This document shows, piece after piece, positions 1-45,432 of a stretch of 45,432 bases of DNA. This stretch comes from Chromatiaceae bacterium (lineage in GTDB: Bacteria > Pseudomonadota > Gammaproteobacteria > Chromatiales > Chromatiaceae), in contig JACDZG010000054.1 of the NCBI GenBank assembly GCA_013426805.1, forward strand, positions 1 through 45,432. The letters run 5' to 3'. Under the pieces are notes generated by a model. That model saw only the letters and a list, made by a program, of their open reading frames with translations, had not been told where the DNA came from and ran no database searches. The number at the start of each line of letters is the position of its first letter. The first letter of the stretch is position 1. The position numbers and the translations under genes are program-made.

Positions 1-55
1 TGTGGAGCAACAAAAAGCCTTGATGTTGACTCCTACCCTAATCCTAGGGGCTAAG
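1..55. repeat. 71-bp dispersed repeat, copy A (left part)
   Basis: Bases 1-55 are identical to 42801-42855. The remaining 16 bases of the repeat (42856-42871) are found here at 219-234. Copy A is therefore one 71-bp unit split by an insertion at a CTAAG site. The unit may continue upstream of base 1, outside the window. Its right end directly truncates a sigma-54 activator gene at 234/235, so it behaves like the end of a mobile or recombining element. Confidence 0.85.
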
Positions 56-213
56 AGGATATCCGGAACGGAATATGCTTAAACTGAGAAACCCTATAAT
101 CTACAACGCTTAATCTATCAAGCGCCAAAAGCGTCATATTGTCCGAGTTCAGTGACATATCAATAAATTTCAACCGGTTGTCTTTCATATGCAATTTCTG
201 AACCGGATTTCCT
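56..213. mobile_element. 158-bp MITE-like insertion with 5-bp target duplication
   Basis: Compared with the uninterrupted copy at 42801-42871, this copy holds 158 extra bases flanked by the direct repeat CTAAG (51-55 and 214-218). The ends are imperfect inverted repeats: the left end reads AGGATATCCGGAACGG and the reverse complement of the right end reads AGGAAATCCGGTTCAG, 13 of 16 matching. There is no coding potential, and the element is AT-richer than its surroundings. A 10-bp palindrome CAACCGGTTG lies at 171-180. Empty site, target duplication and terminal inverted repeats together make a non-autonomous transposon the best reading. The parent transposase is not in the window. Confidence 0.75.
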
Positions 214-230
214 CTAAGTCCGACAGGCTG

Positions 231-503
231 CTAGATAACCCGGAGCAGCTTCACTTGTAGGTCGAGACCCAACGCGCCGATCTCGTCCAGAAAAAGGGTT
301 CCGCCGTCCGCCGCTTCGAACCAGCCTACCCGGTCCGACGTGGCTCCGGTAAATGCGCCCCGCCGATGGCCAAAGAGTTCGGATTCCGCCAGGTCGCGCG
401 ACACCGCGCCGCAATTGACGGCGACGAACGGTTGCTCGCGCCTGGGGCTCGCGCGGTGGATGGCTCGCGCCAGCATCTCCTTGCCGGTCCCGCTCTCCCC
501 CGG
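231..503 (-). pseudogene. Fragment of a sigma-54-dependent activator (AAA+ domain)
   Basis: The minus strand encodes about 90 residues of the central AAA+ domain of an NtrC-family activator. Walker A (GESGTGKE) is at about 480-499, the sigma-54 contact loop GAFTGA is about 40 residues on, and Walker B ([10 protein letters not shown]) follows. The N-terminal receiver or sensor part is absent. The reading frame ends after LLRVI with a TAG supplied by the 71-bp repeat, just where the family continues with a conserved helix. The fragment is therefore cut at both ends and cannot make a working activator. Confidence 0.8.
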
Positions 504-588
504 TTGAGGGCTATGGCGCTGAGGGCAATGGCGCCGTCTACCCCTACGTCGCCGCCGCCGGCCTTGATCATAATTTCGCCCACCCCCA

Positions 589-945
589 TCAAGCCGCGAC
601 CAGTGCCAGCGCGGCGAGCTTGGGCGCTCGCGGTCGTCGACGTCGCGGTGGCGGTAGCCGGGAGACTCGGGCCAACACCAGTTCGAACAGCGGTGGGTGG
701 CTACGACCGAAGAGGCGTTCGGCAGCGGTGGTGCCGTCGGGGCGACGGATGTGATCGTTGTGGATGGCCGTCAGGGCCGGGAGCTTACGGCCACGCAGGC
801 GGTGACAGCCATGATGGTAGAGGGAGCGCTGACCGTTGCGGCCCTCCACGCAGGAGCTGCTGCGCTGGAACAGATCGGCGCCGCCGCGGGCGACCGCTTC
901 GAGGTGCCGACGGGTGGCGAGCGGCAGGGCTTGCAGCGGATGCGT
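589..945 (-). pseudogene. C-terminal fragment of a DUF6399/transposase-like protein
   Basis: An open minus-strand frame of about 118 codons runs from about 945 to a TGA at 589-591. It carries the CVEGRNGQRSLYHHG motif followed by [16 protein letters not shown] and [13 protein letters not shown]. From memory these resemble the C-terminus of DUF6399 proteins, which occur in multiple copies in Chromatiales and are usually linked to transposition. No upstream part of the family can be read in any frame beyond about 950, so this is a remnant. The family name is recalled rather than searched. Confidence 0.55.
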
Positions 946-1245
946 CGGCTGGCGTATAGGACCGTCCGATGAGCGAATCCGGCTACGTCGAACTCCCGGT
1001 CATCGCCTGGCTCTCCGGCCACGGCAGCGCCACCCCCGGCAACCAGGGCCTGGGCTGGACCTACCGTGACGAGTCGGCGATAGCGGCCTTCGGGCGTCCA
1101 CCGGTGGACCGCCAACCGTGAGACCCTGGACCTCCGGTAACCGGGTTTCGTGGACGTGAAAGTAGGACGCCGCGCCGGCCAACGGATTGCCGTCCAATGC
1201 AGTAATCGAGGATCTGACGACGTGCGTGATTGGTCTGAACTCTGG

Positions 1246-1584
1246 ATGTGGCGCACCGCGTTTGTCCTGTGCGTGCTCAGCGTCCTGGCGTTGGCGTTGC
1301 TGCCCAACGCGGCGCCGCTGATGCTCCTGAGCACAGGTTGGGACAAGGCCAATCACGTCCTGGCATTTTTTTTACTCGGTATGCTGGGTTTGAGGGCATT
1401 TCCCGGGCCTGCATGGCGGGTGGCAGCGGGCCTGTTGGGGTATGGCGTACTGATCGAGGTCCTCCAGGGGATGACCACCTGGCGCACGGCGGAGTGGCAG
1501 GATTTACTGCCCGACGTGATCGGTATTACGGCCGCGCTGGGGGTGTTTGCTGTGCTGCGGCGTGGGTCTGGTCGAGGGGCTTGA
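1246..1584 (+). CDS. VanZ-like small membrane protein
   Basis: A 112-residue protein starting at the ATG at 1246 (MWRTAFVLCV). An in-frame GTG at 1222 would add eight residues. There are four likely membrane segments: residues about 2-20, 35-50, 55-75 and 90-107. The signature WDKANHVLAFFLLGMLG, with Asp-Lys-x-x-His before the second helix, and the later glutamate in IEVLQG are typical of the VanZ/YfhO-like family, which was named from teicoplanin resistance but whose usual role in Gram-negative bacteria is unknown. The gene stands alone between transposon scraps and the convergent acl operon. A 7-bp GC stem with a T-tract follows at 1692-1712. Confidence 0.75.
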   Translation: MWRTAFVLCVLSVLALALLPNAAPLMLLSTGWDKANHVLAFFLLGMLGLRAFPGPAWRVAAGLLGYGVLIEVLQGMTTWRTAEWQDLLPDVIGITAALGVFAVLRRGSGRGA

Positions 1585-1691
1585 TCGGGCTCGCGAGACG
1601 GGCCGACTGATGCGTTTGCGGTCCCTCGTCGCGGGCATCGGCAATATGCCAGGGCCTGCCGGTTCATGATGATGACTCCTTTACGTTAGTC

Positions 1692-1712
1692 GCCGCCCTG
1701 CCGGGCGGCTTT
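1692..1712. terminator. Hairpin between convergent VanZ-like gene and aclA
   Basis: GCCGCCC (1692-1698), a TGCC loop, then GGGCGGC (1703-1709) followed by TTT. It lies 15 bp downstream of the aclA stop and about 110 bp downstream of the VanZ-like gene. It could serve both as a terminator, although the T-tract is short and exists only on the plus strand. Confidence 0.45.
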
Positions 1713-1726
1713 CCCTCGATGGTCCG

Positions 1727-4489
1727 TCAGGCCACGAACCGGCACTGGCTCGCCGCCGTGCGCGTATCCATATTGCGGCCGCGGGTCGTGTGATCCTCGA
1801 TCTCGGCGGCCGTACCGATGGTGCGGCCGTACAGGAAGGTCGTGAAGGCGCCGTATTCGAGGAAGCTCGCGTCGACCTCTCCGGCGACATAGGGCCGCCA
1901 CAAGATCTTCAGCAGGATCACGGCGATGACCGCGTCGATGTTGACGCAATAGACGTTACTGCTGACACCGTAGCTGGCCAGAGCATGGACCAGCTCGTGG
2001 TAGAACTCGTGAAAGACGTTGTAGCTGCCGCGCGACTGGAAGAGTTCCCGGACATAGACCTCCCGGGGGTCCAGATTGACCTCCTTGCCCTTGAAGATCG
2101 GGTGGTTGACGCACGGGATCTTGGCGTAGGACAGGTTGCCGACGGCCTTGGCCTTCGCCTTTTGGAGCTTGAAGTCGACGGCATAGTCGGCCGCGATGCG
2201 GACCAGGTCCAGGCCATGATGCGGATCGCCGGGATCGGCCAGCGTGCGCCCGCTGAAGCGCGCGATCAGGAACTGCATGGCCTCGAAGCCGTTGCCGCCG
2301 TGGGCAAAGCCGGTGTGGCTCAGGAAGCCGAGATAGCCTTTGTTGATCTGAACCCGCTCGGGCATCTCCGGCCCGTCCGCGCTGACCGCACCCTTTGCGC
2401 CCTGAGCCGAGATGGTGCCGGGGCCGTTGGAGGCGGTCAGCCCGAGCAGCACCGAGAAGGCAAAGCGGCCATCGGCATCGGGTCGGCACCCCAGCAAGGC
2501 GAGGTAGGCGGTCTCGGTGAAGCTCCAGCCATCGATCAGGGATTGCACCGGGACGCCGCCGAAGCGCTCCGCGCCCTGGCGGGCCGGGCTCACCGACGCG
2601 CCGACGAGCGTCGCCGCGACGCGCAGGTGCCAGGGCAGGTTGGCCAGGGTGGTCACCGAGATCCGCTTATGCAGCAGCGGCCGCCAGGCGAGGTGCAAGC
2701 AGATGGCGGCGAGCACGGCGTCCGCGCTCGGGTGGCCGCCTTGGGCGGCGGCCAGGCCGGTCAGGTAGCGCAGGATCGCGGTCTCGACGGCGCCGCGGGC
2801 GCGCGCACCCGCGAGCATCGCCTCGGCCAGGGGGTCCGGCGCGGCGGTGAGCAGCGTGCCGGCCTGTTCCGGGGTCGTCGCGGCGATGCGCGCATCGACG
2901 GCGGCATGCGGATCGGCCAGGTCCGTGATGCCCGCTTGCCGCACGACCTCCAGCAGCGTTCGCACGGCCGTCCCGGCCGCCTCCACCCGCTTCGGCCCGA
3001 TCAGCGCGACCGCCCCGCACAGCGCCGTGTTCGGGCTGCTGCCGGCCTCGCGGGCGGCGTGTGCCGCTGCCAGCATCGGCGTGCCGTGCAGATTGACGTA
3101 GGCGTTCAGCGCGACATTGGCGAGCGCGCGACCGGTGTCGTCGGGGTACTCGCGCACCAGGGCCAGGACCAGGTTGTCCTCGTAGGTGCGGGTGGCCAGG
3201 TCCAGGATACTGACGCCGTGCAAGCGCGTGATCTGCGTTTCCGGGTCCATCATGGAGGCCCCGGAGGCGTCCTTCATGACCTCCCGCGGCGGAATCACTC
3301 CGAGCTGGCGGTTGACCGCCTCGATCTGCCCCTTGTAGGGATCGACGGCCGGCACCGGCGTGACGTCGAGCACCGCAGGCAGCGCAAGCCCGGTGCCGTC
3401 GGCGAACCAGCACTTCATCGACAGGTCGCCGATCGGCGCGAAGTCGGGCTGCCGACGATTGAGCGCCATCACGGCGGTCATGGCCGACGGAATGTCGGCG
3501 ATATTGGTGACGACCGCCCCTTTGGCCGAGAAGACCGGGTGTTCGGCGGTGTAGATGGCATCGACGCCGAACTTCTCCATGAACCAGCGCTCCTTGGCGG
3601 CGGCATTGTCGCCGCTGCCGGCGATGGCACCGGCGTGACCGCAGGCCTTGGTCAACCGGTCCTTCCAGCGCCCGACGATGCAGGCGATGACCGGCTTCTC
3701 GAACACCAGGTCCCGCTCGTAGTAGCCGCCGGGCTCAATGTACATCACGGCCGCATGGCTGCGGCGGTCGTGGTGGAAGGCGTTGGTGAACTCCGCGGCC
3801 GCGAAGTGGATATAGACGTCCTTGCCGGACGACAGCGACACGGTGGTCCCCCAGCCGGCGGTCAGCAGGTAGACGGCGATCGTGGTCGTGAAGTTGCCGG
3901 AGTTCGAATAGATGGCGACCGTGCCCGGCACCAGCGACTCGGCCGGATGGGTGCCGCCCAGCGCCCCGCCGATGCGCACATGGTGGTGGGCGTCGGCGAT
4001 GCCGAGACAGTTGCCGCCGAAGACGTCGACGCCCTGAAGCTGACAGTACTGGCGAATGATCCGGGCATCGCTGAGCGGCACCTTCTCGGTCAGGATCACC
4101 ACGCGGGTGAGTAGGGGGTTGACGCGCACCGCCTCGATCACCGCGTCGTTGACCCCGGCCGGCGGGACATAGACGACCGCGACATTGAAGCGGTGGCCGG
4201 CCTCCAGGGCCTCGGAGACCGTGTTGTAGACCGGGATGTCGTTGAGCTCGGTCTTCAGCACCGAGCCGGATCGCCCCGGCTGCACGCCGCAGACCACGTT
4301 GCCGCCGGAGTAGGTATGGCTGACCGGGGTCACCGTGCGGCTCTCGTTGCCGAGGATGTTCAGCACGCAGACCCGGTCGTCGCGGGTTGCGAGTTGGGCC
4401 AGGTTACCGCTACCGACAAAATAATGGGGGAACTCGGGGATACCCTGGCGGCGCATGGCGCCGAGAAAGTGGGAGTCGTTGGCAGACAT
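1727..4489 (-). CDS. aclA: ATP citrate lyase, large (alpha plus lyase) subunit, long variant
   Basis: A 920-residue protein of the reductive TCA cycle. With AclB it converts citrate, ATP and CoA to acetyl-CoA, oxaloacetate, ADP and phosphate. Residues about 20-130 form the CoA-binding Rossmann domain. Residues about 150-350 form the succinyl-CoA-synthetase-alpha-like ligase part, with the phosphohistidine at H285 in GHAGA. Residues about 400-905 align in order with the citrate-synthase-like lyase domain: SNGPGT at 687-692, HGGNGFEA at 730-737, NHP at 795-797 where classical enzymes have GHR, and NID at 850-852 where they have NVD. Classical bacterial AclA is about 610 residues, so this is far longer and its lyase half is divergent. 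That fits the 'type II' ACL reported for Magnetococcus and tubeworm symbionts (recalled, not checked). It lies 154 bp downstream of aclB on the same strand. Confidence 0.85.
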   Translation of the reverse strand: MSANDSHFLGAMRRQGIPEFPHYFVGSGNLAQLATRDDRVCVLNILGNESRTVTPVSHTYSGGNVVCGVQPGRSGSVLKTELNDIPVYNTVSEALEAGHRFNVAVVYVPPAGVNDAVIEAVRVNPLLTRVVILTEKVPLSDARIIRQYCQLQGVDVFGGNCLGIADAHHHVRIGGALGGTHPAESLVPGTVAIYSNSGNFTTTIAVYLLTAGWGTTVSLSSGKDVYIHFAAAEFTNAFHHDRRSHAAVMYIEPGGYYERDLVFEKPVIACIVGRWKDRLTKACGHAGAIAGSGDNAAAKERWFMEKFGVDAIYTAEHPVFSAKGAVVTNIADIPSAMTAVMALNRRQPDFAPIGDLSMKCWFADGTGLALPAVLDVTPVPAVDPYKGQIEAVNRQLGVIPPREVMKDASGASMMDPETQITRLHGVSILDLATRTYEDNLVLALVREYPDDTGRALANVALNAYVNLHGTPMLAAAHAAREAGSSPNTALCGAVALIGPKRVEAAGTAVRTLLEVVRQAGITDLADPHAAVDARIAATTPEQAGTLLTAAPDPLAEAMLAGARARGAVETAILRYLTGLAAAQGGHPSADAVLAAICLHLAWRPLLHKRISVTTLANLPWHLRVAATLVGASVSPARQGAERFGGVPVQSLIDGWSFTETAYLALLGCRPDADGRFAFSVLLGLTASNGPGTISAQGAKGAVSADGPEMPERVQINKGYLGFLSHTGFAHGGNGFEAMQFLIARFSGRTLADPGDPHHGLDLVRIAADYAVDFKLQKAKAKAVGNLSYAKIPCVNHPIFKGKEVNLDPREVYVRELFQSRGSYNVFHEFYHELVHALASYGVSSNVYCVNIDAVIAVILLKILWRPYVAGEVDASFLEYGAFTTFLYGRTIGTAAEIEDHTTRGRNMDTRTAASQCRFVA

Positions 4490-4549
4490 AGGGAATCTCG
4501 TGTTGCGGGCTTAAGTATCGGGGGCCTTGATCATCGTTGCGGCCAGCGA

Positions 4550-4623
4550 TGGTCATTTGGAGTCCATGGCTGAAGCCTTGGACTCCAGCCGGCCGGCGTC
4601 TCGGCCGGCCGGAACCATGACCA
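4550..4623. promoter_or_regulatory. Nested inverted repeats in the aclB-aclA intergenic space
   Basis: TGGTCAT (4550-4556) pairs with ATGACCA (4617-4623). Inside that lie TGGAGTCC (4558-4565) with GGACTCCA (4580-4587), and a GC stem CCGGCCGG (4589-4596) with CGGCCGG (4602-4608). Together they can fold as a multi-branch RNA structure between the two acl genes. Such a structure could stabilise or attenuate the aclB-aclA transcript and set subunit ratio. A copy of the dispersed ATCATCGTT repeat (4523-4545) adjoins it. Confidence 0.45.
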
Positions 4624-4643
4624 AAACCGTATCGGGCACATGG

Positions 4644-5921
4644 TCAGGCGGCCGCGAGACCCATGTGGCGGGCGAGCTCGGCGCGGCCGCCATGGCGCAT
4701 CCAGGCGTCGATGTCGCGGGCGTAATTGACCACGCCGCTCATGGCCGAGTCGTGGCCGAACATCCGATACGGCAGCCCGAGTCCGTCGAGGGTATCCCTG
4801 AGGTACGCCATGCCGCGGATCAGGTTCGGTCCGCCGCGCCCGACGACGACGAACAGCGGCCGGCGGCCCTGGGTGTTGAAATAGTCCCGCAAGGCATCGG
4901 CCATGGCCCGAAAGGTGGTGTAGATGTCGGTGTTGTTGGCCTTGCCGCCGATGATGAACAGCACGTTACTCTGCTCGAGCCAGTGCTTGTAAACGATGCG
5001 GCTGATGTCGTACATCTTCTCGTACGGCGGGTTGCCGCCGAAGTCCGAGGAGATGCTGCCGGCGTCGCCCAGCAGTTCGGTGACCAGCGCGTTGGCACCG
5101 CCGCCGAAGGTCATGGCCGTGATGGTGCCCTGGTCGTTGATCACGAACACGTCCGACTGGCCCTGGTAGGTCCGCAGCGCGTTGACTTCAATCTCGAAGG
5201 CCGAGTAGCTCGCGGATTCCAGGTTGTCGGGCAGACTCAGCCGATGCCAGGCCGGATCGTCGCCGTCGAAGGCGCATTTGAAATCGCAGGCGACCGGGAC
5301 CAGCCGCCCCTGGCCCTTCGGCATCATACGGATCGGATTCAGCTCCAGCATACTCATGCCGTAGTTACTGAAGAGGTCCCACAGCTTCGGCAGGTTCTGT
5401 ACCAGCGGGCTGATGATCTCGCGCGGCGCGTCGATGCTGTCCAGCGCATTGGCGACGATGAACCCCTTGAAGCCGGTGAGGGCGTCGAAGGGGATGGCCG
5501 CGATCTGGTCGGGCGCCAGATCTTCGATGTCGACGCCGCCGTGGTGGGTGATGGTCAGCGTCGGGGCACGGTAGCGGGTTGCGTCCGAGATCGACACATA
5601 GATCTCGTGCTCGGCCGGCACAGCACCCTCGAAGGTGACACCCTCGGCCTTGGCCACTTGATTGCCGACCCGGTGCTCGACGAAGAACAGCCGCTCCTTC
5701 TCGCGCATGGCAGTTGCCAGGTCGGTCGCCCGCCCAATCAACCCGGACTTGCCCTTCTTGCCGATGCCGCCTTTAAAGATGGGCTTGATCAACACGCTGC
5801 CCCAGCGGTCGATCAAGTCCTTGACCTGCGCGCCGGTCGCGTCCGGACCCAGCACCTCCGCGGTCGGATAGTCCACATACTCAAGGAGCTTCGCCCCCCA
5901 CAGCATCCCGGTGATCTGCAT
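4644..5921 (-). CDS. aclB: ATP citrate lyase, ATP-grasp (beta-like) subunit
   Basis: A 425-residue protein equivalent to the N-terminal, ATP-grasp and citrate-binding part of animal ACLY, which has about the same length. Residues about 40-60 (SVLIKPIFKGGIGKKGKSG) form the ATP-grasp lysine/glycine region. ELNPIRMMPKGQG at about 197-209 carries the metal-binding Glu-Asn pair. TFGGGANALVTELLGD at about 273-288 and NPPYEKMYD belong to the citrate/CoA-ligase-like second domain. The start is well supported: the ATG at 5921 has GGGGGAGGAACG immediately upstream. It is the first gene of the two-gene operon. The enzyme is cytoplasmic and forms a complex with AclA. No other reductive TCA gene (korAB, frd) is in the window. 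Confidence 0.87.
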   Translation of the reverse strand: MQITGMLWGAKLLEYVDYPTAEVLGPDATGAQVKDLIDRWGSVLIKPIFKGGIGKKGKSGLIGRATDLATAMREKERLFFVEHRVGNQVAKAEGVTFEGAVPAEHEIYVSISDATRYRAPTLTITHHGGVDIEDLAPDQIAAIPFDALTGFKGFIVANALDSIDAPREIISPLVQNLPKLWDLFSNYGMSMLELNPIRMMPKGQGRLVPVACDFKCAFDGDDPAWHRLSLPDNLESASYSAFEIEVNALRTYQGQSDVFVINDQGTITAMTFGGGANALVTELLGDAGSISSDFGGNPPYEKMYDISRIVYKHWLEQSNVLFIIGGKANNTDIYTTFRAMADALRDYFNTQGRRPLFVVVGRGGPNLIRGMAYLRDTLDGLGLPYRMFGHDSAMSGVVNYARDIDAWMRHGGRAELARHMGLAAA

Positions 5922-6261
5922 CGTTCCTCCCCCCGCTTGCGCGGCAAAACTTCTTTAACAGATACTTATAGAACGCCATCCTCGACGCCCGAAGGCGGAT
6001 GGCGGGACCCGCGATCATACAGACATCATGCGACCATTCCACCCGTCGATTGCGGGCAGGGAGCGGCCGGTCAATCGTGCGCCTCGCGGTAGGCTGCGGC
6101 CCGGGTGCCCGCAGCGCGATTCGCCGTCTCCCAAGTCAGCGCAACGGCGGAACCGCTCTGCCATGCTTGCCGTTCCAACCGGTCCCGGCGCGCGCAACGC
6201 GTTCTTGAAAGACCCTTCTCGTGACCTGTCATTGCAACGCGTTTCGCGAAGGACGTGGCCC

Positions 6262-6500
6262 ATGCAACCCCTGACCATCGAGGGTGCGGCCGAGATTCGG
6301 ATGCCCGAGGGGATGGAGGCGCTTGAGATCAAGGTGGGCTGAGCGAAGCAACTCGGCGGGCAGATGGAACTGCCCACCGCTCGCGGGCGCGCCGTCGTCG
6401 GCGTCCTCCGCTTCCAGGACCTGGCCGCGGTCGGCCTGTTGATTAGCCTGCCGATCGCGGCCCCCGATTGGCTGTTGAGCACCCCGGCGCGGCCAATGCC
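6262..6500 (+). pseudogene. Unrecognised reading frame broken by an in-frame TGA
   Basis: An ATG at 6262, preceded by AAGGACG at a normal ribosome-binding distance, opens a frame (MQPLTIEGAAEIRMPEGMEA) that stops at a TGA (6340-6342). It continues in the same frame for about 50 further plausible codons (AKQLGGQMELPTARGRAVVG and onward). Translating the TGA as Trp would give one continuous protein of about 80 residues. I do not recognise it. A decayed gene is likeliest; there is no sign of a selenocysteine insertion element. Confidence 0.25.
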
Positions 6501-6502
6501 TG

Positions 6503-7007
6503 TCAAGCGGGGAGCGGTCCGAAGAAGAGCCGCAGTGTCTTTTCCTTGCCGATCACGCGCACCAGTTCCCGCATCGTGCAGTACATGACAATGAGGACGA
6601 GCAGGAGGATCTGGATGGCCCAGAAGTGCGGCCAGACCATCTCGGAAAGCAGCAACTCATTGCCGGCCACGACACTGCCGGCCTGCCGGGAGAAATCCAC
6701 GAGCCGCTCCAGGTAATGGATCAGCCCGGCCATCAGCAGATAAAGCAAGGTCTTCCAGACCACATTGTAGATCAGTGGTTTGTGGGGATAGCGATTGATG
6801 ATGGGCAGCAGGTCGGCGAGCAGGACCGCCTTGCCGAGGATCAGGGCCGCCACTGCGATCGACATGGAGGTCGTGACCGGGATTCCGGTCCCCTTGAGCA
6901 TCAAGGCGTGAACCAACCCCACGATGTGCAGGGCGATGAAAAAGAAGAGGGTCGGCGGAAGTAGCGCAAGGAATTTCTCTTTTTAACTGACGATAGAGCG
7001 GTTCCAT
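6503..7007 (-). pseudogene. Integral membrane protein, frameshifted near its start
   Basis: The main frame downstream of 6984 encodes a hydrophobic protein with about four membrane segments (FLALLPPTLFFFIALHIVG, then ISIAVAALILGKAVLLADLL-like, VVWKTLLYLLMAGLIHYLE and a C-terminal LLLVLIVMYC helix). The probable start MEPLYRQLK at 7007 is in a different frame, and the two join at a run of five A (plus-strand T 6980-6984). Deleting one A restores MEPLYRQLKEKFLALLPP. This is either a homopolymer indel or a sequencing error. Function is unknown; similar uncharacterised membrane proteins are common in proteobacteria. Alternatively translation restarts at the GTG at 6922 to give a 139-residue product. 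Confidence 0.5.
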
Positions 7008-7225
7008 ATCAAGGTCATCCATTTCACTCATTGCAGAAGAAATGGCGCCTCTAACATTATTCGCAAGTTGCGAAGGATCATTGCCAACACGAGCGAATCC
7101 CTCTCTACACATTCTTGAAATTTCAAGAGCCTTCACAACCCGAATATTGGTAGTAGGGCGGTAGGGGAGGTCGCGCTCCCTGAAGTGCTGGTACAGCTTT
7201 GAAATAGCTTGTTGCGGATGCCGAC
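7008..7225 (-). pseudogene. Remnant coding segment abutting the group II intron
   Basis: A minus-strand frame opens after a TAA at about 7228-7230 and is read without stop for about 75 codons (KLYQHFRERDLPYRPTTN, then VVKALEISRMCREGFARVG). It runs straight into the start of the membrane protein. The composition is noticeably AT-richer than the flanks and codon use looks real. It has no start codon near its beginning and is cut off at the inferred 5' end of the group II intron, so it looks like the 3' part of a foreign gene. I do not recognise the family. Confidence 0.35.
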
Positions 7226-7509
7226 AGTCTTAACTTGCTGGAAGGCAACACGAACCACCCGCAATGGCTTGGGTGGGGAGGTCCGCCGGAGTCCTCAGGC
7301 CGTGGCATGCAGGAAGAGAGACGCTGGAGAACTCGGGAAGCCCCGAGGGCTCCCGGACGAGGTGAAACGATGAAACCGTCAGTGTTGGGACACGAGAAGG
7401 CGATGAGCCCTGAAACAGCGTGGGCACGGGTGGAGGCGTGGAGCGTCCGGGCAGGCCGGAGACGGCCGTATGCGCTTGGGGTGTCTTAATCGGGCATAGT
7501 AGCCGCGGA

Positions 7510-7569
7510 CGGTCCGCACAGCGGACCCTACGGTAACAACGTGACCTGTAGGGTCCGCTGTGCGGACCG
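7510..7569. repeat. Inverted pair of GTAG-type REP hairpins (BIME)
   Basis: A perfect 22-bp inverted repeat, 7510-7531 and 7548-7569, separated by 16 bases. Each arm is itself a REP unit: a GTAG foot followed by GGTCCGC-TGT-GCGGACC. The pair lies inside the group II intron, so it arrived after the intron or replaced part of domain I. It matches the architecture of REPs mobilised by RAYT enzymes. Confidence 0.8.
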
Positions 7570-7601
7570 ACGACGGTGCAGATCGCGCGGTGGCCGGGTT
7601 T

Positions 7602-7950
7602 ATGTCCAAGGCCGCCCATTACATGGCGAAGGACCCGACGGAAGTACGCAGCCTGTACAGGAAACGCGCGCCGGACACGCAGGATCGGGATACCGCGAGC
7701 CAACCTCCCTGCGGGGAATAGCAAAACGAGCGCAGGAGCGCAAACACCATCGCTTTCGCAACCGCTTCGGAGAAGTGAGCGTCGCGCTTCTGACGTATTG
7801 CTGGCAGCATTTGACTAAGGACGCGGCCAGCGGCGTCGATGGGCTGACGGCGGAAACCTACGCGGCTAACTTGGAAGGCAATCTCGCCGATCTGGCAGAG
7901 CGCGTGAAAGCGGCGCGCTACCGGGCGAAATACGTACGGCGCGTCTACAT
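7602..7950 (+). pseudogene. ltrA: Group II intron reverse transcriptase, N-terminal remnant
   Basis: The ATG at 7602 opens MSKAAHYMAKDPTEVRSLYR, the usual start of this RT class. The frame breaks near 7712: the downstream part continues one base out of frame as SLRGIAKRAQERKHHRFRN, then VALLTYCWQHL and ASGVDGLTAETYAANLE, reaching RYRAKYVRRVYM near 7950. This is only RT blocks 0-1. The sequence then jumps directly into intron RNA domain IV/V, so the YADD active site, the maturase X domain and any endonuclease domain are deleted. Confidence 0.8.
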
Positions 7951-8003
7951 GAACTGGTGTTTGCGTGAAACTTGTCGCTCGCGCGAAAGCGAGTACGACC
8001 GAG

Positions 8004-8036
8004 GAACCGGATGCGGGAAAACTGCACGTCCGGGTC
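8004..8036 (+). ncRNA. Group II intron domain V (mutated)
   Basis: A GAACCG-GATGCGG-GAAA-ACTGCACGTCCGG-GTC hairpin matches the roughly 34-nt domain V consensus, with its GNRA loop and two-nucleotide bulge region. The first strand has AAC where the catalytic triad AGC is expected, and the pairing base on the other strand has also changed. Ribozyme activity is therefore unlikely. Confidence 0.65.
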
Positions 8037-8076
8037 TGTGGCGGGGGCTCCGGGCAACCGGAGTCCCTACGCCGGA

Positions 8077-8302
8077 GGCATCTTTTCATTGACTTTCACT
8101 GCAAAGGGTACTGACCCCTTTTTCGACCCTTGAGTGGAAGCGGCACTTTCCGCGTGTTTCCTTGCCCTTGCCTGGTCCGCAACAGTTTTTCGCTCGCTTC
8201 GCCGCATCGCAACTGATTGTTTCTGCCACGCTTGCGGCTTAAGTCAGTGCCATTCAGACCTGACCCCACTCTCCTCTCCAGGACGCATGCTCTCTGCTCT
8301 AC
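8077..8302. other. Intergenic remnant between intron and secreted-protein gene
   Basis: No gene is visible. The stretch contains two short motifs, ACTGACCCCTTTTT (8111-8124) and CAGACCTGACCCCACTC (8257-8273). They resemble the GGGGTCAGGTCTGA-type boundaries that often flank REP-associated transposase (RAYT) genes. No such gene remains. A perfect palindrome GCGGAATTCCGC (8303-8314) directly follows the stop of the secreted protein on the minus strand. Confidence 0.3.
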
Positions 8303-8314
8303 GCGGAATTCCGC

Positions 8315-9028
8315 TTATTTTTTAACGCCAGTAATCGTAACGGTAACGTTATCGCCGGAATTAACAACTAATCCTGACTTCTCACAATCATAGGTTGATT
8401 TTTCATTTTTTCGAATAGTAACAGTTTGTGACGTAGTGTTGTTCTTGCATTTCACGTTATAAGGGGGCTGAGCCCATGCCGCATCTCCACTAACAACATT
8501 TTGAGTTAAAACAATGCTATCTAATAACAATCCTTTTCTATCGCTACCAAAATGACTAAATTCGATGGAACCTGATGTTGAGGATGACACATTAAATACA
8601 TCTGAAAACGTCGTATAAGGTGCTGATGAGTCGAGGGTCACCGTTCGCAATAAGGTTTCATCAAAAAATACGTCAACGGTATTGCTGTCTCCACGTTGGC
8701 TCCCGGCCAATCGATAGCTTAATGTGTAAGTCCCAGTGGGGAGCGTAAGCACTTTTGAAATGAGATCCGCTGCAGCAGATGTAGTTCCGTCTAAATCAAG
8801 ACATCTACCCGCATTACCTGCGCATGGTAACCCATAAAGACCATGGCCAAATAGGTCAACCGAACCACCAGAACCGGCATTCGCTACTGTCCAATTTGTT
8901 AGAGTTTTTTTAGATAATCCAGTGGGCTCGGTATCAAAATTTTCACTAAAAATTACCGAATCTCCTTTTGCCAATGGAGCCATTAACGCGTATACGAAAA
9001 ATAAAATTTCTTTGCTATGATTTAACAC
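8315..9028 (-). CDS. Secreted jelly-roll (carbohydrate-binding-like) protein, AT-rich
   Basis: A 237-residue protein. The chosen start is the GTG at 9028, with GGAG about 10 bases upstream; a TTG at 9043 is also in frame. Residues about 1-22 (hydrophobic ILFFVYALMAPLA) look like a signal peptide. The body, with ENFDTEPTG, GSVDLFGHGLYG, CLDLDGTTS, LPTGTYTLSYRLAGSQRG and IEFSHFGSDRKGLLLDSIVL, has the beta-rich pattern of DUF642/CBM-like jelly rolls seen in exported surface proteins. The last 50 residues add a small beta domain with two cysteines. No PEP-CTERM or LPXTG anchor is present. Base composition is far more AT-rich than neighbours, pointing to transfer. It stands alone; the ligand is unknown. 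Confidence 0.6.
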   Translation of the reverse strand: MLNHSKEILFFVYALMAPLAKGDSVIFSENFDTEPTGLSKKTLTNWTVANAGSGGSVDLFGHGLYGLPCAGNAGRCLDLDGTTSAAADLISKVLTLPTGTYTLSYRLAGSQRGDSNTVDVFFDETLLRTVTLDSSAPYTTFSDVFNVSSSTSGSIEFSHFGSDRKGLLLDSIVLTQNVVSGDAAWAQPPYNVKCKNNTTSQTVTIRKNEKSTYDCEKSGLVVNSGDNVTVTITGVKK

Positions 9029-9552
9029 GATGCTAGTCTCCAAGTGAGTTGCATAACTGTAAAGCCAAGCTGAATCGGTGGAGCAAGAGCGATGCCGATT
9101 TCAGCTTTGGCGATTGCTACTACCCCGTTCCAACTTAATAAGTTGCGGCGTTATTCCGCCAGGATGCCGGAAGGAAGTCGCCATGGATGGTACTTCGCAG
9201 CGAGCACAGACCTGCAAGATAAGACGGAACGCCCTACTAGCTAGGTTTAGGCGGACAAACTATCCCATAACGCGTCGCATTTTTCATTACATCAGGTTTT
9301 TTCAGGTTGTCAAGCCCCTGCGCGCAGTTCCTCGCTGCGCTGTTCGTGCATTATGAGGCAAGATTGCCTCATAACGCACGAACGGGTCGAGGGTACGCCA
9401 CATGAACCCCACATGAACCGGGGAGTGAGTGCGTGGTTTTAACAAAAGAATAATAGAAAAAACAATCTTGTGAGGTCCCTTTCTCGGCGAATGCTCAGGG
9501 TGTTTAGGAGGCAGCGACAGGGGCGGCGCTCGGCCGAGCGTCGTTCAAGCTT
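9029..9552. other. Non-coding stretch with a long hairpin
   Basis: No convincing gene. The stretch 9050-9330 is AT-rich like the neighbouring secreted-protein gene and probably belongs to the same transferred segment. The only strong structure is the hairpin at 9342-9383. Confidence 0.5.
9342..9383. repeat. 19-bp hairpin
   Basis: GTTCGTGCATTATGAGGCA (9342-9360) and its reverse complement with one mismatch (9365-9383), separated by AGAT. It lacks the GTAG foot of the REPs elsewhere in the window and has no T-tract on either side. It may be a separate palindromic repeat family or a cruciform end of the AT-rich segment. Confidence 0.7.
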
Positions 9553-9636
9553 GGGGCCTCGATCATTGCCCAAGTCATCACGGGCTCGTAGAAGCGGCGG
9601 GAAGCCGCTTCTACGGCCGGGACGACGATCAACGCC
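9553..9636. repeat. Dispersed inverted repeat with internal GTAG REP hairpin
   Basis: The outer arms are related to the ATCATCGTTCCGGCC family: GGGGCCTCGATCATTGCC (9553-9570), and the reverse complement of 9615-9636, which reads GGCGTTGATCGTCGTCCCGG and on. Between them lies a REP hairpin with a GTAG foot: GTAGAAGCGGC (9588-9598), loop GGGAA, GCCGCTTCTAC (9604-9614). A near-identical composite occurs at 33472-33583. Confidence 0.7.
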
Positions 9637-9922
9637 GTTTGGGGCCTTGGTCATGAGCCCGGCTATCTTGCGATCTGTGAACATCTGGGATCACTCTGGG
9701 TCATCGGTTTGGTCGGAACGGCGGTCATGGCCATGAGATCCTCGCTCGCGGCAGTCCCAAAGCGACATGCCCGCCCAACGCCCAACGGCGCCCGCCCCAT
9801 CCCGAGGATGTTAAACTCCGCCCGTCCGGAACACGCCTGATGCGGCCGATCGGCTCGATCGCGATCCTGAGGCGATTGCTGTCGGAGAATCGATCAGGTC
9901 AGCGCTTGCCTCAGGGTGATTG

Positions 9923-11053
9923 ATGTACGGTACACCGCTCGCTATCTTTCTGCCCTCGCTGGCCGGCGGTGGTGCGGAACGCATGATGCTGAACCTGTCC
10001 CAGGGCGCGGTGGCGGCCGGGGTCGCGGTGGATCTCGTGGTTGGGCAGGCGGCGGGGCCTTACCTGGCGCTGGTGCCGCCGGGCTGCACGCTGGTCGACC
10101 TTGGCGCGGCGCGGGTGCTGGGTGCATTGCCGGGACTGGTGCGCTATCTGCGCCGGCGTCGGCCGCGGGCTCTGTTGGCCGCGATGGATCATGCCAACAT
10201 GGTCGCCTTGTGGGCGCGCGCCCTGGCACGGGTGCCGACGCGTGTCTGTGTCAGCGTGCGCAGCAATCTGTCGCAGGAGGCCGCGCATTCGCCGTTCTTG
10301 GCCGGGCGTTGGATGCCGCGGTTGGCGCGCGCGTTTTATCCGCGCGCGGACGCCGTTATCGCCGTGTCGCAAGGGGTGGCGGATGATCTCGACCGGCTGC
10401 TCGGCGCCGGTCGAGCGCGCATCCTGGTCATTCCCAATCCGGTGGTGACACCCGAACTGGCCGCGCTTGCCGCCGCGCCGCCGGATCATCCCTGGCTGCG
10501 ACCGGGTACAGTGCCGGTGATCCTGGCCGCCGGACGGCTGGCCCCGCAGAAAGATTATCCGACGTTGATCCGCGCCTTCGCGGCCTTGAGCGCCGGGCGG
10601 GATCTGCGTCTGATCATCCTCGGCGAGGGGCCGGAGCGGGCGGCGCTGGAGTCGCTGATTCAGCAACTGGGGCTCGGCGATCGGGTCGCCCTGCCCGGAT
10701 TCCGGGACAATCCTTTCGCGTATATGAGCCGCGCCCGCCTGTTCGTGCTGTCGTCGGCCTGGGAGGGGTTGCCGGGGGTGCTGATTCAGGCCATGGCCTG
10801 CGGGACCTCGGTGGTCAGCACCGACTGCCCGAGCGGACCACGGGAGGTGCTGGCGGACGGGCGCTATGGTCCACTGGTGCCGGTGGGCGCGGTCGAGGCG
10901 CTGGCCGCGGCGATGGCGCTGACCCTGGAGCAACCGCCGGCACCGGAGCGCCTCAAGGCGCGCGCCGCGGATTACGGACTCGAACCCGTGACCCGCCGTT
11001 ATCTGGAGGTGCTGGGTTGCGGCGCACGCGATCCGGCCGGAATCGCGGGATGA
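9923..11053 (+). CDS. GT4-family glycosyltransferase
   Basis: A 376-residue GT-B retaining glycosyltransferase, first of a tightly coupled run. The N-terminal Rossmann half begins with FLPSLAGGGAERMMLNLS, the acceptor-side GGAE motif of GT4 enzymes. The nucleotide-sugar half has GRLAPQKDYPTLIRAFA and AWEGLPGVLIQAMACG. In the EX7E motif the second Glu is replaced by Gln (EGLPGVLIQ), a tolerated but less common variant. The ATG at 9923 is preferred over a TTG just before it; AGGGTG lies 7 bases upstream. The stop overlaps the next start (ATGA). It acts on the cytoplasmic face in surface-polysaccharide assembly; donor and acceptor are unknown. Confidence 0.85.
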   Translation: MYGTPLAIFLPSLAGGGAERMMLNLSQGAVAAGVAVDLVVGQAAGPYLALVPPGCTLVDLGAARVLGALPGLVRYLRRRRPRALLAAMDHANMVALWARALARVPTRVCVSVRSNLSQEAAHSPFLAGRWMPRLARAFYPRADAVIAVSQGVADDLDRLLGAGRARILVIPNPVVTPELAALAAAPPDHPWLRPGTVPVILAAGRLAPQKDYPTLIRAFAALSAGRDLRLIILGEGPERAALESLIQQLGLGDRVALPGFRDNPFAYMSRARLFVLSSAWEGLPGVLIQAMACGTSVVSTDCPSGPREVLADGRYGPLVPVGAVEALAAAMALTLEQPPAPERLKARAADYGLEPVTRRYLEVLGCGARDPAGIAG

Positions 11054-12201
11054 AGATCGCCCACGTGATCACCGGCCTTGAACTGGGCGGCGCCGAGATG
11101 ATGCTGTTCAAGCTGCTGAGCACCATGGACCGGACGGTGTTCGAACCGCTGGTGATCTCGCTGATCCCTCCCGGACCCATGGAGCCGCGGATCAGCGAAC
11201 TAGGTGTCCGGGTGGAGACGCTCGATTTGCGCCGCGGTTTTCCGACGGCCGGGGCGGTCGTGCGTCTGGTGCGTCTGCTGCGCGCCTTTCGGCCCGAGCT
11301 GATTCAGACCTGGATGTACCACGCGGATTTGCTCGGCGGGCTGGTGTTGCCGCTGCTGGGGGCGGGGTCCGGGCGTCCGCGGCTGGTTTGGAACATCCGC
11401 CAGAGCGACCTGGACCCGCGTCAGACCCGCCGCGCCACCCGGATCGTGGCCCGGCTCAATGCCGGGCTCTCCCGTCTCGCGCCGGACCGCATTCTCTGTT
11501 GCTCGGAACGCGCGCGGGAGGTCCATCTGGCCTTGGGGTATCGGCGCGGCACCCTGTCCGTGATCCCGAACGGATTTGAACTGGAGCGTTTCCGGCCGGA
11601 CGCGCAGGCCCGCGTTGCGCTGCGCGAGAGCTTAGGCATACCGGCTGAGACCCCGCTGGTCGGGCTCGTGGCCCGCTGCGATCCGCAGAAGGATCTGCCG
11701 ACCTTTCTGCGGGCGGCGGCCGTGGTCCGGGCCGCGCGGCCCGAGTGCCGGTTCCTGCTGTGCGGTCCGGGGATGGATGCGGCCAACCCGCAATTGATGG
11801 GCTGGATTGCCGACGCGCGTCTGGGTGAGGCGGTCAGCCTGCTCGGTCCACGCGCCGACACGCCGCGCGTCTTTGCCGCCCTGGACCTGCTGGTCAGCGC
11901 CTCGGCCTATGGGGAAGGCTTCCCGAACGTGATCGGCGAGGCCATGGCCTGCGCCGTGCCCTGTGTGGTCACCGATGTGGGCGACTCCGCCCTGATCGTC
12001 GGCGAAACCGGACGCACCGTGCCGCCGCGCGACCCGTCGGCTCTGGCCGCGGCCATCGGGTGCCTGCTCGCCGAGGGTCCGGAGGCGCTGGCCGCCCGCG
12101 GCCGGGCCGCCCGCGCCCGCATCGCAGCGCACTATGCCTTGCCGCTGATCGCCACGCGCTACGCAGATCTCTACCAGTCATTGAACCGAGGGAATCGCTA
12201 A
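11050..12201 (+). CDS. GT4-family glycosyltransferase
   Basis: A 383-residue GT-B enzyme. MKIAHVITGLELGGAEMMLFK at the start gives the family's GGAE motif. DPQKDLPTFLRAAA and YGEGFPNVIGEAMACAVP give the donor domain with an intact EX7E pair. An upstream in-frame ATG at 11017 would add 11 arginine-rich residues. The start at 11050 is preferred because it matches the family and forms an ATGA overlap with the preceding stop. The next gene starts at the A of its TAA (TAATG). The enzyme probably adds one sugar of the polysaccharide that this plus-strand cluster builds. Confidence 0.85.
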   Translation: MKIAHVITGLELGGAEMMLFKLLSTMDRTVFEPLVISLIPPGPMEPRISELGVRVETLDLRRGFPTAGAVVRLVRLLRAFRPELIQTWMYHADLLGGLVLPLLGAGSGRPRLVWNIRQSDLDPRQTRRATRIVARLNAGLSRLAPDRILCCSERAREVHLALGYRRGTLSVIPNGFELERFRPDAQARVALRESLGIPAETPLVGLVARCDPQKDLPTFLRAAAVVRAARPECRFLLCGPGMDAANPQLMGWIADARLGEAVSLLGPRADTPRVFAALDLLVSASAYGEGFPNVIGEAMACAVPCVVTDVGDSALIVGETGRTVPPRDPSALAAAIGCLLAEGPEALAARGRAARARIAAHYALPLIATRYADLYQSLNRGNR

Positions 12202-14171
12202 TGTGCGGTCTGTGCGGCCTGATCGACCCCGATGCCCCCACCGAGTCCGACCTGCGTCATGCCGTCGGGCGGATGAACGACACCCTGGTGCATCGCGGAC
12301 CGGATGATCAGGGCCTGTGGCTGGACCCCGCGGCGGGGGTCGCGCTGGGGCATCGGCGGTTGTCGATCCTCGACCTCTCGCCCCTGGGGCATCAGCCGAT
12401 GGTCTCCCATTGCGGCCGGTATGTGCTCGCCTTCAATGGTGAAATCTATAACTACCTGGCGCTGCGCCGCGACCTTGGCGATGGCGTTCCCTGGCGCGGG
12501 CACTCGGATACCGAGGTGCTGCTCGCCTGGATCAGCCGGCGCGGGGTGGCGGTGACGCTGCCGCAACTCAACGGCATGTTCGCCTTTGCCCTGTGGGATC
12601 GGCAGGAGCGCCGGCTCACCCTGGCGCGCGACCGCCTGGGGGAGAAGCCGCTCTACTACGGCTGGAACCGCGGACGCTTTTTGTTCGGCTCCGAGCTCAA
12701 GGCGCTGACCGCCCATCCGCACTGGCAGGGCACGCTCGATCGGGATGCGCTGGCGGCCTATCTGCGCCTGAGTTATGTCCCGGCACCGCATTCCATCTAC
12801 CAGGGGATTCACAAGCTCGAACCCGGGACCTCGGCCACCCTGGATGAGGGTCGGCAGACCCCGCTCATCCGCGCCTATTGGACTGCGCGCGAGGCCGTCG
12901 AGCGCGGTCTGACCGCGCCCTTTGACGGATCGCGGGCGCAGGCCCTGGAGGCGCTGGAGTCACTGCTGAGCGATGCCGTGGGGTTGCGGATGCAGGCCGA
13001 TGTGCCGCTCGGCGCCTTCCTTTCCGGCGGCATCGACTCCACCGCCGTGGTGGCCCTGATGCAGGCCCAGTCGGCCAAGCCGGTGCGCACCTTCTCCATT
13101 GGATTTCACGAGCCCGGATTCGATGAGGCACCCCATGCCCGGCAGGTCGCCGCGCATCTGGGGACCGATCATACCGAGCTGTACGTCACCGCTCAGCACG
13201 GCATCGAGACCATCGTCGACCTGCCGCGGCTCTGGGATGAACCCTTCGGGGACTCGTCCCAGATCCCGACGCTGCTGGTGAGCCGGATGGCCAGGCGCGA
13301 TGTGACCGTGTGCCTGTCCGGAGACGGCGGCGACGAGCTGTTCGGCGGCTATTCCCGGTATCTCTGGACACGCGAGACCTGGCGGCGCATCGGCTGGGTG
13401 CCGCTGGGGCTGCGCCGCGCGCTGGCCGGGGCGGTCACCGCCATCGCCCCCGGCACCTGGGACCGGCTGCTGCGGCCCCTCGGCCGGCTGCTGCCCGGAC
13501 CGCTCGCCATCGCCAACCCCGGGGACCGACTGCATAAGGCGATCGATGTCCTGACCGGCGATTCACCCGAGGCGCTCTATTTGCGCATGGTCTCGCACTG
13601 GAACGACCCGGCCGCGTTGGTGATCGGTGCCCAAGAACCGGCGAGCGTGCTCACCGACCCGACGCGGCGCCCGCGCACCGGGTCGATCACCGAGTCGATG
13701 ATGTTCATGGACAGTTGCCTTTATCTGCCGGATGACATCCTGGTCAAGGTCGACCGGGCCAGCATGGGGGTCGGCCTGGAGGCGCGGGTGCCGCTGCTGG
13801 ATCATCGGGTGTTCGAGTTCGCCTGGTCACTGCCGCTGCGCTGGAAAGTGCGCGGGCGTCTCGGCAAGCTCCCGCTACGCCACATGGTCGAGCGGCATGT
13901 GCCGCGTGCCCTCATGGATCGGCCCAAGATGGGGTTCGGGGTGCCGATCGAGCATTGGCTGCGCGGGCCGCTGCGTGACTGGGCGGAGGCCCTGCTGGCG
14001 CGTGATCGGCTGCTGGCCGACGGCATCCTGAGGCCCGATCCCATCCGCGCCAAGTGGGATGACCACCTGGCGGGGCGGCGCAACTGGTCCTATTACCTGT
14101 GGGATTTGCTGATGTTCCAGGCGTGGCTGGATGCGGCCGGGGCCGCGCGGTCCGCGAGTCGCCGGCCATGA
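12201..14171 (+). CDS. asnB: Asparagine synthase-type glutamine amidotransferase
   Basis: A 656-residue two-domain enzyme. Residues 1-210 form the class II glutaminase: MCGLCGL gives Cys2 as nucleophile after Met removal, with RLSILDLSPLGHQP and FNGEIYNY. Residues about 230-600 form the synthetase with the pyrophosphate loop SGGIDSTAVVALM and CLSGDGGDELFGGYSRY. Inside polysaccharide clusters such AsnB homologues (WbpS-like) often amidate uronic acids rather than make asparagine. The position between GT4 genes, with coupled starts on both sides (TAATG before, ATGA after), favours that role here, but the sequence alone does not separate the two. An apparent upstream extension of this frame into the preceding gene is not a real start. 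Confidence 0.85.
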   Translation: MCGLCGLIDPDAPTESDLRHAVGRMNDTLVHRGPDDQGLWLDPAAGVALGHRRLSILDLSPLGHQPMVSHCGRYVLAFNGEIYNYLALRRDLGDGVPWRGHSDTEVLLAWISRRGVAVTLPQLNGMFAFALWDRQERRLTLARDRLGEKPLYYGWNRGRFLFGSELKALTAHPHWQGTLDRDALAAYLRLSYVPAPHSIYQGIHKLEPGTSATLDEGRQTPLIRAYWTAREAVERGLTAPFDGSRAQALEALESLLSDAVGLRMQADVPLGAFLSGGIDSTAVVALMQAQSAKPVRTFSIGFHEPGFDEAPHARQVAAHLGTDHTELYVTAQHGIETIVDLPRLWDEPFGDSSQIPTLLVSRMARRDVTVCLSGDGGDELFGGYSRYLWTRETWRRIGWVPLGLRRALAGAVTAIAPGTWDRLLRPLGRLLPGPLAIANPGDRLHKAIDVLTGDSPEALYLRMVSHWNDPAALVIGAQEPASVLTDPTRRPRTGSITESMMFMDSCLYLPDDILVKVDRASMGVGLEARVPLLDHRVFEFAWSLPLRWKVRGRLGKLPLRHMVERHVPRALMDRPKMGFGVPIEHWLRGPLRDWAEALLARDRLLADGILRPDPIRAKWDDHLAGRRNWSYYLWDLLMFQAWLDAAGAARSASRRP

Positions 14172-15334
14172 CGGCGGTCGGTACCCGGCGGGTCGCGTTC
14201 TTCGTGACCGTGGACTGGTATTTCTGCCATCACTATCTCGCGCTGGCGCAGGCCGTACGCGCTGCCGGCTTCGCGGTGACGGTGATTACCGGGGTGGAGG
14301 CCCATGGCGAGCGCATCCGCGCGGCCGGGCTCGATCTGATTCCCCTGGAGGTCTCACGCAAGGGGATGCATCCGTGGCACGAACTGCGCAGCATTGCGCG
14401 GGTGACGCGCATCCTCAAGGATCTGAAACCCGTCCTGCTGCACAATATCGCGCAGAAACCGGTGCTTTACGGCACCTTGGCGGCCCGTCTCGCGGGGGTG
14501 CCGACGGTGGTCAACGGGGTGGCGGGGATGGGCTATCTGTTCTCCTCCGACGGCCCGCGGGCCCGCCTGGTGCGCGGATTGGTGGGCGGAGCCTATCGCG
14601 CACTGCTCGCCGCGCCGAACGTGCGGGTCCTGGTGCAGAACCCGGATGATCAGCAGCAGGTCCGGCGGCTCACGGGGGTGGCGCCGGTGCTGATCCCCGG
14701 TTCCGGGGTGGATATCGCGCGCTTCGTCCCGCGCGCGGACCCGCCGGGGGCGGTCGTGGTGATGCTGGCCTCGCGGCTGCTGTGGGACAAGGGGGTGGGG
14801 GATTTCGTCAGCGCTGCCCGCCTGCTCAAGGCGCGGGGCAGCCCGGCGCGGTGCGTGCTGGTGGGCAAACCCGACCCCGGCAATCCGACCTCGGTGGCGG
14901 AGGCGCAACTGCGCGACTGGCATCAGGAGGGCTGTATCGAGTGGTGGGGGCATAGCGCCGACATGCCCGCCGTGCTGGCGCAGGCGCACATCGCTTGTTT
15001 GCCGTCCTATTATCGCGAGGGTCTGCCCAAGTTTCTGATCGAGGCCGCGGCCGCGGGGCTGCCGTTGGTCACCACGGATGCGACCGGCTGTCGGGAGGCC
15101 GTGGAGGTCGAGGGCAACGGACTGCTGGTCCCGGTCCATGACCCGCTGGCCCTGGCGCACGCGCTTGAACGCCTGATCGGCGACGCGGATTTGCGGCGCC
15201 GGTTCGGCGCGCGTTCGCGGATGATCGCCGAGGCGCGTTTCGACTCCGCGCTGATCCACGCGGCGACTCTTGGGGTGTATCGTGAATTGCTTGAATCCAG
15301 AACGATTTTGTCTTCAGTAAAGGAACGGGAGTGA
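14168..15334 (+). CDS. GT4-family glycosyltransferase (PglA/WbpH-like)
   Basis: A 388-residue GT-B enzyme. The N-terminal half has a conserved aromatic-rich start (FFVTVDWYFCHHYL), and LLHNIAQKPVLYGTLAARL and VNGVAGMGYLF. These resemble GT4 enzymes acting on undecaprenyl-linked amino sugars (PglA, WbpH, TuaC group). The donor half has SRLLWDKGVGDFVSAARLL and YYREGLPKFLIEAAAAGLP with an intact EX7E. Start by ATGA overlap with asnB. The last gene of the coupled block; 265 bp follow before the next gene. Confidence 0.83.
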   Translation: MTAVGTRRVAFFVTVDWYFCHHYLALAQAVRAAGFAVTVITGVEAHGERIRAAGLDLIPLEVSRKGMHPWHELRSIARVTRILKDLKPVLLHNIAQKPVLYGTLAARLAGVPTVVNGVAGMGYLFSSDGPRARLVRGLVGGAYRALLAAPNVRVLVQNPDDQQQVRRLTGVAPVLIPGSGVDIARFVPRADPPGAVVVMLASRLLWDKGVGDFVSAARLLKARGSPARCVLVGKPDPGNPTSVAEAQLRDWHQEGCIEWWGHSADMPAVLAQAHIACLPSYYREGLPKFLIEAAAAGLPLVTTDATGCREAVEVEGNGLLVPVHDPLALAHALERLIGDADLRRRFGARSRMIAEARFDSALIHAATLGVYRELLESRTILSSVKERE

Positions 15335-15343
15335 GGTCAGTCT

Positions 15344-15409
15344 ATGAAAGCGGCGTTGATGACCGGTGTGACGGGAAAAGAAATGGCGCTCTTCGCCGGT
15401 TGGCGGTGA
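15344..15409 (+). pseudogene. Remnant of a gmd-like gene start
   Basis: The 21-codon frame MKAALMTGVTGKEMALFAGWR begins like GDP-mannose 4,6-dehydratase (MKxALITGVTGQDGxYLAE), then departs after the glycine-rich dinucleotide loop. It is most likely the stub of a deleted gmd. A full gmd copy is on the other strand at 23296-24345 but is not the source of this exact sequence. Coincidence is possible for so short a match. Confidence 0.35.
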
Positions 15410-15410
15410 T

Positions 15411-15454
15411 CGGAGGTGATTGGGAATCGGAGGTGATTGGGAATCGGAGGTGAT
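15411..15454. repeat. 17-bp tandem repeat, about 2.6 copies
   Basis: TGGGAATCGGAGGTGAT occurs at 15421-15437 and 15438-15454, preceded by a partial CGGAGGTGAT at 15411-15420. It lies between the gmd stub and the uxs promoter region. The copy number may vary between strains. Confidence 0.85.
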
Positions 15455-15598
15455 CCCGCAGGCCCCGTCTGTTATACTGCAACGCTTTGAGAAATTGTCT
15501 GAACTTCCGGACGCGCGTATATCGCCCCGGTCGCTGTTCGGCGTCGGCGCCCGAATCGCATATTTCGACCGGTTCATAACCGACAACATGGAGATCGC

Positions 15599-16552
15599 AT
15601 GCGCATATCGAACAGAAAACGCGTTTTGGTGACCGGCGGCGCCGGTTTTTTAGGATCTCACCTGTGCGAGCGGCTGCTCTCCGAAGGCTGCGATGTATTG
15701 TCCGTCGACAACTTCTATAGCGGGACCCGGGACAATATCGCGCATCTGTTCGCCAATCCCCGGTTCGAGCTCATCCGCCACGATATCACCTTTCCGCTGT
15801 ATATCGAAGTGGACGAGATCTACAACCTGGCCTGCCCGGCCTCGCCGATTCACTATCAGCGCGATCCGGTCCAAACCACGAAGACGAGTGTGCATGGCGC
15901 CATCAACATGCTGGGCCTCGCCAAGCGCACCAAGGCGCGGATACTTCAGGCATCCACCAGCGAGGTCTACGGCGATCCGGAGGTGCATCCGCAACCGGAG
16001 GGCTATTGGGGACGCGTCAACCCCATCGGTATCCGCTCCTGCTACGACGAGGGAAAGCGTTGCGCCGAGACGTTGTTTTTCGATTACCATCGCCAGCACG
16101 GGTTGGAAGTCAAAGTCGTGCGCATCTTCAATACCTACGGGCCGAGGATGCACCCGAACGACGGACGGGTGGTCAGCAATTTCATCGTACAGGCACTGCG
16201 CGGAGAAGATATCACGATCTATGGAGACGGATCTCAGACCCGCAGTTTCTGCTATGTCAGCGACCTGATCGATGGCTTCGTTCGGATGATGGCAAGCGAG
16301 CCGGTACTGACCGGCCCCCTGAATATGGGTAACCCCGTAGAATACACGATCCTGGAGCTTGCCGAGTCGATTCTCGGGCTCGTCGGGGGGCGGTCGCGCT
16401 TGGTGTTCAAGCCGCTGCCGCAAGACGATCCGCGGCAGCGCAAGCCCGACATCTCCCTTGCCTCTACTGCCCTGAGGTGGGAGCCGCAGGTGAGTCTTCC
16501 GGATGGTCTCTCGGCCACTGTCGCGTACTTTCGGGGTTTGCTTGACTTATGA
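15599..16552 (+). CDS. uxs: UDP-glucuronate decarboxylase (UDP-xylose synthase)
   Basis: A 317-residue extended short-chain dehydrogenase that converts UDP-glucuronate to UDP-xylose via a 4-keto intermediate. [16 protein letters not shown] gives the NAD-binding loop. [20 protein letters not shown] is characteristic of UXS. The catalytic YxxxK is in SCYDEGKR, preceded by STSEVYGDP. The late RxxR-type substrate region ([21 protein letters not shown]) is intact. Length is normal for the soluble bacterial form, which has no N-terminal membrane anchor. Its stop overlaps the GT2 start (ATGA), which places UDP-xylose supply and the following glycosylation genes in one transcript. Confidence 0.9.
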
Positions 16553-17514
16553 GCACTGATCAGCCGCAGGTCGTCATCGTCACCCCGGTTTATGAAGATG
16601 TCGAAGCGAGCACAAAGCTGTTCGCCGAGCTCGCGAGAGAAACGCGCGGCCGGGCGTTCGTGGTGGCCGTGGACGACGGTTCCGTGCGTCAACCGCTCGG
16701 GCCGGGCGGATTGGAGTCGGCGGGTTTGCCGGGTGTCGTCCTCAAGCTTAAGCGCAACGTGGGCCATCAGCGGGCGATCGCGATCGGTTTGAGTTACGTG
16801 AACGAGCAATTGCCATACGCTTGTCCGACAGTTGTCATGGACTCGGACGGCGAGGATCTTCCGTCGTGTATTCCGGTCCTGTTACGCGATCTCGACCGTT
16901 GCGAGATCGATGTGGTGGTTGCCGAGCGCAAGAACCGGGTCGAGACCTTTCGCTTTAAGGTCTTCTATGTGCTGTACAAGCGCCTGTTCAGATGGATGAC
17001 CGGTCGGGCCATCGGCTTCGGCAACTTCATGGCGCTGAAACCCGCCGCGGTCGATCGGCTTGCGGCGATGCAGGAGACCTCGATCCATGTCGCCGCGTCC
17101 GTGCTCGCCTCCAAGCTTCGCGTAGCGGCTCACTCCCTTGACCGTGGCCCCCGCTATGCCGGAACGTCCAAGATGAACTTCGTCGGCCTCGCCCTTCACG
17201 GATTTAAGGCACTGATGGTCTTCGCCGAAGACGTTCTGGTGCGCGCCGGGATCGCCTGTGCCCTGATCGCCGGACTGTCGGTGGTCGCGGCCGCTACGGC
17301 CGTGATTCTGAAGGTCGTGGGATTTGCAACACCAGGCTGGTTCTCGGTTGCCTTGGGAATCCTGCTGCTGGTGTTTCTGCAGACGGGCGCTTTGGCACTC
17401 ATGACGCTGATGCTGACCGGGGTCGTCCGGAGCGGCACGGTCACCACGGCGCTGGGCTACCGGGACTTTGTCGGCGAGATCCTGCCGAGCGCAGGCGCAG
17501 GGCCGCAACCTTGA
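16549..17514 (+). CDS. GT2 glycosyltransferase with two C-terminal membrane helices (GtrB/DPM1-like)
   Basis: A 321-residue protein. Residues 1-225 form a GT-A fold: [32 protein letters not shown] as the DxD-type metal site, and [20 protein letters not shown]. Residues about 230-300 contain two long hydrophobic helices. This is the architecture of polyprenyl-phosphate sugar transferases such as GtrB, which load one sugar from a nucleotide donor onto undecaprenyl phosphate. It is coupled to the next gene, a GtrA-like flippase, by a TTGA overlap, which matches the classical gtrA/gtrB pairing. Confidence 0.85.
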
Positions 17515-17897
17515 GCGAAAGTGCGCGCGAGGTCTTGCGCTATGTCGTCAACGGTATCGCCGCAACCGCAATACATTATTCGGTCCTGTTGACGTGCATG
17601 GAGGTCCTGAGCGTGCCATCGGCCGGATTGGCTAACCTGTTGGCCGCTGCATTCGGCATAGCCGCTTCGTTTCTCGGCAGCCGTTACTTCGTGTTTCGCA
17701 GCGCCGGCGATTCGATCACCGCGCAGGCCGCCAGGTTCGGCGCCCTTTACGGGGCCATTGCAGTGCTGCACGGGTCTGTGCTGGCCGTGTGGACGGATTG
17801 GTTCAAGTTCGACTACCGGGTCGGGTTTCTGATTGCTACCGGCCTGCAAATGTCGCTTAGTTATGTCGGAAATAAGCTGATTGTGTTCCGCTCATGA
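17511..17897 (+). CDS. GtrA-like small membrane protein
   Basis: A 128-residue protein with four predicted membrane helices. RYVVNGIAATAIHYSVL at the N-terminus, ANLLAAAFGIAASFLGSRYFVF in the middle and LSYVGNKLIVFRS at the end are the conserved GtrA/DPM3 signatures. The likely role is flipping the undecaprenyl-phosphate-linked sugar made by the preceding GT2 to the periplasm. The start is a TTG at 17511 whose last two bases are part of the previous TGA. The weak start plus coupling suggests production in ratio to the GT2. Confidence 0.85.
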   Translation: MSESAREVLRYVVNGIAATAIHYSVLLTCMEVLSVPSAGLANLLAAAFGIAASFLGSRYFVFRSAGDSITAQAARFGALYGAIAVLHGSVLAVWTDWFKFDYRVGFLIATGLQMSLSYVGNKLIVFRS

Positions 17898-18505
17898 AGT
17901 TACAACGTGCGCTTGTGGCGACCCTGGTATTTGCGGCCGCGCTTGCGATCGTTTATACGGCGCATGTCAGGCTGTTTCGCGTGGATGTCGTTCTTTACGC
18001 GTCCGTCGCAGATGCGGTCGTGGCGGTCGCCTTGGCCGGTCCGGTGCTTTGGCTATCCGGTTACTTCGCACCGCTCAACGGCTTTGAGAAGACCCAACTG
18101 CTGTTGATCTGGATACTCGCCGGATACGCTTTTGCGATATCCGGCCCAACGGTCATCGACCGCTCCTTATCCTTCTACATCCTCGAGAAGATCCAGCAGC
18201 GGGGCGGAGCGATAAAGCAGGAGCGCTTGGACGACATCTTCACCAAAGAGTACGTGCGCGAGCACCGGTTGATGGACGTAAGGCTTACGGAGCAATTGAC
18301 GTCGGGCACCCTGGTTATCGTCGACGGCTGCGTGAGGCTGACCGAGAAGGGTCAGGCGGTGGCGAGCTTCGGTCGCTTTTTCAGGAAACACTTGCTTCCC
18401 AAGCAGCGGCTTCTCATGGGGGAGTATTCCGATGCATTGACGGATCCGTTCCGCAACGGGGAACCACTTCCGGCATCGCTACTGGAATCCTACAAATGCA
18501 AATGA
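17894..18505 (+). CDS. Membrane protein with soluble C-terminal domain, unknown function
   Basis: A 203-residue protein with three N-terminal hydrophobic segments (about residues 7-25, 35-55 and 66-85), then a charged soluble domain. The soluble part (RLDDIFTKEYV, RLTEQLTSGTLVIVDGCVRLTEKGQAV) has the rhythm of a winged helix: helix, helix, beta-wing ending in LTxKG. It is coupled by ATGA overlaps to GtrA before it and to the small ORF after it. I do not recognise a named family; similar proteins follow GtrA in other genomes by recall only. A scaffold or regulator of the glycosylation step is possible. Confidence 0.65.
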   Translation: MKLQRALVATLVFAAALAIVYTAHVRLFRVDVVLYASVADAVVAVALAGPVLWLSGYFAPLNGFEKTQLLLIWILAGYAFAISGPTVIDRSLSFYILEKIQQRGGAIKQERLDDIFTKEYVREHRLMDVRLTEQLTSGTLVIVDGCVRLTEKGQAVASFGRFFRKHLLPKQRLLMGEYSDALTDPFRNGEPLPASLLESYKCK

Positions 18506-18639
18506 ACGAACACTTGCATCGCTCTGCGCCCGCGTTTCCGTTCGCGCTGCTCGGGCTCGTTCCGATCTTCGTTTCGATCGCGGCACAAGCGCAGCCAAGC
18601 GCCTATTGGCGGCACCTTGTTCCCTGGCGCGGCGAATGA
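18502..18639 (+). CDS. 45-residue small protein, translationally coupled
   Basis: An ATG at 18502 overlaps the previous TGA (ATGA). The frame runs 45 codons and ends at a TGA (18637-18639) that overlaps the ATG of the next gene at 18636. The product, MNEHLHRSAPAFPFALLG followed by LVPIFVSIAAQAQ and a tail rich in Trp and Arg, has one hydrophobic helix (about residues 12-30). Both junctions are precise and fit the pattern of this operon, which is the main argument that it is a gene. It could be a single-pass subunit of the following GT-C-like enzyme or a leader that couples its translation. Confidence 0.6.
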   Translation: MNEHLHRSAPAFPFALLGLVPIFVSIAAQAQPSAYWRHLVPWRGE

Positions 18640-20672
18640 AGCACCGGGCATTTCCCGTTCCGGCCGCGGCAGCGGCGGCTCTGGTGTTCGCCGCGGCGTT
18701 TCTGTTGGGACCCGGCGCTCAGTATTGGTTTGCGGATGCAATGCCGGGAGACATCGGCGATGCGCGTCTGAATAATTATTTTCTGGAGAACATCTATCTG
18801 TTCCTGGCGGGCCGCAGCGATTCTCTGTGGCACCTCGGCTTCTTCGCCCCGTTCCCCTACGTACTGGGATTCAGTGACAATCTGTTCGGCGCCGCGCCGT
18901 TGTATCTGTTCGCGCGCGTCTCCGGCGCACCGCCGGATACCGCGTTCCAGGTCTGGTTTTTGCTCGGTTACGCGGCCAACTTCGCGGCGGCCTATTACGC
19001 CTTGAACAAGCTCGGCTGCTCTCGGGTGGCGAGTGCCGCCGGCGCGCTGATCTTCGCCTTTGCGCTGCCCGTTGCGGGGCATGTCGGCCATGCCCAACTC
19101 CATTACCGGTTCGGGGTTCCGTTATCGGCCGCGATGCTTGTGATGTTTTTTGAAAAGCGGAACTGGGGCTATCTGCTTTTATGTCTTACGTGGCTTGTCT
19201 GGCAATTCTATTGCTCGATCTATATCGGGTATTTTACCTCCCTGATGTTAATTGCCATGACCGTCGTATCGCTGGCCGGCTTGGCGCCAACCAAGGGGCT
19301 GCGGACCGCGGCAAGGGACCTGGGCGCCGATTGGCGGGGTCGCACTCCGGCGGCTCGGACGGGCCTCTTATTGGGGGCGACGGTTGCGTTGGCGCTGCCG
19401 GCGCTGCTGTTCTTTCCCTATATCCGCGTGAGCCGGTTATACGACGCGAAACGAACTTACGAGGAGATCGCGACGATGCTGCCGCGCCCCGTCAGCTATT
19501 TCGTCAGCGACGGCTCCTGGCTTTGGGCCTGGTTGTCGAAGTCGCTTGGGGACCTGCCGATGAAGCACGAACACCAGATGTTCGTCGGTGCGCTCCCGCT
19601 GACGCTCGCTGCAATTGGCGTTGCCGTCGGATGGCGCAACCGGCATTGGGCGGCGTTGGCGGGGTCGCTGGCAATGCTGGTGGGGCTTACGCTTTCTATC
19701 GGCGGCCAGAGTTTGTGGCGGCCGGTTGCCGCGCTTCCCCTGGCGTCGGCGATCAGAGCGATGACACGTATCGATATGGTGCTGCTGTTTCCGGTGGCTT
19801 TTCTTGCGGGAGTCGCCCTCGATCGTATGCGCGCGCGTTGGCCCGGCAAGGCGCAGCGCATCACCGCGGTGCTGTTGGTCTTGATGGTTATCGAGTTTTC
19901 TGCGACCTCACCCAATTCGAGCAGTAAAGGTGAGTGGCGGCAGAGGGTGGCTTTGCTCGATGCTCGGTTTCCCGAGCGCCTGCCGACGGACCCGATCGTC
20001 TTCTTCGCTCAAGAGACACCGCCGTGGCAGGCAGCCGAACTGGATGCCATGTGGGTAGCCCTCGACCATGGCGTGCTGACCATGAACGGTTATTCCGGCA
20101 TGTCGCCGCCGGGCTTCGAGCTCGTCGGCTACGACTGTTCGGAGGTTCCGCACCGCGTATTGGCGTTTTTGAGGCTCAGTGGGCGGTCCGGAGACGAGCA
20201 GGCGTACCGCGACCTGATGCAGCGGATCGTACCTGTTGGTTTCGAGGACTGCGACGAGCATTGGAAGACAAGCCCGCCACCGATTACCTACAGCGACGGG
20301 ACCTATACGGCGGAAGCGTTTCGCAAGCTGTCGCTGCGGGTGCTCGGCAGGGTCGAGCGGGCCGGCCGGTGGGATGTTCGGGTACGAATCGAGAATGCCG
20401 GAGAACACGCGATCTCGGCGCGCTCGGCAAGCGGTCGGGCGGTGCGTATTTCGTGGCGTTTTCGCAATGCCGACGGCACGCCCGCCGGCGGCTGGGATAC
20501 ACGCAAGGATCTGCCGTTCGACATTCCGGCGCAAGGCGCGCTGGACGTTACGATCGGTATCGATCCTGCCATGGAGATATCCGGCAGCATTCTTGAGGTA
20601 TCGATCGTACAGGAGCTGGTCTTTTGGGGTCACGATATCGGGATCGTTCCCGCAACGCTGGCGTGGGAGTGA
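18636..20672 (+). CDS. Multi-span GT-C-like membrane glycosyltransferase
   Basis: A 678-residue protein with roughly 11-12 membrane helices in residues 1-420 and a soluble C-terminal third. The first periplasmic loop holds the acidic pair GDIGDARLNNYFLENIY, where GT-C enzymes carry their catalytic Asp, followed by SDSLWHLGFFAPFPYVLGFSDN. The C-terminal part is beta-rich (VRIENAGEHAISARS, RISWRFRNADG). The likely role is transfer of a polyprenyl-phosphate-linked sugar in the periplasm, the natural consumer of the upstream GT2/GtrA product. The start at 18636 is chosen over an in-frame GTG 30 bases earlier because of the ATGA overlap. Exact family is uncertain. Confidence 0.65.
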   Translation: MKHRAFPVPAAAAAALVFAAAFLLGPGAQYWFADAMPGDIGDARLNNYFLENIYLFLAGRSDSLWHLGFFAPFPYVLGFSDNLFGAAPLYLFARVSGAPPDTAFQVWFLLGYAANFAAAYYALNKLGCSRVASAAGALIFAFALPVAGHVGHAQLHYRFGVPLSAAMLVMFFEKRNWGYLLLCLTWLVWQFYCSIYIGYFTSLMLIAMTVVSLAGLAPTKGLRTAARDLGADWRGRTPAARTGLLLGATVALALPALLFFPYIRVSRLYDAKRTYEEIATMLPRPVSYFVSDGSWLWAWLSKSLGDLPMKHEHQMFVGALPLTLAAIGVAVGWRNRHWAALAGSLAMLVGLTLSIGGQSLWRPVAALPLASAIRAMTRIDMVLLFPVAFLAGVALDRMRARWPGKAQRITAVLLVLMVIEFSATSPNSSSKGEWRQRVALLDARFPERLPTDPIVFFAQETPPWQAAELDAMWVALDHGVLTMNGYSGMSPPGFELVGYDCSEVPHRVLAFLRLSGRSGDEQAYRDLMQRIVPVGFEDCDEHWKTSPPPITYSDGTYTAEAFRKLSLRVLGRVERAGRWDVRVRIENAGEHAISARSASGRAVRISWRFRNADGTPAGGWDTRKDLPFDIPAQGALDVTIGIDPAMEISGSILEVSIVQELVFWGHDIGIVPATLAWE

Positions 20673-20751
20673 TGACCTGTCCAACCGGCACTTGAGCGAA
20701 CCGCGCACGGACGCACCTGTCTGTCACTCCGACCTAACCCGCTGAAGGTCG

Positions 20752-22200
20752 CTAATCGCCTCCGGCGTTCCTTCGCAGCCGACGCACCGAGGTGACAAGC
20801 GCCCGCAGGGGGGCCGTTATCCGCCAGGAGGTGGAAGCCAGGGTGTCTGAAAGCCTTGTTTCTGCATTCGCCAGGGCCGTTGCAAACCGCGCTTCGGCGC
20901 GTTCCAGTTCTTGCGAGAGCATGCGGTTGCGCGCTACCGCATCAGCCAAGTGCATCGGCGGGCCACGGCTCTGGATCAACGCATCGATCGGCGCATGCAG
21001 TTTCTCATACTGTTGTGCTCGCTCCGCAATCTTTGAACAGAGGATGTCGCGGTTGTGGTAGATGGCCTCCAGTTCACCGAAATAGCCTCCCTTCAGGGCT
21101 TCGGCAGTGTATTCCTCGATCGCCTTCTTGGCCCGTTGTCCAAGGGCTTTTCGAAGTGCCGCGTCTTCCGTCAGTTTTTTCATCCAGGCGGCGGCGGTCG
21201 GAAGCTTCGGTTCGGCCCAGTCGGCCGGCACGCCGCTCAGCATCTGCTCGTAAGCGCCTGCGCTGCCTTCCACCGGCACGAGGTCGTAATCCACTAGGCA
21301 GGCGTTGCAATGATTCATGTACGCCATCGTCCCAGACCAGGCGGTTGCAACGACCGGCTTCCCCAGTCCCATTGCCTCCATCGGGACCAGGCCGAGACCT
21401 TCCGCCCGGTGCAGCGAGACCACCACATCGACCGATGCCAGCAGGCTGAGCACATCGGCGTAAGGGTAATCGTCCGTCAAGACCAAGACCTGATCAGACC
21501 CGTCTGCGCGCTCCCGCAAGCGCGTCAGTGAAGGATGCTCCACTCCGTCCAGCACGGCATTATTGGCCTTGACCACCAGGAGCGCGTGAGGGTGACCGGC
21601 GAGAGCATCCAGGAACGCGGTGACCGTGCCCTCGGGATTCTTACGAATGGGATCGCTATTCGGCTCGTACGCGGTGAGAAAAACGATCTTGTCCGCGGGG
21701 AGGCGGAAGCGCGCGCGGTCGGCCCGCACAGTGTCCGGAACGAAGACCGGCTGCGGCCCGTGTAGCACGAAGGTGCCGGACAGGCTGAAATCGAGCGTCG
21801 CGCGGATGAAGGGTGAGCCGGCGACAATCACGTCGAAAAATTCGAAGATACGTCTCCACCCTGGGGGCAGCACCGACAACTCCCACATCGGCAGGGCAAC
21901 ATTGATCCGCGACGGGTCAAGCACGAGCCGCTCCAAGATCAACAGCTGCTGGTGGAGACTCGGGGCCGGTAACACGAACAGGTTGATACGGTAGGGAAGC
22001 CCGTTCGGCCGCTCGACACTGAGTGCTTCGAGTGAGAGGTCGTGCCTGCCCCGCCCCAAGCCGGGATCCACATCCAGCACCGCAACGGGGTAGCCCAGGC
22101 GAACCAAGGTCCGTACGACATTCCTGGCCAGCACGCCCAGGCCGAGGTTACCCGTGACGTGGCCGATGACGTTGAAGCCGGGGTGGTCCACCTCAGGCAC
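20752..22200 (-). CDS. GT4 glycosyltransferase with C-terminal coiled coil
   Basis: A 482-residue enzyme starting at a GTG (22200) that overlaps the rmd stop; upstream sequence open in this frame belongs to rmd. FNVIGHVTGNLGLGVLARNVV begins the acceptor domain. VFLTAYEPNSDPIRKNPEG, TDDYPYADVLSLLASVDVVV and HRAEGLGLVPMEAMGLGKP give the donor domain with an intact EX7E. The last ~70 residues form a heptad-rich helix (RNRMLSQELERAEARFATAL, ETRLSDTLAS) ending in STSWRITAPLRALVTSVRR. The same terminal motif type ends the coiled coil of the sulfotransferase at 28675-30684. As the enzyme next to Gmd/Rmd it may be a D-rhamnosyl- or mannosyltransferase. Confidence 0.8.
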   Translation of the reverse strand: MPEVDHPGFNVIGHVTGNLGLGVLARNVVRTLVRLGYPVAVLDVDPGLGRGRHDLSLEALSVERPNGLPYRINLFVLPAPSLHQQLLILERLVLDPSRINVALPMWELSVLPPGWRRIFEFFDVIVAGSPFIRATLDFSLSGTFVLHGPQPVFVPDTVRADRARFRLPADKIVFLTAYEPNSDPIRKNPEGTVTAFLDALAGHPHALLVVKANNAVLDGVEHPSLTRLRERADGSDQVLVLTDDYPYADVLSLLASVDVVVSLHRAEGLGLVPMEAMGLGKPVVATAWSGTMAYMNHCNACLVDYDLVPVEGSAGAYEQMLSGVPADWAEPKLPTAAAWMKKLTEDAALRKALGQRAKKAIEEYTAEALKGGYFGELEAIYHNRDILCSKIAERAQQYEKLHAPIDALIQSRGPPMHLADAVARNRMLSQELERAEARFATALANAETRLSDTLASTSWRITAPLRALVTSVRRLRRNAGGD

Positions 22201-23083
22201 TGTACATCCACCGCAGTGTCGCTTCGAGCGGAATGGCGGCAAGCGGGCCGACGGCCCGCAGCAGTTTCTGGTTTGATCCAACCAGTCGCTTGACCTCGTT
22301 GGCGCGGACGAACGTCGGATTGACTTGGGCCTGGATCTCATAGCCCGCGATATCCGCCATCATCCGCAGCACGTCCGTCAGGGTATAGGCGGCACCGGAG
22401 CAGACGTTGAACAGCTCCCCTGCGGGCGCCGCCTCCAGCAGTCGCCGATACGCGACCGCCACCGTGCGTACGTCCGAGAAGTCGCGGGCCACGTCGATGT
22501 TGCCGAGTTCGATCACCGGTTTGCGCGCCCGAAAATGCGCGACGATCTTCGGCAGCAAGAAGTGGGGCGCCTGGCCCACCCCCGTATAGTTGAACGGTCG
22601 GGTGATGACGATCGGCAGGCGATCCATCCACAGGCGCGCGAGATATTCCATCGCGAGCTTGCTCACGGCATAGTCGTTTGCAGGGGCCGGCGGCACCGAC
22701 TCGTCGATCACCTCCACCGGCGCATTGCCGTATATATTGGCGCTGCTGGCCAGAAGCACCGAGCGCGGGGGCGCCTCCAGTGGGGCCAAGGCTTCCAGCA
22801 GGTGACGGGTACCGACCAGGTTGACCCGATAGATCGCCTCGGCGTCGCCGCAGGCGACGAAGGAAATCGCCGCGAGATGCGCGACGACCTCGGGTCGCAC
22901 CTCCGCAACCACCGCGGCCAGTCCATCGCGATCACCAAGATCGACCATGTGGATGTCCGGACCCGCCGACTCGCCGTGGTGCCCCGTGCCGAACACGCGG
23001 TAACCCGCCGACTGCAGCTCGGGTGCGAGATAGCGGCCGGTGAAGCTGTTGATACCGGTGATCAGGGCGCGGCGCTCTCTCAT
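22193..23083 (-). CDS. rmd: GDP-4-dehydro-6-deoxy-D-mannose reductase
   Basis: A 296-residue extended SDR. ALITGINSFTGRYLAPEL gives the Rmd-type NAD(P) loop (TGxxxFTGxxL). SSANIYG and the YxxxK in NDYAVSKLAMEYLARLW form the active site. RPFNYTGVGQAPHFLLPKIV is the substrate region shared by Rmd and GDP-talose reductases. It reduces the Gmd product to GDP-D-rhamnose (GDP-6-deoxy-D-talose is the alternative). The ATG at 23083 fits the family; a longer frame upstream is not supported. Its TGA overlaps the GTG of the following GT4. It probably shares a transcript with gmd. Confidence 0.85.
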   Translation of the reverse strand: MRERRALITGINSFTGRYLAPELQSAGYRVFGTGHHGESAGPDIHMVDLGDRDGLAAVVAEVRPEVVAHLAAISFVACGDAEAIYRVNLVGTRHLLEALAPLEAPPRSVLLASSANIYGNAPVEVIDESVPPAPANDYAVSKLAMEYLARLWMDRLPIVITRPFNYTGVGQAPHFLLPKIVAHFRARKPVIELGNIDVARDFSDVRTVAVAYRRLLEAAPAGELFNVCSGAAYTLTDVLRMMADIAGYEIQAQVNPTFVRANEVKRLVGSNQKLLRAVGPLAAIPLEATLRWMYSA

Positions 23084-23285
23084 GTGAGTGCCTGCTGGTC
23101 GACGCCGAGCCCGCGCAGCAAAATGGCCCTTTTCCGCGCCAAGCGCCATGTCGGTAAGCAGTCTGCCAGGGCCGCGGGATCATGCGCGAGCGCGATCACA
23201 GCAGCCTCCGCCGTCTCGCGGGCGCGGACGGCGATCGGGCTGTCGCCTCCTGGATCACCTGAACGGAGTTGCTTGACAGACGCAT
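23084..23285 (-). pseudogene. Small frameshifted reading frame between gmd and rmd
   Basis: Seven bases after the gmd stop, with GAGGAGG upstream, an ATG at 23285 opens MRLSSNSVQVIQEATARSPS and stops after 29 codons. From about 23250 another frame is open to an exact TGA/ATG overlap with rmd: RETAEAAVIALAHDPAALAD, then WRLARKRAILLRGLGVD. Joining the two needs one frameshift near 23245 and would give about 66 residues. The good ribosome site and precise 3' overlap suggest a former small gene or the two ends of a deleted one. The family is not recognised. Confidence 0.4.
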
Positions 23286-23295
23286 CGCGTCCTCC

Positions 23296-24360
<1,065 letters not shown>

Positions 24361-24388
24361 TTATCTTGGCGGGTGCCTAGAGAAATTG

Positions 24389-24886
24389 TTACCCAATAGG
24401 TCTCGCTTTAGGCGAGCTAACTCGAAACCAATCGTTTTGAAACTTGCTTCGCAAGTCTCGTCCAAGGGAATATTGCGGCTCTCGCAACGTCACTTGTATC
24501 CCAGCGCCGCTGTAGTACGACGGGAAGGCCTTACCGGTTTTGTACAACCTCTTTACCTCACTCAGTCTGTCCTGTGCGATCTGAATCATATCACCGGACG
24601 GCTCTACTGAGTCAACGTCATGCCCTAATTTGATGAGAATCTCAGTAACCCAGCCTGGTCCGCTACCAATCTCGAGGATACGCGACCGTTCCTTGAGTTG
24701 GATGACTTCAATAAGGTTTAGGACCTGGTACATCTCATAAAAAAAGATCGAATGCCCACTATGAGTAAACGGCATGCTCAAGAGCCAACTTCTGCCGTCG
24801 TCGGTCAAATTGGCAACATAGGACTCAGCTCCCTCAATCCAATTCCGTGAATCTTGAAATCCCCCATCCAAAAATCGCCTGTTCAT
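24389..24886 (-). CDS. SAM-dependent methyltransferase, C-terminally truncated
   Basis: A 165-residue protein. SRILEIGSGPGWVTEILIKLGH is motif I of class I methyltransferases, followed by VDSVEPSGDMIQIAQDRL as motif II with the ribose-binding acidic residue. After about residue 130 the fold's remaining strands are missing and the chain ends in an unconserved tail (KFQNDWFRVSSPKARPIG), so it lacks nearly half of the usual domain. It starts 9 bases after the WbdA-like gene. Once perhaps a sugar-tailoring or capping methyltransferase, it is probably inactive now. Composition is AT-richer than gmd. Confidence 0.6.
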   Translation of the reverse strand: MNRRFLDGGFQDSRNWIEGAESYVANLTDDGRSWLLSMPFTHSGHSIFFYEMYQVLNLIEVIQLKERSRILEIGSGPGWVTEILIKLGHDVDSVEPSGDMIQIAQDRLSEVKRLYKTGKAFPSYYSGAGIQVTLREPQYSLGRDLRSKFQNDWFRVSSPKARPIG

Positions 24887-24895
24887 GCATCAACC

Positions 24896-27800
24896 CTATT
24901 CTGTGACAGAAGAAACATCGTGCGGTCCCAAAACTCTCGTGACAAGAGTCGCTGCGCTTTCCTTCCACGTTAGCCGAGGAATGTTAGTTGATAAGGGCAC
25001 ACAAGAGCGTGCCTGAAGCGCCAGCCACTGCCGCACTGCTCTGCAGATGACTTCCGGGCTCTTGTCATCGGCAAAGTAGTAAGCATGCTTTCCCGCCACT
25101 TCCCGGAACACAGGAATATCCCGCGCGATGATAGGTAACTTGTGCTGCGCAGCTTCGATAAGCGGAAGACCAAAGCCCTCTCCGTAGGAAGCGGCTATCA
25201 AGCAGCTGCTCGAAGCGTAGACCTTGCCGAGGTATTCATCGCTGATTCCTTCCAGCCAGAAAAGGCGCTTGTTGAGTGCCGGATGATTTCGCAAACGATC
25301 TAAGGTTTCGGGAATATCGCGCCGTTTGTCGCTCGGCAGATCTTTCCAGCCTTCCTTACCGACAATCACGAGATTGACATCCGCCCCTTCATCCCAGATA
25401 TTCGAGAACGCAGCGATCACTTGCAGATAGCCCTTGCGCGGCTCGATTGAACCTACCATAAGGAAGCTGGGGCGGGCTCGCAGTTCTCCCAGCCTCTGCG
25501 CAGCGTCAGCGGAAAAGCCATGGGTCGGGGCAGAATTGTCAACATCAGCGCCAATGTGGAACCAGTCGATCTTATATGGCCGCCGCCTCTCCACGTTGAA
25601 AAAAATGTTTTTGCTGCGCCAATCAATATATTCATCAGCAACGGATCTGGAAATACAAACTGCCCCATCAAACGCCGAAATCACTTTCAACCACTCAGTG
25701 TGTGCAGTACTGCCGCCAGGCGGAAACACTTCAGGCATCGATATCGGTAATAAATCAAAAACTACTGCATGCAGCTCTACGCCTCGGCCGCGAAGGACCT
25801 GGTATAAGCCGCCGCGGCTTGCCTCAATGATTGCGCCGCCTGACAAGTCCAGGGTGAAAAGGAGGTCGCCGTTATCTACCTCGACCATTTCATCCTCAAT
25901 GCTTTGGCCGTGACATCCCAGCAATCCCAGCGTGTATTGCATGGCGTGCCGATAGTGCCACACACCGCCGACGTCCGAGAGATACACGGGTTCGACACGG
26001 AAGCCTTCAGGCGGCGACTCAAGCAGGGCGAGGCATAGGGCACGTGCAACTCGCTCGATGCCGGTCTTGAGGTCGTGGCGGGACGTCGCAGTGATATCCA
26101 ACAATAGGCGCCTCGCTGACGCCTTCAACGGAAAAGTCAATGCCATCGTTCGAGCGAGTTCCCGAAGTTCAGTGTCATTCTGCGGCAAAATCCTTTGCGC
26201 GCTCAGGGCTTGTATCAAAGCCGGCGGTGAGGTGACGGCCCTTTGATTGAAACTTTCGATCGCTTCCGCATAGTGCCGGGCACATTCCGCCGGTGCGTGG
26301 CGCGTCTCTACGATTGCGCGCGCCTGCTTACCCAGTGCTTTTCGCATTATTGGGTCACGCCACAAAGTCTCCAAAAGCGTGACTAAATCACTATTCTCAA
26401 AGTCGTTGGAAAGCATGCACACCGCGTCCGTGTCAAGCTCAGCCATTGAGCCGTTAGCGTTTACGATAAGCGGCAGCGCATGGTTCATGCAATCTAATAC
26501 TGCGGCAGATGTTTCACCGCGTGATTGCGTACGGAGCTGTACCGCAACGTCCGCCGCTGCAAGATATAGTTGGTACAATTCGGGAGTGACGAAGCCAGTG
26601 ATACGAATACGATCTCCAAAGCCACTCTTTCGAATGAGTTCAGCCAACTCCGTGGTATACTCACCGCCGTGGCTTTCGCCTACAAAAAGCAACTTGCAGG
26701 CAGTATCGGACGCTAGGCTACTGCCCAACCAGGCTTCAAGCAAGCGGTGGTTGAGCTTGGTCGGACCAAGAAAGCCGAAACTGGAAGTAATGAAATCCTG
26801 TTCAGTAAAGCCGAGGAGATCTCGAGCCTTCGCCTTTGTTGTGATGGTCGCAGGAGAACGGACTGAGGGTATAACGACCCAATTTGCTTCAGCGCCTTGA
26901 CCATACCAACGCTGCGCGAGTTTAACGGAATACTCGGAATGTACGATCACACCTTGGGCAAGTTGCAGAGCCTGCAAATTGGCGGGGTAAGCAAATATCG
27001 CGGCATTGGGGTCCTGGAGACGGTCACGGACAGCTGCGTACCCGTGTGAGTAAAACAGCGCCTGCGTCCATGGATGTACTGCGACTCGAGAACACTCAGA
27101 CCAAGCCAACAGGTGACTGAGAAAGAAATCGTGCATCACCAACGTGCCAGGGATGTCGCGGATCAAAGAGAGCATGTCCTGATGGAACGGCGAGTTGCCC
27201 ATCTGATATAGGACCCGGTCATAGTTGGCGGCATTAGAGCGCAGCCAGGCTACATCACGCACCGAACAATGCGCCTGAACCCAGGGTTCATCCACGCAGT
27301 CTTGACTGACGATCACGTCGATGTCGTAGTGCTTTCCCAAGGCGGGCAATAGTTTGGCGCTGTAATCGGCAATGCCAGTCCGTTCCGGTGGCAGCGGTGA
27401 GACAAATGCGAGCCGAGGGCGAGGGTCAGACTGACGCAATTCCTCTGGGGTCTCTGATCGAGTAACTCGCTCCCACGCGGAGATCGACCGTTTTGCTGTC
27501 TCATCCCAAGAAAAACGCCTGGCTTGTTGTGCGCTATTCTCGCGCAGCCGAGCAACGAAGCCGTCATCGATCAGGGCTTGGCGCATTTTGGCGGCCATGG
27601 CGACGGTGTCGAGCGGATCGAACAGCGCTTCTGTAAGACCGATGACTTCTGGCAAGCTAGAAGAGTTCGAGCCGATGACTGGTGCGCCGCAGGCCATCGC
27701 CTCTAACGCTGGCAGGGCGAAACCTTCTTGCCAAGACGGGAACACACAGACCCGGCACAAATTGTAAATCTGGACCAGTTCCTTGTCGCTGACGTGGCCG

Positions 27801-28675
27801 GTGAAGATCAGTTCGTCCGGGCCAAGACCGGCGGAATGGGTATCATTCTTTAGGCGATCGGCGTAGCCGGTTGGAGTGTTGCCGACGAATAGCAATTGAT
27901 AAGTGCGGCGCAGTTCCGACGGCAGAGTAGCGTAAGCCTCGATCAGCCGAGACAAGTTCTTGTGCTCGTCATCGCCGCGTGGGTAGAGTACGAACGGACG
28001 GGTGAGGCCGAACTTCCGACGAATGCTGTCTTGCATTGCATCGCTAAGTGGCAGTGGGGCGAAATGCTCGTCTATGGCTGTCGATATGTTGCAAATCCGC
28101 TCGCCTAGAACCGGCAGATGTTGCTGCACTTTGTGTGTCGTGAAGTCAGAAATCCCCAGAACAGCCGTCGCATTCTTGAGCCAATTAATCTTGCCAAAGT
28201 AATAGTCCGAAAAGTACGGACGCGGCTTAAGGTAATGATCCGGATTTTGCAACGGATTTAGGTCGTGCAGTGTCACACTTACCGGCGTATGTTTGTCAAG
28301 TCCGCTGATGCTAGTGACAGCGTCATCGACATAGCCTTCGAATAGACTGGTAATGTGTATGATATCGGGCTGTAGGCTGGCGAGAAATGCTTCACGGACA
28401 ACCTCGGCCGCCTCGCGCCGGGTGCGGTTGCCCGGCCGATCTGCCTGTACGGGTCCAGGAGCATACCAGACGCGAATATTCTCCTGAAGCAGCAGCCCGT
28501 CGAACGCCGCACGAATTGGCTCGATGCTCTCCGGAAGAAGCCCGTTCAGGGCAAGCACGATTTCCTTATTGCCCCGATTGCGAGCGATGGCTCGGGCGAA
28601 TGAAAGTGTGTAGCGGCCTATGTCCAGAAAGCGACTTTCTGACTGTGCGCCTTGCATGTCGATGACGATGCGCAT
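24896..28675 (-). CDS. Three-domain GT4 polymerising glycosyltransferase (WbdA-like)
   Basis: A 1259-residue protein made of three tandem GT-B glycosyltransferase units, about 1-405, 420-810 and 853-1250. MRIVIDMQGAQSESRFLDIG closely resembles the start of WbdA-type mannosyltransferases. The EX7E pair is intact in unit 1 (E317/E325) and unit 3 (E1166/E1174). Unit 2 has GETSAAVLDCM, with E721 but Cys at the second position. WbdA enzymes build the repeating unit of polymannan O antigens on undecaprenyl-PP at the inner membrane. The gene overlaps the sulfotransferase stop (TAATG) and sits behind wzm-wzt, as in ABC-transporter-dependent O-antigen operons. Linkages made cannot be told from sequence; mannose or D-rhamnose is the likely sugar. 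Confidence 0.85.
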   Translation of the reverse strand: MRIVIDMQGAQSESRFLDIGRYTLSFARAIARNRGNKEIVLALNGLLPESIEPIRAAFDGLLLQENIRVWYAPGPVQADRPGNRTRREAAEVVREAFLASLQPDIIHITSLFEGYVDDAVTSISGLDKHTPVSVTLHDLNPLQNPDHYLKPRPYFSDYYFGKINWLKNATAVLGISDFTTHKVQQHLPVLGERICNISTAIDEHFAPLPLSDAMQDSIRRKFGLTRPFVLYPRGDDEHKNLSRLIEAYATLPSELRRTYQLLFVGNTPTGYADRLKNDTHSAGLGPDELIFTGHVSDKELVQIYNLCRVCVFPSWQEGFALPALEAMACGAPVIGSNSSSLPEVIGLTEALFDPLDTVAMAAKMRQALIDDGFVARLRENSAQQARRFSWDETAKRSISAWERVTRSETPEELRQSDPRPRLAFVSPLPPERTGIADYSAKLLPALGKHYDIDVIVSQDCVDEPWVQAHCSVRDVAWLRSNAANYDRVLYQMGNSPFHQDMLSLIRDIPGTLVMHDFFLSHLLAWSECSRVAVHPWTQALFYSHGYAAVRDRLQDPNAAIFAYPANLQALQLAQGVIVHSEYSVKLAQRWYGQGAEANWVVIPSVRSPATITTKAKARDLLGFTEQDFITSSFGFLGPTKLNHRLLEAWLGSSLASDTACKLLFVGESHGGEYTTELAELIRKSGFGDRIRITGFVTPELYQLYLAAADVAVQLRTQSRGETSAAVLDCMNHALPLIVNANGSMAELDTDAVCMLSNDFENSDLVTLLETLWRDPIMRKALGKQARAIVETRHAPAECARHYAEAIESFNQRAVTSPPALIQALSAQRILPQNDTELRELARTMALTFPLKASARRLLLDITATSRHDLKTGIERVARALCLALLESPPEGFRVEPVYLSDVGGVWHYRHAMQYTLGLLGCHGQSIEDEMVEVDNGDLLFTLDLSGGAIIEASRGGLYQVLRGRGVELHAVVFDLLPISMPEVFPPGGSTAHTEWLKVISAFDGAVCISRSVADEYIDWRSKNIFFNVERRRPYKIDWFHIGADVDNSAPTHGFSADAAQRLGELRARPSFLMVGSIEPRKGYLQVIAAFSNIWDEGADVNLVIVGKEGWKDLPSDKRRDIPETLDRLRNHPALNKRLFWLEGISDEYLGKVYASSSCLIAASYGEGFGLPLIEAAQHKLPIIARDIPVFREVAGKHAYYFADDKSPEVICRAVRQWLALQARSCVPLSTNIPRLTWKESAATLVTRVLGPHDVSSVTE

Positions 28676-30684
28676 TAGCGTTGTACCTCGTCAATCTTAT
28701 CGATAGCAGCCCTTAGGTTCGCATAAATGTGACGAGCGTGGGGAGTCATGGTTCCTTGAATTTCTTCGTCGACTATGTGGCCGCATTGGATGTCGGGAAC
28801 TGAGTGATTCACGGTGTCCGGCGCTTCGCTGAGCAGGACACTCGTATTTAATGCCACACGTAGCAGGCGTTGGTGCAAGCCGGGAACGCGCTTTATAACC
28901 GGGCTGAGCCCGGCTCGAAGTTGCGGGCGAATGAGTACCTGCCGGATTCCGGCAGCGAGTAGGGGGCGCAGCGCCTCTTTGCCTGTTAGTATCAGGTCTG
29001 CAGCCGACAGCCGAAAAGGCGATAGATCTCGGCTGGTTAGACGCTTGACCGCGCGTAGAGGTCTGGTTACCTCCCCGGACGTGCTGTGGTTGAGAGCGAG
29101 AAGCTGCGCATGGCAATCACGTAACTGCTGGTGAACCTGTTCTAGATTCCCGTGCTGCCAGGCGATGTGAGCGTGCAGCCGCTCAATTTCCATGTCACGC
29201 GCCGTCAGAGCGGCTCGCGCTTGTGCCAACTCTGCTGTTGCCGCCTCCTTTTCCCTCTGCTGCCAGGCGGTGTGAGTTTGAAGCTGCTCAATTGCCACGT
29301 CACGCGCCGTCAGAGCCGCTCGCGCTTGTGCCAGCTTTGCGGTTGCTGCCTCCTTTTCCCCCTGCTGCCAGGCTGTGTGGGCTTGAAGCCGCGCGATCTC
29401 CGAGGTTAGCCCATCCGTTTGGCACAGCTGCGAGGTGATGTGCGCTTGAAGCCGCGTGAACTCTCCGTCCCGCGCCGCTAGGCGCGCATGCAGGCGTTCG
29501 TTCTCCGCGTTGTGCGCCGCCAAGCCAACGCGCACCTGTGCAAAGGCGTCCTTGATCTCTTCCAGGCGCTGCTGCTGATCCTCGCGCCCGTGCAGACGAA
29601 CGTTCTCGCCGTTGTGGACCAGTAACTCCCGCGCCGCGTCAGCCACTCGATCCTCGAGATGCCGCGCCACAGCGCGAGCGCGGCTAGCCTGCTCTACTAT
29701 CAAAGAAACCGCGGCGGATACCTTGTCGCGCCAACAGGAAGGCTCGTAATCCGCTCTCAGGGCTGAGACGCGGTCGAGATCTGCCTGTGACCAAGCTCCC
29801 TCCAGCAGCAATCCGTGAACCCTTTCTTCCTGATCCGAAAAAAAACGCCGATCGCTGTCGTCATAATGACCTTGCGGAATTTTGCAATCGGAAAAGTCAA
29901 GCGCGCCAATACCCATCTGTGCCAGATCGTTTAGCGTCGCGGCACGATAAGCAGGGGAATCCGTCAATCGGTCGATATTAATCAGCAACCCGGCGTTGAG
30001 CCTGCCCTCTTGGAGCGCGAGGCACCAGAGCGTGTAGAAGAGCAGATAACTTTCCGCGCTGCCGAGCGGTGCCGCCAGGAAATGATTGAACGATTGTGCG
30101 AGGTCGTCTCCGGAATACGGCTCAAAACGTATGAGTGTGCGCAAGGCAAGCAGCGCCGGGGGAGCATTCGGTGCGTTCAGAATCAGCTGATTCGCGGCAT
30201 CGAAATAAGGAGCGATTTTGTGGGACCACCACTGATCCCATGGATTCCGCCAAAGGTAAAGGTGATAGCCGCCAAGCGCGTCCCGTATTGCCCGGATACG
30301 GCCGGACGTTCGGGTTTCCTGGAAAACCGGACGCCCCGTTGACGAATCGATGAGCGCTTGCCAGTAGGCAAGTCCGATGTCACTACCTGGCGGACAGAAG
30401 TAGCCGTCGTATACCGCAAACGGCTGCAGCGCGGCTGTCCACTTTGGCCAGGCATCCAAGAGCTCCTTGAAATATGAGTCATCCATGATGGGGTGGCGGA
30501 GCGACCGGGCCTTTTCGGCATTATGATCGGCCAGCACTGTCGGATTATCGCGAGCGAAAACGGCTAGCTCATGCAAGGGCTCCTGAAAACAGCAGTAGCC
30601 GGCCGGCGAGCGCCGGAAGACGTTGAACAAATAGGTGCTGGCAGCTCGGAAGAGGGAGTGGATAAAGATCGGAGACTTGTTCAT
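28675..30684 (-). CDS. Sulfotransferase fused to a long coiled coil with 35-residue repeats
   Basis: A 669-residue protein. Residues 1-320 form a PAPS-dependent sulfotransferase: IHSLFRAASTYLFNVFRRS (8-26) is the phosphosulfate loop, and LWRNPWDQWWSH (144-155) with Arg146 and Ser154 is the 3'-phosphate site. Residues about 325-532 form a continuous heptad-rich coiled coil containing two tandem 35-residue units (433-467, 468-502) and a partial third. Then comes STSGEVTRPLR (534-544) and a basic C-terminal domain to 669. Placed between wzt and the WbdA-like polymerase, it occupies the slot of WbdD, the kinase/methyltransferase whose coiled coil measures O-antigen length. I infer a sulfate-adding chain terminator. 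Start: ATG 3 bases after the wzt stop. Confidence 0.75.
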   Translation of the reverse strand: MNKSPIFIHSLFRAASTYLFNVFRRSPAGYCCFQEPLHELAVFARDNPTVLADHNAEKARSLRHPIMDDSYFKELLDAWPKWTAALQPFAVYDGYFCPPGSDIGLAYWQALIDSSTGRPVFQETRTSGRIRAIRDALGGYHLYLWRNPWDQWWSHKIAPYFDAANQLILNAPNAPPALLALRTLIRFEPYSGDDLAQSFNHFLAAPLGSAESYLLFYTLWCLALQEGRLNAGLLINIDRLTDSPAYRAATLNDLAQMGIGALDFSDCKIPQGHYDDSDRRFFSDQEERVHGLLLEGAWSQADLDRVSALRADYEPSCWRDKVSAAVSLIVEQASRARAVARHLEDRVADAARELLVHNGENVRLHGREDQQQRLEEIKDAFAQVRVGLAAHNAENERLHARLAARDGEFTRLQAHITSQLCQTDGLTSEIARLQAHTAWQQGEKEAATAKLAQARAALTARDVAIEQLQTHTAWQQREKEAATAELAQARAALTARDMEIERLHAHIAWQHGNLEQVHQQLRDCHAQLLALNHSTSGEVTRPLRAVKRLTSRDLSPFRLSAADLILTGKEALRPLLAAGIRQVLIRPQLRAGLSPVIKRVPGLHQRLLRVALNTSVLLSEAPDTVNHSVPDIQCGHIVDEEIQGTMTPHARHIYANLRAAIDKIDEVQR

Positions 30685-30687
30685 GAC

Positions 30688-31977
30688 TCAGCACTCGGCG
30701 ACGCCCGCTTCGGAGTCGATCTCAATCGACGCCCCCATCTCGATCAACCCGAGCATGGCGGTAGAGTTGCTGCCTGACGACACCTTGAGAATAGCGGAGT
30801 CGACGCGCCGCGAAAGGAATTCGAGGCCACCATCTGCTTCGGATCGCACACCACAATTCAGGTAATAGAGGCCAGGGGCTAGGGCGTTCTTTAACGTGAA
30901 GCGCACGTTGACGGCATCGCCGGTTGCGAATTGTGATGGAAGGGTTCTAAAGCGCGTTGAATCCAACCCATACAACGCGACACCCTCGCGGGTTTTCAGC
31001 AACATCGCGAATATCGGGGCATCCACAGTATCGTTGAAAATTACACGATAGCACCACCGGAACCCCACTCCGGACTCGACCACGTTCATCCGGCGGCCTG
31101 CCAAATCCTCTATCCAGCAGGAGATGATCGCAGCGCGCCCGTTTCCGTAAGTCATCTCGCAGCTTGCGACAAGAGACGGGTCGAACCTAGCGGATTCCGC
31201 AGCGGGAACGGCGTCAAGGTCAGATGGATCGCTCTTCGGAGGACCGCCGCCACCAAACAGAAACCTTTCATAGGTATCACAAACTTGCTTTGCCGGGCCG
31301 AACTGCGCGGGTGCGTCGGCCTGGATGAACAGGGCGCGACTGCACAGCTTCTTGACGGTCTCAGTATCGTGGCTGACGAACAACAACGTGGTTCCCGTTG
31401 CCAGAAAGTCCTCAATGCGCCGGAAGCACTTGCGCTGGAAGGCTGCATCCCCGACGGCGAGGGCCTCGTCCACGATCAGCACGTCCGGCCGCTTGGCTGT
31501 CGCCACGCTGAACCCCAGCCGCATCTGCATGCCGCTGGAATAGATGCGAACCGGTTGATCGATATAGTCTCCGATCTCGGCAAAGGCCTCGATCTCGGGC
31601 ATGAGCGCCGCGATTTCGTCGACGTCAAGGCCCAGCAGCTGAGCAGCCATAAACACGTTTTGTCGCCCCGTGAAGTCGGGGTGGAAGCCCATGCCCAACT
31701 CCAGCATGGCGGCAACCCGCCCGGCGGTCTGCACGCTGCCGGTGGTGGGCTGCGTCGTCCCGGTGATGAGCTTGAGTAGCGTGCTCTTACCTGCACCGTT
31801 GATGCCGATGATGCCGACGGACTCACCGGGTTCGACGCGGAAGCTGATGTCGCGCAGCACCCAATGCAGGGTGTGCCGCGGTCCCTGGCGAGGCCTCATC
31901 CACTCGGCCAGCCGCGACCAGCGCCCGGGGTACTGTTTGTACGCCTTACCCAGACCCGTGACGGTGATGGCGCTCAT
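30688..31977 (-). CDS. wzt: O-antigen ABC transporter ATPase with C-terminal glycan-binding domain
   Basis: A 429-residue ATPase starting at the ATG at 31977, which overlaps the wzm stop (TGATG). Residues about 1-245 form the nucleotide-binding domain: GINGAGKST (Walker A), YSSGMQMRLG (signature), DVLIVDEALAVGD (Walker B) and SHD switch. Residues about 275-429 form the extra immunoglobulin-like domain that in Wzt of E. coli O9a binds the terminally modified end of the glycan. Its presence predicts that only capped chains are exported, which fits a dedicated terminator directly downstream. With Wzm it exports finished undecaprenyl-PP-linked chains. Confidence 0.9.
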   Translation of the reverse strand: MSAITVTGLGKAYKQYPGRWSRLAEWMRPRQGPRHTLHWVLRDISFRVEPGESVGIIGINGAGKSTLLKLITGTTQPTTGSVQTAGRVAAMLELGMGFHPDFTGRQNVFMAAQLLGLDVDEIAALMPEIEAFAEIGDYIDQPVRIYSSGMQMRLGFSVATAKRPDVLIVDEALAVGDAAFQRKCFRRIEDFLATGTTLLFVSHDTETVKKLCSRALFIQADAPAQFGPAKQVCDTYERFLFGGGGPPKSDPSDLDAVPAAESARFDPSLVASCEMTYGNGRAAIISCWIEDLAGRRMNVVESGVGFRWCYRVIFNDTVDAPIFAMLLKTREGVALYGLDSTRFRTLPSQFATGDAVNVRFTLKNALAPGLYYLNCGVRSEADGGLEFLSRRVDSAILKVSSGSNSTAMLGLIEMGASIEIDSEAGVAEC

Positions 31978-32774
31978 CAGAGTTCGTCCACCATTTCGCC
32001 GGCACGCTTGCGGAAGAGGCGCAGACCCAGCAGGCACAAGAGCGATGAAACAATCGTCGGTATCAGCAGGCTGGTCCAGTCAGGCCATTGGCCGGCCACG
32101 AAGATGCTCTGGTTGGCGGCGATGAGGGGCGCCAGCGGATTCAAGATGAAAAGAATGCCACGAATCTGCTCGGGCAGTATCGTCGGCGGATAGACGATCG
32201 GCGTGAACCAGAACCAAAAGGTCAGTGCGACGCCAAACATCTGGCTCACGTCGCGAAAAAAGACATTGAGCACGCCGAGAGACATACCGAGGCCGATCGA
32301 AAAGGCGACCTGCACGGTCAGCACCGGGATAGCGGCCAGCGCCACCCAGCCGGGCCAGTTGCCGCTTAGGCCTAGGAATATCATGAACAGGCCGAAAACG
32401 ATCGAGAAGTTGAGCCCGGCGCTCAGCACCACGATGAGCGGGAGGGTGAGCCGTGGGAAACTCATTTTCTTCATCAGGTTGGCTTGCTCGATGAAGATAT
32501 TCTGGGCTCGCACGGCGATCTCGCTGAACAGTCCCCAGGTCAGTACGCCGGTGATGAGGTAGATGGTGTAGCCGAAGGTCGACTCCACGCCCGGTAGTCG
32601 GGACTTCATCAGTTGCGAGAACACCACCGTGTAGACCACGATCATCGCCAGCGGATTGATCACGTTCCACACCGCACCGAGCATCGAGTTGCGATACTTC
32701 AACTGGAACTCGCGCTTGATGCTGCCGGCGACGAAGCCGCGGTAGGCCCAGAGGGCGTCGACCAGGGTAGTCAT
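31977..32774 (-). CDS. wzm: O-antigen ABC transporter permease
   Basis: A 265-residue permease of the ABC-2 type with six membrane helices. REFQLKYRNSMLGAVWNVINPLAMI is the amphipathic interface helix and first span. MKKMSFPRLTLPLIVVLSA and VNVFFRD-like VLNVFFRDVSQMF are conserved Wzm/TagG motifs. It forms the membrane channel for the polysaccharide with Wzt. It is the first gene of the minus-strand operon that runs wzm-wzt-sulfotransferase-WbdA-like and probably on to the methyltransferase and gmd. The upstream 450 bp are AT-rich and non-coding and likely hold the promoter. Confidence 0.9.
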   Translation of the reverse strand: MTTLVDALWAYRGFVAGSIKREFQLKYRNSMLGAVWNVINPLAMIVVYTVVFSQLMKSRLPGVESTFGYTIYLITGVLTWGLFSEIAVRAQNIFIEQANLMKKMSFPRLTLPLIVVLSAGLNFSIVFGLFMIFLGLSGNWPGWVALAAIPVLTVQVAFSIGLGMSLGVLNVFFRDVSQMFGVALTFWFWFTPIVYPPTILPEQIRGILFILNPLAPLIAANQSIFVAGQWPDWTSLLIPTIVSSLLCLLGLRLFRKRAGEMVDEL

Positions 32775-33249
32775 GTTGGGAAGGTCCTAAAGGCGAGGGC
32801 GACCTGACATAAGAGGAGATGGCTGACCGGCTGTCAGGCCGGGTTGTGCTGGGCGGGGCTGGTATGCAGGCTATTTTTCCCTGTCTTCCATTATCCAATA
32901 TGGCGACCCTCAGCGGAAACGTTTTTTCACCTGCCGGCCGGTTCTGCTTTGCCGCATTGGAAATCCGTCGCTAAAAAATTGATTTCTATGCTTTTATATG
33001 AAACGGTTGCTTGGTCAGTAAGAACAGTGTTTGCACAGTAATCCGCAGGGTAATTTAATGTTACTAATTTGCAAATAAATGATATTTATCAAAAGATTGC
33101 CCGATTGATGCAGTTGCATGGCCGCTTCTTCAGTGGGCATATCCACGGCCGGACGCACAGTGGGAGTATCTCCAATCCTCCATGCCGGTTGGTCGGAACT
33201 ACATGGCGCGTATGGAGAGGATGCAAGGTGCATTTTATCTTTGTGTTCA
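32775..33249 (-). promoter_or_regulatory. AT-rich upstream region of the wzm operon
   Basis: About 475 bp without a gene. The stretch 32960-33110 is strikingly AT-rich against the GC-rich background, with several possible -10-like elements on the minus strand (for example AAATATCATTTATTTGC). I could not place a single convincing -35/-10 pair. No ops/JUMPstart element (GGCGGTAG) was found. AT-richness upstream of O-antigen genes often means H-NS-type control or transfer, but that is inference. Confidence 0.35.
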
Positions 33250-33420
33250 GAGTTTTGAAATCGTGCAGCGCGCGTTCGGCCGCGTTGTTCGTGAGGGGTA
33301 ACTGCTGATGATCGAGCACCATCCAAGAGGTGTCCCAGTGGCTGGCGCGCCCACGGGCGAGCGAGCGCCTCGTCATCATGGGTCGCCTCGGCTTGCCGTA
33401 CGCAGTCCTGGAAACTGTCC
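33250..33420 (-). pseudogene. IS66-family transposase fragment
   Basis: In one minus-strand frame RASHWDTSWMVLDHQQ runs into LPLTNNAAERALHDFK. The block LPLTNNxAERALR is the conserved C-terminal signature of IS66 transposases, including the catalytic Glu. Before and after it the similarity is lost. It is a short scrap that marks past insertion upstream of the O-antigen operon. Confidence 0.7.
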
Positions 33421-33471
33421 GAAGTGCAAGCTGCGCCGACAGTCAGTCGCTGGTGGGCCACTTCGCGGCGC

Positions 33472-33583
33472 GGCCTTGATCATCGCCGGTCACCACGAAG
33501 CGGCCGGCGCCTGGTGGACGCGCCATCCCGGCACTTAGAAGCGGCGGGAAACCGCTGCTACGGCCGGAACGACGATCACGGCC
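33472..33583. repeat. Dispersed inverted repeat with degenerate REP hairpin
   Basis: The outer arms GGCCTTGATCATCGCCGGTC (33472-33491) and the reverse complement of 33562-33583 (GGCCGTGATCGTCGTTCCGG and on) belong to the ATCATCGTTCCGGCC family. Inside, 33537-33562 is a decayed copy of the GTAGAAGCGGC hairpin at 9588-9614. Confidence 0.65.
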
Positions 33584-33636
33584 CAACAAGCCGCGGGTAC
33601 CCTCCGGCTAAGCTGCGGTCTCCGGTTTTCACGCCA

Positions 33637-35184
33637 TTAGTCCCCAACGGATGCGATCACCGCCTCCGCAATGAGGTCCTGCGCGGACTCGCTCAGGTCC
33701 GCATGCATCGGCAGGCTGATCACACTGGCGGCGAGTCGGGCCGCAACGGGCGTGCAGTCGGGGCAACAGAGATGCTGATACGCGGGCTGCACATTGAGCG
33801 GGATCGGGTAGTGCACCGCGCTCGGAATGCCGCGTGACTGAAGCGCATCGACCACGCCGTCCCGGTTGGGAACCTGCAGGGTGTATTGTGCAAAGACGCA
33901 GGTGCGGTCCGGGCGAATGACCGGGGTCGCGATCCGCGGGGCGACAGCGAACAACTCCGAATAGCGCCGACCGATGGCGATGCGCCGCTCGATTTCCCAG
34001 TCGAAGCGGTCGAGTTTTGCCAGGAGCACCGCGCATTGCAGGGTGTCCATGCGCCCGCCGACACCGACGCGGGTGTGGACATAGCGCCGCGCTTGACCAT
34101 GCACGCGCAATTCGCGCATGGTCTGGGCCAGCTCCCCGTCATTGGTGAAGATGGCGCCGCCGTCGCCGTAACAGCCCAGCGGCTTGGATGGAAAGAAACT
34201 GGTGCAGCCGATGGTCGAGAGGTTGCCGCTCTTGACTCCCCGGTAGCTGGCGCCGAAACTCTGGGCCGCGTCCTCGATGACCGGCAGTCCGTAGGCCGCG
34301 GCGATGGTGTTGATGGCGTCCATATCCGCCGGCTGGCCGTAGAGCGCGACCGGAATGATCGCCTTGGTGGTCGAATTGATCGCGGCCTCGAGCTGATCGA
34401 CGTTGATGTTGCAGGTGTCCGGTTCGACATCGACAAAGACCGGCCGCGCGCCCACCAGACAGATGACTTCCGCGGTCGCCACGAAGGTGAAGGGCGTGGT
34501 GATGACCTCGTCACCGGGGCCGACGCCCAAGGCCATCAGGCTGATCAGGAGCGCCTCGGTTCCGGAGGCGACACTGATGCAGTGCGCGGCGCCGGTGTAG
34601 GCTTGCAGCCGCTGTTCCAATTCCTCCATCTCCGGCCCCAGGATATAGCGGCCGTGATGCAGCACCCGGTGGATCTGCGCCTCCAATTGGGGGCGAATGG
34701 CTGCTTGCTGAGCGGGCAGATCAATGAAGTCGATCCGCCGCAGGGCCGGCGGGAGCGCCAGATAGCCGGCGGGACTGATCGCTTGTTGCGCATGAGCGGC
34801 CACGAAAATTTCATCGCGCGTCAGAATCTTGACCGCGCCGCGGGGCAGGCGATCCAAGGCGTTCAACAAACGTTCACGGGCCGGATCGGGCGCGTCGAAG
34901 CGCGCGAAATCCCCGCCCAGGGCGGCGAGCCATTGCTTATCCTGGGTGAAGCACTCGAGCCGTTGCCTGGCAAGCCGCGTTTGCGCTTCAGCGACACGGT
35001 GCTCGGCCGTGTCCTGCAAGGCGCGCAGGACCCCATCCTCGTAGCCCTGGGCCGCGCCGGCATAGAGCCAGACGGTACCGCCCTCATCCAGACAACGGGT
35101 GATCGCTGCCGCTGCGTCGGGACTTGGCGCGGCCTCCGGGACACAGGCGGCGATGACGCAATCGGTATCGAGCAAAAGATCCAT
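33637..35184 (-). CDS. PIN domain fused to DegT/WbpE-type sugar aminotransferase
   Basis: A 515-residue fusion. Residues about 1-140 look like a PIN nuclease fold: MDLLLDTDCVIAACVP with D6 and D8, acidic residues in the middle, and KILTRDEIFVAA with D124 at the usual end position. Residues about 150-515 are a complete PLP-dependent DegT/DnrJ/EryC1 enzyme: FIDLPAQQAAIRPQLEAQI and YILGPEMEELE at its start are typical of WbpE-like UDP-3-keto-sugar aminotransferases, DAAQSFGASYRG binds PLP, and K334 in FFPSKPLGCYGDGG is the Schiff-base lysine. The start at 35184 has GAGGAAT upstream; a 26-residue extension is not supported. The fusion is unusual. A frameshift-free junction and one good start argue that it is real. 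Confidence 0.8.
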   Translation of the reverse strand: MDLLLDTDCVIAACVPEAAPSPDAAAAITRCLDEGGTVWLYAGAAQGYEDGVLRALQDTAEHRVAEAQTRLARQRLECFTQDKQWLAALGGDFARFDAPDPARERLLNALDRLPRGAVKILTRDEIFVAAHAQQAISPAGYLALPPALRRIDFIDLPAQQAAIRPQLEAQIHRVLHHGRYILGPEMEELEQRLQAYTGAAHCISVASGTEALLISLMALGVGPGDEVITTPFTFVATAEVICLVGARPVFVDVEPDTCNINVDQLEAAINSTTKAIIPVALYGQPADMDAINTIAAAYGLPVIEDAAQSFGASYRGVKSGNLSTIGCTSFFPSKPLGCYGDGGAIFTNDGELAQTMRELRVHGQARRYVHTRVGVGGRMDTLQCAVLLAKLDRFDWEIERRIAIGRRYSELFAVAPRIATPVIRPDRTCVFAQYTLQVPNRDGVVDALQSRGIPSAVHYPIPLNVQPAYQHLCCPDCTPVAARLAASVISLPMHADLSESAQDLIAEAVIASVGD

Positions 35185-35222
35185 GGTTGGGAATTCCTCG
35201 TGATGTGGGTCGGAGTGCGCGG

Positions 35223-35365
35223 CGGCGATCATCGTTCCGGCCAGTGCCCCCGCCTCGTGCACCGGAGGTCGAGGCTGTAGCCGGACCAGGGCGGCGCTGA
35301 CGCGATGTCGACCGGCTACAGCCTCGACCTCCGATCTTACTTGCGGCCGAAGCGATGATTCCGGC
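35223..35365. repeat. Composite palindromic repeat
   Basis: The outer arms GGCGATCATCGTTCCGGCC (around 35223-35241) and an inverted, decayed partner near 35343-35360 belong to the ATCATCGTTCCGGCC family. Between them lies a perfect 22-bp inverted repeat, 35263-35284 with 35312-35333, containing GTAGCCGG/CCGGCTAC, around a 27-base loop. It separates the DUF302 gene from the PIN-aminotransferase gene and could end transcription. Confidence 0.75.
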
Positions 35366-35370
35366 GGTTC

Positions 35371-35841
35371 CTACCAACTCGCCGCCGCCCCGGCAATCTC
35401 TTTCAACATGGTCGCGACCCGGGCCATGACCGGGCTGCCCGCGACCTGATCCTGGGGTATTTCGCGGTGCACCACATAGGTCGTTCCCGATGCGCCGGGC
35501 AGGGTGTAGAGGCCGATGATGAAGGGGCAGTTGACCAGGCGTGCGGGGTCTTCACTGGTCATTTCGCGCGACAAGACGGCGCTGCAGAACTCGACCGACT
35601 CGGCGCGCTCGTAGATGGACTGCTCCTGACCCAGGTCTTTGCCGGTGCGCTCCAGCATTTCGGACAGGTGCATGACATTGTTGATGTACATGCCCCGCTC
35701 CTCGATAGCCAGCTTGAGCGCATCGAGCACATCGTCGAATCCGGCCCGGCTCGGGTAGACGGCATAGCCGGGTCCGGCCGCGGCCAGGGTCGGGATCAGA
35801 ACCATGATCAAGAGGATCAGCCGCCGCGCGGGGCTCTGCAT
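35371..35841 (-). CDS. Exported DUF302 protein
   Basis: A 156-residue protein starting at the ATG at 35841. Residues 1-24 are a signal peptide (RRLILLIMVLIPTLAAA). The mature part shows the DUF302 pattern: a helix with FDDVLDALKLAIEERGMYINNVMHLSEML, then VEFCSAVLSREM, NCPFIIGLYTLPG and VARVATMLKEIAG. DUF302 proteins of sulfur oxidisers are periplasmic, small and of unknown biochemical role. Its start lies 90 bp downstream of the sulfur-globule-like gene on the same strand, so co-transcription is possible. Confidence 0.8.
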   Translation of the reverse strand: MQSPARRLILLIMVLIPTLAAAGPGYAVYPSRAGFDDVLDALKLAIEERGMYINNVMHLSEMLERTGKDLGQEQSIYERAESVEFCSAVLSREMTSEDPARLVNCPFIIGLYTLPGASGTTYVVHREIPQDQVAGSPVMARVATMLKEIAGAAASW

Positions 35842-35930
35842 GAGTGGTGACCTTTCAGTTGCACTGGGGGCGGGGGCGGTCGGGGCAACCCGCGCCCTCG
35901 CGATCGACACGGGTTGTCGGGAGGCTCGGT

Positions 35931-36446
35931 TCAGTATTGATTCATCGGTCGGAACGCGGGGGCCGAGGGCCATTCCGTGGTGGGTGCCGAGGTCGGCGGT
36001 TTGGCCGGTCGCTGGGCCGTCTCCAGTTCCTCGATGCGGCGCTTGAGTGCATCGATTTCATGCTGACTCGCCGAATTGTCCACGGCCGGCGCGCTCGGTC
36101 CCGCGGCCGGTGGTGTCAGCGCCGGTGCCGCGGCTGGCGGTGTCAGCGCCGGTGCCCCGTAGTAACCCGGTGTGCCGTAGCCGTAACCCGGATAGCCATA
36201 ACCCGGTGCCCCAAAGGGTGCGCCCCAGGGACCCCCGCCATAGCCGCCGTAGGGGCCGCCCCAGGGGCCGTCGTAGTAATCGTCGTAACGATCGCGGTTA
36301 CCCCCCATCCAGCGCCCGGGGTTCATCATGTCCCCGAAATCGAATCCCTGCGCGATTGGCGTATAGAGACTGGAGCCGACCAGGGCAGCGAGCGAGAGTG
36401 CGCCGAATGTCTTGGCAAACGGCATCTTGGCGAAGACTTGGGTCAC
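35931..36446 (-). CDS. Gly/Tyr/Pro-rich exported protein, sulfur-globule-protein-like
   Basis: A 171-residue protein. Residues 1-34 form a signal peptide (AKTFGALSLAALVGSSLY, with cleavage near AQG). FGDMMNPGRWMGGNRDRYDD is followed by a low-complexity stretch of GYGYPGYGYGTPGYYG type (about 60-95), two ALTPPAAAP/ALTPPAAGP repeats, and a short coiled helix HEIDALKRRIEELETAQ (about 128-144). Gly/Tyr-rich exported proteins coat the periplasmic sulfur globules of purple sulfur bacteria (SgpA-C), and the composition matches. The C-terminal coil is not part of classical Sgp proteins, so this is a relative or a different envelope protein. Confidence 0.6.
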   Translation of the reverse strand: MTQVFAKMPFAKTFGALSLAALVGSSLYTPIAQGFDFGDMMNPGRWMGGNRDRYDDYYDGPWGGPYGGYGGGPWGAPFGAPGYGYPGYGYGTPGYYGAPALTPPAAAPALTPPAAGPSAPAVDNSASQHEIDALKRRIEELETAQRPAKPPTSAPTTEWPSAPAFRPMNQY

Positions 36447-36492
36447 GGCGGGCTTCCTCCAGGGTTATTGCTTTACGGACGAGTGGCCGAGG

Positions 36493-36589
36493 CATCAATC
36501 ATCGTTCCGGCCCAAGCGACGATTCGGATCAGCTTTTCGCCACCGGGCCACGGCGGAAGGTCTGGTCGGAACGATGATCAAGGGCCGCC
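36493..36589. repeat. Dispersed inverted repeat (ATCATCGTTCCGGCC family)
   Basis: CATCAATCATCGTTCCGGCC (36493-36512) and the reverse complement of 36564-36589 (CCCTTGATCATCGTTCCGACC, trimmed) form the two ends of a roughly 97-bp element between the sulfur-globule-like gene and hypB. This is the cleanest example of the family in the window. Confidence 0.7.
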
Positions 36590-36646
36590 GCCGACATCCA
36601 GACGTTTCTAACACTCAAGCGTGCAGTGGGTCAACGCTGATTCGAC

Positions 36647-37573
36647 TCAATCCCGGCCGTGGTGGTGGTCATGATCGTGCCCATGCCGGTGTGCGTGCCC
36701 GTGGTGGTCATGATCATGGTGATGATGCGTGTGTCCATGACCGCTGACCGACTCCGCAGCCGCGGCGTGCAGTCGCGACCCGTCCGGCTGAATGGCGGGG
36801 CGCAGGGTGCGGCCTTGTTCCAGACGGGTCCGCTGGGCGGTCAGTTCGTCTTGCAGCCAGTGCAGCCAGGGTTCCAGTTGACCGGCACCGCGGGTGGAGA
36901 CGACCGCGAAGGGCGCCGCGGTGGCCAGGTCCCGCAGATAGTGCTCGGCGCGTTCCGGGACGAACTCGGGCAGCACGCTCAGCAGGTCCGCTTTGGTGCA
37001 GAGCACCAGATCCGCCGCACGGAACATGACCGGATACTTGGCCGGCTTATCGTCGCCCTCGGGAACCGAAAGCAGGGTGACGTTGCGGTGCTGGCCCAGG
37101 TCGAAGCTGGCCGGGCACACCAGGTTACCGACGTTCTCGATGAACAGGATGTCGATGCCGCTCAGGTCCAGATGGTGCAGTGCATCGTGGACCATGTGCG
37201 CATCCAGGTGGCAGGCACTGCCGGTAGCGATCTGAATGGCCGGAACGCCCTTGGCGCGGATGCGGACCGCATCGTTCTCAGTCTCCAGATCGCCCTCGAT
37301 CACCGCGATCCGCAATTGGCTGCCCAGGGCGTCGATGGTCGCCTCGAGCAGGCTGGTCTTGCCGGCCCCCGGAGAGGACATCAGGTTCAGTGCCAGCACC
37401 CCGTGGTGATCGAAGTGCTCCCGGTTATGGGCGGCCTGATGGTCGTTTTCGGCGAGCAGCCCGGTGAGGACAGTGACCGCCGCCCGGCCGTCCTCGGTGC
37501 GCCCGAGTTTGCCGTCGGCGCGCACCAGGTGCGCGTTGCCGGGGGTGATGTTGCAGCCGCAAGTGTCACACAT
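36647..37573 (-). CDS. hypB: Hydrogenase/urease nickel-incorporation GTPase HypB, C-terminal His tail
   Basis: A 308-residue SIMIBI GTPase. MCDTCGCN at the N-terminus is the high-affinity metal site (CxxCGC). SSPGAGKTSLLEA is the P-loop, EGDLETENDA switch I, and FIENVGNLVCPASFDLG the G3/metal region with its conserved Cys; KADLL is the base-recognition motif. It delivers nickel to the [NiFe]-hydrogenase large subunit with HypA. The last ~35 residues are extremely His-rich (HGHTHHHHDHDHHGHAHRHG and more), which would store nickel. In most HypB proteins such His stretches lie near the N-terminus, so the C-terminal location is unusual. No hydrogenase structural gene is in the window. Confidence 0.92.
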   Translation of the reverse strand: MCDTCGCNITPGNAHLVRADGKLGRTEDGRAAVTVLTGLLAENDHQAAHNREHFDHHGVLALNLMSSPGAGKTSLLEATIDALGSQLRIAVIEGDLETENDAVRIRAKGVPAIQIATGSACHLDAHMVHDALHHLDLSGIDILFIENVGNLVCPASFDLGQHRNVTLLSVPEGDDKPAKYPVMFRAADLVLCTKADLLSVLPEFVPERAEHYLRDLATAAPFAVVSTRGAGQLEPWLHWLQDELTAQRTRLEQGRTLRPAIQPDGSRLHAAAAESVSGHGHTHHHHDHDHHGHAHRHGHDHDHHHGRD

Positions 37574-37673
37574 ATTGGTATATTCCGCGTCGGTGGTCGG
37601 CCGGAGGCGAATCCCGGACCTGAATGTACGAGTCTAACCCATTCGTGCCGCGCGATTGACCCAGGTGCAAGCG

Positions 37674-38045
37674 TCAGGCGGCCGGTTCCGTCTTGGTGTC
37701 CGGGATGGTCATCTCCAGTTGCGCCAGCAGCAGCTCATCGCCGCTCACCAGTCGGGTCTGAAAACTGCCGCAGGCGGCACAGAGCAAGCGATTGGGGGCG
37801 GCCGGCGATTCGACGCCGCAGACCGTGCAGTGGACACGCACCTCGGCGGTCTCGATCACCAGTTCGGCGGTCTCGGCGATCGTGCCCGCCGCGGCCAGGG
37901 TGTAGGCGTGCTGGATCAGCGCCGGTTCGACTCCCGAGAGTGGACCGACCTTGAGCAGGATGCGCTCCACCCGCGTCGCGCCGTGGTTGCGGGCGATCCC
38001 TTCGACCTGATCGAGCAAGGCCTGGCAGATGGAGAGTTCATGCAT
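37674..38045 (-). CDS. hypA: Hydrogenase maturation nickel metallochaperone HypA
   Basis: A protein of about 123 residues with the invariant MHE start (Met1, His2, Glu3 bind nickel) and a zinc ribbon formed by CTVCG and CAACG. The length is typical (113-125). It hands nickel from HypB to the hydrogenase precursor. The start at 38045 overlaps the end of the upstream membrane-protein gene by 8 bases. An upstream in-frame extension would bury the essential N-terminal Met and is rejected. It lies 100 bp before hypB. Confidence 0.93.
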   Translation of the reverse strand: MHELSICQALLDQVEGIARNHGATRVERILLKVGPLSGVEPALIQHAYTLAAAGTIAETAELVIETAEVRVHCTVCGVESPAAPNRLLCAACGSFQTRLVSGDELLLAQLEMTIPDTKTEPAA

Positions 38046-38661
38046 GATGCGCGTCCCTGGGGAGCGCGCCGACGAGCAGCAAGACACCGACCACGCCCAG
38101 CGCGGCCCCGGTCAGGCTGATCCAGGTCAACCCGGTCCAGGCCCCGAGGGCCAGCAAGATGAGGGCGGTCAGGCTGCCGTTCAGCGTCGCCGACAGGTGC
38201 CGCAGCAGCGCGGACGGCGTCACCCGGCACCAGGCGGCCTGGCGGCGCAACGGCGCCGCGGCCAGCGGCCAGCCAAGCCCCAGGAGTGATAATCCGGCGA
38301 GCACGCGCCAGCCGGCTGCGGCTTGGACATCGCCGAGCAGCGCGAACCCGATGAGACCGCCGCCGAGCCCGAGGGTGATCGCCAGCAGGGCCTGTCGCGG
38401 GTAGCCCGGCGCCGACACCCGGCAGTGGTCCGGCAGCCGGTCCGCCAGGGCGGCGAGCGCCAGGGTCGCCAGGCCCTGGATCAGGAGCAGCAGCGACCAG
38501 GGCCAGGTGTTCGCACCACCCAGCAGCGGCCCCAGGGCGGCGAGGATCAGGATCAGTACCGCGGCACCGGCGGGCGCCCGCGCCGGGCGCGCCCGCAGCG
38601 CGCACCCGAGGCGCGTCCCGCCGCCGCCGTCGTTCCGACCATAGGGGATGGCAAGGCACAT
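38038..38661 (-). CDS. Membrane protein with HypC-like first residues
   Basis: A 207-residue, Ala/Leu/Gly-rich protein with about six membrane segments (for example AAVLILILAALGPLLGG, WPWSLLLLIQGLATLALAAL and VVGVLLLVGAL). It begins MCLAIPYGRNDGG. MCLAIP is the diagnostic start of the maturation chaperone HypC/HupF, but the rest is unrelated. GAGGAC lies 7 bases upstream, so the start is well supported. It sits 4 bp after cysG and overlaps hypA. It may be a fusion of a hypC start with another gene, or a hydrogenase-linked membrane protein of its own family. The family is not recognised. Confidence 0.6.
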   Translation of the reverse strand: MCLAIPYGRNDGGGGTRLGCALRARPARAPAGAAVLILILAALGPLLGGANTWPWSLLLLIQGLATLALAALADRLPDHCRVSAPGYPRQALLAITLGLGGGLIGFALLGDVQAAAGWRVLAGLSLLGLGWPLAAAPLRRQAAWCRVTPSALLRHLSATLNGSLTALILLALGAWTGLTWISLTGAALGVVGVLLLVGALPRDAHHA

Positions 38662-38665
38662 GGAT

Positions 38666-40102
38666 TTAGTCCTCGGCCAGGATCGGCGTCGTGGCGCCCT
38701 GGCGCGGGTCCTCGAAGGTGCGGAACCAGGAGAGCTTGTCGCGCAGTTTGACGACCTCGCCGACGATGATCAGGGTCGGTGGTTTGGGCGGGTCCGCCTC
38801 CACGACGCCGAGAATGTCGGACAGGGTGCCGGTGTAGACGCGCTGCATGTGGGTGGTGCCCTGCTGTACCAGGGCCACCGGCATCGCCGGGGCGACACCG
38901 TGCGCGATCAATTCCCGGACGATGATCGGCAGTCCGACCAGGCCCATATAGAACACGATCGTTTGGCCTGGCTGCGCGAGCTGGGTCCAGTTGAGGTTGA
39001 TGCTGCCGTCCTTGAGGTGCCCGGTGACGAAGGTCACCGACTGGGCATAATCGCGGTGCGTCAGGGGGATGCCGGCATAGGCGGCGCAGCCCGAGGCGGC
39101 GGTGATGCCGGGGATGACCTGGAAGGGAATCCCCTCGGCGGCCAGGGTGTCGATTTCCTCGCCGCCGCGGCCGAAGATGAAGGGGTCGCCGCCCTTGAGC
39201 CGCAGCACCCGGTGCCCGTCGCGCGCCAGATCGGCGAGCATTCGGTTGATCTCTTCCTGGCGCATGACGTGATTGTTGCGCTCCTTGCCCACATAGATCC
39301 GTCGGGCGTCACGCCGGGTCATGGCGAGGATGGGTTCGGCGACCAGCCGGTCGTAGACGACCACGTCCGCCTGCTGCATGAGCCGCAGGGCCCGGAAGGT
39401 CAGGAGGTCGGGGTCGCCGGGGCCGGCCCCCACCAGATAGACCTCACCCAGGTCGTGATCGAGTGCACCGGGAACCAGTTCGCGCTCGATCGCCGCCTCG
39501 GCTTCGTCCACCTGACCGGCGAAGATGCGTTCGGCGACGGCGCCTTCCAGCACCCGGTCCCAGAAATGGCGACGGTCGCGCTGATCGCTGAAACGGTCCT
39601 TGACCCGCGTGCGGTAGCGGCCGCACAGGTCGGCCAGCCGGCCGTAGCCGGCGGGGATCAGCGCCTCCAGCCGGGTGCGCAGCAGGCGTGCCAGCACCGG
39701 GGAGGTCTTGCCGCTGGAGACGGCGACGATCACCGGCGCCCGGTCGATGATGGACGGCAGCAGAAAGGTGCAGGCATCCGGGTCATCGACGACGTTCACC
39801 GCAATGTCCTGCGCCGTGGCGAGCGCGGCGATCTGCCGGTTCACCGTCGGGTCGTCGGTGGCGGCAATGACCAGTTTCATGCCGCGGATGTCGGCGGGCT
39901 CGAAGGGGCGGGGCTGGTGCCTGAATTCCCCCGCCTGGGCCTGACGGCTCAGGGTCTCGGTGAGTTGGGGGGAGACCAGGGTCACGGCCGCACCGGCGCG
40001 CAGCAGACTTGTCAGTTTGCGCTGCGCGGTCGCGCCGCCGCCCACCACCAGGCAGGGTCGGTCGGCAACGCAGAGAAAGACTGGAAGGAATTCAAGGGTC
40101 AT
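38666..40102 (-). CDS. cysG: Siroheme synthase, trifunctional
   Basis: A 478-residue fusion of normal length. Residues about 1-200 form the dehydrogenase/ferrochelatase (CysG-B): [17 protein letters not shown] binds NAD, with [13 protein letters not shown] and [14 protein letters not shown]. Residues about 215-478 form uroporphyrinogen III methyltransferase: [44 protein letters not shown] and [20 protein letters not shown]. It makes siroheme for sulfite and nitrite reductases, including the reverse dissimilatory sulfite reductase of sulfur oxidisers. It probably leads the operon cysG-membrane protein-hypA-hypB. Divergent from the rhodanese gene. Confidence 0.93.
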
Positions 40103-40126
40103 GGATGTCGGGCACCAGGTCGGCCG

Positions 40127-40155
40127 TTGAGTTATCAGTCTAAAGACCGTAATAT
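40127..40155 (+). promoter_or_regulatory. Possible sigma-70 promoter of the rhodanese gene
   Basis: TTGAGT (40127-40132), a 17-base spacer, then TAATAT (40150-40155), in a locally AT-rich patch between the divergent cysG and rhodanese genes. An alternative -10, TATACT (40153-40158), matches the consensus better but gives a 20-base spacer. Confidence 0.4.
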
Positions 40156-40180
40156 ACTTAAATACTTAGCATTCGCATAG

Positions 40181-40513
40181 GTGGAGCGCGTGGTCAACGA
40201 GATCGATTCAGAGTCGCTGCAACAGCGCATCGCCGCCGGGGAGGGCATTGTGTTACTCGATATCCGCACTCCGGCTGAAGTCGCCCAAGGGGTGATTCCG
40301 CAGGCGCAGTTGCTGCCGATGCACTTGCTGCCCCTGCGGCTGAACGAACTGCCGCAGGATCAGGACCTGGTCATCTACTGCCGCAGCGGCGCACGGTCCT
40401 ACCAGGCCTGTGCCTACATGATGCAGCAGGGCTGGGATCGGGTGATCAACCTGCGCGGCGGCATTATCGCCTGGGTCAGGCACGGCTACCCGATCGACTA
40501 CCCTGAGCAGTAA
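40181..40513 (+). CDS. Single-domain rhodanese-like protein
   Basis: About 107-110 residues. The frame opens with a GTG at 40181; a second GTG at 40190 has GGTGGAG just upstream and may be the true start. LLDIRTPAEVAQGVIPQAQLLP is the rhodanese CH2A region. The active-site loop is YCRSGARSYQ with the catalytic Cys, and GWDRVINLRGGIIAW completes the fold. This type (GlpE/YgaP-like) transfers sulfane sulfur between carriers in the cytoplasm. Its place next to siroheme synthesis fits sulfur metabolism. Confidence 0.88.
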   Translation: MERVVNEIDSESLQQRIAAGEGIVLLDIRTPAEVAQGVIPQAQLLPMHLLPLRLNELPQDQDLVIYCRSGARSYQACAYMMQQGWDRVINLRGGIIAWVRHGYPIDYPEQ

Positions 40514-40582
40514 GGCGATTTCTGGCCAGTCCTGTGCCATCTCGCGCCCGCGGCTCATGCCTGGAGCCCGTGGTGCAGCGCG

Positions 40583-40663
40583 TAGGATGGGCAGCGTGAG
40601 AGCGATGCCCATCCGGCCACCGCCACGCTTGAGGATGGGCATCGCTCTCGCTCTGCCCATCTT
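40583..40663. repeat. Inverted REP pair between convergent genes
   Basis: The left unit (40583-40614) is TAG followed by GATGGGC and GCCCATC arms; with the preceding G it has a GTAG foot. The right unit (40632-40663) is its inverted copy, 29 of 32 bases matching, with GTAA as foot. Each unit is itself a hairpin. It lies between the rhodanese and folA stops, where it may act as a two-way transcription end. Confidence 0.8.
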
Positions 40664-40692
40664 ACCGAAAAGCCTGACCCCATCACCTTGGA

Positions 40693-41190
40693 TCAGGCCC
40701 GCCCGCGGTGCAGTTCCAAAAAGGTCATCGGGATGGAGTTGCGCGCATCGGCCGGGTGTCGGGTGCGGCTGATCTCCCGCCAGGCGTCCGTGTCCCAGGG
40801 CGGAAACCAAGTATCGCCGTCGATCACCGCGTGCACCTGGGTGAGATAGAGCCGATCCGCTCGCGGTAACGCCTGCGCATAGAGGCTGGCGCCGCCGACG
40901 ACCATGAGTTGCGCTTCTGCCGCTGCCGCGGCGATGGCCGCGTCCAGTGATTCGACCGCGGTGCAACCCGCGGCCTGGAATGCGGGATCATGGGTCAGGA
41001 CCAGGTGCCGTCGTCGCGGCAAGGGACCCGGCAGGGACTCCCAGGTGCGCCGACCCATGACGATGGTCTTGTCGAGCGTCAGGCGCCGGAAATGGCCCAG
41101 ATCCGCCGGCAGGTGCCAGGGCAGAGCGTTGCCGCGGCCGATGACGCCGTTAGCGGCGACGGCGGCAATCACGCACAGCAGGGACGGCAA
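40693..41190 (-). CDS. folA: Dihydrofolate reductase
   Basis: A 165-residue enzyme that reduces dihydrofolate with NADPH. CVIAAVAANGVIGRGNALPWHLPADLGHFRR holds the substrate loop with the Met20-equivalent region (NALPW) and the catalytic Asp (PADLGHF). IVMGRRTWESLPGPLPRR binds NADPH, and VVGGASLYAQAL is the second glycine-rich loop. The start is a TTG at 41190 that follows the rsfS stop by one base; no good ribosome site is seen, so translation may be coupled. A GTG six codons in is an alternative. Confidence 0.93.
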   Translation of the reverse strand: MPSLLCVIAAVAANGVIGRGNALPWHLPADLGHFRRLTLDKTIVMGRRTWESLPGPLPRRRHLVLTHDPAFQAAGCTAVESLDAAIAAAAAEAQLMVVGGASLYAQALPRADRLYLTQVHAVIDGDTWFPPWDTDAWREISRTRHPADARNSIPMTFLELHRGRA

Positions 41191-41191
41191 C

Positions 41192-41548
41192 TCAGGAGGT
41201 CGCGGCGGCGGCTTCGGGAACCAGCGCGGGGGCGGACCACAGACGTTCCAGGTTGTAGAAGTCGCGCACCTTCGGGAGCATCACATGGACGACCACGCCA
41301 TTGAGGTCGACCAGTGCCCACTCGCCCTCGTTCAGCCCTTCGGTGCCCAGCGGCGCCTCTCCGGCTTCCTTCGAGCGGTAGGCGACGGTCTCGGCGATGG
41401 CCTTGACGTGTCGGTCCGAGGTTCCCGAGGCCACGATCATGTAGTCCGTGATCGCCGTCTTGCCGCGCACATCCATCACCTGGACATCTTTGGCCTTCAT
41501 GTCGTCCAGGGTATCCACCACCAGTTGCCTGAGTTTTTCGAGCTGCAT
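41192..41548 (-). CDS. rsfS: Ribosome silencing factor RsfS
   Basis: A 118-residue protein. LRQLVVDTLDDMKAKDVQVMDV is followed by TDYMIVASGTSDRHVKAIAETV and EGEWALVDLNGVVVHVMLP, then the family's FYNLERLW. It binds ribosomal protein uL14 and blocks subunit joining in starvation. The ATG at 41548 has GAGGAGA upstream. The conserved neighbour nadD lies upstream on the same strand; folA follows by one base. Confidence 0.94.
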   Translation of the reverse strand: MQLEKLRQLVVDTLDDMKAKDVQVMDVRGKTAITDYMIVASGTSDRHVKAIAETVAYRSKEAGEAPLGTEGLNEGEWALVDLNGVVVHVMLPKVRDFYNLERLWSAPALVPEAAAATS

Positions 41549-41730
41549 GCGATCTCCTCTGCTTCGGATTCAAGGGGTGCGGGTGCACCGTTTCACGAGA
41601 TTCAAAACGTCCTTGCGGGGTGCCGACGCAGACGGTGCAAGCGTCTTCGTCCGGCGCGGCGCACTGACTCGGGGGTCGGCGCCGGGGTCCGCCATCCACG
41701 GCGAGCCCGAAAGACTGTGATCGATAGCGA

Positions 41731-42387
41731 TCAGTGTTCAACCTTGCTTTCGGCGACCGGTCCGTAAAGCCCGGCCTCCCGCATGATGTCAAGCACCGGG
41801 TCCGGAACCAGATACCGGGGGCTCAACCCTTGACGCATCAGTGCGCGTATCCGGGTCGACGCGATATCGACCTGGGTCACCTCCTGGAACAGGATGCCGC
41901 CCGCTGGTCGGTCGCGCAGTGCGTGCGGGCCGGCGCAGCCGTGGTCCGCATAGAGCGCCTGCAGACCCGGTTCCAATATGCGGCCGACCCCGGGCCGATG
42001 CATCACGACCAGATGGGCGAGGGTCAGGATCTCGCGTGGCCGATACCAGTCAAGGAATCCGCGGAAGGCGTCGCCCCCGACCAGCAGGCAGATCGGCACC
42101 TGCACGCCAAGTTCGGCCCGCAAGGACTGGAGTGTGTCGTACGAGAAGGACCCCCCGGGTCGCTCCAGTTCACGGGTGTCCGCCATGAACTCGGGCTGAC
42201 CGGCAATGGCCGCCTTCAGCATCGCCAGCCGCAGCGTCGCCGGGGTGGCGGGTTGGGGGCGGTGGACCGCCACGTTGAGCGGGATGAAGCGGACCTGATC
42301 GAGCCGTAAGGACTCAAGGCAGTCCAGCGCCGGGCGCAGATGCCCCAAATGGATCGGGTCGAAGGTGCCGCCGAGGATGCCGATCAT
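41731..42387 (-). CDS. nadD: Nicotinate-nucleotide adenylyltransferase
   Basis: A 218-residue enzyme of NAD synthesis that joins nicotinate mononucleotide to AMP. IGILGGTFDPIHLGHLRPAL carries the (H/T)xGH motif of nucleotidyltransferases. FIPLNVAVHRPQ binds the substrate and QVDIASTRIRALMRQGLSPRYLVP the second ATP motif (ISSTxIR type). The start at the ATG at 42387 matches the family; nine extra codons upstream are not needed. 182 bp separate it from rsfS with no gene in between. Confidence 0.93.
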   Translation of the reverse strand: MIGILGGTFDPIHLGHLRPALDCLESLRLDQVRFIPLNVAVHRPQPATPATLRLAMLKAAIAGQPEFMADTRELERPGGSFSYDTLQSLRAELGVQVPICLLVGGDAFRGFLDWYRPREILTLAHLVVMHRPGVGRILEPGLQALYADHGCAGPHALRDRPAGGILFQEVTQVDIASTRIRALMRQGLSPRYLVPDPVLDIMREAGLYGPVAESKVEH

Positions 42388-42800
42388 GGCCGCGCGGTGC
42401 CGCCGCAACGACACCCGGAATCCGAAGCGATGACGGGACTAAAGCGCATACCCCTGGCGCACCGCAGGGTAGCAGACGCGTGGGAGCCGGACCCGGATGC
42501 CGGTCGAGCGGACCGGCAGTGCGCCGTTCCGGACTCCGGTTGGTTGATCGGTAAGGGCCTTGGGCAAGGTCTCCTGACTCTTATGCGACGGACGGTGAAT
42601 CAGCTCGGTTGAGGTAACATTAGCAGAAACGGTCGCGTCGCGTCACCCGAACGCGCGATGTCGGGTCAGCGGTCCTGATGGTTCTGCGCACTGGTTGCGG
42701 GCGACGTGACCTGCCGGAATCGCGTCATTGTGCCCCACCCGTCGCCCGCAAGCGGGCTCCTACGGGTTGGATTTTTCGCGGAAATCACCTTACGTTAGAT
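42388..42800. other. Intergenic stretch without a gene
   Basis: About 410 bp upstream of nadD. No convincing ORF. Several GC inverted repeats occur (for example around 42495-42520), and there is a CAAGGTCTCCTGACTC motif that on the minus strand resembles the 3' end of a cobalamin riboswitch but lacks the rest. Confidence 0.5.
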
Positions 42801-42871
42801 TGTGGAGCAACAAAAAGCCTTGATGTTGACTCCTACCCTAATCCTAGGGGCTAAGTCCGACAGGCTGCTAG
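42801..42871. repeat. 71-bp dispersed repeat, copy B (uninterrupted)
   Basis: Identical to 1-55 joined to 219-234. This copy lacks the 158-bp insertion and so is the empty site that defines it. It runs directly into a REP hairpin at 42870-42894. Confidence 0.9.
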
Positions 42872-42894
42872 GGGCGGGTTTCAAACCCGCCCCT
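42870..42894 (-). repeat. GTAG-type REP hairpin
   Basis: A perfect 25-base palindrome: AGGGGCGGGTTT, C, AAACCCGCCCCT, followed by AC. On the minus strand it begins GTAG followed by GGGCGGGTTT and its complement, again the GTAG foot plus hairpin layout. Confidence 0.85.
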
Positions 42895-43027
42895 ACACCA
42901 AGGGTCTGTCTGGATATCAGGTACGAAGGCGATATCGGCAAGATCCACTCCGTTCTACTTCCGACGACAAGTCGTCGCCCGCACTCTATCATTATTGAAT
43001 TCACCGACTGTCGAGGCCCAGCCCGCC

Positions 43028-43372
43028 ATGCCTACGCTGCGCATCCTGACCAATGTCCGAGTCCCGGCCGAAGTCCGTGCCGGTTTACTGAAACGTGCCT
43101 CCGGCACCCTGGCTGAGCTGCTGGGCAAGCCGGAGTCTTATGTGATGGTGATTCTGGAGGACGGGCGCGATCTGATCTTTGCCGGTTCCGCGGCACCCGC
43201 CGCCTATCTGGAGCTGAAAAGTCTGGGTCTGCCCGAACTCAAGACGGCCCACTACTCGCGCGTGTTGTGCGACCTGCTCGATGAGACGCTGGGTGTCCCG
43301 GCCGAGCGGGTTTACATCGAGTTCGCGGCCCCGCCCAGGCATTTGTTCGGCTGGAATGGCGGCACCTTTTAG
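43028..43372 (+). CDS. MIF/phenylpyruvate tautomerase family protein
   Basis: A 114-residue protein starting MPTLRILTNV. Pro2, which becomes the N-terminal catalytic Pro after Met removal, is intact. Lys33-equivalent falls in GKPESYVMVILEDG, and LDLL-, VYIEFAAPPRHLFGWNGGTF is the conserved C-terminus of MIF homologues. It is predicted to be a cytoplasmic trimer with tautomerase activity on phenylpyruvate-like substrates; its role in bacteria is unclear. It is convergent with proA, separated by a REP pair. Confidence 0.9.
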   Translation: MPTLRILTNVRVPAEVRAGLLKRASGTLAELLGKPESYVMVILEDGRDLIFAGSAAPAAYLELKSLGLPELKTAHYSRVLCDLLDETLGVPAERVYIEFAAPPRHLFGWNGGTF

Positions 43373-43439
43373 TGGCCGGTTCAAATCTTAAGGTGACTTC
43401 CGGAACACCGAGACCACCCGCCATCGGCTCGGATGTCGA

Positions 43440-43493
43440 TGCGACTTCAGTCGCACCGATGCGGACGCAGGTGCGACTGAAGTCGCACCTACA
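43440..43493. repeat. Inverted REP pair between convergent genes
   Basis: A perfect 18-bp inverted repeat: TGCGACTTCAGTCGCACC (43440-43457) and 43470-43487. Each arm is itself a hairpin (GTGCGAC-TTCA-GTCGCAC). The right unit read on the minus strand has the GTAG foot. It lies between the stops of the MIF gene and proA. Confidence 0.85.
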
Positions 43494-43512
43494 CTGACCG
43501 GTCGGGTGACCG

Positions 43513-44781
43513 TCAGGCGCGGACCTCGCCGTTTCCCAGGACCACGAATTTCAGCGAGGTCAGCCCCTCCAGACCCACCGGTCCGCGGGCGTGGAATTTG
43601 TCCGTGCTGATGCCGATTTCGGCGCCCAGGCCATACTCGAAGCCGTCGGCGAAACGGGTGGAGGCGTTGACCATGACCGAACTGGAGTCGACTTCGCGCA
43701 GGAAGCGGCGGGCGCGGCCGTAATCCTCGGTGACGATGGCGTCGGTATGCGCCGAGCCATAGCGGGCGATGTGGTCCATGGCCGCATCCAGACCATCCAC
43801 GACCCGGATCGACAGGATCGGCGCCAGGTACTCGGTGGCCCAGTCCGCTTCGGTGGCCGCCAGGACCGTGGGCAGGAGCTCACGGGTGCGCGGGCAGCCG
43901 CGCAGTTCCACGCCTTTCTCCCGCAGGGCGGCGGCGATGGGCGGCAGCAGCGACGGTGCCGCGGCCGCGTCCACCAGCAGGGTCTCCAAGGTATTGCAGG
44001 TGCCGTAGCGCTGGGTCTTGGCGTTCAGGGTGATGCGCAACGCCTTTTCCGGATCGGCCGCGGCGTCGAGATAGACATGGCAAATCCCGTCCAGGTGTTT
44101 GATCACGGGCACGCGCGCTTCGCGGCTGATACGCTCGATCAGGCTCTTGCCGCCGCGCGGGATGATCACGTCGATTGATTCCGGCATGGCGATCATGACC
44201 CCCACCGCGGCGCGGTCCGTGGTGGCGACCACCTGCACCCCGTCGCCGGGCAGTCCGGCCGCGTCCAGTCCCTCGCGGATACAGGCGGCGATGGCCTGAT
44301 TGGAGGCGAGCGACTCGGAGCCGCCGCGCAGCACCGTGGCGTTGCCCGATTTCAGGCAGAGTCCGGCCGCGTCTGCGGTTACGTTGGGGCGGGACTCATA
44401 AATGATCCCGATCACCCCGAGCGGCACGCGCATGCGGCCGACCTGGATGCCGGATGGACGGTAGTTCAGGTCCGAAATGGCGCCGATGGGGTCGGGCAGG
44501 GTGGCGATCTGGCGCAGGCCCTCGATCATGGCGTCGATGCGTCCGGGGGTGAGTTCGAGTCGGTCGAGCGCGGCGCTATCCAGCCCCTTGGCGGCGCCGG
44601 CGTCGAGATCGGCGCGGTTGGCCGCACTAATGGTGTCGCGCGCCTGGTCGATCCGTCGCGCGATCGCGCGCAAGGCGGCGTCCTTATCGCAGGTCGCGGC
44701 GCGGGCCAGCGCGCGCGAGGCCGAGCGGGCGCGCCGGCCCACCTCGGCCATATAGGCGTCGATGTCGGTGATCTGGGTCAT
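43513..44781 (-). CDS. proA: Glutamate-5-semialdehyde dehydrogenase
   Basis: A 422-residue enzyme of proline synthesis, which reduces gamma-glutamyl phosphate with [28 protein letters not shown] and [15 protein letters not shown] are classic ProA motifs. [18 protein letters not shown] and the catalytic Cys in [13 protein letters not shown] follow, and [16 protein letters not shown] ends the protein. The ATG at 44781 is chosen; a 58-residue extension upstream consists of low-quality sequence overlapping an IS4 scrap. The proB partner is not in the window. Confidence 0.93.
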
Positions 44782-44869
44782 ACTGTGCTGCGCTGTCGAT
44801 CCGTGCTGGATCGCCTCAATGGTATACCTGGGGAGTATGCCGGGGACCGGAGACCGGGGCAACCGTTGG

Positions 44870-45110
44870 CGCTTGGGACCCTTGGGGCCAGGGCCCCGGT
44901 TTCCCGGGCCAGCGTCATGGGGATGTCCATCGGCAGCCGCTGTCGCGCTTTGCAATAGCCCCCGGTATCGCTGCGGCAGGGCGGCAGGTCCTGCGCCAAG
45001 CGCCGGACCGCCTCGCCATTAACGGTGCGTTGGCACGAGCGGTCCGCCGACAGCACCTGAGTGCAACACATCGCCAACACCTTCCTCTGCGGGAAGGGTG
45101 CGATCCAAAG
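44870..45110 (-). pseudogene. IS4-family transposase N-terminal fragment
   Basis: A minus-strand frame contains LAMCCTQVLSADRSCQRTV and [19 protein letters not shown] followed by LARETGAL. These are the conserved N-terminal region of a group of IS4 transposases (from memory). The DDE catalytic core is absent. The fragment's upstream end is interrupted at 45110 by the 202-bp MITE-like element. Confidence 0.7.
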
Positions 45111-45311
45111 TAACTACTCAGGTAGGCGATTTCGTGAAAACGTCAATTAGTACAGTTTGTTAGCGAGTTTCGACTTTCGCACACTCATCGCAACAACTTT
45201 GTAACGTATTGATGTTCATAGCGTCGCCCTGTTGCCGTAGTCCGTCGAGAGTCCGTCGCGCCAAGTCAATATCTCGATATTTCATGCGCTTGGATAGACC
45301 TGAGTAGTTAC
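45110..45311. mobile_element. 202-bp MITE-like element with 7-bp target duplication
   Basis: The ends are perfect 14-bp inverted repeats, GTAACTACTCAGGT (45110-45123) and ACCTGAGTAGTTAC (45298-45311). They are flanked by the direct repeat ATCCAAA (45103-45109 and 45312-45318). The inside is AT-richer than the flanks and has no ORF. It differs in ends and size from the element at 56-213. Confidence 0.75.
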
Positions 45312-45382
45312 ATCCAAAGATCCAAACTGATGAGGTAGCTTAAAATACAGTGGTAACCGTCTCCACACCCGAGGATCGCCCA

Positions 45383-45432
45383 ATGAGCACTGTGCTGCCC
45401 CCCAACGATGAGCGACTGCTGGCCCGACTGAA
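45383..45432 (+). CDS. Start of a gene that runs off the window
   Basis: An ATG at 45383 with GAGG ten bases upstream opens MSTVLPPNDERLLARL and is still open at the window end. It is too short to assign. Confidence 0.5.
   Translation, partial: MSTVLPPNDERLLARL

Follow-up and report, generated by a model that had tools for sequence, protein, structure and literature searches.

A sulfotransferase-like protein with a coil and a WbdD-type tail as a putative sulfate-capping terminator in a Chromatiaceae O-antigen operon

How does an ABC-transporter operon end its glycan chains when the position of the terminator WbdD is occupied by a protein without a recognizable kinase or methyltransferase? 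The question arose in the window, that is, the whole 45,432-nt stretch of Chromatiaceae DNA analysed here, which contains the following genes.

31977..32774, minus strand: wzm, ABC transporter permease, 265 aa (PF01061)
30688..31977, minus strand: wzt, ATPase with a C-terminal sugar-binding domain, 429 aa from an ATG overlapping the wzm stop (PF00005, PF14524)
28675..30684, minus strand: X, sulfotransferase, coil and WbdD-type tail, 669 aa (ORF, structure model)
24896..28675, minus strand: WbdA-like polymerase, three GT4 modules, 1259 aa (Pfam, identity to WbdA modules)
24389..24886, minus strand: truncated methyltransferase-like ORF, 165 aa (Pfam)
23296..24345, minus strand: gmd, GDP-mannose 4,6-dehydratase (TIGR01472 above cut-off)
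22193..23149, minus strand: NAD-dependent epimerase/reductase (Pfam)
20752..22341, minus strand: glycosyltransferase ending in STSWRITAPLRAL, the X tail motif (Pfam, motif)

The operon wzm-wzt-X-wbdA is tightly coupled. The originally predicted gene order was confirmed, and its four genes all lie on the minus strand with touching ends; wzm and wzt meet at TGATG, wzt and X are separated by 3 nt, and X and the polymerase gene meet at TAATG. The polymerase was 48% identical to an O8-family WbdA module, and 42% and 36% identical to two O9 WbdA modules. The O8 and O9 yardstick loci, obtained from a plasmid search for similar DNA, have the order manC-manB-wzm-wzt-wbdD-wbdA, which is the same wzm-wzt-slot-polymerase order. 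The WbdD of E. coli O9/O9a shares with X this slot, an N-terminal cap enzyme, a coil and a homologous tail, but it is a kinase-methyltransferase that makes a methyl-phosphate cap. The WbdD of the E. coli O8 family also shares the slot, coil and tail, and differs in being a methyltransferase with a methyl cap. Thus X has the position of a WbdD, with wzt on one side and the WbdA-like polymerase gene on the other, and not its N-terminal kinase and/or methyltransferase. No Pfam kinase or methyltransferase model matched X; it is therefore not a WbdD, though it looks to work like one. The expected lack of an intact enzyme of either kind was borne out: the methyltransferase at 24389 is a fragment, and ORFs and Pfam revealed no intact candidate cap enzyme from wzm to gmd besides X. 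The epimerase/reductase and gmd possibly supply GDP-D-rhamnose, which is an inference.

We regard it as probable that X is a WbdD-type terminator that sets a sulfate cap by means of a coil ruler, the sulfated end being read by the sugar-binding domain of Wzt (Wzt_C); sulfation and length control are inferred. A PAPS-dependent sulfotransferase would replace the methyltransferase or methyltransferase-kinase as the cap enzyme. This role, proposed in the original prediction, gained indirect support from the O8/O9 synteny, the tail homology, the exchange of enzymes in the slot and the co-segregation of Wzt_C, and it is still an inference.

The putative cap enzyme occupies the N-terminal half of X.

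29725..30684, minus strand: sulfotransferase domain, residues 1-320, with the 5'-PSB at residues 12-18 and the 3'-PB at residues 145-154 (relatives, alignment, model, Foldseek)

No sulfotransferase model in Pfam or NCBIfam matched X. The sulfotransferase fold foreseen for residues 1-320 was nevertheless confirmed from relatives, invariant residues, a structure model and Foldseek, and sulfate transfer is inferred from it. Relatives belonging to Sulfotransfer_3 (PF13469) were found in L010 and L002 (29% and 27% identity in A1). R13, S16, R146 and S154 were invariant across 18 aligned proteins, in motifs that we take to be the 5'-PSB and the 3'-PB. In the predicted structure, the pLDDT was at least 85 in 29 of the 32 ten-residue blocks of this region, followed by a long helix. 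The top 14 Foldseek matches of the model were all sulfotransferases, with a best E value of only 6e-3 (prob 0.99). Fold and motif residues thus agree with a PAPS sulfotransferase, the exception being Ala15 in the 5'-PSB, where Gly is near-invariant. A phmmer search of PDB sequences with X returned only a liprin coil (E 0.3), and a scan of IMG/VR found no relative. The weaker Foldseek matches included adenylate, guanylate and shikimate kinases, and the Arg in the Wzt pocket described below is common to the methyl-phosphate O9 system, so a related P-loop kinase phosphorylating the chain end might be envisaged. We consider this very improbable in view of the top fold matches and the Sulfotransfer_3 relatives. 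A PF03567 protein within the Wzt_C clade of the sulfotransferase loci, a PF00685 protein beside a Wzt scoring with that clade, and cysC in two sulfotransferase loci (L008 by Pfam, L072 by blastp) likewise oppose it.

Behind this domain lies the presumptive ruler.

29089..29715, minus strand: long predicted helix or coil, residues 324-532, with a break at 362-366 (structure model)
29149..29392, minus strand: in-frame tandem repeat within the coil; its 105-nt period equals 35 aa or five heptads (repeat analysis)

A coiled coil of about 200 residues had been proposed here, and this was borne out with reservations. The region was modelled as a near-continuous helix (324-361 and 367-532), and the repeat spans whole heptads; however, heptad periodicity of the window coil was not significant in a hydrophobicity test (125 of 500 shuffles were as high), and the pLDDT fell below 50 at 424-448. 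X therefore has the extended coil expected after a cap enzyme, partly at low confidence. In the proposed mechanism, the coil would keep the sulfotransferase at a fixed distance from the polymerase, and the growing glycan, probably a mannose or rhamnose polymer, would be sulfated at its non-reducing end, and so ended, once long enough to reach the active site. Alternatively, X may cap with sulfate while the coil serves only as a scaffold. This is possible, though we doubt it. Whole-heptad periods, present in 11 of the 14 genes in which tandem arrays occur, count in favour of the main proposal, but any coiled coil staying in register would give such repeats; the L008 linker, moreover, has just 48 residues and no significant periodicity. 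On the other side, the linkers of the related type-A proteins vary about five-fold in length (48 to 248 aa) between two conserved ends, and for the E. coli O9 serogroup and for K. pneumoniae O12 the role of the coil as a ruler is described as established (PMC11231755, available to us in part).

The C-terminal region also connects X to WbdD.

28678..29085, minus strand: tail, residues 534-669, extending from STSGEVTRPLR, a degenerate form of the S.SWR.T.PLR motif, to MTPHARHIYANL close to the C-terminus (motif; profile matching O8/O9 WbdD tails)

The C-terminal region of O8/O9-family WbdD is reported to bind the polymerase. Profile A3 was built from 13 tails, all of sulfotransferase proteins and one of them the window copy, and it matched the O8 WbdD at 57.8 bits and the O9 WbdD at 30.9 bits. 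Among 1101 ORFs and the yardsticks, it gave 25 distinct matches, 13 of which were slot proteins with a Pfam methyltransferase. The X tail is thus homologous to the polymerase-recruiting tail of WbdD, with a degenerate motif in the window; that it would hold the WbdA-like polymerase at the membrane is inferred. The S.SWR pattern was relaxed during the analysis so that L024 and L032 count. Locus L101 has a coil-like stretch and no S.SWR tail. Two strong clues, the WbdD tail on X and the Arg in the Wzt pocket, were absent from the original prediction.

The degenerate motif, together with Ala15, the weak heptad signal and the truncated methyltransferase nearby, raises the possibility that, within a family of sulfating terminators, the copy in the window is in decay or has lost its activity. 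We think this quite unlikely, since the 669-aa frame is intact, the close gene junctions are kept, the residues shared by all 18 aligned proteins include the 3'-PB, the whole-heptad repeat is clean, and the genome of the window has two APS kinase matches.

The type-A set comprised the window, L008 and L011-L040 (32 loci), with L101 found later and kept outside. The collection is biased, because one search used just two peptide patterns (WRNPWDQ, MNK[SQ]PIFI). A search of other genomes for fusions of a sulfotransferase and a coil beside wzt had been suggested as a check. A two-domain Wzt adjoined in 15 of the 32 loci (window included), and in all 15 a coil-like linker was present, its length ranging from 48 to 248 residues. 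The reverse observation, the same domain without a wzt carrying the extra domain, would have spoken against the proposal and was partly made. In L015, L018 and L019, a short capsule-type ATPase without Wzt_C lies next to the sulfotransferase, and in L017 and L035 a capsule-type permease does (L035 judged by eye), giving five loci with capsule-type transporter genes. Two loci (L020, L025) are cut at the contig start, two (L028, L032) have coil and tail and no wzt in the available DNA, four are plain (L030, L031, L033, L034), and four are distant and plain (L037-L040). The order in L008 is cysC-manB-manC-wzm-wzt-ST-polymerase (ST, sulfotransferase), where cysC encodes an APS kinase (PF01583, E 1e-67). 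As a general marker beside the sulfotransferase gene, cysC was rejected, being labelled only in L008 and L072.

The capsule-type neighbours bring up another explanation, in which the sulfotransferase modifies sugars inside the repeat unit and is only anchored to the polymerase by its coil and tail, the end being capped otherwise or left uncapped. A Cobetia capsule cluster, in the part of the source available, combines a sulfotransferase with a sulfated repeat unit (PMC11766843). Sulfotransferases without a visible coil occur near wzt in L096 and L073, and one is encoded on the other strand in a second locus of G775. We judge internal decoration unlikely: X lies in the slot of the terminator and has a tail of the WbdD type, no second intact cap-enzyme candidate lies between wzm and gmd, and Wzt_C, a binder of capped ends in the systems studied (PMC9445017, seen in part), tracks the sulfotransferase better than the ATPase half of the same protein.

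Recognition of a sulfated end would depend on this domain of Wzt.

30760..31152, minus strand: Wzt_C sugar-binding domain (PF14524; best match of the model 2R5O, E 1e-10)
30808..30810, minus strand: codon for the first Arg in FLSRRVD, matching Trp362 of Aquifex Wzt (alignments)

The extra C-terminal domain that had been noticed in Wzt matched PF14524 at 81.2 bits (cut-off 30.4; E 9e-23), and its modelled fold matched the solved Wzt domain 2R5O. The homologous cap-recognition domain of Aquifex aeolicus is described with 3-O-methyl-mannose, and Trp362 stacks on the methyl cap; where its pocket has Thr346, Ala348, Trp362 and His350, the window has Asn, Gly, Arg and Arg (PMC9445017, consulted as a partial text). 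The Trp362 correspondence rests on equal spacing and a MAFFT alignment. The O9 Wzt motif LDRRYDS (2R5O aligned) has Arg, as in the window, whereas the O8-family motif YEWRDLA (by eye) has Trp. The position was Arg or Lys in all 26 sulfotransferase loci and basic in only 2 of 16 methyltransferase loci. It was also basic in loci without a sulfotransferase (O9, L058, L060, L110, L111 and others), and a basic residue is therefore not specific for sulfate. A search for kinase motifs in L058, L060, L062, L067, L110 and L111 that might explain the Arg pocket gave nothing usable, and WbdD was not among the matches when L060 and L058 were searched against PDB sequences. In the mechanism that we favour, the domain, with Arg in its pocket, would recognise the sulfated end and admit the chain to Wzm/Wzt; recognition and the licensing of export are both inferred.

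Terminators of this architecture are known with other caps. In the accessible part of PMC11231755, K. pneumoniae O7 ORF6, O4 ORF7 and O12 WbbB have a coiled-coil ruler, with the cap enzyme at its far end, for ABC-exported glycans, as proposed for X. Unlike sulfate, their caps are methyl-phosphate (O7) and Kdo (O4) by the same partial source, and Kdo for O12 WbbB by the title of 5HNO. The string "sulf" is absent from the main text of that paper on terminators. In the Aeromonas salmonicida wbsalmo cluster, ORF19 is a sulfotransferase-domain gene between wzt and wbbB, comparable to the X slot; it differs from X in having 216 aa, "coiled-coil" does not occur in the paper, the authors left its function open, and they reported no sulfate in the O-antigen structure despite this gene after wzt, which speaks against the proposal (PMC4483657). 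In the descriptions of coiled-coil terminators that we found, the chain ends in methyl, methyl-phosphate or Kdo, and sulfate would add a chemistry. A WbdD polymerase-terminator system with a sulfate cap instead of methyl, methyl-phosphate or another sugar appears to be novel. If the proposal is true, cap enzymes can be exchanged on the ruler scaffold, and the system could help in producing end-sulfated glycans of defined length.

Such an exchange is visible in the slot itself, which in other loci is filled by methyltransferase-coil-tail proteins. Sixty Wzt_C neighbourhoods were read, and a script recognised wzt in 56 (not in L070, L075, L082 and L086; L070 and L075 were inspected later). In 12 of these 56, the protein with the S.SWR motif carries a methyltransferase, and in L061 it is a sulfotransferase that blastp, at 1e-4, does not relate to type A. 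Coil and WbdD-like tail are both present in the type-A and the GMHRSGTSA-type sulfotransferases.

The Wzt_C domain co-segregates with the sulfotransferase, and the association is tighter than that of the ATPase half of the same protein. In the Wzt_C tree, the 18 sulfotransferase rows required 2 label changes (shuffled mean 16.1), and 15 of them formed one clade (support 99/95). The ATPase-half tree required 7 changes (shuffled mean 16.0), so that the rows were clustered, but less than in Wzt_C, and the ATPase halves rejected the Wzt_C clade (p-AU 2e-4). The group for the AU test was defined only after the C-domain tree had been viewed. The twelve type-A rows in the main clade are not independent, because type-A operons are co-inherited. 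The final trees omit the long-branch L071, L079, L080 and L100, which an earlier tree included; L072 was relabelled from "other" once its PF03567 domain was found, and L070 was added later. Three sequence types of sulfotransferase, including the PF03567 protein of L072, are tied to the clade by tree placement, and a fourth, the PF00685 protein, by the profile score of the adjoining Wzt. We lean slightly towards the broader reading that sulfate capping is a widespread, unrecognised branch with at least four sulfotransferase types and one Wzt_C clade, and that the pocket follows a code in which an aromatic residue denotes methyl and Arg or Lys an anionic cap (sulfate or methyl-phosphate). As a single pocket position would serve as the code, cap chemistry would be predictable from wzt, a testable rule if true.

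The clade profile was finally applied to new genomes. Matches scoring no more than about 70 bits, 27 in number, were taken as low scorers. Eleven of them were read over about 12 kb, chiefly on the downstream side, and a genome-wide check followed that used A7, PF00685 and PF13469, not the type-A profile. None of the 11 had a slot sulfotransferase, and one had a sulfotransferase nearby on the other strand. The high scorers with an empty slot (G684, G602, G486) were read further upstream and the low scorers were not; G684 had no sulfotransferase in the stretch read. With the prediction set beforehand, sulfotransferase clusters were present in 7 of the 8 decidable new loci, and in 5 the sulfotransferase lay within two genes after wzt.

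The window makes up the entire contig C319 of a 7.6-Mb genome. On its minus strand, wzm, wzt, the gene for X (28675-30684, 669 aa) and that for a 1259-aa polymerase of three GT4 modules are contiguous in this order; start and stop codons overlap by one base at wzm/wzt and at X/polymerase, and wzt is separated from X by 3 nt. The polymerase gene is followed by a methyltransferase fragment, gmd and a gene for a reductase/epimerase. The polymerase is WbdA-like, sharing 48% identity with an O8-family WbdA (422 residues), and 42% and 36% with two modules from an O9 WbdA. Elsewhere in the window, a DegT aminotransferase ORF (33637-35262) carries about 190 additional N-terminal residues, which matched no Pfam family at 0.1 and looked PIN-like by eye.

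Residues 1-320 of X were named by no curated family model, so the sulfotransferase label of the original prediction required proof. Two relatives, L010 (29% identity) and L002 (27%), are Sulfotransfer_3 members (alignment A1). R13, S16, R146 and S154, which we take to be the 5'-PSB and 3'-PB residues, were invariant among 18 aligned type-A proteins, type A being the sulfotransferase type of X; at position 15, the window has Ala and the other proteins a near-invariant Gly. In an AlphaFold2 model built from 18 input sequences, pLDDT reached 85 or more in 29 of 32 ten-residue blocks of this domain. The top 14 Foldseek matches of the model in the PDB were exclusively sulfotransferases; tyrosylprotein sulfotransferases of human and tick ranked first, the best E was 6e-3 and none was at or below 0.001. 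We regard the sulfotransferase identity as very likely. The model also showed a long helix (324-532) with a single break, but confidence fell below pLDDT 50 at 424-448. Helices were predicted in the tail region.

X was rare by whole-genome search, with matches in 3 of 93 near genomes and 4 of 369 class genomes, the window genome being counted in each. Locus L008, from a class genome, has the same operon (53% identity in the sulfotransferase domain), preceded by cysC (APS kinase), manB and manC; the latter two also lie upstream of wzm-wzt in O8/O9 loci. A pattern scan of an 84,980-species collection gave 30 confirmed type-A loci (L011-L040). In 15 of the 32 type-A loci (these 30, L008 and the window), a two-domain Wzt, with the sugar-binding domain Wzt_C, was encoded immediately upstream of the sulfotransferase (window, L008, L011-L014, L016, L021-L024, L026, L027, L029 and L036; Pseudomonadota, Thermodesulfobacteriota, Nitrospirota and Myxococcota). 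All 15 proteins showed the sulfotransferase domain, a coil-like linker and then an S.SWR.T.PLR-type motif, degenerate in the window and with altered final residues in L012.

The original prediction tied such a protein to a Wzt with the extra domain. This was borne out in those 15 of 32 loci, but failed in L015, L018 and L019, where the neighbouring 217-220-aa ATPase matched ABC_tran and not Wzt_C. These three, with L017 and L035, whose neighbouring permease is capsule-type, adjoin capsule-type genes; in L019, a separate gene beside the sulfotransferase gene encodes the coil and tail. In L028 and L032, coil and tail are present but the available flanks contain no wzt. Neither a coil-tail nor flanking wzm/wzt was seen in L030, L031, L033 and L034 (only 1.2 kb of upstream flank in L034), and the distant L037-L040 (26-30% identity) likewise lack the coil-tail. 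The L015 sulfotransferase is fused with an FkbM methyltransferase, and the coil-like stretch of L018 is very long. The short coil-less relatives in L030, L031 and L033 (371-375 aa) come from MAGs, and each has downstream, on the opposite strand, a TPR-type protein of similar appearance, with no Wzt in the flanks.

For comparison with the terminator WbdD, O8- and O9-family loci were taken from two environmental plasmid records, in which the order is manC-manB-wzm-wzt-WbdD-WbdA. Their WbdD genes are annotated merely as methyltransferase-domain proteins; the O9 copy matches Pkinase and methyltransferase. Profile A3, built from 13 sulfotransferase tails only, matched the WbdD tails at 57.8 bits (O8) and 30.9 bits (O9) over nearly its full length. 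Searched in 1101 ORFs and the yardstick proteins, A3 gave 27 rows, 25 of them distinct. Thirteen are slot proteins that match a Pfam methyltransferase, four are sulfotransferases of the GMHRSGTSA type, two are the WbdD themselves and six are others. A motif like LSPRAR.IY..LK ends many full-length type-A tails. On this profile evidence, the tail of the X family is the WbdD tail. The WbdD C-terminal region reportedly recruits WbdA to the membrane (PMC3482155; PMC11231755).

The slot after wzt accommodates different enzymes. Wzt_C occurs in 89 of 369 class genomes; 60 neighbourhoods were read, and wzt was recognised by script in 56. Within the next four genes, an S.SWR-motif protein with an N-terminal methyltransferase, from several Pfam families, was found in 12 of the 56 (L041, L042, L044, L046, L050, L052, L059, L060, L063, L064, L066 and L083). 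The corresponding protein of L061 bears a Sulfotransfer_3 domain and that of L051 a glycosyltransferase only. In L070, the gene immediately after wzt encodes a Sulfotransfer_3 domain and a coil-like stretch. In L072, which contains a cysC-like gene, the second gene after wzt encodes a single protein that combines a Sulfotransfer_2 domain with a glycosyltransferase and, judged by eye, a coil-like stretch. Two counter-examples were noted: in L096 a sulfotransferase without a visible coil lies two genes after wzt, and in L073 one lies on the opposite strand; the Wzt_C domains of both fall outside the sulfotransferase clades.

These clades emerged when a careful tree was built from the C-terminal parts of 68 Wzt, 18 of them labelled sulfotransferase. 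The label needed two changes (bootstrap range 2-2; shuffled mean 16.1, 0/500 as low). Fifteen labelled rows formed one clade (99/95), including L061, L070 and L072, whose sulfotransferases are unlike type A; L012, L026 and L029 formed another (100/99). L072 was recognised as a sulfotransferase locus only because the first tree placed it in the clade. For the corresponding 68 ATPase halves, the label needed seven changes, with a bootstrap range of 7-8 and a shuffled mean of 16.0 (again 0/500 as low). The 15-row clade was rejected by the ATPase data (p-AU 2e-4), and the 25-row ATPase clade by the C-domain data (p-AU 7e-74). By these phylogenies, the Wzt sugar-binding domain follows the sulfotransferase.

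Profile A6, made from 14 clade Wzt domains, gave 39 matches in 398 phylum genomes. Before gene reading, nine new loci scoring at least 90 bits were designated as expected sulfotransferase loci, and eleven of the 27 matches scoring about 70 bits or below as loci without one. One high scorer (G552) was left undecidable by a contig end. A sulfotransferase was present in 7 of the 8 decidable loci, within two genes after wzt in five: type A adjoining wzt (G469), GMHRSGTSA-type (G601, G514 and, as the second gene after wzt, G463), Sulfotransfer_1 plus a C-terminal stretch that fits coil-type models (G775), and GMHRSGTSA-type about 3 kb upstream (G602) or about 2 kb upstream and divergent (G486). In the stretch read of G684, no sulfotransferase was found, and wzt had no visible glycan genes around it. 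None of the 11 low scorers had a slot sulfotransferase; in one (the second G775 locus), a sulfotransferase gene lies on the opposite strand at a distance of 1.8 kb. The G684 gene (L105:9298-10638; L121) represents an orphan transporter half: it scores with the sulfotransferase clade, but glycan genes are absent from the stretch read.

The second A6 match of the window genome, on contig C75 and outside the named list, also has a sulfotransferase. Two adjoining genes are present there (also in L125):
L075:3012-3506, free-standing Wzt sugar-binding domain, 164 aa
L075:3514-6000, tail-motif sulfotransferase, 828 aa
Neither wzm nor a Wzt ATPase half was found by blastp in the 18 kb of L125. The free-standing domain may act in trans.

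In Aquifex Wzt, the methyl cap lies against Leu300, Thr346, Ala348 and Trp362, and the sugar itself forms a bond with His350 (PMC9445017). Window residues aligned to 346, 348, 350 and 362 are Asn, Gly, Arg and Arg. HMMER aligned the 346-350 stretch; the printed fragment ends before Trp362, so that position rests on equal spacing and a MAFFT alignment only. It was Arg in 15 and Lys in 3 of the 18 sulfotransferase rows, and Arg in all eight new sulfotransferase loci (basic in 26/26), versus 12 Trp, 2 Tyr and 2 Arg (L058, L060) in sixteen methyltransferase rows (Fisher 2e-9, the rows not being phylogenetically independent). In the same motif, O8-family Wzt (methyl cap) has Trp and O9-family Wzt (methyl-phosphate cap) Arg; the eleven low scorers had nine Trp and two Arg (L110, L111). 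A basic residue would thus fit anionic caps generally, not sulfate alone. An O9-like DRRY pocket motif, with no slot sulfotransferase seen, was observed in L058, L060, L062, L065, L067, L068, L074, L110 and L111; such domains may mark methyl-phosphate caps. The adjoining N-terminal methyltransferases of L058, L060, L110 and L111 look alike.

We consider it probable that X acts at the chain end as a terminator; all steps that lead from protein to glycan are inferred. No description of a sulfotransferase terminator was found in the open-access literature searched. The nearest precedent seen there is in Aeromonas salmonicida, where, as in the window, a sulfotransferase-domain gene adjoins wzt; that ORF is unexplained, and the authors report an O-antigen structure in which they saw no sulfate (PMC4483657).

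The linker in the 15 loci with two-domain Wzt ranges from 48 (L008) to 248 residues (L024), and is 203 in the window. We ran TRF on the 32 type-A genes, L101, ten genes for other sulfotransferases and twelve for methyltransferase proteins (55 in all), counting arrays with a period of at least 15 nt and a score of at least 60. Arrays occurred in 14 genes, and in 11 of these the best period was a whole number of heptads, where 1 in 7 is expected for in-frame periods (binomial 1e-7); that of the window coil is 105 nt, or five heptads. The exceptions were L061 with a period of 129 nt, L122 with 93 nt, and L013, whose 18-nt array lies outside the coil; L029 has an additional secondary 54-nt array. 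Whole-heptad periods point to a coiled coil held in register while its length changes, but alone are no proof of a ruler. Hydrophobic periodicity of about 3.5 was strong in L011, L016, L024 and L036 (0-1/500 shuffles as high) and absent from the window (125/500), L008 (313) and L014 (252). On balance, we lean towards a ruler role for the coil of X, its link to the glycan again being inferred. Within the coil region of the O9-family WbdD of an Enterobacter plasmid (L126:5582-7861), 153 nt (51 aa) are perfectly duplicated in tandem, giving a natural length variant that is not a whole number of heptads.
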